Below are positions 1 to 64,000 of a DNA stretch of 64,000 nucleotides, piece by piece. The position numbers and the translations under genes were made by a program. This DNA is from Sphingomonas sp. IW22. Lineage in GTDB: Bacteria; Pseudomonadota; Alphaproteobacteria; Sphingomonadales; Sphingomonadaceae. The stretch covers positions 124,001 through 188,000 of the forward strand of contig NZ_JBGGWB010000003.1 in NCBI RefSeq assembly GCF_041321155.1, read 5' to 3'. Under the pieces are notes generated by a model. The model was not told the DNA's origin. It ran no database searches and saw only the letters and a program-made list of their open reading frames with translations. Within the stretch, counting starts at the first letter, position 1. Each line of letters starts with the position of its first letter.

Positions 1-1156
1 CGAGGGCGCCGTGCCCAAGCAGCGCGACCGGCGGCAGCGGGTCAACCCCGGCCACCCAGCGCATGAGCGATGGTCGTGGCGGATAGTCGCCGACGATCGT
101 CTCGATGCGGGTGTCGGCGTCAAGGATGTCCTTGTCGAGATCCTGCGAGATCAGGAAGGCCCGCAGTTCGAGGCTCCGGGCGGCGGGGTCGTCGGAATAG
201 CCGAAGAAGGCGCTCATGATCGGCGCCGGTCGCCACACTCCTATGATGACCACCATCGCCTTCCCGCCGAGCGGCGGGCGGTGGCACCGAAAGTCTACGT
301 CGTTTTTCCGCAGTTGCAGGATTGTGGAGACGAAGGCAGCGTCGACGCCGATCGCCTTCATGCCCTCCAGCAGCTCGCCGCCGGCCCGCCAGGTCTCGAA
401 CAGCGGGTCACGTTCGACGGCCGAGGGTTCGCGCCATACGAACACCCACGGGATCGCGTGCCGCTCACCGCCGAAGTTCCCGTTGTGATGGCCGAGCGCC
501 TTGATGACGTCATGGGGCTGGAGGATCTGCGAGAAGACGGACACCTGCTTGCGCTCGTCGTCATCGAAGTTGATCGCAACGCCGACCGCGCTTCCCGCCC
601 CGGGGTTGGCGAGCGCATGCTCCTGGAAGACGCTCGGCTCGATCTGGCCCATTCGCAGCTTCTGACCGACGCCGAACGGCACCGGCTCCCAGCCATCCAT
701 CATCAGGGTGCCCGTCTTCGCGTCGCGCAGGAAGTCACGCAGGCGGGTCATGATGGCCTCTATGCCGGCGCGCTCGTAGATCGGCTGTATGCCGCCGAGT
801 GCCAGGCAGGGTGCTGCACGGCACCCGGACTCGCCCGAGCAGAGATGGCCGATCTTGCGCGGGAAGTCCTCGCGGTCGCAGAGCACATTGTAGGGCGCGG
901 CGCGACCGAAGGCGCGGCCCTCACGGTAAACGAAATGGATGCGTTCCACCTCGCGCACGTCGGCTGCCGGTTCCTCGACCGTCGGCTCGGTCATGATGTC
1001 GAAGGTCAGTATCTCGCCTTCGTCCAGGCGGCGTAGCTCGATTGACGACGCGACGACACCAGCGGACTGCGAGATGCGCGCGATCTCCAGCAGCTGGCTA
1101 AGGTCCGGCTCCGCGACGATCTCGCCATCGACGGGTTCGTCGCTGCCGTCAGCCAT
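1..1156 (-). CDS. E2-like/E1-like (UBC-ThiF) fusion protein, C-terminus beyond window
   Basis: About 385 codons are open from the ATG at 1156 to the window edge. Residues 85-160 resemble prokaryotic E2 domains: a His-Leu-Cys (about 104-106), further cysteines at about 112 and 117, then a helix with a Trp-Glu-Pro tail (about 156-158). By alignment with the usual CL pattern, Cys117 (APCLAL) is the best catalytic candidate. The last visible residues read VALLGHGAL, which matches the GxGxxG nucleotide loop that opens an E1/ThiF adenylyltransferase domain, so the protein is probably an E2-E1 fusion that activates and transfers a ubiquitin-like modifier. The start overlaps the stop of the upstream MBL gene by 8 bp, which indicates translational coupling. 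The Ubl and JAB peptidase genes expected of such systems would lie to the left and are not visible. The E1 call rests on one motif plus domain order. Confidence 0.68.
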   Translation of the reverse strand, partial: MADGSDEPVDGEIVAEPDLSQLLEIARISQSAGVVASSIELRRLDEGEILTFDIMTEPTVEEPAADVREVERIHFVYREGRAFGRAAPYNVLCDREDFPRKIGHLCSGESGCRAAPCLALGGIQPIYERAGIEAIMTRLRDFLRDAKTGTLMMDGWEPVPFGVGQKLRMGQIEPSVFQEHALANPGAGSAVGVAINFDDDERKQVSVFSQILQPHDVIKALGHHNGNFGGERHAIPWVFVWREPSAVERDPLFETWRAGGELLEGMKAIGVDAAFVSTILQLRKNDVDFRCHRPPLGGKAMVVIIGVWRPAPIMSAFFGYSDDPAARSLELRAFLISQDLDKDILDADTRIETIVGDYPPRPSLMRWVAGVDPLPPVALLGHGAL

Positions 1157-2282
1157 AAGAGCCGCCCCCTCCGACCGCCGCGCCGCCGCCCCCGAGACCG
1201 ACGGTTGCCGGCACCTTTGCCGGCGCGAGTGACGGGCCGCCGCTGGTCAGGTTGAAGACGACATGGGCCGGAAGGTCCGAGGCTCCGTTCCCGCCGGTGC
1301 AGCGGAAGCGGCCCTCCACCGATCCGGTGATCTCGCCGCCGTTGGCGAGGATGCGCAGATAGCGGCGCTTGGCGTGCCATGACGGCGGCGTGTCGCCGCC
1401 CCGCACCACGCGCCGGCTGCTCGACACGACGTATCCGTTGCCGCGCTGCTCGCCGAGTGCCTTCAACGCCTCGGCCGACTCGGTGAACTCCTCGTCCTTA
1501 CAGCCGCCGTTGAGCACGCGTCCGATCGACCGGCGCGAGCAGTGATGCGGCGCCAGCAGGACGTGCCACGCTAGCTGGTCGGGGGTCTTGCGGTGAACCT
1601 CCTTTTCCAGCCTCTCCAGCACCTCGACCGAGGTGTCGCCGCAGGTTAGGATCAGATTCTCGCCGCCGAATCGCCGGATTGTCCACTGGATTACGAGGCT
1701 GGTGGGGTTCGAGGATGCGGGAGGGCAGCCCTCGGCGGTCTTGGGGATATTCCATTCTGCGGGTGTCGGCGCGAGAAGACGCCATTGGAAGTCGGTGGCG
1801 ATAGCCCCGTTCGTGAACCGACTGGTATCCATCACTTTGAGCCGGTTGCCATCGCGCTCGCCCGCGGCGGTGCCCTTGAGCGCGTTGCGCCGCTTGATCT
1901 CGTCGGTGATGGGCTTCGACTGTTCGGTGACGTAGTGGGGATTTAGGCCGTACGGGGTGCACCAGATCTCGTCCACGATGATCTTGGGATCAGAGTCTTC
2001 GGGATCGTTGTCCCAGCTCTCGGGCGAGCCGCAGTGGAAGATCTCGCAAAAGCCGCCAACATGGTCTTTGTCGGGGTGGGTGGAGACGAACACGTCTAGG
2101 TGATCGTTCCCGCATGCAGCGCGGATGTCCTTAGCGAAATCGGGCGCCTCGTCGTCATTCTCGTCCTGCGCCCTCCCGGACCGATAGTGGATGTCGATCA
2201 TCACCACCTTGTCGTGCGCCTCGATTAGAATGCTGTCGCCGCAGCCGGATGCGAAGCTGGTGAGCCTGTAATCGCCGCGCAT
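1149..2282 (-). CDS. MBL-fold metallohydrolase (ComEC-like), 377 aa
   Basis: This is a metallo-beta-lactamase fold protein. The N-terminal strand pair with GCGDSILIE and the aspartate in VMIDIH are typical of the ComEC/Rec2-like subgroup. The metal motif HPDKDH sits at residues 69-74, followed by GGF. Further on are LTCGDTS and APHHCSRRS, which supply the remaining metal ligands, so the active site looks complete. No signal peptide or membrane segment is seen, so it should be cytoplasmic. It lies between a second MBL gene upstream and the E2/E1-like gene, which overlaps its 3' end. Substrate is unknown: nuclease, phosphodiesterase or peptidase-like hydrolysis are all possible for the fold. 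The C-terminus ends in a Gly/Ala/Ser-rich tail, which is unusual and may be a flexible linker or a modification site. The start is the ATG at 2282, the first in the frame. Confidence 0.8.
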   Translation of the reverse strand: MRGDYRLTSFASGCGDSILIEAHDKVVMIDIHYRSGRAQDENDDEAPDFAKDIRAACGNDHLDVFVSTHPDKDHVGGFCEIFHCGSPESWDNDPEDSDPKIIVDEIWCTPYGLNPHYVTEQSKPITDEIKRRNALKGTAAGERDGNRLKVMDTSRFTNGAIATDFQWRLLAPTPAEWNIPKTAEGCPPASSNPTSLVIQWTIRRFGGENLILTCGDTSVEVLERLEKEVHRKTPDQLAWHVLLAPHHCSRRSIGRVLNGGCKDEEFTESAEALKALGEQRGNGYVVSSSRRVVRGGDTPPSWHAKRRYLRILANGGEITGSVEGRFRCTGGNGASDLPAHVVFNLTSGGPSLAPAKVPATVGLGGGGAAVGGGGSYG

Positions 2283-2581
2283 CCCCGATCCTCCCTGCCG
2301 CTATCCGGAACGATATGGGAACATCATACACTACATTCAGGATGTGGTATATAGGGTGTTAGGACTTACCCACATGTTGAGGCCTGTCAGGCGTGTGAGT
2401 GGGCGCAGATCCAGTTCCGCCGAGGCCTGCCTGCGTCCAAGCCGGCTAACCGAGCACCAGCTGCTAGGGCCAAATACGCATGTGGCCCCGGGATCGCGAC
2501 CATCACGCCTTCGTCTTCTCGGCTGAGATCTGGATATCCCAGGCGGGCCCGTTCTCGATCGATCGCCATGGCCGCTCGCAG
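2283..2581 (-). other. Gap between the two MBL genes with unresolved small ORFs
   Basis: Two short minus-strand frames are open here. One has 82 codons from an ATG at 2585 that overlaps the stop of the upstream MBL gene in an ATGA arrangement. The other has 60 codons from an ATG at 2569. Neither product is recognised and neither ends in a Gly-Gly like a ubiquitin-like modifier. The ATGA coupling makes the 82-codon frame the better candidate for translation. The gap may equally be a decayed gene or an untranslated spacer. Confidence 0.25.
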
Positions 2582-3973
2582 TCATACCTTCGGGCTCACC
2601 AGGAACGTCTCATCGAAACCTGTCGCTTCGGGCGAGCGGACGCGGTGAAACGTACGTTCCATCGTTCTGACGGCAGCCTCAAGGGACCAGTGCGGATGCT
2701 CCCAATCATGGATCGGGTCGGCAGCTGCTACCCAATGGTCGGCGTCGCTTACCAGGTGGTCGGGGTCGCTGTTGTTGATTGACCCGTGATGCGGGAAGAC
2801 AAAGGTCGATGTGTGGTCGACGTCAGCGCCATAGCCTTTTCCGAACGCGGCCCGCTCGCCCGGTTCGATAAGATGAGTGTCTCCCGTGCCGAGCCAGCCG
2901 ATCTTGGTGAGGTCGTGCGCTTCCATCATCGGTTCCAACGCCATCGCGTCGAAGTCGGCCGGGGTGACCAGCCCCGAGTAGAGGCACAGCGATGTCAGGT
3001 TCTTGTCGCCAAACGCGGTGCGATACAGTCGGGCGAGCTTGGTCCGCTTCGTGGTCACCATCTGTTTGCGGACATTGCCGTCGGTGATGCGGGAGTCGAA
3101 AGTCCCCCTCTTCCAGTTGAAAATCGTCTCTACACCGGCACGAAAGGCGGCGATCGCCGCGGGATCGGCCGGGCGCACCCAGGGCACTAGCTTCCACAGA
3201 AGAGACCAGGTGGGATCGTGGATGACCGCCGCAGCGTGGCGCACCTCGAGCACCTCGCTGCCGTTCTCGAAGCCGATGCTCGCAAGCTCGAGCGGCCGCT
3301 GCGGATCGTCGGGGTAAGCGGGTTTGAGGTCGACACGGACCGGGCCATCTCGGTCACCAGCTGCCTTGGGATCGAAGTCGCCGTCCGGGTCGGGCTTCGT
3401 TCCTGGGCCGCGCTCCCCTTCGCCGCCGTCCCCGCGTACGAAGATGATCCGCCGGGGTCCGAATGCCGCGAGCGTCGCGGTCGGCTCAAAGACCATGTTG
3501 ACGAAGAAGGTGTCGATATGGCCGCCGAAGCTCTCGGTCGATGCAGTCGCCCTCGCGAGCGCGACGATCCGCTCGTCCATGTCGACGAAGGGAAGGATGA
3601 TCGTGTCGACGTTGAACCCGTCCGATGCCCGGAGTAGACGTGGCGTTCCGCAGATGTGGTCGCGGTCAAAATGCGAAAGCACAAGGATGTTGAGCTGCCG
3701 GTCCGGCCGGCTGTCGAGCAGGTTGTCGATCTCGCGGTAGACATGCTTCTTCGGCTCGGACCCGCAGTCGTATACGTAGAGGATCTCGGCATTGGTGAAA
3801 CGCGCCGCCCGATGTCCCGGCAGGTCATTCCAAGGATGTGCGGTTAGGAATCGCAGGCCGCCGACATGAAACCCGCCTTGCCCCACCGGCATCTGGCGGC
3901 GCACGTGATAGAACGAGCGCGGATCATCGCCGGCGTCTGGGTCGAAGAAGTGGATCGTGTCTTGTTGCCGCAT
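2582..3973 (-). CDS. MBL-fold metallohydrolase, 463 aa
   Basis: This is the first recognisable gene of the minus-strand operon. Residues 65-72 (YVYDCGSE) and the metal motif HFDRDH at residues 101-106 mark an MBL fold. Near the C-terminus GTGDTHL and PHHGSINNSD provide the later ligands, so the hydrolase site looks intact. An N-terminal stretch with VGQGGF precedes the fold, a layout I associate with larger MBL proteins of conflict-system operons. The protein is longer than the downstream MBL paralogue and differs outside the motifs, so the pair is not a simple tandem duplication. No membrane segment is seen. Co-transcription with the E2/E1-like gene suggests a role in the same conjugation or defence system, possibly as an effector nuclease, but the substrate is not deducible from sequence. 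Confidence 0.8.
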   Translation of the reverse strand: MRQQDTIHFFDPDAGDDPRSFYHVRRQMPVGQGGFHVGGLRFLTAHPWNDLPGHRAARFTNAEILYVYDCGSEPKKHVYREIDNLLDSRPDRQLNILVLSHFDRDHICGTPRLLRASDGFNVDTIILPFVDMDERIVALARATASTESFGGHIDTFFVNMVFEPTATLAAFGPRRIIFVRGDGGEGERGPGTKPDPDGDFDPKAAGDRDGPVRVDLKPAYPDDPQRPLELASIGFENGSEVLEVRHAAAVIHDPTWSLLWKLVPWVRPADPAAIAAFRAGVETIFNWKRGTFDSRITDGNVRKQMVTTKRTKLARLYRTAFGDKNLTSLCLYSGLVTPADFDAMALEPMMEAHDLTKIGWLGTGDTHLIEPGERAAFGKGYGADVDHTSTFVFPHHGSINNSDPDHLVSDADHWVAAADPIHDWEHPHWSLEAAVRTMERTFHRVRSPEATGFDETFLVSPKV

Positions 3974-4518
3974 TACCCATCCCGCCGCCGGCCCTGATCA
4001 CCACGCTTCGCGGCTGACGGCTCCTTCCGAGCCTGTCCGACGCCCCGTAAATTACAGGGTAGGTTCTCGATGTCGACCACCGATCCCACGAACTGGGTAA
4101 GTATTGTTGCCGACGCCCGCGATGGGCATCGTCGCACCATCGCGAGATAAAGAAACGGAACCGATCGAACAAACGTCGGACGAGCGCGCAAGGCCGTCCT
4201 GGAACTCGTAGACCTCACTCCCGAAAGGTCGGAGGATCCGTTGTTCCTGTCGAGCGTCGGGCTGGCCGTATCCCATCCCAAGAGGTCCTAGCAGGGGGGC
4301 CCGACGTCAGCGCGGGCGACAGCCGGCATGAATGGACGACCGGTTTCGGAGAGAGGAATAGTTGCTCGAACAGCTGAGATTAGTTCTTTACGGCTTCGGC
4401 CACCAGCTAAACGAAGGTCCGCTTTGCTCGCGCAACTGCCCTATAGCCACCAGTCTGCTAACGGCCCACTTCCAGCCGTTCAGCATGGCTAGCGTGACGA
4501 TGGCAGCTGCTGGGCCGG
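3974..4518. other. Intergenic region upstream of the MBL-E2/E1 operon
   Basis: No gene can be supported. It should hold the promoter of the leftward operon. A 74-codon minus-strand frame (4052-4276) has a fairly protein-like composition but no recognised motif. The right half resembles the decayed intergenic sequence also seen near 15,150-15,400. Confidence 0.4.
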
Positions 4519-5357
4519 GAGCCGACAGACCGTTTTCGGGAGTGATGTCGGGAATAGCCGCTGTTTCTCAGCAGACAGACTCTCCATCGATCGTGGAACA
4601 AACGTCAGCGGTACCGATACAATCGAACCCGATAGACCTTCCGGTTGGCGGCATCCCCGGAAAATAGGCGCAGCGACTGACCTTGACCGGTTTCATCGCC
4701 GTTGAGGCGCCGGCCGGTCACCATCCGGCCGTCCCTAAAAAGCTGTTCGTCGATACTCTCGATCCCGACGATCGGCGCACCGGGGCGATCGGTAGTGAAG
4801 CTAAGCTGCGAATCGCCGCTGCCAACGACGATGAACTCGTTTGCCGCTGTCTGCATGAACATCGCGGCGATGCGGCTCATCTGATCGACATCTCCCTTGG
4901 GGCCGCCCGCCCGGCTCATATTCACGATGTAGTCGCCAATCCGACCGCGACCAGCGCGTTGTGCGCCGCCCTCCATGATGACGGTGGTGATCTGGCCGTC
5001 CGCCTGTTTCTGAAGGATCATCGGAGCAAGGGGCGCAAGTTGTCCGTAGAGCGCGGCCATTGCCGGGTCCCCGTCGCCGGCGGCGCTGAGCCCGATGCTG
5101 GCGTCGCCCTGAAGCACCACGCCCTGACCATCGATACCAAAGGGCGAGAAGCCAATCGCCTTAAGCGTGCCGTAGCTGAAGAGTGCGTTGGCCGCACCGG
5201 CTGCTCCACCCCGCGCCTCAGGGACAAGCAACGGATTGTCGCGACGGGCATATTGCGACGACCAGTTTACGTAATCCTCGAAATAAATGTCGGGCGCGAG
5301 AAAATCCAGCGATGGCGCGCCGGCCTTGTATATGTCGATCGCGAAAGGCAGCGGTCC
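4519..5357 (-). repeat. Copy A of an inverted ~850-bp duplication
   Basis: This segment covers the 3' half of the GH35 gene and about 90 bp beyond its stop. It is nearly identical by eye to 14,271-15,143 on the opposite strand. The two copies face each other about 9 kb apart. Similarity fades left of 4519 but traces continue to about 4475. Confidence 0.85.
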
Positions 5358-6290
5358 GCCAGAATTATACTGTCCGGGCTCGTAGTTCGGCCGAATGAGC
5401 GCGGCGTTGGTGAACATCGGCAGCGCATGTTCCGCCTTCCCGGCGGCGGTCACTTTTTCGATGAAAGTGGCATAGGCCCAGGACATGAACAGCGAATCGG
5501 TCATGCTGGTGTCGCCAAATACCTCCTGCCACGTTCCGGTCGTATGCGCGCCTGCGGCTTCCCAGGCGGTTCGAAGCTCCGGATGCAGCATCGTGCGGCG
5601 TTCAGAGAGGTGGCGCATCAACGCATCGGGCACCTGGCCCTTGAAGGCTGCTTCGGCTGCAGGCGAATGATCGCGCGATTCCGGGATGATGCCGACTTCG
5701 TTCTCGACCTGCATCATCAACACCGTGTGCTGTGTGCCGTCGACCTTGCGGATATGGCGCATGAGCTGAGCAAAGGCACGGGCATCGGCGTCGCGCGAGG
5801 TTGACGAGAACGGCGATAGCCGTTCGGTCCCTCGACCATCGCTGGTCTGTACGCGGGGGAAGCGGTCTTGATCACGCTTCACCCATGCCGGGACGTAGCT
5901 GGAATAAGTGTTCTTCCATGCGCCGAACCAGAGGATGACGATGCGCAAGTCATTTTCGCGCGCGCCCTTTAGCAGCCCGTCGACATTGCTGAAGTCGAAT
6001 CGACCTTCCTCCGGCTCGATCGTTTCCCAAGCAACGGGAACGAGAACGGTATTAAGGTTCATCGACTTCAGCTTGGGCCAGATCGGCGCCATGAAGGCCA
6101 AATCGCTGCTGCTGGAGTTCCGCGTCTCACCGCCCAGCAGCAGATAGGGTTTGCCGTCAACGATGAGCTGCGTCGCTTCGCCCCGCCGCTCCAGATGAGG
6201 TGCGGCCGAGGACTGTGCCTGTGCGATCGCCGCGCATGGATTTGTCAGGCCGGTTACGATCAAGGCAAGTGCGGTAAACAGGCTACGCAT
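4605..6290 (-). CDS. GH35-type beta-galactosidase with DUF5597-like C-terminus, secreted
   Basis: The product is about 561 aa. An N-terminal signal peptide (MRSLFTALALIVTGL, followed by small residues) points to periplasmic or extracellular action. LLLGGETRNSS and the later WETIEPEEGRFDF are typical of family 35 (beta/alpha)8 glycosidases. The acid/base glutamate is likely in VENEVG and the nucleophile in LLVPEARGG. The C-terminal half matches the DUF5597 type found with these enzymes. It should release terminal beta-galactose or a related sugar from oligosaccharides. I chose the ATG at 6290 over the one at 6314 because a GGAGGG ribosome site sits just upstream. The last roughly 750 bp are duplicated in inverse orientation at 14,271. 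No sugar transporter or regulator is adjacent, so regulation is unclear. Confidence 0.8.
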   Translation of the reverse strand: MRSLFTALALIVTGLTNPCAAIAQAQSSAAPHLERRGEATQLIVDGKPYLLLGGETRNSSSSDLAFMAPIWPKLKSMNLNTVLVPVAWETIEPEEGRFDFSNVDGLLKGARENDLRIVILWFGAWKNTYSSYVPAWVKRDQDRFPRVQTSDGRGTERLSPFSSTSRDADARAFAQLMRHIRKVDGTQHTVLMMQVENEVGIIPESRDHSPAAEAAFKGQVPDALMRHLSERRTMLHPELRTAWEAAGAHTTGTWQEVFGDTSMTDSLFMSWAYATFIEKVTAAGKAEHALPMFTNAALIRPNYEPGQYNSGGPLPFAIDIYKAGAPSLDFLAPDIYFEDYVNWSSQYARRDNPLLVPEARGGAAGAANALFSYGTLKAIGFSPFGIDGQGVVLQGDASIGLSAAGDGDPAMAALYGQLAPLAPMILQKQADGQITTVIMEGGAQRAGRGRIGDYIVNMSRAGGPKGDVDQMSRIAAMFMQTAANEFIVVGSGDSQLSFTTDRPGAPIVGIESIDEQLFRDGRMVTGRRLNGDETGQGQSLRLFSGDAANRKVYRVRLYRYR

Positions 6291-6609
6291 TCGGTCTCCC
6301 TCCGGCTGGCGCACGCTGGATTTTTGGACATCCTAATGGCTTGTTGCTGCTGATAAGGCAATTTCGAGCAGAAGATTGGCACGACAAAGTTCGTAAACAC
6401 CACGCCACCCTAGATCGGCAACCGGCCTGACCGGCGTGGGCTACGCATTCGAGCATGAATACGCCTGCCATCTTCTTGTACGTATGGAGGGGCGTAATCA
6501 GCATTGGGCAAAGTCGTAGGGTGTCTGATGCTTGCCATGAAGCCCAGTTGCCGTGCTGAGCCGCGCCGCTGAAAGTCTGCTCGCCTCGAGCCGTCGATTA
6601 AATGGCCTA
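6291..6609. other. Intergenic region upstream of the GH35 gene
   Basis: No gene is supported. It contains the leader and presumed promoter of the GH35 gene and ends at the 3' end of the IS5-type remnant. Open frames here overlap each other in several phases and look random. Confidence 0.4.
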
Positions 6610-7135
6610 GACCGTAGGCTCGTAAATCCGGAGCCACAGCCGCATTGAGGCGAGCTGGGCCATGGCGAGGAAGTTCGCGGCGGGCTTGTCATAGCGGGTG
6701 GCGACTCGTCGGAAGTGCGTCAGCTTCGAGAAAAGTCGCTCGGTCAGCTTGCGCTCTCGACAGAGCCGCTTGCTGAAGCAAGGGTTGCAGCGCTGGTTGC
6801 TCTTTGGCGGGACGCGGGCGTGGCGCCCTGATCTCGGATCAATTCGCGGACGCGGTCGGCATCACAGCCTTGTCCGCCAACACGATGGTGCGCGCGCCGC
6901 GGTGAACCAGCAGGCGACCCGGGATCTGGCCGTCGTGCGCCTGTAGTGCGGTCAGACCGAGCGGGATCGAGAGCCCCGGCGCATCGACGACGACGCGGAT
7001 CTTGGTCGTGAGCTCGCTGCGTGATCGACAGAGACAGTGATTTGCATCGCCTTTTTCGCCATCGTGGCCTCTTGGCAAACGAACTAAGGCGCTGTCGATC
7101 AGCCAAACTTTACCGCCATGGGCGAAATTAATGTC
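6610..7135 (-). pseudogene. IS5-family transposase remnant
   Basis: Read on the minus strand in alternating frames, this stretch gives pieces of an IS5-type DDE transposase: a segment like LTTKIRVVVDAPG, then LTALQAHDGQIPG, then LADKA followed in another frame by DADRVRELIRDQG, and a C-terminal DKPAANFLAMAQLAS ending in a stop near 6613. At least two frameshifts separate these pieces and the N-terminal half is missing, so the element cannot make its own transposase. I saw no clear terminal inverted repeats. It is a fossil between the GH35 gene and the sensor kinase block. Confidence 0.75.
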
Positions 7136-7345
7136 GTCGACAAAATAGGGCTAAGAGCAACTTTGGTGACGTAATCAGTAAGAATAAGCTTTAGAAGACG
7201 AGAATGAATATTATCTATCGTTTAAATATCATTTTGATATAGCTGCCACGCTGTGCCGATTTCGGAGAGTTAACAGCATGTGTGATCATAGTCGCAGAAG
7301 AAAACCATAAACTATTTACTGTATCGCTAATAGTGTTATTATCTA

Positions 7346-7720
7346 TCAATCTTTAATCACGCCGTTCAAACACCTTATTAGCGATTCCAACAGATCACGA
7401 GTTACAAAAGGCTTTCGGCAATTGATCACATTAGGATAGCGAGACGAAAGCGCCTCATCCTCGTATCCGCTTGCGAATATGAACGGAATTTGCTTCGCCT
7501 TCATAGCATCGGCGACGACGAATGATAGTTTCCCCTCAAGGTTGATGTCCAGTACAACGGCATCAATTCTCGACTCATCATCGATCCGCTTCAACGCGCC
7601 TCTAATAGATGCCTCGGGTCCAAGAATCACCGCCCCAGCCTCCTCCAGTTCCAACTGAAGGTCATGCGCGACCATGAACTCGTCCTCAACGACCAAAATC
7701 CGGCAGTTCGTGAGCGACAA
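7346..7720 (-). CDS. Single-domain response regulator (CheY-like), 124 aa
   Basis: A lone receiver domain: LVVEDE acidic pocket, phospho-acceptor aspartate in AVVLDINLEG, and a lysine in NCRKPF. There is no output domain, so it probably passes phosphate on or acts by protein contact. Its gene overlaps the 3' end of the HWE kinase gene by 35 bp, making a kinase-regulator pair. I chose the TTG at 7720 because an AAGGAG ribosome site lies 7 bases upstream. A longer frame from 7810 exists but its first 30 codons lie wholly inside the kinase gene and look non-native. About 200 bp of AT-richer sequence without a gene follows it. Confidence 0.85.
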   Translation of the reverse strand: MSLTNCRILVVEDEFMVAHDLQLELEEAGAVILGPEASIRGALKRIDDESRIDAVVLDINLEGKLSFVVADAMKAKQIPFIFASGYEDEALSSRYPNVINCRKPFVTRDLLESLIRCLNGVIKD

Positions 7721-9815
7721 TGCGCGTCTCCTTCTTGCTCTGGTTCGACACAGGCAATGCAATGGAGCAGTGAATACCGTCGTCCGCCATAACGTAGGTG
7801 GTCTTGGCATGTAGCTGATACGGAAGTGCCTTTTCGATGAGCAAGCGACCCTGCCCGGTTCCGCGCGGTGCTGCTTCCTTGGGCTGCATGGTCACGCCGG
7901 TTTCGCGCCAATCGACATACAGCCACGGCTGACCAGCCTCACGCTCTTCAACCCACCATCGCACGTTCAGGCGAGCGTCCGGCTGACTGAGCGCCCCATA
8001 TTTCGCGGCGTTGGTCGTCAACTCATGAATAGCCATCGCGAACGTTTGTACCGTCCCAGAGCGCAGCCTCACGTCATGAGGCCCATCGAGCGTCACGTGC
8101 CACTTGTCGCAATCCAGCGCGCCAATTGCATCCAGCTCGGCGTGAATCAGATCACCGAACGTAACCCTCTCGTCCGATTGCAGGCGCGACAACAGGCGCT
8201 GGACTCGCGCCAGCGCCTCAATTCTATTGCGAAACCTCGTCTGGAAGTCCTTGAGGTTGACGCTTGAACGGATCGTGGCGTCGGCCATCGATCGTATCAT
8301 GCCCATGAGATTGAAGGTGCGGTGCTGCAACTCCGCCACCAGCACCAGTTGACGCTCCTCCCACTCACGGCGCGCTGTCGTTTCTATCATCGCCCCGATC
8401 ATGCGGATGGGGCGGTCGTCGTGATCATAATAGAACCGCCCACGGCCTGACAACCAGTGAACCGAGCCATCAGGATGGACGACCCTGAATTCGTGAGCAT
8501 ACTCCTTCCGCTCTTCCATTGCCCTGGCAAGCGCAGCCTCGGCTTGCGCCCGGTCATCAGGATGAATCCGCGACGCCCATACCTCGTAGGTTGGTGTGAC
8601 CTCACCGACAGCAAAACCTTCCATCCGAAAATGCTCGTCGGACCAGAAAATCCCTCCAGTTGTGACGTCCCAGTCCCACAGGCCCAGTTGGCCCACCTCG
8701 ACAGCGCTGCGGAGCCGCTCCTCGCTCTCGCAAAGCGCCGTCTCGGCGTGCTTGCGCTCGGTGACATCCTGGCCGACCTTGACGAACCCTCGAGTCACGC
8801 CCGCCCCGTCTAGGAGCGCCCAGACGGCGCCTTCGATGAAGATCCTTCGACCGTCCTTACGCTGATGCCAGCGCATATTCGCAGCAGAACCATCGCGTCG
8901 TGCGGTGTCGATCTCCGTTTTATCTTCGCCGCGTTCCCGATCTTCCGGCGTAAACACGATGCTACCAGGCTGCCCTAGCACCTCATCCGCTGCCCAGCCA
9001 AACACGGTCTCTGCACCTGGAAACCAGTTATCGATGCGATCGTGCGCGTCAGTCGTGAATATTGCGTAATCCCGCACGGTCTCGACGATGCGTCTGAATT
9101 GCTCCTCGCTTTCGCGGAGACTTTGAGCCTTTCGCAAGCGATCGATCACTGGTCCTAATATCGATGCACAGATGCGCAGGAATTGAGTGTCGCCATCTTG
9201 GAAATCACAAGGGCGCACAGCGTCGACCTGGAGTATGCCATAGGGGCGCCAACCCGGCACCAGAATAGGCACATTTGCGAAAGCGACGGCTCCGGCCTGT
9301 TTCACAAACTCGGCAAACCCGAGCCCAGCCTCTTCTGCAATATCGCGGCAGATCAGAGGTTCAGGAACATCGTTCCAGTAAGTTTTAGGCAACCGCTCGG
9401 GGCTTGAAAGGTGCACGTGGCCGGAGACGTCCTTTGTCCAGCCTGCGCGGGCCCGCAGGAACAATTCATGCCCGTCTTCCTGAATTTCGAAAACCCACGC
9501 GCGCCCTGTGCCAAGTGCCTCTGCCACCAAGCGGCAGACCTCCACCAAAACTTCATCTAGATCTTCGGCACGAGTGGCGAATTCGCCCAAATCAGCCAGC
9601 ATCCGCTGACGCTTCACCATATCTGCAATTTCAAGCACATGGCCCTCCGACCGCGCTCGGCCCATAGCTTCTTTCACAGCGGGCCTGAAATCCAATAAAT
9701 AGAAAGCACCTTCGCTAGAAGGTCCGCGCTCACGCGCTTTTCGATTCAGTACGCCGATCGCGGAGTGACTTTCTCCAGCCTGAAACGCGCGGGTGGCCAA
9801 TTGTTTGCGAAACAT
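7686..9815 (-). CDS. GAF-PAS-PAS HWE-family histidine kinase, 709 aa
   Basis: A soluble sensor kinase. In order it carries a GAF-like domain (about 75-230), two PAS domains (about 240-355 and 365-490, the second with the PAC-type ending before the kinase core), then an HWE kinase core. The H box is ELQHRTFNLMGM near residue 497, the N box is HELTTNAAKYGALS, and the WRE motif that names the family is in VDWRETGVTM. No membrane segment is visible, so it should sense an intracellular signal, for example light or redox through PAS cofactors, though no cofactor residue could be assigned. It is translationally linked to the single-domain regulator that follows. Such pairs often feed stress or light responses in alphaproteobacteria, but that role is inferred. 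Confidence 0.88.
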   Translation of the reverse strand: MFRKQLATRAFQAGESHSAIGVLNRKARERGPSSEGAFYLLDFRPAVKEAMGRARSEGHVLEIADMVKRQRMLADLGEFATRAEDLDEVLVEVCRLVAEALGTGRAWVFEIQEDGHELFLRARAGWTKDVSGHVHLSSPERLPKTYWNDVPEPLICRDIAEEAGLGFAEFVKQAGAVAFANVPILVPGWRPYGILQVDAVRPCDFQDGDTQFLRICASILGPVIDRLRKAQSLRESEEQFRRIVETVRDYAIFTTDAHDRIDNWFPGAETVFGWAADEVLGQPGSIVFTPEDRERGEDKTEIDTARRDGSAANMRWHQRKDGRRIFIEGAVWALLDGAGVTRGFVKVGQDVTERKHAETALCESEERLRSAVEVGQLGLWDWDVTTGGIFWSDEHFRMEGFAVGEVTPTYEVWASRIHPDDRAQAEAALARAMEERKEYAHEFRVVHPDGSVHWLSGRGRFYYDHDDRPIRMIGAMIETTARREWEERQLVLVAELQHRTFNLMGMIRSMADATIRSSVNLKDFQTRFRNRIEALARVQRLLSRLQSDERVTFGDLIHAELDAIGALDCDKWHVTLDGPHDVRLRSGTVQTFAMAIHELTTNAAKYGALSQPDARLNVRWWVEEREAGQPWLYVDWRETGVTMQPKEAAPRGTGQGRLLIEKALPYQLHAKTTYVMADDGIHCSIALPVSNQSKKETRIVAHELPDFGR

Positions 9816-9901
9816 GCGACGGCACGCACAACGCTGAGGACGGATCGGCCGTAAGGTAACCAGGCTTCAGACCGCGAACAGCTATTTGGATGGCTGCGTG
9901 C

Positions 9902-10324
9902 TCAGGCCACGTTGTTCAGCCGCAACCAATACGCATCGATCTGCTCGACCATTGCGCTTAAGGCAGCGGGAGAAACCGGTTTCACCAAATACGAGTTGGC
10001 GCCAAGATCATATGCGCGCGCCAGATCGTCGCTATTGTCGGAAGAGGTCAGGATGACCACGGGCACGCGGCGCACAGCTACATCAGACCGCATCCATTCA
10101 AGCACTTCAAAGCCCGAGCGTCGTGGCAGCTTCAGATCAAGCAGCACCACTCGCGGCGTGCGGCCTTCCACCGCGCCGGCTCGCTCAAGTGCCGAGACGG
10201 CAGCGTCCCCATCGGTTGCGATCTCGCACTCGACGTGGACCGATGACTTCCGGATTGCCCGCTTCAGCAGGTCGAGATCGTCCGGATTATCTTCGACGAT
10301 CAGCATCTTCGGACGATCGTTCAT
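9902..10324 (-). CDS. Rcp1-type response regulator, 140 aa
   Basis: A CheY-like receiver of the Rcp1 subgroup: IVEDNPDDLDLL at the N-terminus, phospho-acceptor aspartate in VVLLDLKLPRRSG, switch region VVILTSS, and lysine in SYLVKPVS. No output domain. Its ATG overlaps the stop of the CHASE3 kinase gene (ATGA), so the two are translated together and the kinase is its likely partner. Proteins of this group commonly serve phytochrome-like or CHASE3 kinases. Confidence 0.88.
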   Translation of the reverse strand: MNDRPKMLIVEDNPDDLDLLKRAIRKSSVHVECEIATDGDAAVSALERAGAVEGRTPRVVLLDLKLPRRSGFEVLEWMRSDVAVRRVPVVILTSSDNSDDLARAYDLGANSYLVKPVSPAALSAMVEQIDAYWLRLNNVA

Positions 10325-11772
10325 CCAGCCTCTTCCTCCTGCTCCGCCGCCTTTAGGTCGATCCAGAAGCGGCTACCGCATCCAGGCTCGGATTCCACGC
10401 CGCACTTGCCGCCCATCCGCTCCACCCCGCGGCGAACTATCGCGAGGCCTATCCCGGTACCCGGATAGGCTTCTATTCCGTGCAGCCGCTCGAACGGTTC
10501 GAAAATGCGCTCTTCGTGGCTACCGGCAATGCCGATCCCGTTGTCCTCAATCCACAACCGCCGGCAGGTTTCGATGCGTTCGGATCGCACGACCACGCAG
10601 GCTTCCGTGCCGGGCACGACGAACTTGAGCGAGTTTGAAAGAAGATTGTCAATCACCTGCCGCAGCACGGCGGCTTGGCCAACCACGAAACCGAGCGGGA
10701 GGCGAACATGGACCTTCGGTGACCCCGTGGCGATAGTAAGCAGGTCGCGGCAAGCCCGCTCGACGACCTCGTCGAGCGAAACGACGGTTACCTTGATCTC
10801 TCGCCGAGCCTTGCGCGTGTATGCGAGAATATCCTCGATCAGCGTATCCATCCGCAGCGCCGCGGCCGTCATCGCGCCGGCAAACCGGCGCCCCTCTTCG
10901 GGCAGAAGCTCACCATAATCCTCGATCAGTGCGTCCGAATAGCCGTGGATCGCGCGCAGCGGCGCGCGGAGATCGTGGCTGATGGTGTAGGCAAATGCGT
11001 CGAGCTCGCGATTGACCTCGCGCAGATCGCGGGTGCGTTCTTCCACCTGTTCCTCGAGGGCAATGCTGTAGCGGATGATCGCGTCAGCCGTCCGCTGGCG
11101 AAAGATCAGATAGATGCCGAGAATTGCGCTGAACAGCGACAAAAAACCCGAGGCAGCCGCCGCAATGGTGGTCTGTCGCGCCCGTCGTGCTTCGAGGGAC
11201 ACGAGGTCGGCAAATCGTTCGCGCTGGTAGCGCTTAAAGCGCTCAAACATCGTGTCCATTCCGTCGAGCAGTGCTTCTTCCGTAGCGGCCGTGGGCAACG
11301 GCGCCGAACCCGTTGCACGTGCGGCGAGCTCCGCCTGACGAGCGTAGACTTGCGCCACGATCCGGTTCAGGCGAGCAACTTGCGGGGGGTGTCGAGTTGT
11401 GGCTTTGAGAATGGCGATCTGGACCCCCATACGCCGTACAGACTGCTCGTATCGCGACAGCGACGGCGCTTCGCCGGTGCGAAGATAACGGCGCTGCCCG
11501 GCTTCTGCGGCGCGAAGAGCGGCCTGCAGTTCATTGGTGTGTCGCAGAATCGAATTCGTGCGCCCCACTGCATCCCTGGACTGGCCGAGAGAGCCAAGAC
11601 TCACGTTCACGATCGCCGCGCTCACCACCAGCAACAGCGCGGCGATCAGCAGCGCAGCAAGCCCCCACCGGCGTCGCGCGCTCTCGCGCAGGGCCTGGCG
11701 CGCCACGGCGCTCCGGGACTGATCTGTTGAACTCCAATCCACAGAGCATATCCTCTTGATTCTTGGCACCAA
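10321..11772 (-). CDS. CHASE3-domain membrane histidine kinase, 483 aa
   Basis: The N-terminus has a transmembrane segment (about 36-60), then a CHASE3 sensor (about 60-200) and a second transmembrane segment (about 202-222). A short coiled stretch, EEQVEERTRDLREVNREL, leads into a HisKA domain with the H box AYTISHDLRAPLRA. The ATPase domain shows N box NLLSNSLKF, G1 box EDNGIGI, and GTGIGLAIV. This is a membrane sensor with a small periplasmic helical domain. It is coupled to the Rcp1-type regulator downstream. The start codon is GTG at 11772. The 5' end is divergent from and overlaps by about 10 bp the annotated start of the opposite-strand REC-kinase gene, so one of the two starts is probably too far upstream. 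Confidence 0.87.
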   Translation of the reverse strand: MVPRIKRICSVDWSSTDQSRSAVARQALRESARRRWGLAALLIAALLLVVSAAIVNVSLGSLGQSRDAVGRTNSILRHTNELQAALRAAEAGQRRYLRTGEAPSLSRYEQSVRRMGVQIAILKATTRHPPQVARLNRIVAQVYARQAELAARATGSAPLPTAATEEALLDGMDTMFERFKRYQRERFADLVSLEARRARQTTIAAAASGFLSLFSAILGIYLIFRQRTADAIIRYSIALEEQVEERTRDLREVNRELDAFAYTISHDLRAPLRAIHGYSDALIEDYGELLPEEGRRFAGAMTAAALRMDTLIEDILAYTRKARREIKVTVVSLDEVVERACRDLLTIATGSPKVHVRLPLGFVVGQAAVLRQVIDNLLSNSLKFVVPGTEACVVVRSERIETCRRLWIEDNGIGIAGSHEERIFEPFERLHGIEAYPGTGIGLAIVRRGVERMGGKCGVESEPGCGSRFWIDLKAAEQEEEAG

Positions 11773-12776
11773 ACGATCGCCGGTTCGTTTGGAGCCAAGC
11801 CTCTTTTCAGGAATGTGCTATTCGGATCCTCTTTCTCGACGACGACCCGGATGCGCGCACGCTCGCGGTGCGAGCGGTCCTTCAAGAGTTTGCCGGCGCC
11901 GAGGCTTTGGAGGCTGCGGATCGGGCAAGCCTCCTGCGTCAGCTAGATGCCGGACCCGTGGACATTCTGGTTACCGACTATGATCTTCGCTGGACCGATG
12001 GCTTCGCCGTGTTCGACCTTGCAATCGCCCGGCACCCGAATTGCGTTGCGGTCATGTTCACCGGGACCGGTAACGAGGCGTTGGCGGTCCGGGCTATGAA
12101 GACCGGCTTTGCTGATTACGTCGTCAAATCGCCAGGGCAATTGCGACGCTTGGCGAACGGCGTCCGCATGGCTTATGAACGCGCCGCCGAACGCCGCTTG
12201 CTACAGGATAATCGGGAGATTTTGCGGAAGGAGCTCTATCATCGGCTTCACAACAATCTGCAGATCATTATCAGCTTGATGGCGCTGACGCTTAGGGGAC
12301 TCGTCGAGCCACGGGACAAGAAGCAGGTGCGCGCCCTTATCCGCCGAGTCCAGTCGTTCAGCCTTTTGCAGGAACGGTTCTACCGCTCGGAGGATTTGCG
12401 TTCGATCGATATCGGCGCGTTCATCTCGGGACTCGTGCAGGAGTTCGATGCGGGCGAACCGAATATCGACTTCGTTACGGAGATCGAGCCCATGTCTATG
12501 TCAATCGACGAAGCGGTCCCTGTCGGCCTCATCGCCAATGAACTGCTGATGGAAGTTCGCGCAACGGCCGCGACCGCACAGCTCGTCACGATGAGCTTGC
12601 GAGCGACCAGCGACGGGGGAGAGCTGCATATTTTCGCTCCCGACGCCGCGGAGGATCGAAGCCCTTCGGGACTGGGCATAGATCTGGTGCAGCGTTTGGC
12701 GAGCCAGATCGGCGCGACCGTTATCCGCCAGGTCACGGTTGCCGGGATTGAGACACGCGTGAGCTTCGTTGCATGA
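11763..12776 (+). CDS. Hybrid REC-HisKA_2 histidine kinase with degenerate N box, 337 aa
   Basis: Residues about 20-135 form a receiver (ILFLDDDPDA, aspartate in ILVTDYDLRW, lysine in YVVKSP). After a linker come a HisKA_2 domain with YHRLHNNLQIIIS and a HATPase-like domain ending in SGLGIDLVQRLASQIGA. The usual N box of this family (NELxTNAxKHA) reads ANELLMEVRATA here, so the second conserved asparagine is gone and ATP binding may be weak or lost. The start is a TTG at 11763. No convincing ATG lies before the receiver core. The gene overlaps the next regulator gene in an ATGA junction. It may work as a phosphotransfer protein rather than a true kinase. Confidence 0.78.
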   Translation: MAPNDRRFVWSQASFQECAIRILFLDDDPDARTLAVRAVLQEFAGAEALEAADRASLLRQLDAGPVDILVTDYDLRWTDGFAVFDLAIARHPNCVAVMFTGTGNEALAVRAMKTGFADYVVKSPGQLRRLANGVRMAYERAAERRLLQDNREILRKELYHRLHNNLQIIISLMALTLRGLVEPRDKKQVRALIRRVQSFSLLQERFYRSEDLRSIDIGAFISGLVQEFDAGEPNIDFVTEIEPMSMSIDEAVPVGLIANELLMEVRATAATAQLVTMSLRATSDGGELHIFAPDAAEDRSPSGLGIDLVQRLASQIGATVIRQVTVAGIETRVSFVA

Positions 12777-13162
12777 CCCGCCCTCTGCGCGTTCTGGTAG
12801 TTGAGGACGAAGTCCTGATCGCCGACTATGTTGCGATCTCGCTTGAGGATGCGGGTCACGAGGTGGTCGGGATATGCGACTGCGCCGATCCCGCGCTCTC
12901 GCTTCTGCGCGAGACAAAGCCTGATGTCGTCGTATTGGATATCCGCATTAACGGCCATGTCGATGGCGTCGATCTCGCTTTGAGGATGCAAGCAGAAGGT
13001 CTGGCGACAAGCCACCTGTTCATCACCGGCTCGGGCGACCCAGAGACAAAGGCCCGGGCCTTGGCGACCGGCCCGATTGCCTTCCTTCAAAAGCCAGTCA
13101 ACGTCAGACAGCTCGAGGCAATACTGGCGACTGTAAGAGTGTCGACCAGCAGGCGGTGTTGA
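12773..13162 (+). CDS. Single-domain response regulator with IS-derived C-terminal tail
   Basis: A CheY-like receiver: VLVVEDEVLIADYV, aspartate in VVVLDIRING, switch threonine in LFITGSG, lysine in FLQKPVN. It is coupled (ATGA) to the preceding REC-HisKA_2 gene. The final residues VSTSRRC are not native: the DNA from about 13,143 reads, one frame over, as the middle of an IS110-type transposase. The original C-terminus was therefore replaced by the junction with the IS remnant. The receiver fold itself looks complete to its last helix, so the protein may still work. Confidence 0.82.
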   Translation: MTRPLRVLVVEDEVLIADYVAISLEDAGHEVVGICDCADPALSLLRETKPDVVVLDIRINGHVDGVDLALRMQAEGLATSHLFITGSGDPETKARALATGPIAFLQKPVNVRQLEAILATVRVSTSRRC

Positions 13163-13862
13163 TGCTCCACAAGACGCGCAACGTGCTCGTGCGACAGCGA
13201 TCAGCATTGGTCAACGCGTTGCGGGCGCACTTGACGGAGTACGGCATCGTCAGTGACAAAGGGCCCGGGGGCGTCACTGTGCTGATAAAGCACCTCCACG
13301 AGGAGCAGGGGAAGCTGCCGGTACATGCCCGGTCGGCGCTGCATACCGTCGGGGCTCAAATGCGATCGTTGGCAAGTTAGGTTGATCGGTTTGAGGCGCA
13401 GATCCTCGCCTGGCACCGGACCGACGACACTAGCCGCCGGCTCGCAACCATTCTGGCATCGGTCCGATGACCGCGTCGGCCACCGCTGCGGCCGTGCCTG
13501 ATGCTTCGCTCTTTCGGTCGGGCCGGCAGTTTGCTGCCTGGCTCGGGCTCACGCCGAGGCCCCATAGCTCTGGTGGTAAGGAGCGGCTTGGCGGCATCAG
13601 CAAGCAGGGTGACGGGTACCTCGGCAAACTGCTGGTCGTCGGCGCGTCCGCAGTGATGCGGACGGCGCGTAAGGATGCCACCCGACAGCCACGGGTTACG
13701 CAACTGCTCGAGCGTAAGCCGGTGAAGATCGCGACCGTCGGGCTCGCAAACAAGACAACGCGCATCGCCTGGGCGGTGATGGCGCGCAAGCAGGTCTATG
13801 CGGCGGCTGCCGCGCAACCGCTGTCCGCGTCGTCCGCTGAACCGAGCGGCAGGATAGTGTAA
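13143..13862 (+). pseudogene. IS110-family transposase remnant
   Basis: Three open pieces give a typical IS110/IS116 transposase C-terminal region: LHKTRNVLVRQRSALVNALR (13,168 on), then a frame break near 13,380-13,470, then FAAWLGLTPRPHSSGGKERL and a C-terminal KTTRIAWAVMA. The N-terminal DEDD catalytic domain is absent, and the remnant starts inside the 3' end of the response regulator gene. IS110 elements lack terminal inverted repeats, so the true ends cannot be set by eye. The following 300 bp has no gene and may be the non-coding end of the element. Confidence 0.8.
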
Positions 13863-14270
13863 TGGCAGCTGAGTAATGATGACAAGACCGGTCATGCCGG
13901 GGATCGAACAAGCTCAGGGAGCAGAGCGCTTCGAGTGCGATGACGTGATTAGGGATCCGATCCGCGGACTTCATCAGGCCAGCAGCCATGCGGTGCTGCG
14001 CGAAAAGGCCGAACACATAGATGCACCCAACCGGTGCTCATCGCCGCACGAAAGCTCTTGCACCGCAGGGGCCGTCCACAGATGAGCGCGGGTGCTTCCA
14101 AAAGGGTTGGGGAGCTGATCATGCGCAACTAAGCGGTTGAGGGCACGCGGCGAACAGTCCCCGGCCAACTATAGGCGCCCGCAAGCATAAAGCGCACAGC
14201 CACGTCGTTGGTCAGGACCGCTTAGCCTTTCTCTGTCGCCCGCTTTTCGTACACATCTGCCATTTGCATT
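13863..14270. other. Gene-free region between IS110 remnant and GH35 fragment
   Basis: No coding frame is supported. The left part is probably the non-coding flank of the IS110-type element. It ends where the inverted GH35 duplication begins at 14,271. Confidence 0.4.
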
Positions 14271-15036
14271 GACCGCTGCCTTTCGCGATCGACGTCTACA
14301 AGGCCGGCGCGCCGTCGCTGGATTTTCTCGCGCCCGACATTTATTTCGAGGACTACGTGAATTGGTCGTCGCAATATGCCCGTCGCAATATGCCCGTCGC
14401 GACAATCCGTTGCTGGTCCCGGAGGCGCGGGGCGGAGCAGCCGGTGCGGCCAACGCACTCTTCAGCTACGGCACGCTTAAGGCGATTGGCTTCTCGCCCT
14501 TTGGTATCGATGGTCAGGGCGTGGTGCTTCAGGGCGACGCCAGCATCGGGCTCAGCGCCGCCGGCGACGGGGACCCGGCAATGGCCGCGCTCTATGGACA
14601 GCTTGCACCCCTTGCTCCGATGATCCTTCAGAAACAGGCGGACGGCCAGATCACCACCGTCATCATGGAAGGCGGCGCACAACGCGCTGGTCGCGGTCGG
14701 ATTGGCGACTACATCGTGAATATGAGCCGGGCGAGCGACCCCAAGGGGGACGTCGATCAGATGAGCCGCATCGCCGCAATGTTCATGCAGACAGCGGCAG
14801 ACGAGTTCATCGTCGTTGGCAGCGGCGATTCGCAGCTTAGCTTCACTACGGAACGCCCCGGTGCGCCGATCGTCGGGATCGAGAGTATCGACGAACAGCT
14901 TTTGAAGGACGGCCGGATGGTGACGGGCCGGCGCCTCAACGGCGATGAAACCGGCCAAGGTCAGTCGCTGCGCCTATTTTCCGGGGATGCCGCCAACCGT
15001 AAGGTCTATCGGGTTCGATTGTATCGGTACCGCTGA
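14271..15036 (+). pseudogene. 3' fragment of the GH35 gene, frameshifted
   Basis: This copy repeats the codons from PLPFAIDIYKAG of the GH35 gene at 6290 to its stop. It lacks the signal peptide, the first two thirds of the catalytic barrel and the acid/base glutamate, so it cannot be an active enzyme. A 14-bp unit (AATATGCCCGTCGC) is present twice in tandem at about 14,371-14,398 but only once in the parent gene, and shifts the frame. Downstream of it the frame is open to the stop with only a few substitutions, for example AGG to ASD before PKGDVDQ and LFRDGR to LLKDGR. That points to a recent duplication. Confidence 0.85.
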
Positions 15037-15143
15037 CGTTTGTTCCACGATCGATGGAGAGTCTGTCTGCTGAGAAACAGCGGCTATTCCCGACATCACT
15101 CCCGAAAACGGTCTGTCGGCTCCCGGCCCAATAGCCGCCATCG
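14271..15143 (+). repeat. Copy B of the inverted ~850-bp duplication
   Basis: Partner of 4519-5357, in opposite orientation. Similarity begins sharply at about 14,271 and runs about 100 bp past the stop codon before fading. Recombination between the copies would invert the roughly 9 kb of sensor genes between them. Confidence 0.85.
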
Positions 15144-15578
15144 TCACGCTCGACGCGCTGAACGGCCAAAATTGCGCCGGCTTCGGACTGTCAGGTCTTG
15201 GGCGCCGATTCAGCGAAGCTGCCATTCGGCCCTCGCAATATCTGCGTCCGTTTCCGACCCATTCCCGGCCGTTCGGGAGATCAGCCGGGCATCCCAAAAC
15301 CGGCCGTTCCACCAACCCGCACGCAGTCCCGTTTCTCAACGTCTGACGGACCGTTTCGGGAAGCGGCTCAACCCGCAGGCATCGTAGATGGACCTGCCTC
15401 GGCTGTCTCGCTGCACCTTCCCTGTCGAGACAGCGGGTTCTTACCAACTCAAGCCGTTCTCGAGGCAACTGGAACGTCTGCTGGTGCAGAAACTAGCCCT
15501 TCGCAGGTAAGCCGACGTCCGACCGGCTAGGCGTCGCAACAGCGTTCGACGAGACCAAGCGCGCCGCCACGGTCCTGG
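15144..15578. other. Gene-free region before the LytS gene
   Basis: No gene is supported. The sequence has the look of decayed sphingomonad intergenic DNA, with phrases such as CCCATTCCCGGCCG that recur at about 28,640. It presumably contains the promoter of the LytS/LytTR pair. Confidence 0.4.
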
Positions 15579-16706
15579 ATGCCAGCGGAATGGACCAATG
15601 CGTCGAGTAGGTTGCCGGTTGAAGTCTATGCAGCGTATCGGCGGCCTATGCGTTCGCTGAAGCATCCCGGTCATACCGTGCAGCCCTGGTGGATTGCCTC
15701 TGCCTGGGCATGTGTAGCGCTTGCGTGGGGACCGGCAGCCGCGCTTGCAGCCGCTGCCCGGCCGAGCGCGAGTGCATTTATCGTGGCGACGGCATTTTGC
15801 TTCGCCACCTTCGTACCGTGGGCGATTTCGACCCGGTGGCTGTTCCGGCTATGCCGACGCTATCCCCTGGGCGAGGGCCGCGATGCATCCTCGACGGTCG
15901 CATTGTTGCTGGCCGGCGTGGCGGTCATCCCGCTGCTGACGATGGTGGTGCCCGCAATGCAGGCCGTTGTCGCGATGCTGGTGCCGTCGTTGCTCGGGGC
16001 GCCGCAGTCGCTGCCCGACCTGGTCCGCCGAACGCTGGTTACGTCGCTATTCGCTGTGCCGACCTATGTCGCGGTAATCGCGGTCGGCCAGACCCTGGTC
16101 TGGGCGGAGCGCGCGCGCGATCAGGAGGCGCGGTCGGCCCGTGCCGAGCTTCGCGCCCTGCGTGCGGAGTTGAGCCCGCATTTCCTGATGAACGCGCTGG
16201 GTTCGATTGCACAGATGGCACATGGTTCTGCCGACCGTGCCGAGGCGGCGTTGTCGGCGCTGGCCAATGTCTTGCGCAGTGGCTTGGCCACAGAGGACGA
16301 GCTCCACACGCTGGCCGACGAACTGGGTGCGGTCGATGAGCATCTGCTGCTGTACCGCGAACTGGACGGGTTGCTGGAGTATCAGCGGGAGGTGGGCGAT
16401 GGCCTTTGGCAGCGGCAAGTGCCGTCGCGCATCCTGATCCCGCTGGTCGAAAATGCGCTGACGCACGGCGATCCGCTGCCGGACGGCCGGCGGCAGATCG
16501 ACCTTCGGGTGACAGGCGGGCCGATGTCGACGCGCATCGAGATCGGCAACCCTGCCCCGGCGGTTCCGCGCCCGTCCAAGGGACTGAATTCCGGCATCGA
16601 ACAGGTGCGGCAGCGGTTGGCGATCCTGTATCAGGACCGGTCCCGATTGTCGGCGGAGCGCAACGGGGCGTGGTTCAGCGTCACGCTGGAGGTGCCGGAT
16701 GTCTGA
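15579..16706 (+). CDS. LytS/YehU-type membrane sensor histidine kinase
   Basis: Up to 375 aa. Four hydrophobic segments lie in the first 190 residues, followed by the His_kinase family core: H box ELSPHFLMNALGSI and ATPase N box LIPLVENALTHG, with a G-box region around NSGIEQVRQRL. It belongs to the LytS/AlgZ type, which phosphorylates LytTR regulators. The next gene overlaps it by 8 bp and encodes exactly such a regulator. The start is uncertain: 15,579 is the longest choice, and an ATG at 15,648 just before the first membrane segment is equally plausible. Confidence 0.85.
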   Translation: MPAEWTNASSRLPVEVYAAYRRPMRSLKHPGHTVQPWWIASAWACVALAWGPAAALAAAARPSASAFIVATAFCFATFVPWAISTRWLFRLCRRYPLGEGRDASSTVALLLAGVAVIPLLTMVVPAMQAVVAMLVPSLLGAPQSLPDLVRRTLVTSLFAVPTYVAVIAVGQTLVWAERARDQEARSARAELRALRAELSPHFLMNALGSIAQMAHGSADRAEAALSALANVLRSGLATEDELHTLADELGAVDEHLLLYRELDGLLEYQREVGDGLWQRQVPSRILIPLVENALTHGDPLPDGRRQIDLRVTGGPMSTRIEIGNPAPAVPRPSKGLNSGIEQVRQRLAILYQDRSRLSAERNGAWFSVTLEVPDV

Positions 16707-17403
16707 TCTGACGGTGCTGGCGGTCGAGGACAATGCGTTGGCGCGCGCCGCGTTGCTGCGCTTGCTGAAAACGCATGCCGGGATCGGCGAAATCATCGAT
16801 GCCGCGTCGCTGCGCGAGGCACGAGAATACGCAGCAGCAAGACCGTTCGACGTCGTGTTCCTCGATGTCTGCCTGCCCGATGGAACGGGAACCGAGTTCG
16901 GCAGCGAACTGGCCGCACGTCCCGCGCCACCGGCGCTGATCTATCTGACCGCCGACCCCGGAGCCGCGGTCGAGGCATTTCGGCAGGGGGCGTTCGATTA
17001 TTTGCTGAAGCCGGTAGCTGCGCCCGAACTGGCAAGGGCGCTGGGACGCGTCCGCCAGGCACGGCATGGTGCACCGCCTGCTCCTATCGAAATCCGCGAC
17101 GGCGCATCGACGCGCTTCATCGCGCCCGAACTGATCGCCGCGGTCGAAAGTGCCGGACACTATCAGTGCCTTCATGCCGGGGGCGAGGTTCACCTGGTGC
17201 GTCAGCCGATCGCGGTACTGCTGGCACGACTCGGCCCTGGATTCGTCCGCGTCCACCGATCGGTGGTCGTACGCGCGAGCCAGGTCGCTGCGCTGGAGAC
17301 AAGGCGAAACGGCGACGGCGAGATCGAGTTGGCGGGCGGCAAGCGGGTGCGGTTCAGCCGCTCGTATCGCGGCGACCTGGAAGCGGCGCTGGGCGCGCGC
17401 TGA
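16699..17403 (+). CDS. LytTR-family response regulator, 234 aa
   Basis: An N-terminal receiver (about 1-120; VLAVEDNALA, aspartate in VVFLDVCLPDG, lysine in YLLKPVA) is joined to a C-terminal LytTR DNA-binding domain (about 135-232) recognised by FVRVHRSVVVRASQV and the final RFSRSYRGDLEAAL. It should bind promoter repeats as a transcription regulator controlled by the overlapping LytS-type kinase. The amidohydrolase gene starts about 90 bp downstream on the same strand and could be in the same transcript or be a target. Confidence 0.88.
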   Translation: MSDLTVLAVEDNALARAALLRLLKTHAGIGEIIDAASLREAREYAAARPFDVVFLDVCLPDGTGTEFGSELAARPAPPALIYLTADPGAAVEAFRQGAFDYLLKPVAAPELARALGRVRQARHGAPPAPIEIRDGASTRFIAPELIAAVESAGHYQCLHAGGEVHLVRQPIAVLLARLGPGFVRVHRSVVVRASQVAALETRRNGDGEIELAGGKRVRFSRSYRGDLEAALGAR

Positions 17404-17496
17404 CCGGTCCACGACGTCCGCGCCCCGGCTCACGTCACGCACGATGGCCGGGTGCGGCGCACGGGGTAGCTGCAGACAACCCATCAAGGAGTTGTC

Positions 17497-18786
17497 ATGA
17501 ACCGCTTTGCCGCGCCCTTTCTTGCCCTGCTGCTGGCCGTCGTGCCGACGAATCCGGCCGCTTCCCAGATCGCCGGCGCGCCCCGCGCGGTGGCGGCATT
17601 ACCGAAACCCGTGCTCGCGCTCGAGGGCGGACGATGGTTCGACGGCCGTCGTTTCGTCGAGGACAACTGGTACAGCGTCGATGGAAGGTTGACGCGCAAA
17701 CGCCCCGCGCGGATCGATGCGCGGATCGACCTGCGGCACCGCTACATCCTTCCGCCATTGGCCGATGCGCACAACCACAATCTTCAGAACGCGTGGTCCG
17801 CAGCCACCTTCGCCGACGACTATCTGCGGCGCGGCATCTTCTATTCGGCGCAGCTGGCTGCGAATGCGGACGAGATTGCGGGATATCGGGGTTTGCTTGG
17901 CGGCGCGGGGCGTGTCGACGTGCTGTGGGCCGAAGCGACGCTGTCCAGTTCGGACGGACACCCGCTGGGGTTGGCGCTGGCGGGCGCCAAGCAGGCCGGC
18001 ATGCCGGCGGTCGCCAAGGATTACATCGACAAGGCTTTCTGGGCGATCGACACCCGCGCCGACCTTGAGAAGAAGTGGCCGAAGATCGCAGAAAGCCAGC
18101 CCAGGCTGGTCAAGGTCATCGTCGTCGACGACGCCCATGCGGCGGCACAGCGCAAGGACCCTTCGAGTTACGGCCAACGCGGGTTGAGCGCGGCGCTGCT
18201 GCCCGAGATCGTGGCGCGCGCCCATGCCATTGGCGCCCGCGTCGCAGCGCATGTCGACAGCGCCGACGATATCGACCGTGCGGTCGCCGCAGGCGTGGAC
18301 ATCGTCGCGCATTTGAACACGCGCATCCCGGCCGGACTGGGCGCCGCCGATCTGCGGCTGTCCGACAGGACGATCGCCGAGATGAAACGGCGCGGAACGG
18401 TCATCATTCCGACCGTCGCGGTAACGCGGTACTACCTCAAGGCGCATCCCGGGGATCGCGCCACGCTGATGGGGGTCATTGTCGACAATCTGGCCCGGCT
18501 GAAGGCCGCGGGGGTAACGATGGCAACGGGAAGCGATCTGTTTGACGGATCGGTGATCGACGAGATCGAGGCGATGGGCGCAACGCGCGTCTTTACCCCG
18601 ACCGAACTGCTCCGCATTGCCACATCGGTCACGCCGCAAGCGATGTTTCCCGATCGGCGGGTCGGCGTGTTTTCAGAGGGCGCCGAGGCCAGCATCGTCG
18701 CGTACGACGCTGATCCGACACGTGACCTGACCGTGTTGCGAGCGCCCAGGCTTGCGATCAAGCAAGGGGAAGTCCTGGCACGATGA
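17497..18786 (+). CDS. Secreted amidohydrolase-family protein, 429 aa
   Basis: An N-terminal signal peptide (about 1-23) is followed by a metal-dependent amidohydrolase of the imidazolonepropionase-like/prolidase-like group. Metal motif ADAHNHN lies at about residue 88. Later ligands are the histidines in VAAHVDSAD and IVAHLNTR and the aspartate in ATGSDLFDG. The C-terminal SIVAYDADPTRDL is the small beta domain typical of the family. It probably hydrolyses an amide or peptide-like bond in the periplasm; the substrate is unknown. An AAGGAG ribosome site sits 6 bases before the ATG. It follows the LytS/LytTR pair on the same strand. Confidence 0.82.
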   Translation: MNRFAAPFLALLLAVVPTNPAASQIAGAPRAVAALPKPVLALEGGRWFDGRRFVEDNWYSVDGRLTRKRPARIDARIDLRHRYILPPLADAHNHNLQNAWSAATFADDYLRRGIFYSAQLAANADEIAGYRGLLGGAGRVDVLWAEATLSSSDGHPLGLALAGAKQAGMPAVAKDYIDKAFWAIDTRADLEKKWPKIAESQPRLVKVIVVDDAHAAAQRKDPSSYGQRGLSAALLPEIVARAHAIGARVAAHVDSADDIDRAVAAGVDIVAHLNTRIPAGLGAADLRLSDRTIAEMKRRGTVIIPTVAVTRYYLKAHPGDRATLMGVIVDNLARLKAAGVTMATGSDLFDGSVIDEIEAMGATRVFTPTELLRIATSVTPQAMFPDRRVGVFSEGAEASIVAYDADPTRDLTVLRAPRLAIKQGEVLAR

Positions 18787-18956
18787 AACCATGGCACAGA
18801 CGGTGTTTGCGACCGTCCGCTTGCCAGATCCGTTCTCCTCAACCGGGAACGGCGGTCCTGCGCGATGCACAGCAAAAGCGGTCCGACCATGCCGTTCCCA
18901 ATCCCTGTCGTTCTGCGGTCCGTTCGTCAGACGCCGGATGTCGGATATCCAAATCT

Positions 18957-19347
18957 GCCGATCGATCGCTCCGCGCGCCGCCGCCAGCGTGCCGATCAGA
19001 TTGGTCTCGATCACGTAGCGCCAGTCGTCGTCCTCCATCTCGTGGATCGGCTGAGCGCCGATCGCGGCGCAAGAGACAAGCATGTCGATGCCGCCGAACT
19101 TCTCATCCATCTCGGCGAACACGGCGTCGATGCCCTCTTTTGTCGAGGCATCCGCGATCAGCCCTTCGACGGTGCCAGACGCTGAGTCCGCCGAAGCCAG
19201 CGCATCATCTAGTCCCGCCTGATGGCGGCCGAAAGTCAGCACCCGTGCGCCCTCTTGAGCAAGCAGCGCAACGGTGGCCAGCCCGATGCCGGTCGTCCCG
19301 CCGGTGACAAGAATGCGCTTGTCCTTCAGTGTCGTTTGCTCGTGCAT
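18957..19347 (-). pseudogene. SDR oxidoreductase, 3' end lost
   Basis: The first 130 or so residues are a good short-chain dehydrogenase: ILVTGGTTGIGLATVALL is the NAD(P)-binding loop and VSCAAIG the NNAG-like motif. After AARGAIDR, at about 18,957, the similarity stops before the catalytic Ser and YxxxK would appear. The frame continues to 18,673 but runs into decayed intergenic-type sequence and the antisense of the amidohydrolase. The enzyme cannot be active. The ATG at 19,347 follows the stop of the large hypothetical gene by 2 bp, so the two were once an operon. Confidence 0.75.
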
Positions 19348-19349
19348 GA

Positions 19350-21575
19350 TTATTCCCAACGCAAATAAAGGCGGCCGCTTGCCGGGACGCGATAGTCGAT
19401 GCGATCAGCCGAGGCGTTGTGGGGCCGCAGGATATCTCCATCGGCCGTGCTGATTGTAACCTTGCCAAGTTTGCGCCGCTTCGAGCGCACGATGCTCAAA
19501 TCTGCAGTGCATCGTTCGCCGCCATCCAAAATGATCGTCAGGGAGCGGTCGCCGGTGCGCTCCGTCGAGCGGATGAAGTGATCGCAATATAGCTGGAAGG
19601 GTGCGCCCTCGATCGGGTGGAAGGCGCGGGTGGCAAAGATGAAGGCGGCGCCGGCGCCATAAACCTCCTGGCCCACCTGTCCCGCCTGCTCGCCGCCCGG
19701 GTAGAGATCCTCGACCGGAAACGACAGCTTGCGATCGATATGACCGTTGCTTTCCCGTTGATCGGAAGCCAGCGCGTCCGCTGGAAGCGCATCGGGATAA
19801 TAATACCAGCCGCGATGAAGCGCGTATCGGCAGAATTCCGAGATCAGCATCCGGGCGGCCGGTTCGATATCAGGCCCGCTGTCACGCAAATAGCGCTCGA
19901 ACGCCACAAATGAGTCGAAGCATTCATAGATCGCCATGTACGGCGCATCCTGAAGGCATGAGACGCCCATGAACGTGCTGTAATGCGCCGCGTGGTCCAG
20001 ATCGCTTTCCCAGACCACGCAATTGTGAAAGAAGCTCGCCAGATACACGTAGCTTTGTTCGAGATAGACGGTCTGGTTGGTGATCCGCCACAACCGCATG
20101 CAAGCCGCGGCACCCCATGCCGTGAGATTGGCCTGATAATTGACCTTGAAGCGCAGACCCATGGCCGTGTCGATCGCGTTGCGGGCCTCATCCAGGAAAC
20201 GCTTGTCGTCGGTCAGCTCGAATGCCTGCAACATGACCCAGGCATAGATGCCGCCGACATCGGTCTGACCGCGGTCGTCAGCCTCCGCGGTGTCGGTGAT
20301 GACGGTGAAGTCCGTCACCTTGTACTGGATCGGCCATTTGTACTTGAAATGCTGCGCGGCCCTGATGCCGAAGTCGATCGACTTGAGCAGCAGCACTTTC
20401 GCATCCTCGTCACCGTCGAGCGCGAGTATGCCGAGGTTCAGCATTGGGTGGTAGAGGTACCAGCTATCGACCGCGTCCGCGTCCTTGTCATCACCGACAT
20501 TGGGCAGATAGCGGCGGAGCGACTGAAGCTCGGGGTCGAAGAACTTCTCCAGACCGGCTTTGAATTCCGCCTCTAAAGGATGGGGTGAGCCGCACCATTT
20601 GCCCCAGTCGTGAATGGCCGTGACGATCGACATCTGCACCATGATGTCGGGATATTCGGCGTTGGTGTACGGGTGGACGTAACGATGCCCATAATGCGCG
20701 ATCGTCGCCTCGGGCGCGTTGTCGAGATCGCGCAGCGTCCATTCGGCGCGCTTTACCCAGTCCCGAAACTCAACCTTGGGTCGCTCGATCGTGGCGTAAG
20801 CGATGCCGAGCATCTGCAGGAATCTGCGCGCCGAATCCCTTTCGTGCAGCGGCGCCTGGTGCCGGAAGACGAGGATCGCGTCGGGCAGCGTGACCTCCAC
20901 GCCGGCCTCCAGCGCGCTTTCGCAAGCCGGTGTGTCGTCTTCCGGGGTGGGGATCATGTAACCCAGTTCGGGCCATGTCCCGCCCACCACCGCATCGGGC
21001 TTGGTCCCGGTGGCCCGGTAATAATCGTTCAGCGCGGTCAGGTTCTGAACGTATAGCACATCGCCGAAGCTGGGCTCCTCTATATGAAGATAGGCAACCG
21101 CCACGTTCAGCCCGCGCTGCCCTACTTCGATGCTGCCGCCCGCGCCCAGGGGATCGTCGTTCGCATCAAGGGGATAAAGATCGCGCGGCATGAACGGAAT
21201 CGACGTCGATACTTCGGGCGTCAGGCGTACTGTAACCCGCACATTCTCCAGCGCATGTGGGCCCGCGCGCACGGCGATGACGTGCAGGCCAAGGCTGCTG
21301 GTGACTTCAAGGCGCGCGATTTCGCCCGGCTCCGCCTTCACGGCCTTGCAGGTGAACGCACCGACCAGATATGCCGCCCGAAGCGCCACGCCGCCCCGTC
21401 CTTGCCGACGAATGAGTAACCACAGGGAATCGGTCGCGGAGCGAATCTCGACGTCGAGTTCGCCGAGCGGGAACGCTGCGATCGGGGCGTCGGCGCTCCG
21501 ATCGCCGATACCCCGAAGCGCCAGGGCGTGTGGGCTGCCTTTGCACGTGGGCAGCTCTAGGTTCGTCGTGGCCAT
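19350..21575 (-). CDS. Uncharacterised 741-aa protein, possibly alpha/alpha-toroid type
   Basis: I do not recognise this family with confidence. The protein has no signal peptide or membrane segment. The N-terminal third looks beta-rich. The middle and C-terminal part (about 260-640) is helical and rich in aromatic and His/Asp residues, for example HYGHRYVHPYTN, AIHDWGKWCG, WYLYHPMLN, GGIYAWVM and HRGWYYYPD. This pattern resembles six-hairpin glycosidase-like folds, but no catalytic pair can be named. The last 90 residues look like another beta domain. It sits between two truncated SDR genes on the same strand, so the locus was probably a sugar or polyol oxidation/degradation operon. The ATG at 21,575 has a weak GGGAT ribosome site. 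Confidence 0.65.
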   Translation of the reverse strand: MATTNLELPTCKGSPHALALRGIGDRSADAPIAAFPLGELDVEIRSATDSLWLLIRRQGRGGVALRAAYLVGAFTCKAVKAEPGEIARLEVTSSLGLHVIAVRAGPHALENVRVTVRLTPEVSTSIPFMPRDLYPLDANDDPLGAGGSIEVGQRGLNVAVAYLHIEEPSFGDVLYVQNLTALNDYYRATGTKPDAVVGGTWPELGYMIPTPEDDTPACESALEAGVEVTLPDAILVFRHQAPLHERDSARRFLQMLGIAYATIERPKVEFRDWVKRAEWTLRDLDNAPEATIAHYGHRYVHPYTNAEYPDIMVQMSIVTAIHDWGKWCGSPHPLEAEFKAGLEKFFDPELQSLRRYLPNVGDDKDADAVDSWYLYHPMLNLGILALDGDEDAKVLLLKSIDFGIRAAQHFKYKWPIQYKVTDFTVITDTAEADDRGQTDVGGIYAWVMLQAFELTDDKRFLDEARNAIDTAMGLRFKVNYQANLTAWGAAACMRLWRITNQTVYLEQSYVYLASFFHNCVVWESDLDHAAHYSTFMGVSCLQDAPYMAIYECFDSFVAFERYLRDSGPDIEPAARMLISEFCRYALHRGWYYYPDALPADALASDQRESNGHIDRKLSFPVEDLYPGGEQAGQVGQEVYGAGAAFIFATRAFHPIEGAPFQLYCDHFIRSTERTGDRSLTIILDGGERCTADLSIVRSKRRKLGKVTISTADGDILRPHNASADRIDYRVPASGRLYLRWE

Positions 21576-21639
21576 ATCGATCCCTGAACCTGTCTGATGT
21601 TGATGGTGAATTCCCGAAAAGGTTAGCTTCGCGGATGTT

Positions 21640-22062
21640 AATCAACGTGCCGCCGCGATCGCGCATTGCGTTGACCGCGATCTGCGAAGCCTGAACCATG
21701 CCGAAATAGCCAATATCGAACAAACGGCGATGGTCCCCAATCGGCGTGTCGCGCAGCCAACCATAAATCCCTGCCGCGGCGGCATTGACCCAGCTGTCGA
21801 TGCCGCAGGACTGCTCAAAGGCCATTCGTGCTGCCTGCCGCGAAGTGTCTGGCTCGGCGATATCCCCGGCGACGAAACTCGCGGCCGCGCCTTTCCGGTT
21901 CAGATCGCGAACGATCGTGTCCGGCGCCGCCTGATTGCGGGCGACCAGGATCACCCGTGCGCCGGCCAGTGCCGCTCGCCGGGCTGTCGCCAGCCCGATG
22001 CCGGAAGATGCGCCGGTGATGACGATCGTCTGCGCCGACAGCGGCTTGGGGTGAAAGGTCAT
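21640..22062 (-). pseudogene. SDR oxidoreductase, truncated after the NAD-binding half
   Basis: The start at 22,062 leads into a clear SDR: IVITGASSGIGLATARRA, WVNAAAAGIYG, and AMRDRGGTLINI at about 21,650. Immediately afterwards similarity ends, before the catalytic tyrosine and lysine. The frame drifts on to 21,307 inside the antisense of the next gene. A deletion has joined this 5' half to the leader of the 741-aa gene. Together with the SDR fragment at 19,347 it makes two truncated dehydrogenases around one intact gene. Confidence 0.75.
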
Positions 22063-22111
22063 GCTTGCTCCAGACGTTGCCGGGTGGAAAACGCCACCTG
22101 GCCATATCGGT

Positions 22112-22609
22112 TCAACCAGTGGCGAGCGCGTCTTCGTTGACGGTCTTGTCGGCGATGTCGGTCAGCAACTCGTCGGTCTGCGATTCTTCTTCGAGCGTCT
22201 GTTCGATCAGGCTGACGGCCTCGTCCAGACCGAGCAGCTGCGCCCAGCGCCGCAGCGTGCCATAGCGCGTGATCTCGTAATGCTCGACCGCCTGCGCCGA
22301 CGCCAGCAGACCGGCGTCGAGTGCCGGGCTGTCCTTGTAATCCTCGATGATCTCTTCACCCTCGGCAACGATGCCGTCGATCGCTTCACAGGTTTTGCCG
22401 CGTGGAGTCTTGCCGATGATTTCGAAAACCTGCTGAAGGCGTTCGATCTGCCCCTCGGTCTGGTCGCGATGCGTCTCGAATGCGGATTTCAGTTCCTCCG
22501 ACTTTGCCGCGCGCGCCATTTTGGGCAAGGTCCGCAGGATTTTGCGCTCTGCGTAATAGATGTCGCGCAGGGTGTCGTGAAATAGCGTTTCAAGCGTTTT
22601 ATTCGCCAT
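22112..22609 (-). CDS. YciE-like ferritin-like protein (DUF892), 165 aa
   Basis: The whole length matches the DUF892/YciE family: LFHDTLRDIYYAERKILRTL at the N-terminus, an internal helix with THRDQTEGQIERLQQVFE, then AVEHYEITRYGTL. These proteins have a four-helix bundle with a di-metal site and are usually induced by osmotic or starvation stress through the general stress response. Here it heads the left end of a stress cluster with a DUF4142 protein and manganese catalase on the same strand. No EcfG-type promoter was found directly upstream by eye. Confidence 0.88.
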   Translation of the reverse strand: MANKTLETLFHDTLRDIYYAERKILRTLPKMARAAKSEELKSAFETHRDQTEGQIERLQQVFEIIGKTPRGKTCEAIDGIVAEGEEIIEDYKDSPALDAGLLASAQAVEHYEITRYGTLRRWAQLLGLDEAVSLIEQTLEEESQTDELLTDIADKTVNEDALATG

Positions 22610-23070
22610 GGGAATGTGCCTTTGTCAGCATGTTGGAGGGGATCGCTGGCAGGGAAGGATTCGTGTGACGCCTGATCGACGCGGGCCCAGCGTCTGCGTT
22701 CGGGACCGGCCATGCTGGCAGGTCCCGCGTCGCGAACGACCGGGCATTGCCGTGCTGTTGGCCGTGCCCGACCGCGACGGACGGTCAGTATGGCGACACC
22801 CGCGCCCAACGCTGCGACGGCAGCGCCCAGCACGGCGCCGCGCACCATTGCATCCGGGCGCAGCGCCGGTTGGGGGGAATGTCCCGCACCGCTTCGGCAT
22901 GGATCACGCCGGACGTGTCGATCACGTCGATACCGGCCACCCGGCGCGGATAGCCTTTGCCCTCGGGTTCGCCGCTCCGCTCGCCTCGCATTCCGCCGGG
23001 TGGGGTGCTTGTTTGGCTTGCGGGTCGGTGGTGCTTTCAAGCAGCGTCGCACCCAGGCCGGTGTCCTTCA
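22489..23070 (-). pseudogene. Small membrane protein with ESFPASDP motif, probably frameshifted
   Basis: On the minus strand one frame from an ATG at 22,848 gives a membrane helix (GAVLGAAVAALGAGVAIL) and then VDQASHESFPASDPL, a short C-terminal motif common in small alphaproteobacterial stress proteins. Upstream pieces with protein-like composition (TTDPQAKQAPHPAE; AGIDVIDTSGVIHAEAVRD) lie in two other frames, so the gene seems to carry frameshifts. The helix frame stays open past the motif into the antiparallel-phase start of the YciE-like gene. Whether a shorter functional protein is made cannot be told. Confidence 0.35.
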
Positions 23071-23076
23071 CGCTGT

Positions 23077-23637
23077 TCACGGGTTGCTGCCGATCCGGCG
23101 CAATCGCTCCAGATGCTGCTCGATTATCGGAACGGCAGCCGTGGCGGCCTTTTGCAACTCAGGCGTGTCGCCGCCCTCTGCATAGCCACGATGCAGCGTC
23201 AGCGCTTCCTGATGCGCCTGCATTTGCTGCGTCAGATAGGCAGAATGCAGGGCATCACCTTGCTGAGCGCGCAATTGCGCCAGCATCTGCGCGTGCTTGG
23301 GCTGGAGTGACGGGGGCGGGGGCGTGATGCCCGCCGATCGTGCGGCGCCAGTCAGCGTCTGGGTCGTTTTCTGATGATGCTGGATCATCATCCGCGCGAA
23401 ATCGCGCACCGGCGCGGGGGCGTCGCTGCCCTCCACCATCTGGGAGGACTGGATCTCATACTGGTCGCTCGATGCCGCTGCGGCCAGATAAGCGGATGCG
23501 GTTGTCGGCATGGCGCTGGCTGGTGCATCGGGGTCCATCCGGGCAGCCTGGTCGGGCGTGGCATTGCCGATCGGGTCATCGGCGCAGCCCAGCAGCAACA
23601 CGGCCGCCGGCAAGGCAAGTGCAATGATATGTCGCAT
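23077..23637 (-). CDS. DUF4142 lipoprotein
   Basis: A signal peptide with lipobox (AAVLLLGCAD) anchors this protein in a membrane. The rest is a DUF4142 domain: YLAAAASSDQYEIQSSQ, then RDFARMMIQHHQKTTQTL, then AHQEALTLHRGYAEGGD. The family has a ferritin-like helical bundle with conserved histidines; its biochemical role is not established, and it appears in stress operons. I chose the ATG at 23,637 (AGGAG ribosome site 7 bases upstream) over the TTG at 23,643. It is 26 bp from the manganese catalase stop and probably co-transcribed with it. Confidence 0.85.
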   Translation of the reverse strand: MRHIIALALPAAVLLLGCADDPIGNATPDQAARMDPDAPASAMPTTASAYLAAAASSDQYEIQSSQMVEGSDAPAPVRDFARMMIQHHQKTTQTLTGAARSAGITPPPPSLQPKHAQMLAQLRAQQGDALHSAYLTQQMQAHQEALTLHRGYAEGGDTPELQKAATAAVPIIEQHLERLRRIGSNP

Positions 23638-23663
23638 CGTCAATCTCCTGGAAATGGGGTGGA

Positions 23664-24560
23664 TCAGCCGCGATCAGGTGTGATCGCGTCCTCGATGGCA
23701 TGGGCTGCACGGCCGAGAATGCCCTCTCCACCGCCGGTCATCTGTTGCGTCTGCGCGCCGCCGCCGGGGCGGGGGGGCGCCAATTGCGGCTCGCCGCCCA
23801 GCGGTTCCATCGGCCGATGTGAATATTGCGACTTACCGTCCAGGGACGGCCCTTCGGACCAACGGCCGGCGGGCGGCGGCGTGCCGTCGCGATTGAAGCC
23901 GAGCTGCACATAGGCGAACTCTCTATTCTCGTTTTCTTGGGGGAAACTGTTGGGGATGGGCAGATTGCCCTCCAGTCCGCCCAGTTCCTCGATCACCGCC
24001 ATGAATTGCTGCTGATGATAGGTGTCGCGGGCGATCAGGTAGGACAGCATGTCCTTCATACCGGGATCGTCGGTCATGTTGTACAGCTTGGTCGCCAGCA
24101 TCCGGCCGGTGCTTTCCGCCGTGACATTCGCCATCATGTCGGCGGCAAGGTTGCCGCTGGCATAGACATGGCTGCAATCGAATGGAACGCCATTGGCGTC
24201 GCTGGGCAGCGCGGTGAGCGCCGTCGACAGGACGTGGCGCATATCCATGCCGTTCAACACGGATCCGCCAGCCGCATCGGCAGCGACGTCTTCCTTGATT
24301 GACAGCGGCGCATCCTCGAGGTTGAGCGCGACTGCGGTCGCCAGCATCTCGATATGCGCGATCTCCTCGGTCGCGGTATTTAAAAGCAGGTCGCGATATT
24401 TGGCGGGTCCGCGTGCGCCCCATGCCTGAAAGAAATATTGCAGGCAGACCCTGATCTCCCCCTCGATACCGCCAATGGCCTGTTGGAGGGCGCGCGCAAA
24501 GCGAGGGTCGGGCCGTTCGACGCGAACGGGATACTGTAGCAGTCGATCGGTATAATACAT
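23664..24560 (-). CDS. Manganese catalase, 298 aa
   Basis: A non-haem catalase that splits hydrogen peroxide with a di-manganese centre. Ligand-bearing helices are visible: GIEGEIRVCLQYF, NTATEEIAHIEML, VTAESTGRMLATKLY and ARDTYHQQQF. The length and the Pro-rich C-terminal tail (after about 240) fit the family. It has no signal peptide, so it acts in the cytoplasm. The gene has a GGAGG ribosome site and leads the DUF4142 and YciE-like genes on the same strand, which together look like an oxidative/general stress module. Confidence 0.92.
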   Translation of the reverse strand: MYYTDRLLQYPVRVERPDPRFARALQQAIGGIEGEIRVCLQYFFQAWGARGPAKYRDLLLNTATEEIAHIEMLATAVALNLEDAPLSIKEDVAADAAGGSVLNGMDMRHVLSTALTALPSDANGVPFDCSHVYASGNLAADMMANVTAESTGRMLATKLYNMTDDPGMKDMLSYLIARDTYHQQQFMAVIEELGGLEGNLPIPNSFPQENENREFAYVQLGFNRDGTPPPAGRWSEGPSLDGKSQYSHRPMEPLGGEPQLAPPRPGGGAQTQQMTGGGEGILGRAAHAIEDAITPDRG

Positions 24561-24599
24561 CGCGATTTCCTCCGGGTGAGATGGTTTCCCTCGTTATGG

Positions 24600-24806
24600 C
24601 GAGTGACAGCGTTCGGGGTGCCGCCGGTTGACTGGTCGCCAAGATGTCCAGGCCCATGATAGACCTGCTCGCTCTGGCCGCCGTGCTTCGGGTTCCTGGC
24701 CCCGCCCTTGCCGGTATAGGGGGTTGGGTTAAGCGGCACCGTCGCTTTCGCTACCGGCTTTGCCGGAAGCTGGACCGCGTGTTCGATCCGGGTCGCGGGG
24801 ACTCAT
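24600..24806 (-). pseudogene. Small hydrophilic stress-type protein, probably frameshifted
   Basis: An ATG at 24,806 with a strong AGGAG site opens a 25-codon frame (MSPRDPDRTRG) ending at a TAA at 24,729. Directly after, in another frame, comes a Gly/Asn-rich sequence PYTGKGGARNPKHGGQSEQ followed by GPGHLGDQSTGG. The two parts read like one small, disordered protein broken by a frameshift near 24,730. It lies just upstream of manganese catalase. A sequencing error is equally possible. Confidence 0.35.
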
Positions 24807-25048
24807 GGCTCGCTCCTTTTGGTGTCCGTCCAAGAACCGGACAGCGAGCAAGTTGTTGCGGCGAAAAGGGAAACGCGAAATTCACAATCAGAGATGGGTT
24901 AATTGGCGGCTAATAACCGCTAGGCAGTGCGACAGGTTAATTACGTGTATCAGCCTTCCCGACTACCGGTTCAATCTTGAGTCGCATTTCAGTCGGCTTA
25001 TCAGGGCTTTTGTCCGCCGAACGGCCATGCCAAGCACTTGCGAGATGG

Positions 25049-25600
25049 GAACTGAGCAGCCCCCACCGGGTGGTCCGGGTTGATAGTTAGTCATTGTGGT
25101 GTCCGCCGCCATTGCCGGTCGGAGGTGAAGCGAAGCGGAACCGGAGACCGGCAATGGCGGTGTCGCCGCTTTCGGGGCTGGCGGCCGGTAGCCCAGACTG
25201 CTGTGCCGCCGGACGGCGTTGTAATGGCGCCGCCATGCCTCGATCAGCACCCCGGCCTGGGCGAGGCTGTAGAAGATTTCGCCATTGAGCAGTTCGTCAC
25301 GCAGCGACCCGTTGAAGCTCTCGTTATAGCCGTTCTCCCAAGGCGAGCCCGGCGTGATGTAAAGCGTCTTCACACCGATCTGCCCGAGCCAAGGGCGGAC
25401 CGCGGTGGCGATGAATTCGCGCCGTTATCGGATCTGATATGTGCTGGCGAGCCCCGCTCGATGAACAGTTCTGCGAGTGCCGCCAGCACATCCTCATGGC
25501 TGTGCCGGCGCGCGACCACCAGCAATGTCGGTCGTTCCCGCCGCCAGTTCGAGCCGGATGAACGAACGGCAGATTTTGGGATCGCGTAGAACCACGCTGA
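25049..25600 (-). pseudogene. IS3-family transposase (orfB) remnant
   Basis: The minus strand from 25,373 encodes an intact IS3 orfB C-terminal region: [20 protein letters not shown] carries the third catalytic acidic residue, then [16 protein letters not shown]. Upstream, pieces such as [16 protein letters not shown] continue in other frames, and the first catalytic aspartates cannot be read through. The likely end of the element is near 25,049, where CAGCCCCCACCGGG resembles IS3-type termini. The opposite end is not visible, so the element is truncated. Confidence 0.75.
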
Positions 25601-25873
25601 ACGGCTGAGATTAAGGCGCTTCGCTGACCGGCTTGTTTCCGGCAGTTGTCCGGCAGGTCATGGGCCGATTGCGGACTGACGGTTTTTAGGTGATCGCGAC
25701 ACGATAGCTGCCGTTGCCGGCGGTAGCTCCATCTGGCGGGTTCCGACCCAATCCTCGCCATTCATGGACAATCGGCTGCCCGGCCGTAAGCTGCCGATGC
25801 AACAGAATGGGCAACCCTATTGGTGTCGCACACGAATCCGACACCCCTTTTTCTCATCTGAAAGGGGAATCTA

Positions 25874-26707
25874 ATGCAGTTCGCTCTTGTCGACGACGCG
25901 CGTAGCGAAGCGAGACCCGGACTTAAGGGTGTTTGCTCGACCTGCGGCGCTGCCATGGTCGCGAAATGTGGTCCGCGCATCATGCACCACTGGGCACACG
26001 CGTCCCGCGGCAATTGCGATCCTTGGTGGGAAAATGAAACGCAATGGCATCGGGATTGGAAGAACCTGTTTCCCGAAGGATGCCGGGAGCAAACGCGTAC
26101 CGCCCCTGACGGCGAGATTCACCGCGCCGATATCATCACTCCAACGGGCATCGTGATCGAGGTCCAGCACTCGGCAATGACCGATGCCGAACGGCAATCG
26201 CGTGAAGCGTTCTATCAGAATCTCGTTTGGATCGTGGATGGCAGAGGCTTCAGGAATCAATTCGACCTGCACCACCTTCTACCCGACCCCGATAATGAAG
26301 AAGCTAAGGACCTTGTTTGGTACAAAGCGGCTCGTGGTATGCACGGGGCGAACAACGGTATCTTTTGGCGCCTATCGGAGAACCCGGATCACGGAAGCGG
26401 AGGGATGGTCGAGATACATGGACTGCACAAAGTCCAGCACCTCATCGAGACCTATCGCGGGCATCAGCAATATAGCTGGGTAGAGCCGCGCAGAACATGG
26501 CTGGACGCCCAGTGCCCAGTCTACATCGATTTTGGTGATGAATGGCTTTTCCAGCTTCAGCGATATGGCTTCAATAAGCTCGAATGCGTTTACCGGGTAG
26601 CGAAGAGAAAATTTCTTCACGATGCGATGGTCGAAACGCAGGCCCGCGATATTGCCACGAGATTCTACCGGATCGCAGAAAGCACCAGTGACAATCGTGC
26701 AACTTAA
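25874..26707 (+). CDS. CoiA-like putative nuclease, 277 aa
   Basis: The N-terminus has a CxxC zinc-type element (VCSTCGAAMVAKCG) followed by HHWAHAS, a feature of CoiA-like competence proteins. Residues about 55-110 contain HRADIITPTGIVIEVQHS, which fits a PD-(D/E)xK nuclease core with the D...ExQ pattern of that family. The C-terminal half is not recognised. CoiA promotes DNA uptake processing in firmicutes; in proteobacteria, homologues occur in accessory islands and their role is unclear. The following gene overlaps its 3' end, so the two form an operon. A good AAAGGGG ribosome site precedes the ATG. Function in defence or DNA processing is inferred only. Confidence 0.7.
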   Translation: MQFALVDDARSEARPGLKGVCSTCGAAMVAKCGPRIMHHWAHASRGNCDPWWENETQWHRDWKNLFPEGCREQTRTAPDGEIHRADIITPTGIVIEVQHSAMTDAERQSREAFYQNLVWIVDGRGFRNQFDLHHLLPDPDNEEAKDLVWYKAARGMHGANNGIFWRLSENPDHGSGGMVEIHGLHKVQHLIETYRGHQQYSWVEPRRTWLDAQCPVYIDFGDEWLFQLQRYGFNKLECVYRVAKRKFLHDAMVETQARDIATRFYRIAESTSDNRAT

Positions 26708-28340
26708 TACCAATCTCCTCCGCAGCGTGCAGCCCCTGCCTGAAGGCGCCGGAACCTATAGGGCGACGTTAAAGGCGCATGGCCTATTCCAGACCTTCCA
26801 GTTCGTGTTGCGGCTATCGCCCGAGGTTCATCGCAGACTGGCCTCTAATCCCGGAGGAATCGTTTCGTCGGGTGATCTCCAGTTTGACCAGGCCCAGGCG
26901 TTCTCCACCTACCTGCACGAGACGGTGCATTGGTGGCAGCATATCGGTTCGACCTACGGTCTTATGCTGAGCCTGAGCTACCCTACACAGGCCCATGCCA
27001 ACTACACCCGGCTAAAGAATCTGATCGCGCTGGTGGGCTTCAAGAAGTCCGTTCGACAATTGGCGGCGTCTTCGCTGGAAGGCAAAGGACCAGACACCCC
27101 GGCTGGTGAAGCGAACATTATCGTCAATAATCACTTTGATTTTGGCGCGTTTCGGGACCTGACATTCTCACACATCACCGCAAAGGCGACCGCCGAGGCC
27201 CCGCTATTCGAGTCTGTCGGTCATGCGTTTCAGATCAGCTACGCAAACAATCTATCGGTGCTTGCCAGTACCGTTGACCGGGCTTGGTCAACGATACCGC
27301 ACCCGAAAGAGTGGGGGGAACCCTTTAGTCATCTGAGAAAAGCTAAAGAGCGAGGCTTCTACTACGGCTCGCCGATCGAACTCTGGCCCTTGGGAGCAAG
27401 GGAGGTGCTGGAAGGTCAAGCCTGCTTCAGCCAAATTCAGTTTCTTCATTTCGCATCCGGCGGGAGGCTCGGTTGGGATGACTTCAAGGCGCTAGGCATC
27501 CTCCACGGCATGTACCTACGCGCCTTTGAACAGTTTCTCCGCCAGTCCGGCTTGGAATGGCCGCCCAGCATCGATGACCCAACGGTTGGGCTTTTCCTGC
27601 TGATCTGCGATATGGCAATCAACTCAGGGTCCGGTTTCCCCCACCGTCTCGTGCATTTCCCGTCCTTTGTCACGGACACCGATCCCGCTGCGCGATTCGT
27701 CATGCTGTCGGCGCTGGTTCGCCTCAAATGCCCCGAGGTCGCAAACGTGGTTCGTAATTACTCGCGCGCGGAGTACGTCGAAGTCACTGAGAAACTTGCC
27801 TCGGGCCTGCTTGTCGATACGCCCCTGGCGGTGGCCAACACCTGTGCGGCATGGGCCGCTGAGGACGGGCCGTTTTCGGCCCTGATGGGTGAGCACCGAA
27901 CATTCCAATACGATCCGACAAACCTTCCCGTACGGGTGATGTTCTCCCATTTCCTAGCTTTCATGCGCGATAAAGCGCTCACACCGGAGATCTTCTGTTG
28001 GCCGGGTGCATGGATGGCCGGCTTGCGGGTGCATGCGAGCGTTCAGACGCTTTTCGAGCGCCACAGTGCCTTGTTCGTCGATAAAGAAGATGATGACGGG
28101 GTTTTCCCCCGACTCCAGTCCGATCGCGACATGGACGCGGTCCAGAGAATGTTCGAGAGCTTCTATGCCGCGAACGTGACCTACGACATGACCGACCAAT
28201 GGATCCGGTTGCCTGGACCGTTCACCTATGACTACCGTTGGCTCTCGGCCTCTGGCGAAAAGCCTCATATGAAGCAGTTTGCTGACCACCATTTTCAGTC
28301 CGTGTACGGTATCCATCCCGACCGGGTGACATTATTGTAG
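26688..28340 (+). CDS. Uncharacterised protein with HExxH motif, ~550 aa
   Basis: I do not recognise the family. Near residue 80 it has YLHETVHWWQHIGSTYG, a zinc-peptidase-like HExxH motif followed by WWQ. A possible third ligand further on is the Glu in REVLEGQA at about residue 245, which resembles the glutamate of gluzincin-type sites. No signal peptide or membrane helix is seen. The start is uncertain: GTG at 26,688 (overlapping the CoiA-like gene by 20 bp) or GTG at 26,697. A longer frame from 26,622 lies deep inside the neighbour. Codon composition is less GC-biased than the core genes to the right, which suggests transfer. The coupling to a CoiA-like gene makes a two-gene module. Confidence 0.7.
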   Translation: MTIVQLNTNLLRSVQPLPEGAGTYRATLKAHGLFQTFQFVLRLSPEVHRRLASNPGGIVSSGDLQFDQAQAFSTYLHETVHWWQHIGSTYGLMLSLSYPTQAHANYTRLKNLIALVGFKKSVRQLAASSLEGKGPDTPAGEANIIVNNHFDFGAFRDLTFSHITAKATAEAPLFESVGHAFQISYANNLSVLASTVDRAWSTIPHPKEWGEPFSHLRKAKERGFYYGSPIELWPLGAREVLEGQACFSQIQFLHFASGGRLGWDDFKALGILHGMYLRAFEQFLRQSGLEWPPSIDDPTVGLFLLICDMAINSGSGFPHRLVHFPSFVTDTDPAARFVMLSALVRLKCPEVANVVRNYSRAEYVEVTEKLASGLLVDTPLAVANTCAAWAAEDGPFSALMGEHRTFQYDPTNLPVRVMFSHFLAFMRDKALTPEIFCWPGAWMAGLRVHASVQTLFERHSALFVDKEDDDGVFPRLQSDRDMDAVQRMFESFYAANVTYDMTDQWIRLPGPFTYDYRWLSASGEKPHMKQFADHHFQSVYGIHPDRVTLL

Positions 28341-28790
28341 CGGTTTTACCCGCGTTTCTTGCGGCCTCACCTTTAGGCTCGGACCGCAACGGGGGCTTTT
28401 TCGCTCAAAAAGGCATGACTCGCTTAAGTCCGACCTAGCAATTTACTGACAATAAACGATTCTTCTCGCAGCAAAATTGCCATTCTGTTGCATCGACGAG
28501 CGCTTCCGGGGTTTCGATGAATAAGGCAGTCGGGCAGAAAAATCCCCAATGTCGGCCGTGCCTTCCGGCCACTTCAACAAGATGAACGACCGGCAGCTTT
28601 CAGGATCGGTGGAGCGAGCGCGGAGTGGCCGGGATTGGGGCGCATTCCCGGCCAGCAGGTTTCGACCAAAGCGGTCCGGCGGCTTATGGGCGCGGTTGCA
28701 GACTGGCGGCTTTCGGCAAAATAAGTACGATAGCAGTCTCTTCCGAGTAGACCGGATGGTTATTCGCCCCTCAGGTGTAAGCGCCGAAGA
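28341..28790. other. Gene-free region between the HExxH gene and the PepSY gene
   Basis: No coding frame is supported. The left 100 bp is AT-richer. The right part (28,550-28,740) looks like decayed intergenic sequence of the type also present at 15,150-15,400 and 18,790-18,950. Both flanking genes end here (convergent). Confidence 0.4.
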
Positions 28791-29909
28791 TCAAAATCGG
28801 TGTCGCCAACGCCGCCGCCGCCACAGGCGCATCCCACTCCACCACAGCAGAATCGTCACCGCGCCGCCCAGGCTGACCGCAATGCGACCCGGCACACCGG
28901 CAGCGTGTCCCGAATGCAGCGCATATTGCCACGCGAAAAATGCGTCGCCGACGCTGTCGCCGCGATCGTGTCGCGCGCCGACGACCTGCCCGGTCGTCGC
29001 CGAGACATAGGTCCATAGCCGCCCCTGATTGTCCATATCCCGCGGGTCGAAGGTGCGGACGGCGTATAGTCCCTGCGACAACATCGGCCGGACGCTGTGC
29101 ACCTTGCGGCCACTCTCTCTGACGCGCGCCACCGCTTGATCCAGCGTGATCGCCGGGAGCGGGCGATCCGCGCCCCTCGGCATGGCTTCGTGCAATCGCT
29201 CGCTTACCGGCGATACCAGCCGCACCGCATCGCGCGTCGCCTCCGGCCAGGCGAGCGTCAGCCCGGTTAGCGCCAGCGTCGCGGTCAGCGGCCATGCCCA
29301 CATGCCCTTGGCACGGTGCCAGTCGAACAGCCGCCGCAGCGAACGGGATCGCCCCGCCAGCCGGAACGCATCGCGCCAGCGCTCCCCGCGCGGGAACGAC
29401 AGGGCCAGGCCCACCAGATGATCGGCGATCCATGCCAGCGCCACCAGCCCCAGCAGCCACGCCGCGACCGGGCCGAGCAGCAGCTCGGTGTGGACGCCGT
29501 AAATCAGGTCCATCAAATGCCGCCGGTCGAGGCGCAACGCGCCTGATTCGCGCCACCCCGCGACCGCGCCCGTCGCCGGATCGGCAAAGACCTGCACGCC
29601 CATCGACGATCCGTCATCGCCGATTGCACGCCCGATCAGCCAGTGCGTCTGTCCTGGCTGACCGGCCAGTTGCACCTGCCGCGCCTCGAACCCCGGCAAT
29701 GTGGCTTCAGCCCTTGCCAGCACGATCGCCAACGGCACGGGCGGCGCATCGCCGACCACCACGCGCCGCAGATCGGGATTGAGCGCGGTGTCGATCTCGT
29801 CATACCATGCGATTGAGATCCCGGTCACGCTGAGCAGCACCAGCCACAATCCCGCGACCAGCCCGAACCAGCGATGCCACAGCCTCAGCGCTTGGCGGCG
29901 CCCGCGCAT
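28791..29909 (-). CDS. PepSY-associated membrane protein, 372 aa
   Basis: A PepSY-type inner-membrane protein with four clear transmembrane helices: residues about 12-35, 145-170, 210-230 and 340-360. The N-terminal LWHRWFGLVAGLWLVLLSVTG is the family signature, and histidines in the helices (HRW, HTELLLG, WHRAKGMWAW, HSGHAAG) are candidate haem ligands as in ferric reductase-like members. It lies 4 bp after the TonB receptor on the same strand, so it probably helps reduce or release iron from a siderophore taken up by that receptor. The upstream receptor is frameshifted, so the pathway may be non-functional in this strain. Confidence 0.85.
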   Translation of the reverse strand: MRGRRQALRLWHRWFGLVAGLWLVLLSVTGISIAWYDEIDTALNPDLRRVVVGDAPPVPLAIVLARAEATLPGFEARQVQLAGQPGQTHWLIGRAIGDDGSSMGVQVFADPATGAVAGWRESGALRLDRRHLMDLIYGVHTELLLGPVAAWLLGLVALAWIADHLVGLALSFPRGERWRDAFRLAGRSRSLRRLFDWHRAKGMWAWPLTATLALTGLTLAWPEATRDAVRLVSPVSERLHEAMPRGADRPLPAITLDQAVARVRESGRKVHSVRPMLSQGLYAVRTFDPRDMDNQGRLWTYVSATTGQVVGARHDRGDSVGDAFFAWQYALHSGHAAGVPGRIAVSLGGAVTILLWWSGMRLWRRRRWRHRF

Positions 29910-29913
29910 CCGA

Positions 29914-32003
29914 TCAGAAACGTACGGCAGCGGTCAGGCGGACATTGCGCCCCGGCTCCGGCAGGCCCGCCACGATTTCGTATCCGGGAATTCCGCTGTA
30001 ATCGGCGACGCTGGCATGGGCGCGATATTGCAGGTCGAACAGGTTATAGACCGCCGCCTGCAACTCCAGCGTTTCGGTCCCGAATGGCTGCCAGCGCGCG
30101 AACAGGTCGACCACGGTATAGCCGGGTTTGTCGACTGTGCGCGTGCCGTCGATAAAGCCCAGTTCGGTTTCGCGGAACAGCACCTCGATATCGTTCAGAT
30201 CCTCGAACCGGGTCATGCTCGCCTGGAAGCTGAGCGACGGGGACGGCGCGTAACCGGCGGTCACGTTCCAGTTGTCGCCCATCGAATTGCCCAGGGCGAT
30301 CTGTTCATAACCCTCGATCCGGTTGCCGTTGAGGCGCGAGTCATAATGATTGTAGAAGCCGTCGATCGAGAAGGGGCCGGTTGTGTAGCCGGCGCGCAGC
30401 TCGACGCCTTCGGAGCGGAAACGACCGATGTTTTCGTAATAGACGCCCCCTTCAAGCGGCTGGCCCGGCGCCGGGCGGCGCGTGCCGAGCTGGTCGAGGA
30501 TCACATCGTCGATCGTCATGTCGAAATAGGCTGCCGACGCCCGGAATCCGGCGGCGGCATAGCTGACGCCCGCCTCGATATTCTCGACGCGTTCAGGGAC
30601 CAGGCCGGGCTGGAGCGTCAGGCGGCCGGGCCGCTGTTCGAGCGTGAAGGCATCGCCGATCTCCTTGCCGCGAAACGCCTCGGCATAGCCGGCATTCAGC
30701 TTCAGCCCCGGCAGCACCTCAAGCTGCGCGCCCGCGTTCAGGCTCAGACCGTCGCTGTCGGTCGCCTCGCCATAGGTCAGCAGATTGACGTCATAGGCGT
30801 CATATCGCGCGCCGAAACTCAGCATCAGCGGCTCGATCACTTGCCAGTGGTCCTGGATATACAGGCCCATCAGCCCGCCGCGCTCCTCGAACCGGCCCAC
30901 CGCCGGGTTCCAGGCCCAGGGCTGCCACATCGCCGCGTCGCCCAGATACCGGCTGACGACGGGTCGTTGCGGTGTTCGAACCCGGCGATGACATCATGCC
31001 CGCCGCTTTGCAGCCGACCGCGCACGTCGAAGCCATAGGTTTCGATCTCTGCCCCATACAGGCCCCAGCGATCGTAACGATCCTGCGTGAACTCCGAACG
31101 GGTCCAGTATCCCGTCGCCTCGACGCCGATGCCATCAGGTCCCCGATAGCCGTAATTCAGGATGGCAGTCTGGCGCTGGCCCTCGGCGGGGAACAGTTCG
31201 GCGCCGTCGAGGACAGGCCAGTTCGGCCGCTGCCCGAACGCGCCCTGTTCGTCGCGCAGTTCATAGCTGGCGCTCAGTCGGTGTCCGCCGCCCAGTTCCC
31301 CGCCGACCTTTACGAAGCCCAGCTCCTGCGTGGCCGACGTGCCGAGCAGCTCATTGCCGTCACCATCGCGGAAGTTTTCGCGGTCGATGCGGACATAGGA
31401 GCCAAGAATGCCGATATCGTTTGTCAGCCGCGCGAACAGCGTGCCCGACACCTTGTATCCGTCGTTCGAGAACCAGCCTGCCTTGGCGATGCCGCCGATC
31501 GACTGGCCGGGCCGCAACAGGTCGTTCGGGTCGCGCGTGCGAAAGCGGACCGCGCCGCCCACTGCGCCGAACCCCGACGTCGCCTCGCCTGCGCCCGCCT
31601 GCACATCGACTGATTCGAGCAACTCTGGCTCGATGGTGACGCGGCCGACATGATGGAACAAGGTTCCGCGCTGGGGCGCACCGTCGATCGTGACGTTGAG
31701 CAGCGAATCCTCAAGCCCACGGACATAGATTTTCTGGGCGATGCCCAGTGACCCGCCGACCGAGACCGACGGCACCTGGCGAAACAGGTCGGCCAGGTCA
31801 TTGGCTTGGGTCAGTTCGATGCGGTCGCGGTCGATCGCTACATCGGTCAGCGCGCCGACGACGACGATCTCATGCTCGAGCTCGTGATCCTCTATCTGAC
31901 AGCGATTTCCTTCGACATCGCAGGGCAAGGGGATTGCATCCTGCGCATACGCCGCGACCGGTCCGAACGCGGCGAATGAGATCATCGATAGTAATTTATG
32001 CAT
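29914..32003 (-). pseudogene. TonB-dependent receptor with a single-base frameshift
   Basis: Two overlapping frames cover one receptor of about 690 aa. The first (32,003 to about 30,960) has a signal peptide, the plug domain (IVVVGALTDVAIDRD, KIYVRGLEDSLLNVTIDGA) and the first barrel strands. The second (about 30,960 to 29,914) supplies the rest of the barrel and the terminal aromatic (VRLTAAVRF). The break is at the run GGG at 30,961-30,963 (CCC on the coding strand). Adding one C would give NDPVVSRYLGDAAMWQP and join both parts. It is an outer-membrane importer, probably for a siderophore, given the PepSY partner downstream. The frameshift may be a real inactivation or a sequencing error. 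Confidence 0.85.
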
Positions 32004-32490
32004 GCCCGCCCCCGATCAAGCTGCGGCCTACTTATTCGCTCTTGCGACGCAATGTCAATAATGAGACACCTTTTAAGTGTGAGTTCCGCCGCGAATGTTG
32101 GAAGTTTAGGTAGAATATCTGCCGCCAAGTTTGCCCGAGCTGAGCCGCTGCGAGCCTTTCCGAAATGGAAGTGGCACCGGGAATGCGCGGCTTGCATGGC
32201 CACCTTCAGAACAAAATTTGCCAGACCGACGTCCGGGTTTGAGCGTTTGCTGTCGTGCTCATCAGCCTTAACCAACGTCCGCGTTTCGGGCGGCGTCACT
32301 AACCAACGGAACGGCTGACATTGGGGCGCCTAGCTGCCGTCACCGGCATCATGAACAAGCGTTCGTTTACGCCAGTTCGCCGCCCGATAGCGGACCGACT
32401 GCTATCCACCCTCACGAGCGCTCGAGACTCCTGACGTGCTCCCCTGAAATGTGTCCGAACTTGAGTAGAGCGCGCCTCGAAAGAGTCGGA
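32004..32490. other. Gene-free region upstream of the TonB receptor
   Basis: It holds the receptor's promoter, which reads leftward; a palindromic Fur box was not convincing. Around 32,300-32,400 there is decayed intergenic sequence, and near 32,440 a TGTGTCCGAACTT stretch resembles an IS3-type element end. Confidence 0.35.
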
Positions 32491-32495
32491 CGCGA

Positions 32496-32540
32496 ATGAA
32501 GCGCAGCAGGTTCAGCGAAGATCAAATCATTGCCATTTCA
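32496..32540 (+). pseudogene. IS3-family orfA N-terminal remnant
   Basis: An ATG at 32,496 encodes MKRSRFSEDQIIAI, the standard start of IS3-type orfA proteins. After 14 codons the similarity stops and a different sequence begins. Only the first part of the element remains, cut by what follows, probably the insertion of the recombinase module. Confidence 0.65.
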
Positions 32541-32695
32541 CAGAAAACGGGCTCGACTTGCGCTGAACGTCGAGCATGGTGCGGGTCGAAGAGTCGCAGC
32601 TGGCAGAGCTGCTGCCCCGGTCAGCGTGGCTGACGGGGCTTTGGGTGGTGGGAGCGGCAGTCGCGCCGCTTCCTACAGGCAAGGAGCCGACCCCC

Positions 32696-33211
32696 ATGAC
32701 GAAGCTATCCGACCTCCAGACCATCCTGCTCTCCGGCGCATCGCAGCGCGATGACGGCAATCTGATGCCCATCGCCGATGGCGTCAGCGCCGACACCAGC
32801 CGTATCGGTAAGGCCATCGGCGCGCTGATAAAGAGCGGCTATGCCGAGGAAACGTCATGTGCCCAGCCTGCGCAAGTCTGGCGGAGCGATGGAGACGTGC
32901 GGTTTGGCGCAGCGATCACCAAGGCCGGGCTTGTCGCTATCGGCATCGAGCCTGAGGGCGTCGCGCCGGCCGGCGAAGCGGGGCAGGGGACACGGTCCGG
33001 GGGCGATGCTGGAATCGCGCGGCGTACGAAGGCAGCGTTGGTGCTCGCAATGCTCCAGCGCGATCAAGGCGCAACGCTGGCCGAGCTGGTCGAGGCAACC
33101 CGCTGGCTGCCGCATACGATGCGTGCTGCTCTAACCGGCCTTCGAAAGAAGGGGCACGCTGTCGTGAAGGGCAAGCGAGATGGTGTGACCTGTTACACTG
33201 TTGGGGCTTGA
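32696..33211 (+). CDS. DUF3489-family protein of the recombinase module
   Basis: 171 aa. The C-terminal part (RTKAALVLAMLQRDQGATL, then LVEATRWLPHTMRAALTGLR and KGHAVVKGKRDGVTCYTV) is a winged-helix-like DUF3489 domain. The N-terminal half has a similar helical layout (LSDLQTILLSGAS). It is a likely small DNA-binding protein. I chose the ATG at 32,696 because an AAGGAG site is 8 bases upstream; the longer frame from 32,576 starts in intergenic sequence. It is the first of three overlapping genes (DUF3489, DUF2924, serine recombinase), a set that I know travels together in alphaproteobacterial genomes. Confidence 0.82.
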   Translation: MTKLSDLQTILLSGASQRDDGNLMPIADGVSADTSRIGKAIGALIKSGYAEETSCAQPAQVWRSDGDVRFGAAITKAGLVAIGIEPEGVAPAGEAGQGTRSGGDAGIARRTKAALVLAMLQRDQGATLAELVEATRWLPHTMRAALTGLRKKGHAVVKGKRDGVTCYTVGA

Positions 33212-33213
33212 CC

Positions 33214-33663
33214 ATGGCGAGGTTGGAAGGTGCCCTTAGTCGGTTGGCCGTGTTGTCGCCGGCCGAACTTCGATCCGAGTGGCAGGCGATGATGGGAGAG
33301 GCACCGCCCGACCTGCCGCCGTCGCTGCTGCGACGCGCGCTTGCTTACCGGGTGCAGGAGGAAGTGCATGGCGGCGTCCCTGCGCCCGTGCAGCGGATGC
33401 TCGACCTGCTTAGCCGCGACCCTGCGGCTCAGCCCGTCGAGCCCGAGGTCAAGCTAAAGCCGGGCACACGCCTGCTACGTGAGTGGAATGGCAGGCTGCA
33501 CACTATCCAAGTCGTCGAAGATGGGCTGATCTTCGAGAACCGCCGCTACCGGTCGCTTTCGCAAGTCGCCCGCCAGATCACCGGGGCGCAATGGTCTGGA
33601 CCACGGTTCTTCGGGCTCAGAAGGCCGGTCCACCCGCCACGCCGGACCGCAACGCGTGGCTAG
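33214..33663 (+). CDS. DUF2924-family protein of the recombinase module
   Basis: 149 aa. A helical N-terminal part (LSRLAVLSPAELRSEWQAM, then LPPSLLRRALAYRVQEE) is followed by a basic C-terminal part with GTRLLREWNGRLHTIQV and FENRRYRSLSQVARQITG, which is the DUF2924 signature. Members sit directly before large serine recombinases and probably assist DNA binding or recombination directionality, a role inferred only from neighbourhood. It overlaps the recombinase start by 8 bp, and its own start follows the DUF3489 stop by 2 bp. Confidence 0.83.
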   Translation: MARLEGALSRLAVLSPAELRSEWQAMMGEAPPDLPPSLLRRALAYRVQEEVHGGVPAPVQRMLDLLSRDPAAQPVEPEVKLKPGTRLLREWNGRLHTIQVVEDGLIFENRRYRSLSQVARQITGAQWSGPRFFGLRRPVHPPRRTATRG

Positions 33664-35332
33664 GCGTCCGATTCGGCCTGTTGCGGCCGTGGGAAGTCGC
33701 GAGGCGCGCTGCGCGGTTTACACGCGCAAGTCGACTGAGGAAGGGCTGGATCAGGCGTTCAACAGCCTGGACGCCCAGCGCGACGCTTGTGCCGCCTATA
33801 TCGCCAGCCAGAAGCATGAGGGTTGGACGCTTGTCCCCGGCGTCTACGACGATGGCGGTTTCTCGGGCGGCAGCATGGAGCGACCGGGCCTCAAGCGCCT
33901 ACTCGCGGATGTAGAAGCGGGGCGGGTCGATGTTATTGTCGTCTACAAGGTCGACCGGCTGACCCGCAGCCTCGCTGACTTTGCCAAGATCGTCGAGGTG
34001 CTTGATGCGTACGGTGCCTCGTTCGTTAGCGTCACGCAGGCGTTTAATACCACGACTAGTATGGGGCGGCTGACGCTCAATGTCCTGCTCTCCTTTGCGC
34101 AGTTCGAACGCGAAGTCACCGGCGAGCGCATCCGCGACAAGATCGCTGCCTCCAAAAAGAAGGGCATGTGGATGGGCGGTCCAGTGCCGCTCGGCTATGA
34201 CGTTCGCGACCGTAAGCTTGTTGTAAACGAAGCAGAGGCTGAGACGGTGCGCCTGATCTTCAAACGCCATCAGGCGGTAGGCACCATCCAGGCGCTGGTC
34301 GCCGATCTAACCGTCCGCCGGATAATCTCAAAGCGTCGCACCCTCCGGGACGGCCGAGAGACCGGAGGCGAGCCATACCGCGCAGGTGCCCTGACCCACT
34401 TGCTGCGCAACGTGCTCTATACCGGCCAGGTCAGTCACCACGGCACCATCTACGCTGGCGAGCACGACGCCATCGTCGATCGCGAGACCTGGGAGGCCTC
34501 TCAGGCACTCCTCGACCGCAGCGAGCCGCGGCCACGCACCGGGCACATCGCTATGCTCGGAGGCATGATTGAGGATGGTCATGGGCGCCGCATGACATCC
34601 GCGCACGCCAAAAAGGGAAGGCGGCGCTACCTTTATTACGTGTCTGTGCCTGACACTGACCGAGCAGAACGGGAGTGGCGCCTGCCGGCGGGCGATGTAG
34701 ACACGCTGGTCCGCAACGCCGTGCTCGGTCTGTTGCGGGATCCCCTTCGTCTTGCAGGAGAGTACGGCGACGTGTCGGCGCACGCGCGGCTAGCACCAGC
34801 GTGCGCCGGCTGGGTCGATCGACTGCAGCAGCCTGCTGCCATGCGAGCGGCGCTTCAGCAGCTCGACGCCCAAGTCATTGTCGGCGCCAATCGCATCGAC
34901 GTCGGGCTCAGCGCACGTGAGCTGGCCACCCTCCTCCATGTTGATGGTCTGAGCACTTCACGCGACCAGCGAATTGAGTGCGGCGAGGAGACCAGCTTGA
35001 AGCGGCGCGGGCATGAGTTGCGGCTGGTCTATGCCGCGCCCGATGCAAACCCGCCCGCCCGCGACGACCGGCTCATCCAGCTGATCGCGAGCGGACATGC
35101 TGCTTATGAGCAACTACTCGCTGGCGAAGGAAAACCGGGTACGGCAAAGCGCAGCCACCTTGTCCGGCTTGCAAGACTCCGCTTCCTGGCGCCTGATATC
35201 GTCACGGCCATCGTGCATGGCCGGCAGCCGGTCGACCTCACCAGCCGTGCGCTGCTGCGCGCCGCCGAGCTGCCGCTCGCTTGGGTCGACCAGCGCAAGG
35301 TGCTCGGATTCGCATCAGCGCACCGCAACTGA
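33656..35332 (+). CDS. Large serine recombinase, 558 aa
   Basis: The N-terminal resolvase domain (about 18-165) starts with CAVYTRKSTEEGLDQAFNSL, whose YTRKS serine is the nucleophile. It also has YKVDRLTRS and FEREVTGERIRDKI, the family's other active-site arginine motifs. The recombinase domain (about 190-290; PLGYD, then AGALTHLLRNVLYTGQV) and a zinc-type or coiled C-terminal part follow. It should catalyse site-specific integration or excision of the DNA it rides on. The start is GTG at 33,656. The tRNA-Thr 3' end lies 210 bp downstream, so this gene marks the right end of the accessory region. Serine integrases rarely use tRNA genes, so the tRNA link may be from an older element. Confidence 0.9.
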   Translation: MARRPIRPVAAVGSREARCAVYTRKSTEEGLDQAFNSLDAQRDACAAYIASQKHEGWTLVPGVYDDGGFSGGSMERPGLKRLLADVEAGRVDVIVVYKVDRLTRSLADFAKIVEVLDAYGASFVSVTQAFNTTTSMGRLTLNVLLSFAQFEREVTGERIRDKIAASKKKGMWMGGPVPLGYDVRDRKLVVNEAEAETVRLIFKRHQAVGTIQALVADLTVRRIISKRRTLRDGRETGGEPYRAGALTHLLRNVLYTGQVSHHGTIYAGEHDAIVDRETWEASQALLDRSEPRPRTGHIAMLGGMIEDGHGRRMTSAHAKKGRRRYLYYVSVPDTDRAEREWRLPAGDVDTLVRNAVLGLLRDPLRLAGEYGDVSAHARLAPACAGWVDRLQQPAAMRAALQQLDAQVIVGANRIDVGLSARELATLLHVDGLSTSRDQRIECGEETSLKRRGHELRLVYAAPDANPPARDDRLIQLIASGHAAYEQLLAGEGKPGTAKRSHLVRLARLRFLAPDIVTAIVHGRQPVDLTSRALLRAAELPLAWVDQRKVLGFASAHRN

Positions 35333-35542
35333 CCCCATCGCGGCGGATCGCGGCGAAATCGAATCTTAGGACAGGCCAACGGCAATTAGAGACGACGAGG
35401 CATTTGCGCCGACAACGGTCGCCCTTCCGCCGCGTCTCTGTCCTCGATCAGCGAAACGCAGCCCGTGGAAAGGCGCAGAACTGCGCCGTTCTTGCGCTCA
35501 ACGCGCGCCTTTGTCTCTGAGGACCAGTCACGGTGGACTGTG

Positions 35543-35617
<75 letters not shown>

Positions 35618-35706
35618 ACCGAGCCCGCCTTAGCGGACAGGGGGGCGCCTATGATCGGCGCACGGGCGATTGTCAACCCGCCCAAGTGCGATCTATCGGG
35701 ATCGTC

Positions 35707-35841
35707 ATGGAAACGCCCGAAGAACGCAAGGCACGGCTGGCTCAGGCGCTGCGCGTCAACCTGCGCCGCCGCAAGGCGCAGGCGCGCGAACAGGCGGACG
35801 GCACCGTGCCGCCCGCCACACCGCCCGAATCGACGGACTGA
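35707..35841 (+). CDS. Small basic hypothetical protein, 44 aa
   Basis: A short frame starting METPEERKARLAQALRVNLR and followed by RRKAQAREQAD. The pattern of a Pro/Glu-rich start and an Arg/Lys-rich amphipathic helix recurs in short conserved proteins of sphingomonads. It may bind nucleic acid, but no function is known. It is convergent with the aminopeptidase gene, 5 bp away. Confidence 0.6.
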   Translation: METPEERKARLAQALRVNLRRRKAQAREQADGTVPPATPPESTD

Positions 35842-35845
35842 ACCG

Positions 35846-37642
35846 TCAGCTGATCGGCGCGCACTTGGCCGACAGCCAGGTGCGGTGCTCGTCGTCCAGC
35901 GTCGGGCCGACCTTTGCCAGCACTTCGGCGTGATAGGCGTTCAGCCATTCAAGCTCAGCCGGGGTCAGCAGCGTCGGGTTGATCAGATCGCGCTCGATCG
36001 GCACGAAGGTCAGCGTGCGGAAGCCCAGCATGGGCCGGTCGGCGCCCGCAATGTCGCGCGGTTCGATCAGGATCAGGTTTTCGATACGGATGCCGTAGCC
36101 GCCCGCCTTGTAATAGCCGGGCTCGTTCGACAGGATCATGCCCGCACGCAGCGGTTCGGTCGGGCCGCCGCCGGGATAATTGGGCGCGGCGATACGCTGT
36201 GGCCCCTCATGCACTGACAAATAGGCGCCGACGCCGTGGCCCGTACCATGGGCGTAATCGAGACCCGCTTCCCAAAGCGGGCGACGCGCAAAGCTGTCCA
36301 GATGCGCGCCGACCGTGCCATCGGGAAACAGGGCGGTGGCGACGGCGATATGGCCCTTCAGCACGCGGGTGAAGCGGTCGCGCATTTCGGCGGTCGGTTC
36401 GCCCACAGGCACCACGCGGGTGATGTCGGTGGTGCCATCCAGATACTGGCCGCCCGAATCGATCAGGAACAACTGGCCGCGCTCAATCGGCAGGTTCGAT
36501 TCGTCGGTCACGCGGTAATGCGGGATTGCGCCGTGCGGGCCGGTCGCGGAAATGGTGGAGAAGGACTGGTCGAGGAGTTGCCCGGTGGCCTCCCGGCACT
36601 CGCGCAGTTTCGCCGCCGCCGACAATTCGGTCTGGCCGCCCGCGGGGGCCGCCTGTTCGATCCACTTCAGGAAGCGGATCAGCGCGCCAGCGTCACGCAA
36701 CTGGGCGGCTTCATGGCCCGCGACCTCGGCAGGGTTCTTGATCGCCTTGGCCAGCACGACAGGATCGCGCACCGCCACCACCTTGGCCCCGCCCGCGTCC
36801 AGCGCGTCGAAGATCGCCGCGACCGAACCCGCCGGATCGGCGACCACCCGCTTGCCTGAATAGCCGCCCAGAGCGTCGGCAAAGGCGAGGCGCGGGTGCA
36901 GGCGGACGGCGTTGCCCAGATGGCGACGCACATCGTCGGTCAGCTTTTCGGGCGCGACGAAAAGGTCGGCGGTCGCATCGGCGTGGACGATAGCGAATGC
37001 CAGCGCGACCGGCGTGCTTTCGACATCGGTGCCGCGAATGTTGAACGCCCACGCGATCGAATCGAGCGCCGACAGCACCACCGCATCGGCGCGCTTGCTC
37101 TCCAGCCACTGGGCGATCTCGGTACGCTTGTCGGCGGCGTTGCGCCCGGCGAGATCGTCGGGATAGGCGCTGAGCGGCGCGGATGAGGGGGCGGGGCGGT
37201 CGGTCCAGATCGCGTCGATCGGGTTGGACGGTTCGGGCACCAGTTCCGCCCCCTGCGCCGCCAGTGCTGCGCGTGCTTCCTCAACCCAGCCGCGCGTGTG
37301 CAGCCACGGGTCGTATCCGATGCGCGCGCCGTTCTGCACCTGTTCGGCCAGCCATGCCGATACGCTGGTCGCGGGCACGGCGACATATTCCCAATGGTCG
37401 CCCGATACCTGTTCACGAACTTGGATCGTATAGCGGCCGTCGGTGAAGATCGCGGCCTTGTCCGCCAGCACGACGGCGCTGCCCGCAGACCCTTCAAACC
37501 CGGTCAGCCATGCCAGGCGCTGGGCATAGGCGCCGACATATTCGGACATATGCTCGTCGGTCAGCGGCACGACATAGCCGTCGAGCGACTGGCGCTTGAG
37601 CTGTTCGCGAAGGGCGGTGAGCCGGTCGGCGTGGATGGACAT
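35846..37642 (-). CDS. pepP: M24-family Xaa-Pro aminopeptidase, 598 aa
   Basis: This is the three-domain form of aminopeptidase P, cytoplasmic, removing an N-terminal residue ahead of proline. Two creatinase-type N-terminal domains (about 1-150 and 150-310) precede the pita-bread catalytic domain (about 315-535). Metal ligands are in FLIDSGGQYLDGTTD (two aspartates), HGTGHGVGAYLSVHEGP (histidine), and the glutamates of LSNEPGYY and GIRIENLIL. The length matches the long form. The ATG at 37,642 has an AGGAGG site 9 bases upstream. It is divergent from the oligopeptidase gene, with about 100 bp between the two starts. Both act on peptides. Confidence 0.9.
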   Translation of the reverse strand: MSIHADRLTALREQLKRQSLDGYVVPLTDEHMSEYVGAYAQRLAWLTGFEGSAGSAVVLADKAAIFTDGRYTIQVREQVSGDHWEYVAVPATSVSAWLAEQVQNGARIGYDPWLHTRGWVEEARAALAAQGAELVPEPSNPIDAIWTDRPAPSSAPLSAYPDDLAGRNAADKRTEIAQWLESKRADAVVLSALDSIAWAFNIRGTDVESTPVALAFAIVHADATADLFVAPEKLTDDVRRHLGNAVRLHPRLAFADALGGYSGKRVVADPAGSVAAIFDALDAGGAKVVAVRDPVVLAKAIKNPAEVAGHEAAQLRDAGALIRFLKWIEQAAPAGGQTELSAAAKLRECREATGQLLDQSFSTISATGPHGAIPHYRVTDESNLPIERGQLFLIDSGGQYLDGTTDITRVVPVGEPTAEMRDRFTRVLKGHIAVATALFPDGTVGAHLDSFARRPLWEAGLDYAHGTGHGVGAYLSVHEGPQRIAAPNYPGGGPTEPLRAGMILSNEPGYYKAGGYGIRIENLILIEPRDIAGADRPMLGFRTLTFVPIERDLINPTLLTPAELEWLNAYHAEVLAKVGPTLDDEHRTWLSAKCAPIS

Positions 37643-37739
37643 GGGGGAAACCTCCTTTTTCGCCTATATCGCGATGCGCACCGCCCAAGTCGAGGCGGCG
37701 GGTCTTACCGACCGGCCCCGGCGCCGCTATGTGGCGGGC

Positions 37740-39800
37740 ATGAACGATCTTCCCCAGCCGCCCGTCGCGGCACAGCGTCCGCACAGCTTCACTGCTCATG
37801 GCTATACGATCGAGGACCCTTATGCGTGGCTGCGCGACGCAGGGTATCCGAGTGTCACCGACAAGGACGTGCTCGCCTATCTTGAGGCCGAGAACAGCTA
37901 TCATGACGCGGTGATGGCGCCGCTGAAGCCGCTGTCCGACCGTTTGTTCAAGGAAATGCGTGGCCGCATCAAGGAGGATGAGGCCACCGTCCCGCAAAAG
38001 GATGGCGACTGGCTCTACTGGTCCGATTTCGAGGAAGGCGGCGAATATCGCCGCTGGTGGCGCAAGTCCGTGGGCGGCGGGGCGGACGAACTGATTCTTG
38101 ACGAACCGGCGCTCGCCGAAGGGAACGAGTATTTCCGTCTTGGCGCGCTGTCGATCAGCCGCGACGGGCGGCTGATGGCCTATGCCATTGATGTCGACGG
38201 TTCCGAACGGTTCGAGGCGCGGGTCAAGGACCTGTCCACGGGCGAGCATCTGCCTGACGTGATCCCCGGCACGCTGGGCGCGCTGGTATGGACCGCCGAC
38301 GGCGGCGCGTTCCTCTATACCCCCGCCAACGAACATTGGCGCACCGACCGCGTGATGCTGCACCGGCTGGGCGCCAGCGAAGATGTCGAACTGTTCCGCG
38401 AAGCCGATGAGGGGTTCCGCGTCGGCGTCAGCGAAACCCAGTCGCAGCGGTTCATCGTCATCGCATCGGGCGACCATGTGACCAGCGAAGTCTATCTGCT
38501 GCCTGCGGATAACGTGACCGCGCCGCTGCTGTGCGTATCCCCACGACAGGTGGGTCGCGAATATGATGTGGACGAGCATGACGGCACGCTGTTCATCCAC
38601 ACCAACGACATCGACCCCAATTTCCGGCTCGTCACCGCCACGCTCGACAATCCGGGCGAATGGGTGGAGCGGATCGCGCCCAGCCGCCAATTCTACATGA
38701 CCAGTGTCGACTGTTTCCGCGACTTCTTCGTGGTGGAGGGGCGTGAGGACGGCCTCGATCAGATCGAGCTGCACCGTTACGATGGCGGCGCGCCGACGCG
38801 GATTCCTTTCCCTGAGGCCAGCTATGTCGCGGGTCTGGGCGACAATCCCGAATATGCGGTGCAGACGCTGCGCCTCGGTTACGAATCGATGGTCACGCCG
38901 GGCACGGTCTATGACTATCATGTCGGCACCGGCACGCTCGAGGTGCTAAAGGTTCAGGAAATCCCGTCGGGCTATGACCCGGCGAAATATGCCACCGAAC
39001 GGGTCAAGATCACCGCGCGCGACGGGACGGAAGTGCCCTGTTCGATCGTCTATCCTGCCGGGTTTCCGCGCGACGGGTCGGGCAAGCTCTATCTCTATGC
39101 TTACGGCGCCTATGGCTATGCCGTGCCGCCGGGGTTTTCGACCAGCCGGATGAGCTTCCTCGACCGGGGGGTCGCCTTTGCCATCGCACATATCCGGGGC
39201 GGCGACGATCTGGGCCAGCAATGGTATCTGGACGGCAAGCTGACCAAGCGCACCAACAGCTTCACCGATTTCGTCGATGTGGCGAAGGGGCTGATCGAGC
39301 GCGGCTTCACCAGCACGGGCAATATCGCCATCGCCGGGCGGTCGGCTGGCGGCGAACTGATGGGCGCGGTGGTCAATTCGGACCCCGAATTGTGGCGCGT
39401 CGCGGTTGTCGATGTGCCGTTCGTCGACGTGCTGAACACGATGATGGACGCCACCCTGCCGCTGACGCCGGGCGAATGGCCCGAATGGGGCAACCCGATC
39501 GAGGACAAGGCGGCGTTCGAGCTGATCCGGTCCTATTCCCCCTATGACAATGTGAAGGCGCAGGATTATCCCGCCATGTGGATCGGCGGCGGGCTGAACG
39601 ACCCGCGCGTCACCTATTGGGAGCCGGCCAAGTTCGCCGCAAAGCTGCGCGCGATGAAGACCGATGACAATGTCCTGGTGCTCAAGACGCAGATGGGTGC
39701 GGGCCATGGCGGCAAGTCGGGCCGGTGGGAAAGCCTGAAGGAAGCGGCGGAAGAAAACGCCTTTGTCCTGTGGCAATTGGGGGTCGAGCAACCCGAATGA
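37740..39800 (+). CDS. ptrB: Oligopeptidase B (S9A serine peptidase), 686 aa
   Basis: A prolyl-oligopeptidase family enzyme that cuts short peptides after basic residues. The N-terminal beta-propeller (about 70-400) is followed by an alpha/beta hydrolase domain with catalytic serine in IAGRSAGGELMG and histidine in GAGHGGKSGR; the aspartate is likely in GGLNDPRV. YAYGAYGYAVPPGFS and HIRGGDDLGQQWY are typical of this subfamily. I chose the ATG at 37,740; the frame is open upstream to 37,596 but overlaps the divergent gene's start. Its stop overlaps the lnt start (ATGA). Confidence 0.9.
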   Translation: MNDLPQPPVAAQRPHSFTAHGYTIEDPYAWLRDAGYPSVTDKDVLAYLEAENSYHDAVMAPLKPLSDRLFKEMRGRIKEDEATVPQKDGDWLYWSDFEEGGEYRRWWRKSVGGGADELILDEPALAEGNEYFRLGALSISRDGRLMAYAIDVDGSERFEARVKDLSTGEHLPDVIPGTLGALVWTADGGAFLYTPANEHWRTDRVMLHRLGASEDVELFREADEGFRVGVSETQSQRFIVIASGDHVTSEVYLLPADNVTAPLLCVSPRQVGREYDVDEHDGTLFIHTNDIDPNFRLVTATLDNPGEWVERIAPSRQFYMTSVDCFRDFFVVEGREDGLDQIELHRYDGGAPTRIPFPEASYVAGLGDNPEYAVQTLRLGYESMVTPGTVYDYHVGTGTLEVLKVQEIPSGYDPAKYATERVKITARDGTEVPCSIVYPAGFPRDGSGKLYLYAYGAYGYAVPPGFSTSRMSFLDRGVAFAIAHIRGGDDLGQQWYLDGKLTKRTNSFTDFVDVAKGLIERGFTSTGNIAIAGRSAGGELMGAVVNSDPELWRVAVVDVPFVDVLNTMMDATLPLTPGEWPEWGNPIEDKAAFELIRSYSPYDNVKAQDYPAMWIGGGLNDPRVTYWEPAKFAAKLRAMKTDDNVLVLKTQMGAGHGGKSGRWESLKEAAEENAFVLWQLGVEQPE

Positions 39801-41371
39801 TCGCGATGCTTGCCCGGCGACCCTATGCGGTGCTGCTGATCGCGGGTGCGCTGTCGGCCACCGGCTTCGCGCCGCTTCAGCTGTTTCCGGTCACGCTCGC
39901 CGCGCTCGCGCTGCTTTTGTGGCTGGTGCATGAGGCGCCGGGGCTGAAGGCGGCGTTGCTTCGTGGCTGGGTTTTCGGGGTTGCCCATTTTACGGTCGGC
40001 AACAACTGGATTCAGCACGCCTTCGATTATCAGGACAAGATGCCGCCGGCGCTGGGTTATCTGGCGGTGGTGCTGCTAGCACTTTACCTTGCCATCTATC
40101 CGGCGATGGCGGCGGGGCTGGCGTGGCGGCTGGCATCGCCGCGTGCGGTTGGCGACGCGCGAACCGCGCCGGGGGGCAGCTATGTGCTGGTCTTTGCCGC
40201 CGCCTGGATCGCGACCGAATGGCTGCGCGCGACGATGTTCACGGGCTATGCCTGGAACCCGGTTGCCGTAATCTGGCTGCCGCTGCTCAGCGTGGCGCGG
40301 ATCGCGGCATTTGTCGGCACCTATGCGCTGTCGGGTATCACCGTTGCAGTCGCGGGCGCGCTGATGCTGCTGATCGGGTGGCGGCGCTGGCGGATGCCGG
40401 TGGTCACGGCGGCGGGGCTGCTGCTGGCCGGGGTCTTCGCCTCGGCCCAGCCGGTGCCGGGGCGGGTCGGTCCCGATACGCCGCATGTTCGCGTCGTCCA
40501 GCCTAATGTCGGGCAGGGCGCGATGCAGGACGGCGATTACGACCCCCGCATCCTTCAGGCGATGATCGACCATTCGGGCACGCCGCAGCGTCACCCGCGC
40601 CTGATCGTGTGGCCCGAAGGCGCGGTGAACTATTATCTTGAGGATGGGTATCCGCAGGACTGGTACTGGAAGGGCACGGCCCCCGTCACCCGCGGGCGTA
40701 TCGCCGCGCTGCTCGGCCCGCGCGATATGGCGCTGGTCGGCGCGACCGCGATCGAGTTTGACGGCAAGGGCGAGCTGGCGGGTGCGGGCAACAGCATCTT
40801 CGCCATCGACCCCGCCGGGCGGCTGGGGCCGCAGCGTTACGACAAGGCGCATCTGGTCCCTTACGGCGAATATCTGCCGATGCGCCCCATTCTGTCCAAG
40901 ATCGGCCTGTCGCGACTGGTTGCGGGAGAGATCGACTATCTGCCCGGACCGGGGCCGCAGACGCTGGAAGTGCCCGGTTTCGGTGAGATCGGGATGCAGA
41001 TCTGTTACGAGATCATCTTTTCAGGCGAAGTCGTCGACCGCGCGCATCGCCCCGACATGATCTTCAACCCATCGAACGACGGCTGGTTCGGCGCGTGGGG
41101 GCCGCCCGAACATCTGGCGCAGGCGCGATTGCGCGCGATTGAGGAGGGGCTGCCCGTTATCCGATCCACCCCCACCGGTATTTCGGCGGTGATCGACGCG
41201 CGCGGCAAGCTGGTCGCGTCGATCGGAATGGACCGGGCCGGCGCGGTCGAAGTGCCGATCCCCGCGCCGCTGCCCGCGACCGTGTTCGCCCGGATGGGCA
41301 ACTGGATGGCGGCGATCGTCGCGCTGGTGTTGCTGGGGCTGGCGATTGCCATTCGCCGCCGTCCGCGTTAG
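39797..41371 (+). CDS. lnt: Apolipoprotein N-acyltransferase
   Basis: 524 aa. It adds the third acyl chain to lipoproteins in the inner membrane. Several transmembrane helices span the first 200 residues and one closes the protein. The periplasmic nitrilase-like domain (about 225-490) shows the Glu-Lys-Cys triad: WPEGAVNYY, DKAHLVPYGEY and QICYEIIF. The start overlaps the stop of the oligopeptidase gene, so the two are translationally coupled. metK follows 70 bp later, as in other sphingomonads. Confidence 0.93.
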   Translation: MIAMLARRPYAVLLIAGALSATGFAPLQLFPVTLAALALLLWLVHEAPGLKAALLRGWVFGVAHFTVGNNWIQHAFDYQDKMPPALGYLAVVLLALYLAIYPAMAAGLAWRLASPRAVGDARTAPGGSYVLVFAAAWIATEWLRATMFTGYAWNPVAVIWLPLLSVARIAAFVGTYALSGITVAVAGALMLLIGWRRWRMPVVTAAGLLLAGVFASAQPVPGRVGPDTPHVRVVQPNVGQGAMQDGDYDPRILQAMIDHSGTPQRHPRLIVWPEGAVNYYLEDGYPQDWYWKGTAPVTRGRIAALLGPRDMALVGATAIEFDGKGELAGAGNSIFAIDPAGRLGPQRYDKAHLVPYGEYLPMRPILSKIGLSRLVAGEIDYLPGPGPQTLEVPGFGEIGMQICYEIIFSGEVVDRAHRPDMIFNPSNDGWFGAWGPPEHLAQARLRAIEEGLPVIRSTPTGISAVIDARGKLVASIGMDRAGAVEVPIPAPLPATVFARMGNWMAAIVALVLLGLAIAIRRRPR

Positions 41372-41440
41372 TGCCAAATATAACCATAGCTTTATATCTT
41401 GAAGTCCGGCCCGTGGCCGGGGCGAAGTGACGGGGAACCC
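41372..41440 (+). promoter_or_regulatory. metK leader with hairpin and possible SD-masking pairing
   Basis: An AT-rich stretch (41,381-41,399) could carry a -10 element. It is followed by a perfect hairpin CCGGCC-CGT-GGCCGG at 41,406-41,420. CCCGT at 41,410-41,414 can instead pair with ACGGG at 41,430-41,434, immediately before the GGGGAA that precedes the ATG. The two structures exclude each other, which is the layout of a translational switch. It does not match the SAM riboswitch consensuses that I can recall. Confidence 0.4.
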
Positions 41441-42625
41441 ATGCGCGACAATTATCTCTTCACCTCTGAATCGGTGTCTGAAGGCCATCCCGACAAGGTC
41501 GCGGACCAGATTTCGGACGCGGTCGTCGACCTGTTCCTGTCGCGCGACCCGGTTGCCCGCGTTGCGTGTGAAACGATGGTGACGACCCAGCGCATCGTTC
41601 TGGCCGGCGAAGTCCGCGCGAACGAGGACGTGTTCCCCAGCCTGGCCGAAATCGAGCAGGCCGCGCGCGATACCGTCCGCCGCATCGGTTACGAACAGCA
41701 CGGCTTTCACTGGCAGACGGCCGAGTTCGCCTGCCACCTGCACGGCCAGTCCGCGCACATCGCGCAGGGTGTCGATGAAAGCGGCAACAAGGACGAAGGC
41801 GCCGGCGATCAGGGCATCATGTTCGGCTTTGCCTGCGACGAGACGCCGGAGCTGATGCCCGCGACGCTGTATTATTCGCACCGCATCCTCGAAAAGATGG
41901 CGGCCGACCGTCATGCGCGCGTCGTCGACTTCCTCGAACCCGACGCCAAGAGCCAGGTGACGCTAAAGTACGAAAACGGCATCCCCACCGGCGCGACCGC
42001 GCTGGTCGTGTCGACTCAGCATACCAAGGCGCTGTCGAGCGACGCGGGCCAGAAGCGCCTGCGTGATTATGTGATGACGGTGTTTGAAGACGTGCTGCCC
42101 AATGGCTGGCTGCCCGCCGACCAGTCGCAGATTTATGTCAACCCGACTGGCCTGTTCGAAATCGGCGGCCCGGACGGCGACGCGGGGCTGACCGGCCGCA
42201 AGATCATCGTCGACACCTATGGCGGCGCGGCGCCCCATGGCGGCGGCGCGTTCAGCGGCAAGGACCCGACCAAGGTCGATCGTTCGGCTGCCTATATCAG
42301 CCGCTATCTGGCGAAGAACGTCGTCGCGGCGGGACTGGCCAAGCGCTGCACCATCCAGCTTTCCTATGCCATCGGCATTGCCGAGCCGCTGTCGCTGTAT
42401 GTCGACACGCACGGCACTGGCACGGTGGACGAGGCCAAGATCGAAGCGGTTCTGCCCAAGCTGGTGCGCCTGACGCCCAAGGGCATCCGCATGCATCTGG
42501 GCATGAACAAGGCGATCTATCAGCCGACCGCCGCTTACGGCCATTTCGGTCGCAAGGCGGAAGGCGACCTGTTCACCTGGGAACGCACCGACCTGGTCGA
42601 CGCGCTGAAGGCCGAACTGGGCTGA
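41441..42625 (+). CDS. metK: S-adenosylmethionine synthetase, 394 aa
   Basis: Makes SAM from methionine and ATP. Signature motifs are [20 protein letters not shown] at the N-terminus, [12 protein letters not shown], and the Gly-rich loop [16 protein letters not shown]. The frame is open upstream to 41,399, but family length and the GHPDK position fit the ATG at 41,441. A strong terminator follows the stop. The leader may regulate translation. Confidence 0.95.
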
Positions 42626-42650
42626 TCCCGGCATCAATTGAATGACATGG

Positions 42651-42679
42651 AAAGGGGCCGGGCGACCGGCCCCTTTTTC
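42651..42679 (+). terminator. Rho-independent terminator after metK
   Basis: An 11-bp stem, AAAGGGGCCGG with CCGGCCCCTTT, closes a GCGA tetraloop and runs into a T-tract (42,674-42,678). It ends the metK transcript and separates it from lptB. Confidence 0.9.
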
Positions 42680-42790
42680 GTGCGCACACGGTCCCGCCAA
42701 ACGCACGCGCGCTCGCAAAGCTATGCACGAACCTTGCCAATCGATGGTAAAGGGACGAAAAGGCGCCGGTAACCGGGATGAAGTGAACCG

Positions 42791-43567
42791 ATGGACGACC
42801 TCAGCACGATCGAAGCCGCCCCGCCGATCGCCGAGGCGCCGAGCGACACCGGCCTGGCCGTCGTCTCGATCGCCAAGGCGTATGACAAGCGCGTCGTGCT
42901 GACCGACGTGTCGCTGAACGTCGCGCGTGGCGAAGTCGTCGGCCTGCTCGGCCCCAATGGCGCGGGCAAGACGACCAGCTTTTACTCGGTAATGGGACTG
43001 GTGAAGCCCGATTCGGGCCGGATCATGCTGGATGGTGAGGATATCACCGCGCTGCCCATGTATCGCCGGGCGATTTTGGGCCTTGGCTATCTGCCGCAGG
43101 AAACGTCGATCTTTCGCGGGCTGACGGTCGAGAAGAATATCCTCGCCGTTCTCGAACTGGCCGAACCGGACAAGGCGGCGCGCGGCGCCAAGCTGGACAG
43201 GTTGCTGGACGAATTCGGCCTGACGCGGCTGCGCGACGCGCCCGCCATGGCGCTGTCGGGCGGTGAGCGCCGCCGCGCTGAAATCGCCCGCGCGCTGGCG
43301 GCCGACCCGTCGATCATGCTGCTCGACGAACCCTTTGCCGGCATCGACCCGATTTCGATCGCGGACATTCGCGATCTGGTGAAGGACCTGAAACAGCGGT
43401 CGATCGGCGTGCTGATTACCGACCATAATGTCCGCGAGACGCTGGACATCGTCGACCGCGCATACATCATCTATGACGGGCGCGTGCTGTTCACCGGCAG
43501 CCCGGCCGAACTGGTCGCGGACGCCAATGTGCGGCGCCTGTATCTGGGCGAGGGTTTCTCGCTCTAG
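42791..43567 (+). CDS. lptB: LPS export ABC transporter ATPase LptB
   Basis: 258 aa. The cytoplasmic ATPase that powers LPS extraction with LptFG. Walker A is GPNGAGKTTS, the signature is LSGGERRRAEIARAL, Walker B is IMLLDEPFAGIDP, and the switch histidine is in ITDHNVRE. An N-terminal extension of about 20 residues precedes the core. The next gene is rpoN, the usual order. The partner genes lptC-lptA are not adjacent but lie about 5 kb downstream on the other strand. Confidence 0.94.
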   Translation: MDDLSTIEAAPPIAEAPSDTGLAVVSIAKAYDKRVVLTDVSLNVARGEVVGLLGPNGAGKTTSFYSVMGLVKPDSGRIMLDGEDITALPMYRRAILGLGYLPQETSIFRGLTVEKNILAVLELAEPDKAARGAKLDRLLDEFGLTRLRDAPAMALSGGERRRAEIARALAADPSIMLLDEPFAGIDPISIADIRDLVKDLKQRSIGVLITDHNVRETLDIVDRAYIIYDGRVLFTGSPAELVADANVRRLYLGEGFSL

Positions 43568-43591
43568 CGTCATGCCCGTGACAGGCCGCCC

Positions 43592-45103
43592 ATGAGCCTC
43601 GCGCCACGCCTCGATCTTCGCCAGACGCAATCGCTGGTGATGACCCCGCAGTTGCAGCAGGCGATCAAGCTGCTGGCGCTGTCGAACCTTGAGGTCGAAG
43701 GCTTCATCGCCGAAGAGATCGAGAAAAACCCGCTGCTGGAGGCCGCTCGCGACGATGACGGCGGCGGCGGGCCGGACGGCGATGCGGGGGACGCGCCTGC
43801 GCCCGTGCGCGACGAACCGGCGTCCGCCGACGAACTGCTCAGCTTTGGCGAGGGGGCGGGGGAGGCCAGCCTCGACGTCGATCTGGCCAGCGAAGCCTTT
43901 CACCACGATTCGCCCAGCGACTCGATCGGCGGCCTGGACGGGTCGCTTGGTCTGTCGGGTACCGGCGCGGGCGGCGTTGACGGGGAGGGGGTCGATTTCG
44001 ATAGCTTCGCCGCCGCCGACATCAGCCTTCAGGACCATCTGACGGCACAGGCCGGCGCAATCATCGCCGGGCCGGACATGTTCATCGCCGCGCATCTGAT
44101 CGACCAGATCGACGAATGCGGATATCTGGGCGTCAGCCTGCTGGATGTGGCCGACCGGCTGGGCGTGCCGCTGGTGCGGGTGGAGGGGGTGCTGGCGCTG
44201 ATCCAGACCTTTGACCCGACCGGCGTCGGCGCGCGCAGCCTGGCCGAATGTCTGGCGCTGCAGGCCAAGGACGCGGACCGGTACGATCCGGCCATGGCAC
44301 GGCTGATCGACAATCTCGACCTACTGGCACGCGGCCAGATCGCGCAGTTGCGCCGCATCTGCGGGGTCGATGAGGACGATATGGCGGACATGATCCGCGA
44401 ATTGCGCGATTATGATCCGAAGCCCGGCTGCCGATATGGCGGCGAATCGGTGCAGACGGTGGTGCCCGACATTTTCGTCGCGCGCCGGGGGGCGGGATGG
44501 GCGGTGGAGATCAACGCCGCGACGCTGCCCCGCGTGCTGCTGAACCGCGCCTATTATGTCGAATTGTCGGCGGCCAAGCAGGACAAGGCGTCGAAAAGCT
44601 GGCTGTCCGATTGCCTTGCCAGCGCCAACTGGCTGGTGAAGGCGCTGGACCAGCGGCAACGCACGATCATCAAGGTCGCGACCGAGATCGTGAAGCAGCA
44701 GGAGGCGTTCTTCCTCCACGGCGTCGCGCATCTGCGCCCGCTGACGTTGGCGCGCGTGGCCGAAGCGATCGAGATGCACGAATCGACCGTCAGCCGCGTA
44801 ACCAGTAACAAATATCTCAGCTGCGCACGCGGCGTGTTCGAGCTGAAATACTTCTTCACCTCCGCCATCCAGTCGGCCGATGGCGGTGACGCGGTTTCGG
44901 CGGAAGCAGTGAAGAGCGCGATCCGAGCGCTGATTCAGGCCGAAGATCCGAAGAAGATCCTGTCCGACGATACGCTGGTCGACCTGTTGAACGCCAAGGG
45001 GTTCGATATCGCGCGGCGCACCGTCGCCAAATATCGCGAATCGATGGGGATCGGCAGCTCGGTCCAGCGCCGCCGGCAAAAGGCGCTGGCGGGCGCATCC
45101 TGA
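43592..45103 (+). CDS. rpoN: RNA polymerase sigma-54 factor
   Basis: 503 aa. Region I is at the N-terminus (LRQTQSLVMTPQLQQAIKLL), region II is an acidic, Gly/Asp-rich linker (about 55-150) that is longer than usual, and the C-terminal part has the HTH and the RpoN box ARRTVAKYRE. It directs enhancer-dependent transcription at -24/-12 promoters. It lies 24 bp after lptB and is probably co-transcribed. Confidence 0.95.
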   Translation: MSLAPRLDLRQTQSLVMTPQLQQAIKLLALSNLEVEGFIAEEIEKNPLLEAARDDDGGGGPDGDAGDAPAPVRDEPASADELLSFGEGAGEASLDVDLASEAFHHDSPSDSIGGLDGSLGLSGTGAGGVDGEGVDFDSFAAADISLQDHLTAQAGAIIAGPDMFIAAHLIDQIDECGYLGVSLLDVADRLGVPLVRVEGVLALIQTFDPTGVGARSLAECLALQAKDADRYDPAMARLIDNLDLLARGQIAQLRRICGVDEDDMADMIRELRDYDPKPGCRYGGESVQTVVPDIFVARRGAGWAVEINAATLPRVLLNRAYYVELSAAKQDKASKSWLSDCLASANWLVKALDQRQRTIIKVATEIVKQQEAFFLHGVAHLRPLTLARVAEAIEMHESTVSRVTSNKYLSCARGVFELKYFFTSAIQSADGGDAVSAEAVKSAIRALIQAEDPKKILSDDTLVDLLNAKGFDIARRTVAKYRESMGIGSSVQRRRQKALAGAS

Positions 45104-45158
45104 GCGGCGGGCGTTTTCCGGGCGTGCAGTTCGGGGAACGCGCGGTATAGACCTGCCC

Positions 45159-46508
45159 ATGCCCGAACCAGACCGCACGACCCCGCCCTTTCGGCGGTGG
45201 ACGCCCGCGCGCTATCGCGCACTCCTTCGTACGCAAGGACCGGGGTCGGTCCAGTTCCGCACGCGCGTCGCGGTGCTGACGGGGGCGATTGCGGTCGGGA
45301 TCGTCGCCATCCTGTTTGCGCAACTGGCCGATGCCGCGGGCGAGATGTTCGAGCATATGGTGAGCCAGTGGTGGTGGATGCCGCTCGTCCTCACTCCGCC
45401 CGCCTTCATGGCGCTGGCCTGGTTCACGCGCCGGTTCGTCCCATTTGCGCGCGGTTCGGGCATCCCATAGGTGATTGCCGCGCGCGACGATCCCGATGCG
45501 GCGACGCGCACGCTGATTTCCGTCCGAACCGTTGTCGCAAAGGCGGCGCTGACCATCGGCGCAGTGCTGACCGGCGCGTCGGTCGGACGCGAAGGGCCGA
45601 CGGTGCAACTTGCCGCCGCCGTGATGGGCGTCAGCCACCGCATCATGCGCGTGCCCCTGCGCGCGCCGGTCGTCATCGCGGGCGGCGCAGCGGGCGTGGC
45701 AGCGGCGTTCAACACGCCGCTGGCCGGGTTGCTGTTCGCCATTGAGGAACTGGCGTCCGCCTATGAACAGCGTGTCACGCTGCTGGTGCTGTCGGCCATC
45801 GTCATTGCGGGCATGGTCGCCCAGTCGGTGATGGGGGATTATGTCTATTTCGGCGTGATCGGCGCGCATATGTCAATTGGCGCGGCGCTGGTGATCGCGC
45901 CGATCGCGGGCGTTGCGGGTGGGATGGCAGGCGGCGGGTTCGCGCGACTGGTGCTGGCGATCGCCACGGGCACCAATCGCGTCGCGGCGTGGAGTCGCAG
46001 GCGGCCGGTGGTTTTTGCCGGGATTTGCGGAGCGGTGGTCGCCGCGCTGGGCGTGGTCACAGGGCTGACCTGGGGCACTGGATATTCGGCGGCGCGGGCG
46101 ATGATCGTCGGTGTCGATGCGCCTGCATGGTTCGGCCCGGCCAAGTTCGTCGCGACACTGGCGACGGCGGTGGCGGGCATTCCGGGCGGCATTTTTGCGC
46201 CGTCGCTGGCGGTAGGGGCGGGCGTGGGCAATCTGCTGCGCGAGATTTTCCCCGGCCAGTCCGCCTCGGCCATCGTGATCCTGGGCATGGTCGGCTATTT
46301 CGCGGGCGTGGTACGCGCACCGCTGACCGCAGTGATCATCCTGTCGGAGACGACCGCCAGCCGGGGCCTGATGCTGCCGATGTTCGCCACCGCCTTTGTT
46401 GCGGATGCCGCCAGCCAGTGGGTGTGCCGCGAAAAGCTGTATCTGGAGCTGGCCCGCACATTTACCGCTACCCCGCGCGGTAGCGAGGACAAACCGATCG
46501 AGCGCTGA
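45159..46508 (+). pseudogene. ClC-family chloride channel with in-frame amber codon
   Basis: Two adjacent open stretches in one frame (45,159-45,470 and 45,471-46,508) are separated by a single TAG at 45,468-45,470. Read through, they give one ClC channel/antiporter of 449 aa. The TAG falls right after the selectivity motif GSGIP, where CAG (Gln) is expected (GSGIPQV). GREGPTVQLAA and the later GIFAPSLAVGAG are the other ClC motifs. A C-to-T change explains the stop. The second part could start at GTG 45,471 but would lack the first helices, so function is doubtful without readthrough. Confidence 0.85.
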
Positions 46509-46527
46509 GTAGCGGGCACAAACGCCG

Positions 46528-46559
46528 ACGGCGGGCGCACCCATCGGGTGGCCCGCCGT
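46528..46559. terminator. Long hairpin between the ClC gene and rpmG
   Basis: ACGGCGGGC pairs with GCCCGCCGT, and inside it CACCC pairs with GGGTG around an ATC loop, with one bulged G. It sits between two convergent genes and is symmetrical, so it can end transcription from either side. There is no strong T-tract. Confidence 0.6.
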
Positions 46560-46599
46560 TGCGGCCGTTCAGCGTGTCCGGCGGATGCCGGACGACAGC

Positions 46600-46767
46600 T
46601 TACTTGATCTTCGCTTCCTTAAACTCGACATGCTTGCGCACGACGGGATCGTACTTGCGGAAGCTCATCTTCTCGGTCTGGTTGCGGGGGTTCTTCTTGG
46701 TGACATAGAAGAAACCCGTGTCGGCGGTGCTCACCAGCCGGATCTTTACAGTGGTCGGCTTGGCCAT
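46600..46767 (-). CDS. rpmG: 50S ribosomal protein L33
   Basis: 55 aa, missing from long-ORF searches because of its size. The minus strand from ATG 46,767 reads [20 protein letters not shown] and ends in [10 protein letters not shown], a full-length L33. YVTKKNPRN is the family's core. The Cys pair of zinc-binding L33 forms is absent, so this is the C-minus type. Confidence 0.95.
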
Positions 46768-46788
46768 GGCCCAATCCTTCGAATACGA

Positions 46789-46865
46789 TCAAAAATGCGA
46801 AAAGCGGCGCGCGACCGCGCCGCTGTCAGACGCGGGCGCATGCGTGATCGTCATCGCTTTGTCAA
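46789..46865 (-). promoter_or_regulatory. rpmG promoter and terminator-like leader hairpin
   Basis: On the minus strand a TTGACA at 46,865-46,860 is a candidate -35 box. It is followed by a perfect hairpin AGCGGCGCG/CGCGCCGCT (46,824-46,803) and then TTTTCGCATTTTT (to about 46,790), some 20 bases before the ATG. A terminator-like structure inside a ribosomal protein leader suggests attenuation. It could instead end a short upstream RNA. Confidence 0.45.
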
Positions 46866-47237
46866 GCGAAACGGGGCGGACCGCTGCCGTAGCCGGGTTC
46901 TAGCCCGGCGGTCGGACCAGTGCAAATCGACGCTTCGAACGCAGCCTTTGTAGCTGTTTTGCGTGGGTTTTGCCGCGTCCACCGCGGTGGGCTGCGCGCC
47001 GAGGCTTTGCGATCTGTACGGTGCGTGCACTCGACGAACTCTTGGCGGGCAGGGCATCGGGGGTCGGTCGCTGATGTCGATTCGGGTCGCTGGGGAACCG
47101 GAATCGGCCATGATGCGCTTCGATTGATCTGATGGAGCGATCAGCCCGATCGGGGATTTGAGCCACCGATTGGGAGCAAATCGCCCGCGAATTCGTTATG
47201 CAAACGAATCGAAAATCAAGCCAATGGAGCAGCCGAC
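46866..47237. other. Intergenic region between rpmG and dps (divergent)
   Basis: No gene is supported. At 47,094 GGAAC is followed after 17 bases by CGCTT, close to the EcfG-type GGAAC-N16/17-CGTT promoter, upstream of dps and on its strand. The region also holds the rpmG promoter on the other strand. Confidence 0.4.
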
Positions 47238-47738
47238 ATGGCCGACAAGACCGCGCCCGAACTGAAGACCCCCACCGATCTCAAGCCCAACGATGCCAAG
47301 ACCGTGGCCGACGCGCTGAACGGCATTCTGGCGGACAGCTATGCGCTGTATATCAAGACCAAGAATTTTCACTGGCACGTCTCTGGCCCGCATTTCCGCG
47401 ACTATCACCTGATGCTCGACGAGCAGGCGGCACAGATTCTTGCCACCACCGATGCGATTGCCGAGCGGGTTCGCAAGACCGGCAACACCACGCTGCGCTC
47501 GATCGGTGACATTGCGCGTCGCCAGTCGATCAGGGACAATGACGCCGATTTCGTGTCGGCCGCCGACATGCTGACCGAGTTGCGCGAAGACAATCTGAAG
47601 CTGGTCGAACTGCTGCGCGAGGCCAAGGACATTGTCGACGAGGCAAAGGACAATGCCACCAGCGGCATTCTGGACGACTGGACCGACGAGGCCGAGGAGC
47701 GCGCCTGGTTCCTGTTCGAAACCAGCCGCAAGGGTTGA
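47238..47738 (+). CDS. dps: Dps-family DNA-protecting ferritin, 166 aa
   Basis: A mini-ferritin that stores iron and protects DNA in stress. The ferroxidase motif is [18 protein letters not shown], followed by [19 protein letters not shown]. The length and the Lys-containing N-terminal tail fit Dps. A GGAG ribosome site lies upstream. A candidate EcfG-type promoter about 140 bp upstream would place it in the general stress response. Confidence 0.92.
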
Positions 47739-47839
47739 TCCAGCCGCCACGTGTCGCCCGGCATGCACATGCAGGGGCGGCCACCGCCGGAACCATCACG
47801 GCCTTGACGCGCTTGCCCTTCAACAGTGGGAGAAAAGCA

Positions 47840-48019
47840 ATGATTCGGTGGGCCGTGATTTTTCTCGTCATCGGACTGGTGATGGCGGTACTTGGCTTTG
47901 GCGGCATCGGTGGCGCGTTCATCGACATTGCCAAAATTCTGTTCTTCATCGCCGTCGCGATCTTCGTCGTGCTGCTGATCCTGGGTGTGATCGCGGGCAA
48001 GAAGATCTCGGGCGGATGA
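47840..48019 (+). CDS. DUF1328/YtjA-like small membrane protein, 59 aa
   Basis: Two hydrophobic helices: [19 protein letters not shown] and [20 protein letters not shown], joined by GGIGGAFID. This is the whole of a DUF1328 protein. The function is unknown; members are often stress-induced. I chose the ATG at 47,840 (GGGAGAAAAGCA upstream) because the open frame to 47,735 precedes the family's normal start. It is downstream of dps. Confidence 0.85.
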
Positions 48020-48041
48020 TGCAAGGCCGACCTGAGCGGCG

Positions 48042-49622
48042 ATGAGGGCATTTGCCGACCTGCTCGACCGGCTGATTTACACCCGGTCGCGCAATGCCAA
48101 GCTCAACCTGATCGCCGATTATCTGCGCGCCACGCCCGATCCCGACCGGGGTTGGGCGCTGGCGGCGCTGACGGGCGAGATCGACCTAGCGGCGGTAAAG
48201 CCCGCAATGATCCGCGCTTTGATTGCAGAGCGGGTGGACCCCGTGCTGTTTGCGCTCAGCCGCGACTTTGTCGGCGATACGGCGGAAACCGTGGCGCTGC
48301 TATGGCCCGAGCCGGCGGAGAAGCGGGTGGCCAACGCCGAAGCGCTGACGGTCGCGCAGGTGATCGACCGGCTGACGACGCTGAGCCGCAGCGACGCACC
48401 CGCCGTGCTGGCCGATATGCTCGACCGGCTGGAATCCGATGAACGCTATGCCCTGCTGAAACTGGCGACCGGCGGCCTGCGTGTCGGTGTGTCGGCGCGG
48501 CTGGCCAAGACGGCGCTGGCGCAGGCGTTCGGCTTGGATGTCGATGCTGTGGAGGAGGTGTGGCACGGCCTGTCCGCCCCCTATGCCCCGCTGTTCGACT
48601 GGGCGGAGGGGCGCGGCGCACAGCCGGCCGCCGCCGATGTGCCCGTCTTTCGCCCCTTCATGCTGGCGCATCCGCTGGAGGACGCCACGGTCGACTTGGC
48701 CGATTACGCCGCCGAATGGAAATGGGACGGGATCCGCGTTCAGATCGTCCATGTCGCGGGTCAGACTCGGCTCTACAGCCGGGCGGGTGACGACATCACC
48801 GGCAGCTTCCCGGAAGTCGCCGCCGCGTTCGAGACGCCCGGCGTGCTGGACGGCGAATTGCTGGTAAAGGGCGAGGTACAGGGCGGGGAGGCGGCAAGTT
48901 TCAACGCGCTGCAACAGCGGCTGGGGCGCAAGGTGGTGTCGGCGCGGATGCTGGCCGATTACCCCGCCTTTGTCCGGCTGTACGACATTCTGTTCGACGG
49001 CGCCGAAGACCTGCGTGCCCTGCCATGGCGGAAGCGACGCGCGCGGCTGGAGGCGTTCGTGCCGCGCCTTGATAACGATCGCTTCGACCTGAGCCGTGTG
49101 ATCGACGCGGCCGACTTCGACGCGCTGACCGAAATCCGCAGCGGCGCACGCGACTCGGCGATCGAGGGTGTGATGCTCAAGCGGCGCGACAGCCCCTATG
49201 TCGGCGGGCGACGCGTTGGCCTGTGGTACAAATGGAAACGCGATCCGCTGACCGCCGATTGCGTGATGATGTACGCCCAGCGCGGCAGCGGCAAGCGGTC
49301 CAGCTTTTACAGCGACTATACGTTCGGCTGCTGGACCGAGACGGGGGAGTTGCTGCCCGTCGGCAAGGCCTATTCCGGGTTCACCGATGAGGAGCTGAAG
49401 TGGCTGGACCGATTTGTGCGCAACAACACGGTCAACCGCTTCGGCCCGGTACGGGAAGTCGAGAAGTCGCTGGTGCTGGAAGTGGCGTTCGATTCTATTC
49501 ACGATTCGAAGCGGCATAAATCGGGGTTGGCGATGCGCTTTCCCCGGATCGCGCGCATTCGCCGTGACAAGCCCGCGCACGAGGCCGACCGGATCGACAC
49601 GCTGCGCCGGATGATCAGTTGA
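48042..49622 (+). CDS. ATP-dependent DNA ligase (cisplatin-damage type), 526 aa
   Basis: It seals nicks with ATP. The N-terminal helical domain (about 1-170) leads to the nucleotidyltransferase domain with the active lysine in EWKWDGIRVQ, then SRAGDDITGSFPE, GELLVKG and LKRRDSPYVGGRR (motif IV-V region), and an OB-fold domain ending in RFPRIARIRRDKP. This matches the bacterial ligase linked to cisplatin damage responses, which normally lies beside an MBL-type exonuclease gene. No such gene is adjacent here. Confidence 0.9.
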   Translation: MRAFADLLDRLIYTRSRNAKLNLIADYLRATPDPDRGWALAALTGEIDLAAVKPAMIRALIAERVDPVLFALSRDFVGDTAETVALLWPEPAEKRVANAEALTVAQVIDRLTTLSRSDAPAVLADMLDRLESDERYALLKLATGGLRVGVSARLAKTALAQAFGLDVDAVEEVWHGLSAPYAPLFDWAEGRGAQPAAADVPVFRPFMLAHPLEDATVDLADYAAEWKWDGIRVQIVHVAGQTRLYSRAGDDITGSFPEVAAAFETPGVLDGELLVKGEVQGGEAASFNALQQRLGRKVVSARMLADYPAFVRLYDILFDGAEDLRALPWRKRRARLEAFVPRLDNDRFDLSRVIDAADFDALTEIRSGARDSAIEGVMLKRRDSPYVGGRRVGLWYKWKRDPLTADCVMMYAQRGSGKRSSFYSDYTFGCWTETGELLPVGKAYSGFTDEELKWLDRFVRNNTVNRFGPVREVEKSLVLEVAFDSIHDSKRHKSGLAMRFPRIARIRRDKPAHEADRIDTLRRMIS

Positions 49623-49628
49623 AGCGGC

Positions 49629-50255
49629 TTACAGCCCAGCTTCGACCGCGAGCCGGACCATTTCCGCCGACCGGCTGATACCCAGCCGTTCCATGACAAT
49701 GGCCCGGTGCATCTTCACCGTTTTTTCCGACAGGCCCAGCACGCCCGCGATCTGCTTGTTCAACAGGCCCTTGGCGACCAGCATCAGCACTTGGCGCTGA
49801 CGTTCGGACAGTGCCTTGATGCTCTCCGCCGCCTTGATCCGGCGGCTGGTGGAGGGGCCCGGCGTTCCTTCGGGCAACTCGACCTGCGAGCCGACGAACC
49901 AAGCGAGGTCGCCTGCATCGTCGAACATCGGCGCGACCACCACGGCGTTGCGAAAGGGCGTGCCGTCACGCTTGTAGTTCAGGATTTCGACCAGCACGGG
50001 CCGCTGCTCGCGTACGCCGCTGCGAATTTCCTCGGTCAGCCACGGCTCGGTCCCGTTGCCTGCCAGAAAGCGGCAGTTGCGGCCCACGATTTCGTCGCGC
50101 GAATAGCCGGTCAGCGCGCAAAATGCCTCATTACAGGCAACGATCGGATTGTCGGGCAGCCGAGGATTGGAAATCACCGACGCAATCGGGCTGCCGGCGA
50201 TCATCGCCTCGACCGCAGGATCGGTCATTTGCAACGCTGAAACATGGCTCGCCAT
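49629..50255 (-). CDS. LOV-HTH blue-light transcription regulator (EL222-like), 208 aa
   Basis: An N-terminal LOV photosensor has the flavin-adduct cysteine in GRNCRFLAG (Cys61) and the usual [11 protein letters not shown] and [14 protein letters not shown] strands. The C-terminal LuxR-type HTH (about 145-205) reads [18 protein letters not shown] and [18 protein letters not shown]. Light should break the LOV-HTH contact and allow DNA binding, as shown for EL222 of a related genus. I chose the ATG at 50,255; the frame extends 43 codons upstream without LOV content. It is convergent with the DNA ligase gene, 6 bp away. Confidence 0.92.
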
Positions 50256-50322
50256 GAGGCTACAATAGGTTCGAACGCGAACTTGTTCCAGTAGCGTCAC
50301 GCTGTGTGCATGACGCCGCGGC

Positions 50323-50868
50323 TCAGCGGCGTTCGGGCACCGTGAAGCGACCGGTGACGCGCCCGCTTTGCCGGACAACCCCATTTTCGCCCGTCGCGCC
50401 GCCGCCGCTGCCGACGGAGGAGCCGTCGATCACCGCGCGGCCCGTGTCCAGGTTGATCGACAGCCGCCCGCCGGTGACGGTATTGGTCCCTTGCGTCAGC
50501 GACACGCCGCCCAGCATGGTGATGACGCGGCGATTGAGGTCATAAACGCCATATTGCGCGCGCGCCCGCTGATCAGGGCGAACCACCGTAACCCCGCCCG
50601 AAGCATCGAGTCGCGACACCTGCGGGCTGCCGCCCACGACCTGTCCGGTATAGGCAACGGTCACCCGGTCCGCCGTCAGCGTCAGGTTCGACTGGCGGAT
50701 GTTCACGCCCCCCGACAGCACGGCGCGGTTGGCGCGATCCTGCAACTCGATGGCGTTCGCGGCAAAATCGATCGGCGCGTCCGAATTATGGCGTTGCGCG
50801 ACCGCCGCGCCGGGCGTGAGGGCACCGGCGACCAGCACAAGGGCGAGGGGGGCGAGCGCGCGTGTCAT
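50323..50868 (-). CDS. lptA: LPS transport periplasmic protein LptA
   Basis: 181 aa. A signal peptide (about 1-25) is followed by the OstA-type jellyroll with [20 protein letters not shown] and [18 protein letters not shown]. It bridges LptC and the outer membrane LptDE. The ATG overlaps the lptC stop (TAATG). Confidence 0.9.
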
Positions 50869-51512
50869 TACCGGCTATTTGCGCCATTCGGGACGATCTG
50901 CAAGCGGGCATTGCCGACGATCCGCACGGTTCGTGCCTCCAGATCGGCTTCCAGACGGTCGCCGCTGAAATTGCCCTGCGGTGTGGAACCGGTCACCGAA
51001 CCGCCCGAACGCAGGCGGCGGGCGCGCAGGTCGAGCGTCGCATCGCGCGTGTCCAGCTTGTATCCGTTGGCCGCGCGTACTGCGATCGGTCCGTCGACCG
51101 CGACGCGATCGGTTTCCATGTCATAGCGTCCCTGCGGTGCGCGGATCGTTGCCGGGCCGTCGGACAGTTCGATGCCGGCGGCAAGGTCCTGAAGCCGGAC
51201 GACTCGCTCGGCCGAGCTTTTCTGGACCGCCGAACCGGCGTCGATCTCGAACGCGCGGCCTTTGTCGTCGGCGCCGCGATAGCGCGCGGACTGAATCCGC
51301 ATGCGTTCGGCGGCGACATCGACCTTGTTCTTGTCGAGCACGAACGACACGTCGCCGCCCATGAACAGTGGCGCCATGACCAGAAACGCCGCCAGAATGC
51401 CGATGCCCATGGGCAATACCACCTGCAACACCCGCACCAGCGCATCGTGCCGGCTGCCGGGGGCGGCCCAGCGCTGGCGCGCGGTGCGGATGCGGACGGC
51501 GGTTTCGGACAT
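50868..51512 (-). CDS. lptC: LPS export membrane protein LptC
   Basis: 214 aa. One N-terminal transmembrane helix (VVLPMGIGILAAFLVMAPL) and a periplasmic OstA-like fold (GRAFEIDAGSAVQKS, DMETDRVAVDGPIAVR). It is coupled to lptA and follows rnd. The protein anchors the LptA bridge to the LptBFG transporter. Confidence 0.9.
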   Translation of the reverse strand: MSETAVRIRTARQRWAAPGSRHDALVRVLQVVLPMGIGILAAFLVMAPLFMGGDVSFVLDKNKVDVAAERMRIQSARYRGADDKGRAFEIDAGSAVQKSSAERVVRLQDLAAGIELSDGPATIRAPQGRYDMETDRVAVDGPIAVRAANGYKLDTRDATLDLRARRLRSGGSVTGSTPQGNFSGDRLEADLEARTVRIVGNARLQIVPNGANSR

Positions 51513-51527
51513 CGGCTCTCCGGTCGG

Positions 51528-52148
51528 TCAGGCGTGGGCGAAGATGTCGGTTTCCGGCCAGCCGGCCAGATCCAGCTCGGCTCGGTGCGGCAAAAAGTCG
51601 AAACACGCCTGCGCCAGCGCGGTGCGCCCCTCACGCGCCAGCCGCTTGTCGAACTCGGCCTTCAGCGCGTGCAGGAAACGCACGTCCGACGCGGCATAAT
51701 CCTTTTGCGCGTCGGACAGTTCGGGCGCGCCCCAGTCGGACGATTGCTGCTGCTTGGAAATGTCCTGCCCCAGCAGTTCGCGCACCAGTTCCTTCAGTCC
51801 ATGACGGTCGGTGTAGGTTCGTACCAGCCGCGACGCGATCTTGGTGCAGTAAACCGGCGCGGCCACGACGTTCAGATAATGGCGGATCGCCGCCAAGTCG
51901 AAACGGGCGAAGTGATACAGCTTCAGCCGGTCGGGGTCGGCCAGCACCGCACGCAGATTGGGCGCGGCATAATCGCTGTCCGGGCCGAAACGCACCAGAT
52001 GCTCATCGCCCGAACCGTCAGACAGCTGCACCACGCACAGCCGGTCGCGCGGGGTGATCAGGCCCATGGTTTCGGTATCGACGGCAATCGACGCACCCGG
52101 CGCGAACACATCGGCGGGCAGGTCTTCCTCATGGAAATAAACGGTCAT
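51528..52148 (-). CDS. rnd: Ribonuclease D-type 3'-5' exonuclease, 206 aa
   Basis: A compact DEDDy exonuclease: D and E in IAVDTETMGLI, D in HFARFDLAAI, Y and D in YAASDVRFL. It trims RNA 3' ends. The HRDC domain of long RNase D is absent, as usual in alphaproteobacteria. I chose the ATG at 52,148 because the 50 codons upstream in this frame overlap terC and lack family similarity. It precedes lptC-lptA. Confidence 0.9.
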   Translation of the reverse strand: MTVYFHEEDLPADVFAPGASIAVDTETMGLITPRDRLCVVQLSDGSGDEHLVRFGPDSDYAAPNLRAVLADPDRLKLYHFARFDLAAIRHYLNVVAAPVYCTKIASRLVRTYTDRHGLKELVRELLGQDISKQQQSSDWGAPELSDAQKDYAASDVRFLHALKAEFDKRLAREGRTALAQACFDFLPHRAELDLAGWPETDIFAHA

Positions 52149-52179
52149 CGTCGCGCCATAGGCGGTGCGGGGCGCAGGC

Positions 52180-52986
52180 TCAATGGCCCGCGCCCGACTT
52201 GGCGCGTTCCCGCCGCCGCCGGGCGAAGATGTTGAGCATCTCCACCCCAGCCGAAAAGGCCATGGCGGTATAGATATAGCCCTTGGGAATATGCGCACCG
52301 AATCCTTCGGCGATCAGCACCATGCCGATCATCAGCAGGAAACCCAGCGCCAGCATGACGACCGTCGGGTTGCGGTTGATGAAATTGGCCAGCGGATCGG
52401 CGGCGACCAGCATCACGGTGACCGCCGCGATGACGGCGACATACATGATCTCGACATGCTCGGTCATGCCCACGGCGGTCAGGATCGAGTCGATCGAAAA
52501 CACGATGTCGAGCAGGATGATCTGCACGATCGCGGCGGTGAACCCGATCTCGACGGCGCTGCGCGTCTTGTCGAGCAGTTCGGGGCTTTCCTCCGAATCG
52601 ATCGAATGGTGGATTTCCTTGGTCGCCTTCCACATCAGGAACAGGCCGCCAGCGATCAGGATCAGGTCGCGCCACGAAAATTGCGTCTCGAAGCTGGGTT
52701 CGCCGTGCGCGCCGACCGGTCCGGTCAGCCCCAGGTCAAAGACTGGCTGGGTCAGCGCGACGATCCACGCAATCGCGGTCAGCAGCAACAGGCGCATGAC
52801 CAGCGCCAGCCCGATGCCGACCCGGCGCGCCTTTTGCCGCTGCGCCTCTGGCAGCTTGTTCGACAGGATCGATATGAAGATCAGGTTGTCGATGCCGAGA
52901 ACGACTTCCATCACGACCAGCGTGACGAGCGCGGCCCAGGCGGCCGGATCGGCGATGAGGGTGGCGATATTGTCCATAAACTCCAT
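52180..52986 (-). CDS. TerC-family integral membrane protein, about 268 aa
   Basis: Seven hydrophobic helices with TerC signatures: [18 protein letters not shown] segment [20 protein letters not shown] (metal-binding Glu/Asp in the helix) and [17 protein letters not shown]. Members export or bind metal ions such as Mn and are linked to tellurite resistance and stress. The start is ATG at 52,986 or 52,977. The reading frame stays open to 53,895, but that extension is antisense to the cold-shock gene and is rejected. Confidence 0.88.
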
Positions 52987-53196
52987 GATCCGTGCAGTTG
53001 CCGCGACGAAACCCCATTGGCACGCAATGTTCCACGAATTGGCGGCTTTACGACGATTTCGTTCGCGGTCACCGAAAATTTGGGCTATGCGAAGCCGTGA
53101 GGCGCGCGGATTCTGTGCGCCCGGACACCTGCGTTCTTCGTCCGGCGCTTGGGTTACATGGATTTCAGACGGGCGAAGCGGGAAGACGAACAGGGC

Positions 53197-54015
53197 ATGA
53201 GTTTCGATCGAGGGCGCCGCGACGGGCGCGGTGGACGCGGCAAGGACAAGCGCGAATTCTTCGGCGGCGATGAGTTCGGCGGCGGCGGCGGTGGCGGCTT
53301 CGGCGATCGCGGCTTTGGCGGCGGTGATCGTTTCGGCGGCGGCGGCGGCTTTGGCGGCGGTGATCGTTTCGGCGGTGGCGGCGGCTTTGGCGGCGGCGGT
53401 GGCGGTGGCTATCGCGGCGGCGGTGGTGGCGGCTTCGGCGGCGGCGCTGGTGGTGGCGGCGGCTTCGGCGGCGGTCGCGGCATGCCCCCCCAGGTCGTTG
53501 GCGAGGGCAAGGGCGTCGTCAAGTTCTTCAATGGTCAGAAGGGCTTTGGCTTCATCGTCCGTGACGATGGGGGCGAGGACGTTTTCGTTCACATTTCGGC
53601 TGTCGAGCAGGCCGGTCTCGTCGGTCTGGCCGAAGGCCAGCCGCTGGGCTTCACGCTGGTCGACCGCGGTGGCCGCATCTCGGCCACCGAGCTGAAGATC
53701 GAAGGCGAGCCGCTGCCCGTGACGGGTGGTGGCGCGGCTGCGCCCCGTGCCGATCGTGACGCCGGTGGCGCGCGCGGTGGCCCGCAGCGCCAGCTGACCG
53801 GTGAGCGTGCATCGGGTACGGTCAAGTTCTTCAACGCGATGAAGGGCTTTGGCTTCATTCAGCGCGACGATGGTCAGCCGGATGCGTTCGTGCACATCTC
53901 GGCCGTTGAGCGGGCGGGCATGCCGACCCTGAACGAAGGCGACCGGCTGGAGTTCGAACTGGAGGTCGATCGTCGCGGCAAGTACGCGGCCGTGAACCTT
54001 CAGCCCGTTCAGTAA
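53197..54015 (+). CDS. Double cold-shock-domain protein with glycine-rich tract
   Basis: About 272 aa. Two cold-shock domains: [20 protein letters not shown] (about residue 107 on) and [20 protein letters not shown] (about 207 on), each with the RNP1-like KGFGFI and VFVHIS motifs. Before them lies a long Gly-rich region (about 22-95) of repeats like [11 protein letters not shown], which resembles RGG-type RNA-binding tracts. It is therefore a likely RNA chaperone. The open frame begins at 53,149; the ATG at 53,197 ([10 protein letters not shown]) fits better because the extra 16 residues look unrelated. A strong terminator lies just after the stop. Confidence 0.85.
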
Positions 54016-54037
54016 CGAAACGGTCGGTCAGGCACGC

Positions 54038-54865
54038 ATGATGCGCGCCAGAGCGATCCTGCGAATCGCCGCGCCGGTTTTTGCCGGCGCGGCGTTTTCG
54101 TTTGTTCCGGTCTCCACACAGGCGACCGGGGTTCAGGAATCGACCCCCGCCATCACTTGCCCGGCGCCTGCGCTGGAAGGGGTGCGGGTGCTGGCGCAGA
54201 TGCCGCACGATGCGGGCGCCTTTACCCAAGGGTTGCTGTGGCACCGCGACGCGCTGTTCGAAAGCACGGGGCAGGAGGGGCGCTCCAGCGTCCGCCGCGT
54301 CGATGCCGCGACAGGCCGCGTTCTGATCCACCGCGCGCTACCCCCCGATCAGTTCGGAGAGGGGCTGGCGCGCATCGGCAACGAACTTGTCGCACTGACC
54401 TGGACCAGCGGCATCGCGCATCGCTTCACCGCCGACACGCTGAAGCCGGTCGGCAGTTTCCGCTATTCGGGCGAGGGCTGGGGCCTGACCAGCGATGGCC
54501 ACCGCTACATCCGCTCCGACGGCAGCGACGCGCTGATTTTTCACGATCCGGTCAGCTTCGCCGAAACGGGTCGGGTGCGCGTGACGCTTGCGGGCACGCC
54601 GGTGCCGCAGCTGAACGAGCTGGAATGGATCGACGGACAGGTGCTGGCCAATGTCTGGCACGCCAATGTCATCGTCGCGATTGATCCGCAGACGGGGTGC
54701 ATCACGCGCCGCTTCGACCTGTCGCCGCTGGTAGCGCGGGTGCCGCGGCCCAATTCCGAAGCGGTGCTGAACGGCATTGCGTGGGACCCGGCCAAGAAGC
54801 GGTTGTTCATTACCGGCAAAAACTGGCCCAGCCTGTTCGAAATCGCGCTGCCGGACCCGAAATGA
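54038..54865 (+). CDS. Glutaminyl-peptide cyclotransferase, 275 aa
   Basis: A plant/bacterial-type glutamine cyclotransferase that turns N-terminal Gln into pyroglutamate. It is a five-bladed propeller: HDAGAFTQGLLWHRDALFES, then QLNELEWIDGQVLANVW, and VLNGIAWDPAKKRLFITGK are the family hallmarks. An N-terminal signal peptide (about 1-30) is predicted from ATG 54,038, so it acts in the periplasm. A strong terminator hairpin falls inside the signal-peptide codons, which makes the start worth testing. Confidence 0.88.
   Translation: MMRARAILRIAAPVFAGAAFSFVPVSTQATGVQESTPAITCPAPALEGVRVLAQMPHDAGAFTQGLLWHRDALFESTGQEGRSSVRRVDAATGRVLIHRALPPDQFGEGLARIGNELVALTWTSGIAHRFTADTLKPVGSFRYSGEGWGLTSDGHRYIRSDGSDALIFHDPVSFAETGRVRVTLAGTPVPQLNELEWIDGQVLANVWHANVIVAIDPQTGCITRRFDLSPLVARVPRPNSEAVLNGIAWDPAKKRLFITGKNWPSLFEIALPDPK
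54067..54098 (+). terminator. Rho-independent terminator within the next gene's signal-peptide codons
   Basis: A perfect 11-bp stem, CGCCGCGCCGG with CCGGCGCGGCG, closes a 6-base TTTTTG loop and is followed by TTTTCGTTTG. It is 52 bp after the cold-shock gene stop and 29 bp inside the glutaminyl cyclase gene. Confidence 0.82.
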
Positions 54866-54902
54866 GGGTCGGGGCGTTGCCCCCGAAACATCGGGAGGCG
54901 AC

Positions 54903-55889
54903 ATGGGCAAATTGATCGACGGCGAATGGCATGGCGACGGGGCAGTCGCGCCGACCAACGACAAGGGCGAGTTCGAACGTGCCGACAGCGGCTTTCGCGA
55001 CTGGCTGACCGCCGATGGTGGCCCCGGCCCGGACGGGCAGCGTGGTTTCAAGGCAGAGCCGGGCCGCTATCGCCTGTATGTCAGCCTGGCCTGTCCCTGG
55101 GCGCACCGGACATTGGTGGCGCGCGCGCTGAAGGGGTTGGACGATATGCTGCCGGTCATCGTGGTCGGGCCGGTGATGGGTGAGCATGGCTGGAGCTTTA
55201 CCGAGGCATTTGGCGGCACGGGTGAGCCACTATACGGCCTGAACCATCTGCATCAGCTCTATACCCGCGCGCGGGCGGGCGTCAGCGGCAAGGTCACGGT
55301 CCCGGTGCTTTGGGATACGGTCGAACAGACGATCGTCAGCAACGAATCGGCGGACATCCTGCGAATGCTGTCGAATGCGTTCGACGATTGCGGCGCGGCG
55401 CCAGGTGACTTCTATCCAGCCGAACTGCGGACCGAGATCGAAGCGGTGAACGACCGGGTCTATCCAGGTCTGAACAACGGCGTCTATCGCGCCGGCTTTG
55501 CCGTCAAGCAGGCCGCCTATGACAAGGCGGTGCGGCAGGTGTTCGAAACGCTGGACTGGCTGGAAGAACGGCTGTCGGGTCGCGAGTGGCTGGTGGGCGA
55601 GCAGCTGACAGAAGCGGATATTCGCGCCTTCACCACATTGGTGCGCTTCGATCCGGTCTATCACGGCCATTTCAAGTGCAACTGGCGGCGGCTGATCGAC
55701 TATCCGCACCTGTCCGATTTCGCGCGACGAATCGCGGAATTGCCGGGCGTGGCGGCGACGATCGACCTGGATCAGATCAAGACGCATTATTATCGCAGCC
55801 ACCCCGACATCAATCCCAGCGGGATCGTGCCCGTCGGCCCGGCGCAGGGGCGCATCGGCAAGGCGGATGCGCGGACCATCGGCGGTTGA
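54903..55889 (+). CDS. Glutathionyl-hydroquinone reductase (Xi-class GST), 328 aa
   Basis: It reduces glutathionyl-hydroquinones using a reactive cysteine. The catalytic motif is SLACPWAHRTLVARALKG, and the C-terminal all-helical domain (about 160-310) contains LTEADIRAFTTLVRFDPVY and HFKCNWRRLIDYPHL. The length and motifs fit the Xi class (YqjG/PcpF type). ATG at 54,903 has a GGGAGG site. It follows the cyclotransferase gene by 37 bp and likely shares its transcript. Confidence 0.92.
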   Translation: MGKLIDGEWHGDGAVAPTNDKGEFERADSGFRDWLTADGGPGPDGQRGFKAEPGRYRLYVSLACPWAHRTLVARALKGLDDMLPVIVVGPVMGEHGWSFTEAFGGTGEPLYGLNHLHQLYTRARAGVSGKVTVPVLWDTVEQTIVSNESADILRMLSNAFDDCGAAPGDFYPAELRTEIEAVNDRVYPGLNNGVYRAGFAVKQAAYDKAVRQVFETLDWLEERLSGREWLVGEQLTEADIRAFTTLVRFDPVYHGHFKCNWRRLIDYPHLSDFARRIAELPGVAATIDLDQIKTHYYRSHPDINPSGIVPVGPAQGRIGKADARTIGG

Positions 55890-55921
55890 ACCTGCCGGCT
55901 GACGCCCGCATAAGGTGGGGC

Positions 55922-56440
55922 ATGTCGCGTTCGCTTTTGCCCGCCCTGTCGCTCCTGTTCGTCGCCGGGTGCGTCGCGCCGTCCAATCCGCCGCCGGCCC
56001 CCGCGCCAACACCCAGTCCAGCGCCGCCGCCCGTCGCCACGCTGCCGCCGCCACCGGCGCCGCCCGCGTCCAGCGACTGGCGCGACTGGCCGCTGACGCC
56101 CGGGGACTGGCGTTATCAGGCTGTGGCGGGCGGCTCGGTCGCGCGGTTCGGCGCGGGCGTGGCCAGCCTGACGTGCGACCGGGCAAGCCGCACCATCAGC
56201 TTTGCAGTGCAGGGTTCGGGCGCGCGTGCCATCGTCCGGACCAGCAGCGCGTCGCGCACATTGCCGATGACGCCGGCCGGCGGCAGCACCGTGGCCGCAC
56301 GCCTGCCCGCGCGCGACAATGTGTTCGACGCCATGGGCTTCAGCCGGGGGCGCTTCGTGGTGGAGGGGGTGAGCGCAAGCCCGCTGGTCATCCCGGCCTG
56401 GCCCGAAATCCTGCGCGTGGCTGAGGATTGCCGGGGCTGA
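55922..56440 (+). CDS. Putative lipoprotein, 172 aa
   Basis: A signal peptide with lipobox LLFVAGCV, then a Pro/Ala-rich linker (about 20-50), then a small globular domain starting DWRDWPLTPGDWRYQ. I recognise no family by name; the pattern is common in sphingomonads. It should be anchored to a membrane. Function is unknown. It follows the GST gene by 32 bp. Confidence 0.75.
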   Translation: MSRSLLPALSLLFVAGCVAPSNPPPAPAPTPSPAPPPVATLPPPPAPPASSDWRDWPLTPGDWRYQAVAGGSVARFGAGVASLTCDRASRTISFAVQGSGARAIVRTSSASRTLPMTPAGGSTVAARLPARDNVFDAMGFSRGRFVVEGVSASPLVIPAWPEILRVAEDCRG

Positions 56441-56456
56441 CGCCCCGGCCGCCGCA

Positions 56457-57614
56457 TCATCCCGCCCGGAAGGTCAGGCCCGCCCTTGCCGCCAGCCGGT
56501 CGCGCAGGCTTGCGCCCATCAGCGCCGTCGGCGTCCATACGCCACCGTCGCTTTGCGTTTCGCCCAGCAGCAGCGCGGTTTCAGCGATCATCTTGCTGGT
56601 AGAACCATAGCCGGGGTCCATGTCGCCGGTCACGACCGCCTCGACCCGGTCGCCATCGGGCATCTCACCGATGAAGAGCAGATCGTAAAAGCCCGCCTGC
56701 CGCTCCTCACGGCTCGGCCCTTCGCCGGGGGCGGGGCCCTTGTCGCCGCTCATCGGATTGATCTTGGCGATTGCCTCCGCCGCGGCCTTGCCCATTTCGC
56801 CGAGGCCGGGGGCGATCATCATCTCGTCATAGACGAAATCGGCGCCATATTGGTGGCCCAGCAGCGCGTTGGTGCGATGTACGTTCTTGGTGTTGATCGT
56901 CGCCATGACGAACGGGGCGACCCATGAACCCACGGCGGGATCATATTCGGGCAACAGCCCCTTTGGCTGTGGCGGGCCGTCGAATCCGGGTGCCAGCGCA
57001 AAGGGATCGACCATCAGCTTCAGGATATGCGGATCGCGTGCCGCCGCCGCCATGGTGGCGCGCGCGCTGGCAAAGGTGCCGCCGGAAAAGGTGCCCTGCA
57101 TCTTGCGGATGCGCCCCTTTACGCGGGGCGCGGGGCGGCCGAACTTCGCCTTGGCGCATTGCTGAACCTCCCAGACGCCAAGATCGAAGGGGATCGAATC
57201 GAAGCCGCACGAAAACACGATGCGCGCGCCCGACGCCTTTGCCACGGCGTCGTATTTGTCGATCATCGCGCGCATCCAAGCCGGTTCGCCGCACAGGTCG
57301 ACATAGGATGTGCTGCTATGCGCGCACGCCGCGACCAGTGGTTCGCCGTGCAGTTGATAGGGGCCGACGGTGCTCAGCACGACTTTGGCGCGCTGGCACA
57401 TCGCATTTAGCGCGGCGGGATCGTCGGCATTGGCGGCGATCAACGACAGGTCGGCGGGGGCGCCGGTTTCGCTGCGCGCTGCCTCCAGCTTGGTCAACGA
57501 GCGACCCGCCATCGCCCAGTGCAGGTCGGGATAGGTGCGGGCCAGATATTCGGCGACCAGTTTGCCGGTATAGCCGGTGGCGCCATAGACGATGACGTCG
57601 AACTCGCGTTCCAT
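56457..57614 (-). CDS. Saccharopine dehydrogenase-like / trans-acting enoyl reductase family, 385 aa
   Basis: N-terminal Rossmann fold: DVIVYGATGYTGKLVAEYL, VLSTVGPYQLHGEPLV, and FSCGFDSIPFDLGVW. This family is annotated as saccharopine dehydrogenase-like or trans-acting enoyl reductase; the true substrate in sphingomonads is not known. The start is ATG at 57,614; the frame extends 18 codons upstream without family content. It follows the ABC exporter gene by 22 bp on the same strand. Confidence 0.85.
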   Translation of the reverse strand: MEREFDVIVYGATGYTGKLVAEYLARTYPDLHWAMAGRSLTKLEAARSETGAPADLSLIAANADDPAALNAMCQRAKVVLSTVGPYQLHGEPLVAACAHSSTSYVDLCGEPAWMRAMIDKYDAVAKASGARIVFSCGFDSIPFDLGVWEVQQCAKAKFGRPAPRVKGRIRKMQGTFSGGTFASARATMAAAARDPHILKLMVDPFALAPGFDGPPQPKGLLPEYDPAVGSWVAPFVMATINTKNVHRTNALLGHQYGADFVYDEMMIAPGLGEMGKAAAEAIAKINPMSGDKGPAPGEGPSREERQAGFYDLLFIGEMPDGDRVEAVVTGDMDPGYGSTSKMIAETALLLGETQSDGGVWTPTALMGASLRDRLAARAGLTFRAG

Positions 57615-57636
57615 GCTCGCTCTCCAATCGGTTTCG

Positions 57637-59418
57637 TTATGCAACCACATTGAATTGCAGCGCGGCAAGCCGCGCGTAAAGACCGCTGCGCGCGATCAGG
57701 TCGGCATGGGTGCCGGTTTCGACGATCCGCCCGCCGTCCATCACGACGATCCGGTCGGCCTTTCGCACCGTCGCCAGGCGATGGGCGATCACCATCGTCG
57801 TGCGGCTGGCCATCAGCCGTTCCAGTGCGTCCTGCACCAGCCGTTCGCTTTCGGCGTCGAGGGCCGATGTCGCTTCGTCCAGCAGCAGGATCGGCGAATC
57901 GCGTAGCAGCGCACGGGCAATCGCGACGCGCTGGCGCTGTCCGCCCGACAGTCGCGCGCCGCCCTCACCCAGATAGGTGTCGAGTCCTTCGGGCAGGTCG
58001 CGCAGGAATTGCGCGGCATTGGCAGCCTCTGCGGCGGCCCAGATCTCGCCCTCGCTCGCGTCCCAGCGGCCATAGCGCAGATTGTCGCGGGCCGATGCGG
58101 CGAAGATCACCGTTTCCTGCGGCGCCATGGCGATGCGGGAGCGGACGGCGGCCGGGTGGGTGCGGTTGACCGGCACGCCGTCGATCCGCACTTCACCCGA
58201 CTGCGGATCGTAGAATCGCTCGACCAGCTGGAACAGCGTGGATTTGCCTGCCCCCGACGGGCCGACGATGGCGACCGTTTCGCCGGGGGCCACATCCAGG
58301 CTGAAATCATGCAGCGCTGCCTGATCGGGGCGTGTCGGATAGCGAAACTCGACCCGGTCGAAGGTGACGCGACCCTGTGGCGGCACCGGCAGCGGCATCG
58401 GGTCGACGGGCGGGGCGATATCGGGCGTCTGCGTCAGCAATTCGGCCAGCCGCGCGGCGGCGCCCGATGCGCGCAACAGGTCGCCATATACTTCGATCAA
58501 CGCGCCGAACGCGCCCGTGACCAGCCCGGCGGTCAACACGAAGGCGGTGATCGAACCGCCGGTGGTGCGACCCGACGCCACGTCGCTGACCGCTTCCCAG
58601 ATGATCAGCGTGACCGCGCCGAACAGCAGCAGGATGACCAGCGCGGTCATCGCCGCACGCGTGCCGAATCGCGCCTTTGCGGTTGCAAAGCCGCGGTCGA
58701 CGGCGGCGCCGAACCGATCCGCCTCGCGCCCCTCCTGCCCGAAAGCCTGCACGATCTTCATCGCGCCCAGCGTTTCATTGGCGACGGCGCCGATATCGGC
58801 CACCCGGTCCTGGCTGGAGCGCGACAGGCGTCGTACCCGGCTGCCCAGCGCCATGACCGGCGCGATGATCACCGGCAGGCCGATGACCAGATAGCCCGCG
58901 ATCTTGGGGCTGAGCGCGAACAGGTACAGCGTCCCCCCAATCCCGACCAACAGGTTGCGAAGCGCGATCGAAACGGTCGATCCGACAATCTGTTCGACTA
59001 CGGCGGTGTCGGCGGTCAGGCGGCTGGCGATTTCGGAAGGGCGGTTCTCCTCGAACCAGCGCGGTGCCAAGCGCAGCAGGTTGCGCTGCACCGCGACGCG
59101 CATGTCGGCGACGGTGCGTTCGGCCAGCCACGAGACAAACCAGAAGCGCGCCGCCGTCGCCACCGCCAGCACGACGACGACGATCAACAGCCGGTGGAAA
59201 TAACCCGCAATCGCCGCCGGGTCGGTGCCGCCGGCAAAGCCGTTGTCGACCACCAGCTGGAAGGTGCGCGGAATGTACAGCGTCGCCGTCGCCGCGGCGA
59301 TCAGCGCCAGTACCGCGCAGAAAAGCTGGATCGGATAGGCGCGGGTAAAGCGCCACACGACGATGAGGTTGGACAGCTTGCGCTGCGACGGGGCTGGTGC
59401 GGGTGCGGCAGTGGCCAT
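57637..59418 (-). CDS. ABC exporter, fused membrane and ATPase domains, 593 aa
   Basis: A half-transporter with six transmembrane helices (about 20-315) and an ATPase domain: Walker A GPSGAGKSTLFQL, signature LSGGQRQRVAIARALL, Walker B ILLLDEATSALD, switch IAHRLATV. It belongs to the lipid-A/multidrug exporter group (MsbA-like); a lipid or drug substrate is inferred only from the family. It is divergent from cysK with about 100 bp between starts. Confidence 0.9.
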   Translation of the reverse strand: MATAAPAPAPSQRKLSNLIVVWRFTRAYPIQLFCAVLALIAAATATLYIPRTFQLVVDNGFAGGTDPAAIAGYFHRLLIVVVVLAVATAARFWFVSWLAERTVADMRVAVQRNLLRLAPRWFEENRPSEIASRLTADTAVVEQIVGSTVSIALRNLLVGIGGTLYLFALSPKIAGYLVIGLPVIIAPVMALGSRVRRLSRSSQDRVADIGAVANETLGAMKIVQAFGQEGREADRFGAAVDRGFATAKARFGTRAAMTALVILLLFGAVTLIIWEAVSDVASGRTTGGSITAFVLTAGLVTGAFGALIEVYGDLLRASGAAARLAELLTQTPDIAPPVDPMPLPVPPQGRVTFDRVEFRYPTRPDQAALHDFSLDVAPGETVAIVGPSGAGKSTLFQLVERFYDPQSGEVRIDGVPVNRTHPAAVRSRIAMAPQETVIFAASARDNLRYGRWDASEGEIWAAAEAANAAQFLRDLPEGLDTYLGEGGARLSGGQRQRVAIARALLRDSPILLLDEATSALDAESERLVQDALERLMASRTTMVIAHRLATVRKADRIVVMDGGRIVETGTHADLIARSGLYARLAALQFNVVA

Positions 59419-59524
59419 GCGCGCCCGGTTAGCGCGAAGCAGGGCGGGGGGGAAGGCGCGTGGTTTTCGTGCCCCAAGCGATGCTTGCTTGCCGGGGGCG
59501 GGGGCGCAACCCTATCTCTCGTCC

Positions 59525-60499
59525 ATGCACAACGCCGCAAACACCATCGCGCTCATCGGCAACACCCCGCTCGTCCGGCTGAAAGGTCCAAGCGAGGCGG
59601 CGGGCGCCGACATTTTTGCCAAGTGCGAATACGCCAATCCCGGCGCCAGCGTGAAGGACCGCGCGGCGCTGTTCATTGTCGAGGATGCCGAGGAACGCGG
59701 CCTGATCCAGCCCGGCGGCACGATCGTCGAAGGGACGGCCGGCAACACCGGCATCGGCCTGGCCCTGGTCGCCAATGCCAAGGGTTACAAATCGATCATC
59801 GTGATGCCGGAGACGCAGAGCCGGGAAAAGATGGACACGCTGCGCGCGCTGGGCGCCGAACTGGTGCTGGTGCCCGCCGCGCCCTATTCCAACCCCGGCC
59901 ATTTCGTGCACACCAGCCGTCGCATCGCAGAGGAAACGCCGAACGCGATCTGGGCCAACCAGTTCGACAATATCGCCAATCGCCGCGCGCATATCGTCGG
60001 CACCGCCGTCGAGATCTGGGAGCAGATGGAGGGTCGCATCGACGGCTTTACCTGTGCGGTCGGCACGGGCGGCACGCTGGCGGGCGTCGGCCTGGGGCTG
60101 AAGGAAAAGGATGCGAATATCCGCATCGCCTTGTCGGACCCGCACGGCGCCGCGCTGTTCGAATATTATGCCAATGGCGAACTGAAGTCCGAAGGTTCGT
60201 CGGTTGCCGAAGGAATCGGGCAGGGGCGCATTACTGCCAATCTGGAAGGCGCGCCGATCGACACCCAGTATCGCATCTCCGATGCGGAGGGTTATGAGTG
60301 GGTCCGTCGCCTTCTGGACGAAGAGGGGCTGTGCCTAGGTCTGTCGTCGGGCATCAACGTGGCGGGCGCGATCCGTCTGGCGCGCGAAATCGGGCCGGGC
60401 GCGCGCGTCGTGACGATCCTGTGCGACACGGGATTCCGCTATCTGTCGACGCTGCACAATCCCGAATGGCGCGCGGCAAAGGGGCTGCAAGAAGGTTAA
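59525..60499 (+). CDS. cysK: Cysteine synthase A
   Basis: 324 aa. Uses PLP to make cysteine from O-acetylserine and sulfide. The PLP lysine is in NPGASVKDRAALF, the substrate loop is EGTAGNTGIG, the phosphate loop is GTGGTLAG, and the C-terminal SSGINVAGA completes the site. ATG at 59,525 is supported by the family start NTIALIGNTPLVRL. It is alone on its strand between the ABC gene and the small membrane protein. Confidence 0.94.
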   Translation: MHNAANTIALIGNTPLVRLKGPSEAAGADIFAKCEYANPGASVKDRAALFIVEDAEERGLIQPGGTIVEGTAGNTGIGLALVANAKGYKSIIVMPETQSREKMDTLRALGAELVLVPAAPYSNPGHFVHTSRRIAEETPNAIWANQFDNIANRRAHIVGTAVEIWEQMEGRIDGFTCAVGTGGTLAGVGLGLKEKDANIRIALSDPHGAALFEYYANGELKSEGSSVAEGIGQGRITANLEGAPIDTQYRISDAEGYEWVRRLLDEEGLCLGLSSGINVAGAIRLAREIGPGARVVTILCDTGFRYLSTLHNPEWRAAKGLQEG

Positions 60500-60553
60500 T
60501 ACGCCCCGATGGTCGACAAGCCGTGTGCGAGTCGATAGATTGCCATCCCTACA

Positions 60554-60880
60554 ATGCGGTCGCCTCCCCCGGATCCCCAGCAAACGATGCAGCGCCTTAA
60601 GGTTGCCCTGACCGGGCTGGCCGCAGTCGTGCTGCTGATCGGAATCGCCGGCGCGATCTTCAGCGCCGTCGACCGCAATGCGCCCGTTGAAGCCGCGGGT
60701 GCCGCGCGGCCTGAAGTGGTCGCAAACCTGACCGGCGGAGCCGGCGTTCCGACCGAAGAGGCCGCCATTGTCGATGAACCGCTGGCTGAACTGGGCGTCG
60801 CGCCCAGCAAGTCGGCGGGAGATCCCGTCAATGTGACCGTGACCGAACAACCCCCCAATCCCGGCGCTCCGCAGCCCTGA
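60554..60880 (+). CDS. Small single-pass membrane protein, 108 aa
   Basis: One transmembrane helix (VALTGLAAVVLLIGIAGAIF, about 16-36) followed by an Ala/Pro-rich periplasmic tail. Unrecognised by family. It is the last gene before the mraZ promoter region and likely has its own regulation. An inner ATG at 60,587 (MQRLKVAL) is an alternative start. Confidence 0.6.
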   Translation: MRSPPPDPQQTMQRLKVALTGLAAVVLLIGIAGAIFSAVDRNAPVEAAGAARPEVVANLTGGAGVPTEEAAIVDEPLAELGVAPSKSAGDPVNVTVTEQPPNPGAPQP

Positions 60881-60970
60881 CATCCCCTTTTCGCAAGAAG
60901 GCGCCTCCACTCGCCCCCGGTGCGCCTTGTGGCGGAACATACCATAAACATGGTCGAAATGGACGGATTG

Positions 60971-61003
60971 TGGGGAAAAGTGGGGCGAAGTGGGGGCAAA
61001 TGG
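60971..61003 (+). promoter_or_regulatory. MraZ boxes (three TGGGG repeats at 10-bp spacing)
   Basis: TGGGG occurs at 60,971, 60,981 and 60,991, exactly one helical turn apart, followed by a partial TGG at 61,001. This is the TGGGN-N5 array bound by MraZ in other bacteria, placed 130 bp upstream of mraZ. It implies autoregulation of the division cluster. Confidence 0.82.
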
Positions 61004-61134
61004 ATTGAACGGGCAACACCCCTCTGTTACTAGAAGTGCAGGGGGCACACTCCTTTTTGTCGTCCGTATTCGACCGGAGCCGGGATGCTGGTTTTCGGAA
61101 CGAGAGGGTGCGTGCGCCCCCCTTGGGGATATGC

Positions 61135-61617
61135 GTGTCGAACAGGGATCTCTTCCACGGCTTTTCGCTGCAGTCGGTCGACGACAAGGGTCGCGTTGCG
61201 ATTCCCGCCGACCTGCGCGAAACGCTGGACACCAACTCCCCCGCCAAGCAGGTGCTGATCACGCGTCACCCGACGCTGCCGTGCCTCGTCTGCTATGACG
61301 CGGAATGGGCGCGCGAGCTGAACGATCGCCTGAACGAACTGGCGCGGCTCGCAAAGCTGGACGGCAAGCCGTTCGACGAAGCCGCAGAGCGCCGGATCCA
61401 CCGCGCGGAAAAGGCCAGCTACGACAATAACGGCCGCTTCGTGATTCCCAGCTTCGAACGGGACCGCGCAGCGATCGGCAAATGGGCGTTCTTTGTCGGT
61501 GACAATGACACGTTCCAGATCTGGTCGCCCGAACAGCTGGTCGCAGCCGACATTGACGATGACGATCTGAAGGACCGCTGCCGCCACTATGCGGCCGCGA
61601 AGAAGGTGGTGCTGTGA
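61135..61617 (+). CDS. mraZ: Transcriptional regulator MraZ, 160 aa
   Basis: Two SpoVT/AbrB-like halves: [19 protein letters not shown] and [18 protein letters not shown]. The start is a GTG at 61,135 ([10 protein letters not shown]); the longer frame from 61,036 lies in the leader. MraZ represses its own operon through the boxes upstream. It is first in the division and cell wall cluster and overlaps rsmH by 4 bp. Confidence 0.93.
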
Positions 61618-62558
61618 ACGCGGCGGCGCCCCATATCCCAGTCCTGTTGGACGAAGTGATCGAAGGGCTGGCGATCGGCGCGGGCGAAGTGCACGTCGAT
61701 GCGACCTTCGGTGCGGGCGGCTATACCCGCGCCATGCTGGCGGCGGGCGCGCGCGTGATTGCCTTCGACCGGGATCCCGACGCGATTCGGGAGGGCGCGC
61801 CGCTGGTCGAATCGAGCGGCGGCGCGCTTGTGCTGGTCGAATCGCCCTTTTCAGCGATGGATGCGGGGCTGGGCGATTCGGCGCCGGTCGACGGCGTGGT
61901 GATGGATATCGGCGTATCGTCGATGCAGCTCGACCGGGCGGAGCGTGGCTTTTCGTTTCAGTCCGACGGTCCGCTCGACATGCGGATGAGCCAGTCGGGC
62001 GAAAGCGCCGCCGATTTCGTGAACGAGGCCGACGAGTCGCTGATTGCGGACATCCTGTTCCGTTATGGGGAAGAACCGCGTGCACGGCGCGTGGCAAAGG
62101 CGATCGTGGCGGCGCGCCCGATCCAGCGGACAGGCGAACTGGCCGCGGTGGTTCGCCGCGCGCTTGGCTATCGCCCGCATGACAAGAAGGACCCGGCGAC
62201 CCGCACCTTTCAGGCGATTCGCATCCACCTGAACCGCGAACTCGACGAACTGGCCGAAGGCTTGGCGGCGGCGGAGCGGGTGCTGAAGCCCGGCGGGCGG
62301 CTGGCAGTGGTGACGTTCCACAGCCTTGAGGACCGGATGGTCAAGCGTTTCCTGCGCGAACGGTCGGGCAGCGAGCCCGCCGGATCGCGTCATCGCCCGG
62401 CGGCACAGGCCGCGCGGGCACCCAGTTTCGAACCGCCCGCACGCGCCGTGCGTCCGGGCGAGGCCGAATTGCAGCGCAACCCGCGTGCGCGATCGGCGAC
62501 TTTGCGCGTGGCACGGCGAACAGCGGCAGCGGCGTGGTCCGCCGAAGGAGAGCATTGA
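61614..62558 (+). CDS. rsmH: 16S rRNA m4C1402 methyltransferase RsmH
   Basis: 314 aa. SAM loop [33 protein letters not shown], and [17 protein letters not shown] are the family motifs. It N4-methylates C1402 of 16S rRNA. The start is GTG at 61,614, inside the end of mraZ, and its stop overlaps the ftsL start by one base. Confidence 0.94.
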
Positions 62559-63175
62559 TGGCGACCAAGCGATTGAAGGGGTTTGGCTGGTTCGTCTGTG
62601 GCGTGCTGGTGGCGCCCCCCTGCTATCTGGTGTCGAGCTGGGTCGCGGCGGAACGTGCGCGCGTCGAGAGCCTCGAACGCGCCATCCTGACGGCCAAGAG
62701 CGACATTCGGGACCTGGAAACCGAGTTTCAGACGCGCGCCAATCTGGCACAGCTCGAAAAGTGGAATGGCGAAGTGCTTGCCCTCGCCGCGCCGCGCCCC
62801 GATCAATATGTCGCAGGCGAAGAAGCGCTGGCGCAGCTCCACTTCGCGCCCGCCGGTGAAGGAGCGGTCAGCCCGGTCAGCTATATCGTGCCGTCGGGCA
62901 TCGCCGATAACCGCCTGCAAACCGCCAGCGTCGCGGCTGAGGCGGCGCCCGTGCCCGCGCCTGCTGCTGCACCTGCAAAGGTGGAACAGCCTCGGCGTGC
63001 CGCGCCGGTGGCGCTGGCCGCCGTTTCAACGCCATCGCCGTCGCGCGCCATGCCGGCGCCCAAGCCTGTGCGTAAGGGTCAGGCTGTGGCGATGCTGGAC
63101 GATGTACTGCTCAGCGATCGGACCCTCGGCGACCTGGCGCGCGGCGCGCGTGCCGAAACGGTTCGCAAACGTTGA
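62558..63175 (+). CDS. ftsL: FtsL-like division protein, 205 aa
   Basis: A short cytoplasmic N-terminus, one transmembrane helix (FVCGVLVAPPCYLVSSWVAA) and a periplasmic coiled-coil segment (RVESLERAILTAKSDIRDLE). A long Ala/Pro-rich tail (about 120-180) follows, which is unusual for FtsL. The position between rsmH and ftsI supports the call. The stop overlaps the ftsI start. Confidence 0.82.
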   Translation: MATKRLKGFGWFVCGVLVAPPCYLVSSWVAAERARVESLERAILTAKSDIRDLETEFQTRANLAQLEKWNGEVLALAAPRPDQYVAGEEALAQLHFAPAGEGAVSPVSYIVPSGIADNRLQTASVAAEAAPVPAPAAAPAKVEQPRRAAPVALAAVSTPSPSRAMPAPKPVRKGQAVAMLDDVLLSDRTLGDLARGARAETVRKR

Positions 63176-64000
63176 TCGTTCTCGTCGCCCCCGGCACCGG
63201 CAATCGTCGCAAGGCGGGCGGGCAGGTGGCGCTCGTCCAGACCGCACAGGCGCGCCTGATGGTGCTGCTGCTGCTGTTCGCGGCGGGCATCGCGCTGGTG
63301 CTGGCGCGACTGGTGGTGCTGGCGGTGATGGCCGAACCGGCATCGGGCCGCGATGCGGCAGCGGCGCTGACGCGGATCCGGGGCGATATCGTCGACCGCA
63401 ACGGCGTGGCGCTCGCGCGGACCATCGATGCGTGGTCGGTCGGCGTGCATCCCGACAAGGTGATCGGCGACAAGATGAAGCTGGCCGAGCAACTGGCCGT
63501 GCTGATGCCCGAACAGGATGCCGCGGATTATTACAAGGCGCTGACTTCTCGCGCGTCGTTCACCTATCTGCGTCGTCGCGCATTGCCCGAACTGGTCAAC
63601 GCCGTGAACGCCCTGGGGGAGCCGGGCATCGCCTTTGCGCGTGAACCCGAACGGCTTTATCCGCAGACGACGCTTGCCGCCCACGCGCTGGGCAGCCTGA
63701 ATTTCGACGGTCACGGCGTGACGGGCATGGAAAAGGTGCTCGACGACGAACTGACGAACCCGGCGATGGGCGGGCGCCCGGCTGCATTGTCGATCGACCT
63801 GCGCGTGCAGGGCGCGCTGGAGAGCGAGCTTGGACGGTCTATGGCGGCGTTCCAGGCGGCGGGCGCGGCCGGCGTCATTCTGGACGTCGCAACGGGTGAG
63901 GTGCGCGCCATGGCGTCGCTGCCCAGCTTCAACCCCAACAAGCTGACGCGCGGCGAAGCCGGGCTGATGAACAACGTGACCCAGTCGGTTTACGAACTGG
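63172..64000 (+). CDS. ftsI: Division-specific penicillin-binding protein (FtsI), C-terminus beyond window
   Basis: About 276 codons are open to the right edge. A transmembrane helix (LMVLLLLFAAGIALVLARLVVL without the ends) is followed by the PBP dimerisation region: RGDIVDRNGVALARTIDAW, then GVTGMEKVLDDEL and GVILDVATGEVRAMASLPSF. The transpeptidase SxxK lies beyond the window. The start is not certain: TTG at 63,172 overlapping the ftsL stop, or GTG at 63,229 just before the helix. Confidence 0.9.
   Translation, partial: MIVLVAPGTGNRRKAGGQVALVQTAQARLMVLLLLFAAGIALVLARLVVLAVMAEPASGRDAAAALTRIRGDIVDRNGVALARTIDAWSVGVHPDKVIGDKMKLAEQLAVLMPEQDAADYYKALTSRASFTYLRRRALPELVNAVNALGEPGIAFAREPERLYPQTTLAAHALGSLNFDGHGVTGMEKVLDDELTNPAMGGRPAALSIDLRVQGALESELGRSMAAFQAAGAAGVILDVATGEVRAMASLPSFNPNKLTRGEAGLMNNVTQSVYEL

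What the first reader, a model, noticed from the sequence alone, without database searches (positions are those of the whole stretch)
1..3973. MBL-MBL-E2/E1 operon: candidate ubiquitin-like conjugation or defence system
Two distinct metallo-beta-lactamase proteins, both with complete metal motifs, are coupled on the minus strand to a protein that joins an E2-like domain to the start of an E1/ThiF domain. Comparative surveys of prokaryotic ubiquitin-like systems have described E1, E2 and JAB gene sets, and I recall some with MBL neighbours, but two MBL proteins leading an E2-E1 fusion is an unusual composition. The operon sits at the edge of an accessory region, as anti-phage systems often do.
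Basis: partly seen in the sequence, partly recalled or inferred. Interest (0 to 1): 0.78.

Follow-up and report, generated by a model that had tools for sequence, protein, structure and literature searches.

The report
6A-MBL operon with conjugation-tailed nuclease
This is a bacterial ubiquitin-like gene set of a kind already predicted in 2006 and now named as an anti-phage system; its core enzyme carries a strongly conserved glycine tail, which suggests that the enzyme itself, rather than a small ubiquitin, is what gets attached to other proteins.

Summary
The E2/E1 protein runs off the window; whole, it is a 758-aa E2-E1-JAB protein. It and the adjacent MBL gene (1149-2282) pass NCBIfam's cut-offs for the anti-phage '6A-MBL' system, operon type '6a' of Iyer et al. 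2006. Left of the window follow a 204-aa predicted membrane protein and another MBL protein. These four genes form a 5.1-kb cassette shared with related Sphingomonas genomes at different sites; the upstream MBL gene (2582-3973) lies outside it. New to me: the core MBL ends in a disordered linker closed by a GGxYG-type tail, in 115 of 116 near-full-length homologues (111 exact); 26 carry 1-5 extra residues after it. Of 21 divergent loci, 19 end in other motifs closed by Gly. This resembles a matured ubiquitin-like tail and the C-terminal Gly/Ala of CBASS cyclases. Most likely Cap2_3 conjugates the ComEC-like MBL through that Gly, and the fused JAB trims and removes it. The third slot holds an exchangeable membrane effector: TM protein or patatin, once fused to Cap2_3. 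No experiment was done.

The parts
1149..2282 (-). MBL-B, core ComEC-like metallo-beta-lactamase-fold protein, 377 aa; NCBIfam 6A-MBL_enzyme; disordered C-terminal tail ending GGGGSYG
1152..1214 (-). C-terminal 21 residues of MBL-B (357-377): low-confidence, unstructured linker closed by the near-invariant G-G-x-Y-G; proposed conjugation tail
1..1156 (-). N-terminal half of Cap2_3; the whole gene runs 1120 bases beyond the left edge (L002:10880-13156, 758 aa): E2 (Cys117), E1/ThiF (GxGxxG 381-386, Cys558), JAB (E646, H710, H712, S720, D723)
   Evidence: (356.3 bits vs cut-off 320)
1..1 (-). OUTSIDE THE WINDOW, left of base 1 (placed at 1 only because the form takes no negative numbers): TM protein, 204 aa, L002:10266-10880 (= window -1734 to -1120); four transmembrane segments predicted by a simple hydropathy script; its ATG overlaps the Cap2_3 stop
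1..1 (-). OUTSIDE THE WINDOW, left of base 1 (placed at 1 only because the form takes no negative numbers): MBL-C, 295 aa, L002:9347-10234 (= window -2653 to -1766); PADLOC PDC-M48B; first metal-motif His is Asn
   Evidence: (E 4.2e-62)
2283..2400 (-). upstream region of MBL-B with short blocks conserved in L005, L006 and L062; inferred own promoter/operator of the cassette (the consensus promoter scan itself was at chance level)
2582..3973 (-). MBL-A, 463 aa ComEC-like MBL protein; neighbour, judged not part of the cassette

Best explanation
A chromosomal 6A-MBL system. Inferred mechanism: the JAB domain of Cap2_3 removes any residues after the terminal Gly of MBL-B, although in this genome MBL-B already ends in Gly. 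The E1 domain adenylates that Gly and passes it through Cys558 to the E2 Cys117. MBL-B is thus attached to a target, and the JAB domain can take it off again. The ComEC-like metallo-enzyme (predicted nuclease or phosphodiesterase) therefore serves as its own ubiquitin-like modifier, occupying the place of the CD-NTase in type II CBASS. On infection the primed MBL-B triggers a membrane-acting effector, here the TM protein with its partner MBL-C, in other lineages a patatin-like lipase, giving abortive defence. Shown here: gene content, conserved cassette, conserved catalytic residues, conserved tail, effector swapping. Inferred: the conjugation itself, its targets, the trigger, the chemistry of MBL-B and the effector step.
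For: Both family models pass curated cut-offs. E2 Cys is present in 20 of 20 sequences that have the region; E1 Cys and the JAB ligands in 21 of 21. A GGxYG-type tail is in 115 of 116 near-full-length homologues (111 exact GGxYG, 2 GGSYA, 1 GGGDG, 1 ending GGGGS), with 0.07-0.25 bits of entropy at G373, G374, Y376 and G377 against 1.2-3.2 bits at 351-370; 26 have 1-5 residues after it. Of 21 divergent loci (18-32% identity to MBL-B for the 11 compared), 19 end in xHG, APRAG, SRAG, VGFG or STYG with 0-6 variable residues after the Gly. AlphaFold places 357-377 below pLDDT 50 beside an ordered core. CBASS cyclases conjugated by Cap2 likewise end in a conserved Gly/Ala, not conserved in operons without Cap2/Cap3. 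Patatin or TM genes follow the core; one contig fuses E2-E1-JAB to patatin. dN/dS is 0.05-0.21 for the four genes.
Against: No experiment shows conjugation or defence for this locus. MBL-B passes its cut-off by only 7 bits, and Cap2_3 is only 18-22% identical to the non-Sphingomonas 6A proteins aligned. No target or E3 is known. Two of 21 divergent loci (L048, L049) lack the tail; their ORFs look damaged or misread. One of 116 close homologues (P0068) also lacks it; its sequence stops early. The window's MBL-B has no extension to trim. The control is weak: 31 of 120 MBL-A homologues and 4 of 13 MBL-C sequences also end in Gly, though no MBL-A homologue has GGxYG near its end. No ComEC-like MBL of this very family without a Cap2_3 partner was found to compare. 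Nothing shows how a hydrolase would switch on a patatin that in CBASS answers to a cyclic nucleotide. The E2 fold itself was not modelled (server busy).
Confidence: 0.72

Rival explanations
1. The Gly tail is a docking or release peptide for Cap2_3, and the E1-E2 part conjugates some unlinked ubiquitin-like protein or small molecule; MBL-B is a substrate or partner but not the modifier.
For: No isopeptide product has been seen. Most E1/E2 systems use a beta-grasp modifier (recalled), and none was recognised in the cassette.
Against: The invariance sits at the very last Gly with variable residues behind it in several lineages, the pattern expected for trimming. The JAB residues of the fused domain are invariant. 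The CBASS precedent has a non-beta-grasp modifier.
Confidence: 0.13
2. The tail is conserved at DNA level because it holds the ribosome-binding site and overlapping start codon of Cap2_3.
For: In the window the final YG codons overlap the Cap2_3 ATG and a GGAGG lies just upstream.
Against: Codons change while the peptide stays, and the GGAGG is absent in L006 and L062. The distance from MBL-B to Cap2_3 varies from -8 to +74 nt with the terminal Gly kept (the larger negative values printed for L043 and L044 come from over-extended ORF starts, and L048 is left out). Extensions displace the overlap.
Confidence: 0.03
3. One reading: MBL-A and MBL-B together lead the E2-E1 gene and both belong to one system.
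For: Same strand, 299 nt apart, both ComEC-like by motif and weak PADLOC matches.
Against: The shared cassette ends 113 nt (L004/L005), 126 nt (L006) and 41 nt (L062) upstream of the MBL-B start. The two MBL-A relatives found in 396 genomes of the order lie near restriction genes, and those on three opened plasmids lie beside unrelated genes. Shared longest-contig lengths in the listed hits: 11 between MBL-B and TM, 0 between MBL-A and TM, 2 short ones between MBL-A and MBL-B (lists capped at 120).
Confidence: 0.05
4. A regulatory or housekeeping conjugation system rather than phage defence.
For: Defence was not tested here; the NCBIfam label is an annotation whose paper I could not find.
Against: Sparse distribution (5 of 199 family genomes over the Cap2_3 cut-off, own included), different flanks at each of the compared sites, plasmids, many conjugative, patatin/TM effectors, IrrE or WYL regulators beside four members.
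Confidence: 0.07

Closest known systems
Operon type 6a of Iyer, Burroughs and Aravind 2006 (PMC1779556), named anti-phage 6A-MBL in NCBIfam (NF058523, NF058524)
   Same: One polypeptide E2-E1-JAB plus a specialised MBL gene beside it; both curated cut-offs passed.
   Different: Divergent branch (18-22% identity of Cap2_3 to the non-Sphingomonas members aligned) with a TM protein and a second MBL appended; the passages of the 2006 paper that I read do not mention the Gly tail or the effector slot.
Type II CBASS (CD-NTase, Cap2, Cap3, effector)
   Same: E1-E2 and JAB chemistry by family, C-terminal Gly (rarely Ala) on the central enzyme, patatin effectors in some members (CBASS CapV is a patatin: recalled), mobile loci.
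   Different: No CD-NTase among the cassette genes; an MBL is in its place; Cap2 and Cap3 are one protein.
PADLOC PDC-M48 (TM protein + MBL)
   Same: MBL-C matches PDC-M48B at 4.2e-62 and is preceded by a predicted four-TM protein.
   Different: The window's TM protein matches no PADLOC profile; here the pair sits behind a 6A core.
ComEC MBL domain / RNase J-type MBL nucleases
   Different: Soluble protein without ComEC's membrane domains (recalled), with an added Gly tail and an E2-E1-JAB partner.

Membership tests
6a / 6A-MBL | E2, E1 and JAB in one polypeptide in that order | tested here: met
   Pfam Prok-E2_A 65-159, ThiF 377-474, Prok-JAB 630-748, all over cut-off; catalytic residues conserved
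6a / 6A-MBL | adjacent metallo-beta-lactamase gene | tested here: met
   MBL-B overlaps Cap2_3 by 8 nt; NF058524 227.1 vs 220 bits; order conserved
6a / 6A-MBL | NCBIfam equivalog cut-off for Cap2_3 | tested here: met
   356.3 vs 320 bits
6a / 6A-MBL | protects against phage | not testable with these tools
   needs an infection assay
type II CBASS | CD-NTase (cyclase) gene | tested here: not met
   none of the four cassette genes or MBL-A lists a nucleotidyltransferase family in Pfam or NCBIfam at E <= 1; cassette ends mapped
type II CBASS | central enzyme ends in conserved Gly or Ala | tested here: met
   (before any extension); compared with the passage on 1,583 cGAS proteins in PMC10097602
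Bil / BilABCD ubiquitin-like system (definition recalled) | separate beta-grasp ubiquitin-like protein and stand-alone E2 | tested here: not met
   E2 is fused to E1-JAB; no Ubl family match, and the four genes overlap or lie 31 nt apart, leaving no room for another gene
PDC-M48 | MBL subunit M48B | tested here: met
   PDLC04674 4.2e-62
PDC-M48 | small TM subunit M48A | tested here: inconclusive
   a predicted four-TM protein is in place but lists no PADLOC match at E <= 1; M48A models do match the TM partners in L066 and L067
Avs1 (AVAST type 1) MBL Avs1a | NCBIfam Avs1a cut-off 420 | tested here: not met
   26.5 bits for MBL-B, 20.5 for MBL-A, 9.5 for MBL-C

The most novel reading that the evidence does not exclude
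A metallo-nuclease is the ubiquitin of this system. MBL-B, a ComEC-like enzyme with no beta-grasp fold, is matured, activated and covalently attached through a dedicated C-terminal Gly tail by its fused E2-E1-JAB partner. Around this core sits an exchangeable membrane-effector slot (TM protein, TM plus a second MBL, patatin, or patatin fused to the conjugase), so the same logic as type II CBASS has been rebuilt with a hydrolase in place of the cyclase.
Probability: 0.62. Interest if true: 0.75.

Novelty: new variant of a known kind. Interest (0 to 1): 0.52.

Why it matters
The 6a operons were predicted in 2006 as a triple-module protein beside an MBL, without a ubiquitin-like gene in the operon as the passages I read describe it. 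A conserved, trimmable Gly tail on the MBL would name the modifier and make the question testable with one mutation. It would also show that enzymes other than nucleotide cyclases are used as bacterial protein modifiers, and would link a widespread, often plasmid-borne system (222 plasmid records match MBL-B) to membrane-acting effectors.

Tried and rejected
Rejected: MBL-A as part of the unit. Rejected: the tail as a by-product of gene overlap. Rejected: a CD-NTase or a separate Ubl in the cassette. Led nowhere: a paper for '6A-MBL' (none found in a library of open-licence papers only); promoter/terminator scan at chance level. Left out of the tail counts: viral loci L084/L085, an E2-E1-JAB-like gene without a recognisable MBL-B in the held stretch; L087, L090 and L091, partial; L045, which has no recognised MBL-B and a Cap2_3 with an in-frame stop; the close Sphingomonas copies L004-L006 and L062, which share the window's GGGGSYG tail. 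L048 and L049 are kept and told as exceptions. My tail pattern missed L075 (ends GHG) and had only a placeholder for L089; both were judged by eye. The family search with NF058524 at E <= 1e-40 missed the window's own gene, probably because its match is split in two stretches. The dN/dS row for MBL-C against L062 was out of frame and is not used. In A1 the aligner spread the terminal Gly over several columns, so tails were compared by pattern and by eye. Cap2_3 was never modelled, so its E2 domain rests on the Pfam profile and the conserved Cys; the match to the Cap2 chain 7to3 covers linker and E1 but starts after the E2 Cys.
Full report
Observation. On the minus strand the window holds MBL-A (2582-3973, 463 aa), MBL-B (1149-2282, 377 aa) and the start of an E2/E1 protein (2-1156). 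The window lies at contig C3:124001-188000 of a 4.0-Mb genome. Its closest 6A relatives with names are Sphingomonas, so the host is probably a Sphingomonas (inference).

Left of the window. L002 covers C3:112001-130000; window base x is L002 12000+x. The E2/E1 protein is 758 aa (L002:10880-13156) with Prok-E2_A, ThiF and Prok-JAB domains in that order, all over Pfam cut-offs. It is followed by a 204-aa protein with four TM segments by a simple hydropathy script (L002:10266-10880) and a 295-aa MBL protein, MBL-C (L002:9347-10234). Next comes an esterase-like gene outside the conserved block.

Identity. NCBIfam (June 2026) gives 6A-MBL_cap2_3 at 356.3 bits (cut-off 320) for the whole 758-aa protein and 6A-MBL_enzyme at 227.1 bits (cut-off 220) for MBL-B. 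In passages of Iyer et al. 2006 (PMC1779556) that I read, row 6a is a triple-module E2-E1-JAB protein, and 'in most operons, these are almost always next to a metallo-beta-lactamase'. No paper naming 6A-MBL was found in the held library, which lacks most subscription papers and preprints. PADLOC relates MBL-B weakly to RTasMBL (3.5e-10) and LmuA (7.2e-9).

Unit boundaries. Against L004/L005 (99.97% identical to each other where they overlap, counted once), L006 and L062, blastn finds one block each, at 85-87% identity. It runs from window -2740 to 2395 (L004/L005), -2740 to 2408 (L006) and -2637 to 2323 (L062), and nothing else in the 24 kb of this contig matches those four loci. The block is MBL-B, Cap2_3, TM, MBL-C and a short upstream stretch with conserved elements. 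Among themselves L005, L006 and L062 also share only this block, so the cassette sits in different flanks at all four sites and presumably moves. In Sphingomonas sp. 8AM only a piece of Cap2_3 was found (L007). dN/dS is 0.05-0.06 (MBL-B), 0.09-0.17 (Cap2_3), 0.11-0.21 (TM) and 0.09-0.14 (MBL-C, two comparisons). MBL-A is not in the block. In 396 genomes of the order MBL-A matched 3 at E <= 1e-20 (own included), and the two others have no 6A genes in the stretches read but restriction genes near it. The three rhizobial plasmids with MBL-A relatives that I opened, of 18 plasmid records matched, show none beside it either.

Catalytic state. In 21 Cap2_3 sequences the E1 Cys558, the GxGxxG glycines, D405, R416, K428 and the JAB residues E646, H710, H712, S720 and D723 are invariant. 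The E2 Cys117 is present in 20 of 20 that have the region (L045 is cut by a stop). A profile of the family matches the PDB chain of Cap2 (7to3, 2e-25) and, with its JAB part, a chain named 'Peptidase' (9ild, 3.9e-18).

The tail. Of 120 listed MBL-B homologues (190 found), 4 short ones were dropped. Of the remaining 116, 115 have a GG-x-Y-G-type end: 72 GGGYG, 34 GGSYG, 3 GGTYG, 1 GGEYG, 1 GGAYG, 2 GGSYA, 1 GGGDG and 1 ending GGGGS; the exception, P0068, stops early. After the motif 89 have nothing, 5 one, 14 two, 5 three and 2 five residues. Entropy is 0.07, 0.07, 0.20 and 0.25 bits at G373, G374, Y376 and G377, while 351-370 lie at 1.2-3.2 bits. Of 21 divergent loci from other genomes, plasmids and viral contigs, 19 end in APRAG (followed by nothing, R, RHR, RWR, VSNQ, IINQ or LGEE), SRAG, xHG (followed by nothing, S or CGSDLA), VGFG (followed by D or QVLSER) or STYG (followed by SK). 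The two exceptions are L048 and L049, whose ORFs look damaged or misread. The AlphaFold model has an ordered core (mean pLDDT 89.3, pTM 0.89) and a disordered 357-377. A disordered end with a near-invariant last Gly and a variable extension is the pattern of a ubiquitin-like tail. Codon changes that keep the peptide, absence of the GGAGG in L006 and L062, and gene gaps from -8 to +74 nt argue against a DNA-level cause. As controls, 0 of 120 MBL-A homologues have GGxYG in their last 12 residues, though 31 end in Gly; of 13 MBL-C sequences 4 end in Gly. These controls are weak, since they are other families.

Precedent. Passages of Jenson et al. 2023 (PMC10097602) report that Cap2 forms a thioester with the C-terminal Gly of cGAS and conjugates it to targets, and that the Gly/Ala is conserved only where full-length Cap2 and Cap3 are present. 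Passages of PMC11153139 describe conjugation of a cyclase to PspA and scarless removal by Cap3.

Effector slot. After Cap2_3 come: a TM protein plus MBL-C (window, L004/L005, L006, L062, L046, L065, L071); a patatin plus MBL-C (L042, L045; L045 has a broken Cap2_3 and no recognised MBL-B); a patatin (L043, L044, L047, L077, L082); a TM protein (L072, L073, L074, and L075 on the opposite strand); a TM protein then patatin (L078). In L083 a four-TM protein lies before MBL-B. No evident effector follows Cap2_3 in E. coli SE11 (L076), and none was identified in L048, L086, L087 or L088 (L088 ends there). In L089 E2-E1-JAB and patatin are one ORF, directly after an MBL-B. TM plus MBL-C pairs also occur without 6A genes in the stretches read (L063, L064, L066-L068); the TM proteins of L066 and L067 match PADLOC PDC-M48A, and MBL-C proteins match PDC-M48B. 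Regulator genes of the IrrE (L046, L073) and WYL (L042, L076) kinds lie beside four members. The other upstream neighbours tested gave no such match: L005 and L006 (two each) and L065 no family, L062 a cation transporter, L044 a sigma factor. That CBASS loci carry such regulators is recalled.

Distribution. Cap2_3 over the cut-off: 5 of 199 family genomes, own included. MBL_enzyme over the cut-off: 4 of 385 class genomes (the window's gene was missed at that threshold). MBL-B matches 222 plasmid records, 130 of them predicted conjugative. A close match to the E. coli SE11 pair is in 31 of 5426 E. coli genomes, 29 of them over 80% of its length.

Verdict. The finding is real but belongs to a known kind; it is a divergent member with an extended effector module. 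The conserved conjugation tail on the MBL is the part worth an experiment.

Noticed in passing
L089:587-4618 (viral contig): One ORF joins E2, E1, JAB and a patatin-like lipase, right after an MBL-B gene ending VGFG-D; the first ~205 residues of the ORF as listed overlap that MBL-B gene in another frame.
   Followed up: partly
L063, L064, L066, L067, L068: Pairs of a small TM protein and MBL-C without 6A genes in the stretches read; the TM proteins of L063 and L064 resemble Csx27 weakly, those of L066 and L067 PADLOC PDC-M48A.
   Followed up: partly
L002:9347-10234 (MBL-C, left of the window): In 13 of 13 MBL-C sequences aligned the first metal-motif His is Asn (NxDxDH), while DxDH, GD and HHGR remain.
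   Followed up: no
window 2582-3973 (MBL-A): Solo ComEC-like MBL family with an N-terminal RRQMPVGQGGFH-type stretch in many homologues; two relatives lie near restriction genes.
   Followed up: partly
L007:10001-10842: Only a piece of Cap2_3 (residues 287-567) was found in Sphingomonas sp. 8AM, probably a relict of the cassette.
   Followed up: no
L086:7259-8344: A second MBL protein lies on the opposite strand directly after an MBL-B/Cap2_3 pair in a viral contig.
   Followed up: no
L084, L085: E2-E1-JAB-like gene followed by an ORF with four predicted TM segments but with no recognisable MBL-B in the held stretch.
   Followed up: partly
L002:3482-4336: ORF that by eye looks like an IS6-type transposase relict about 5 kb beyond the cassette; not tested.
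   Followed up: no
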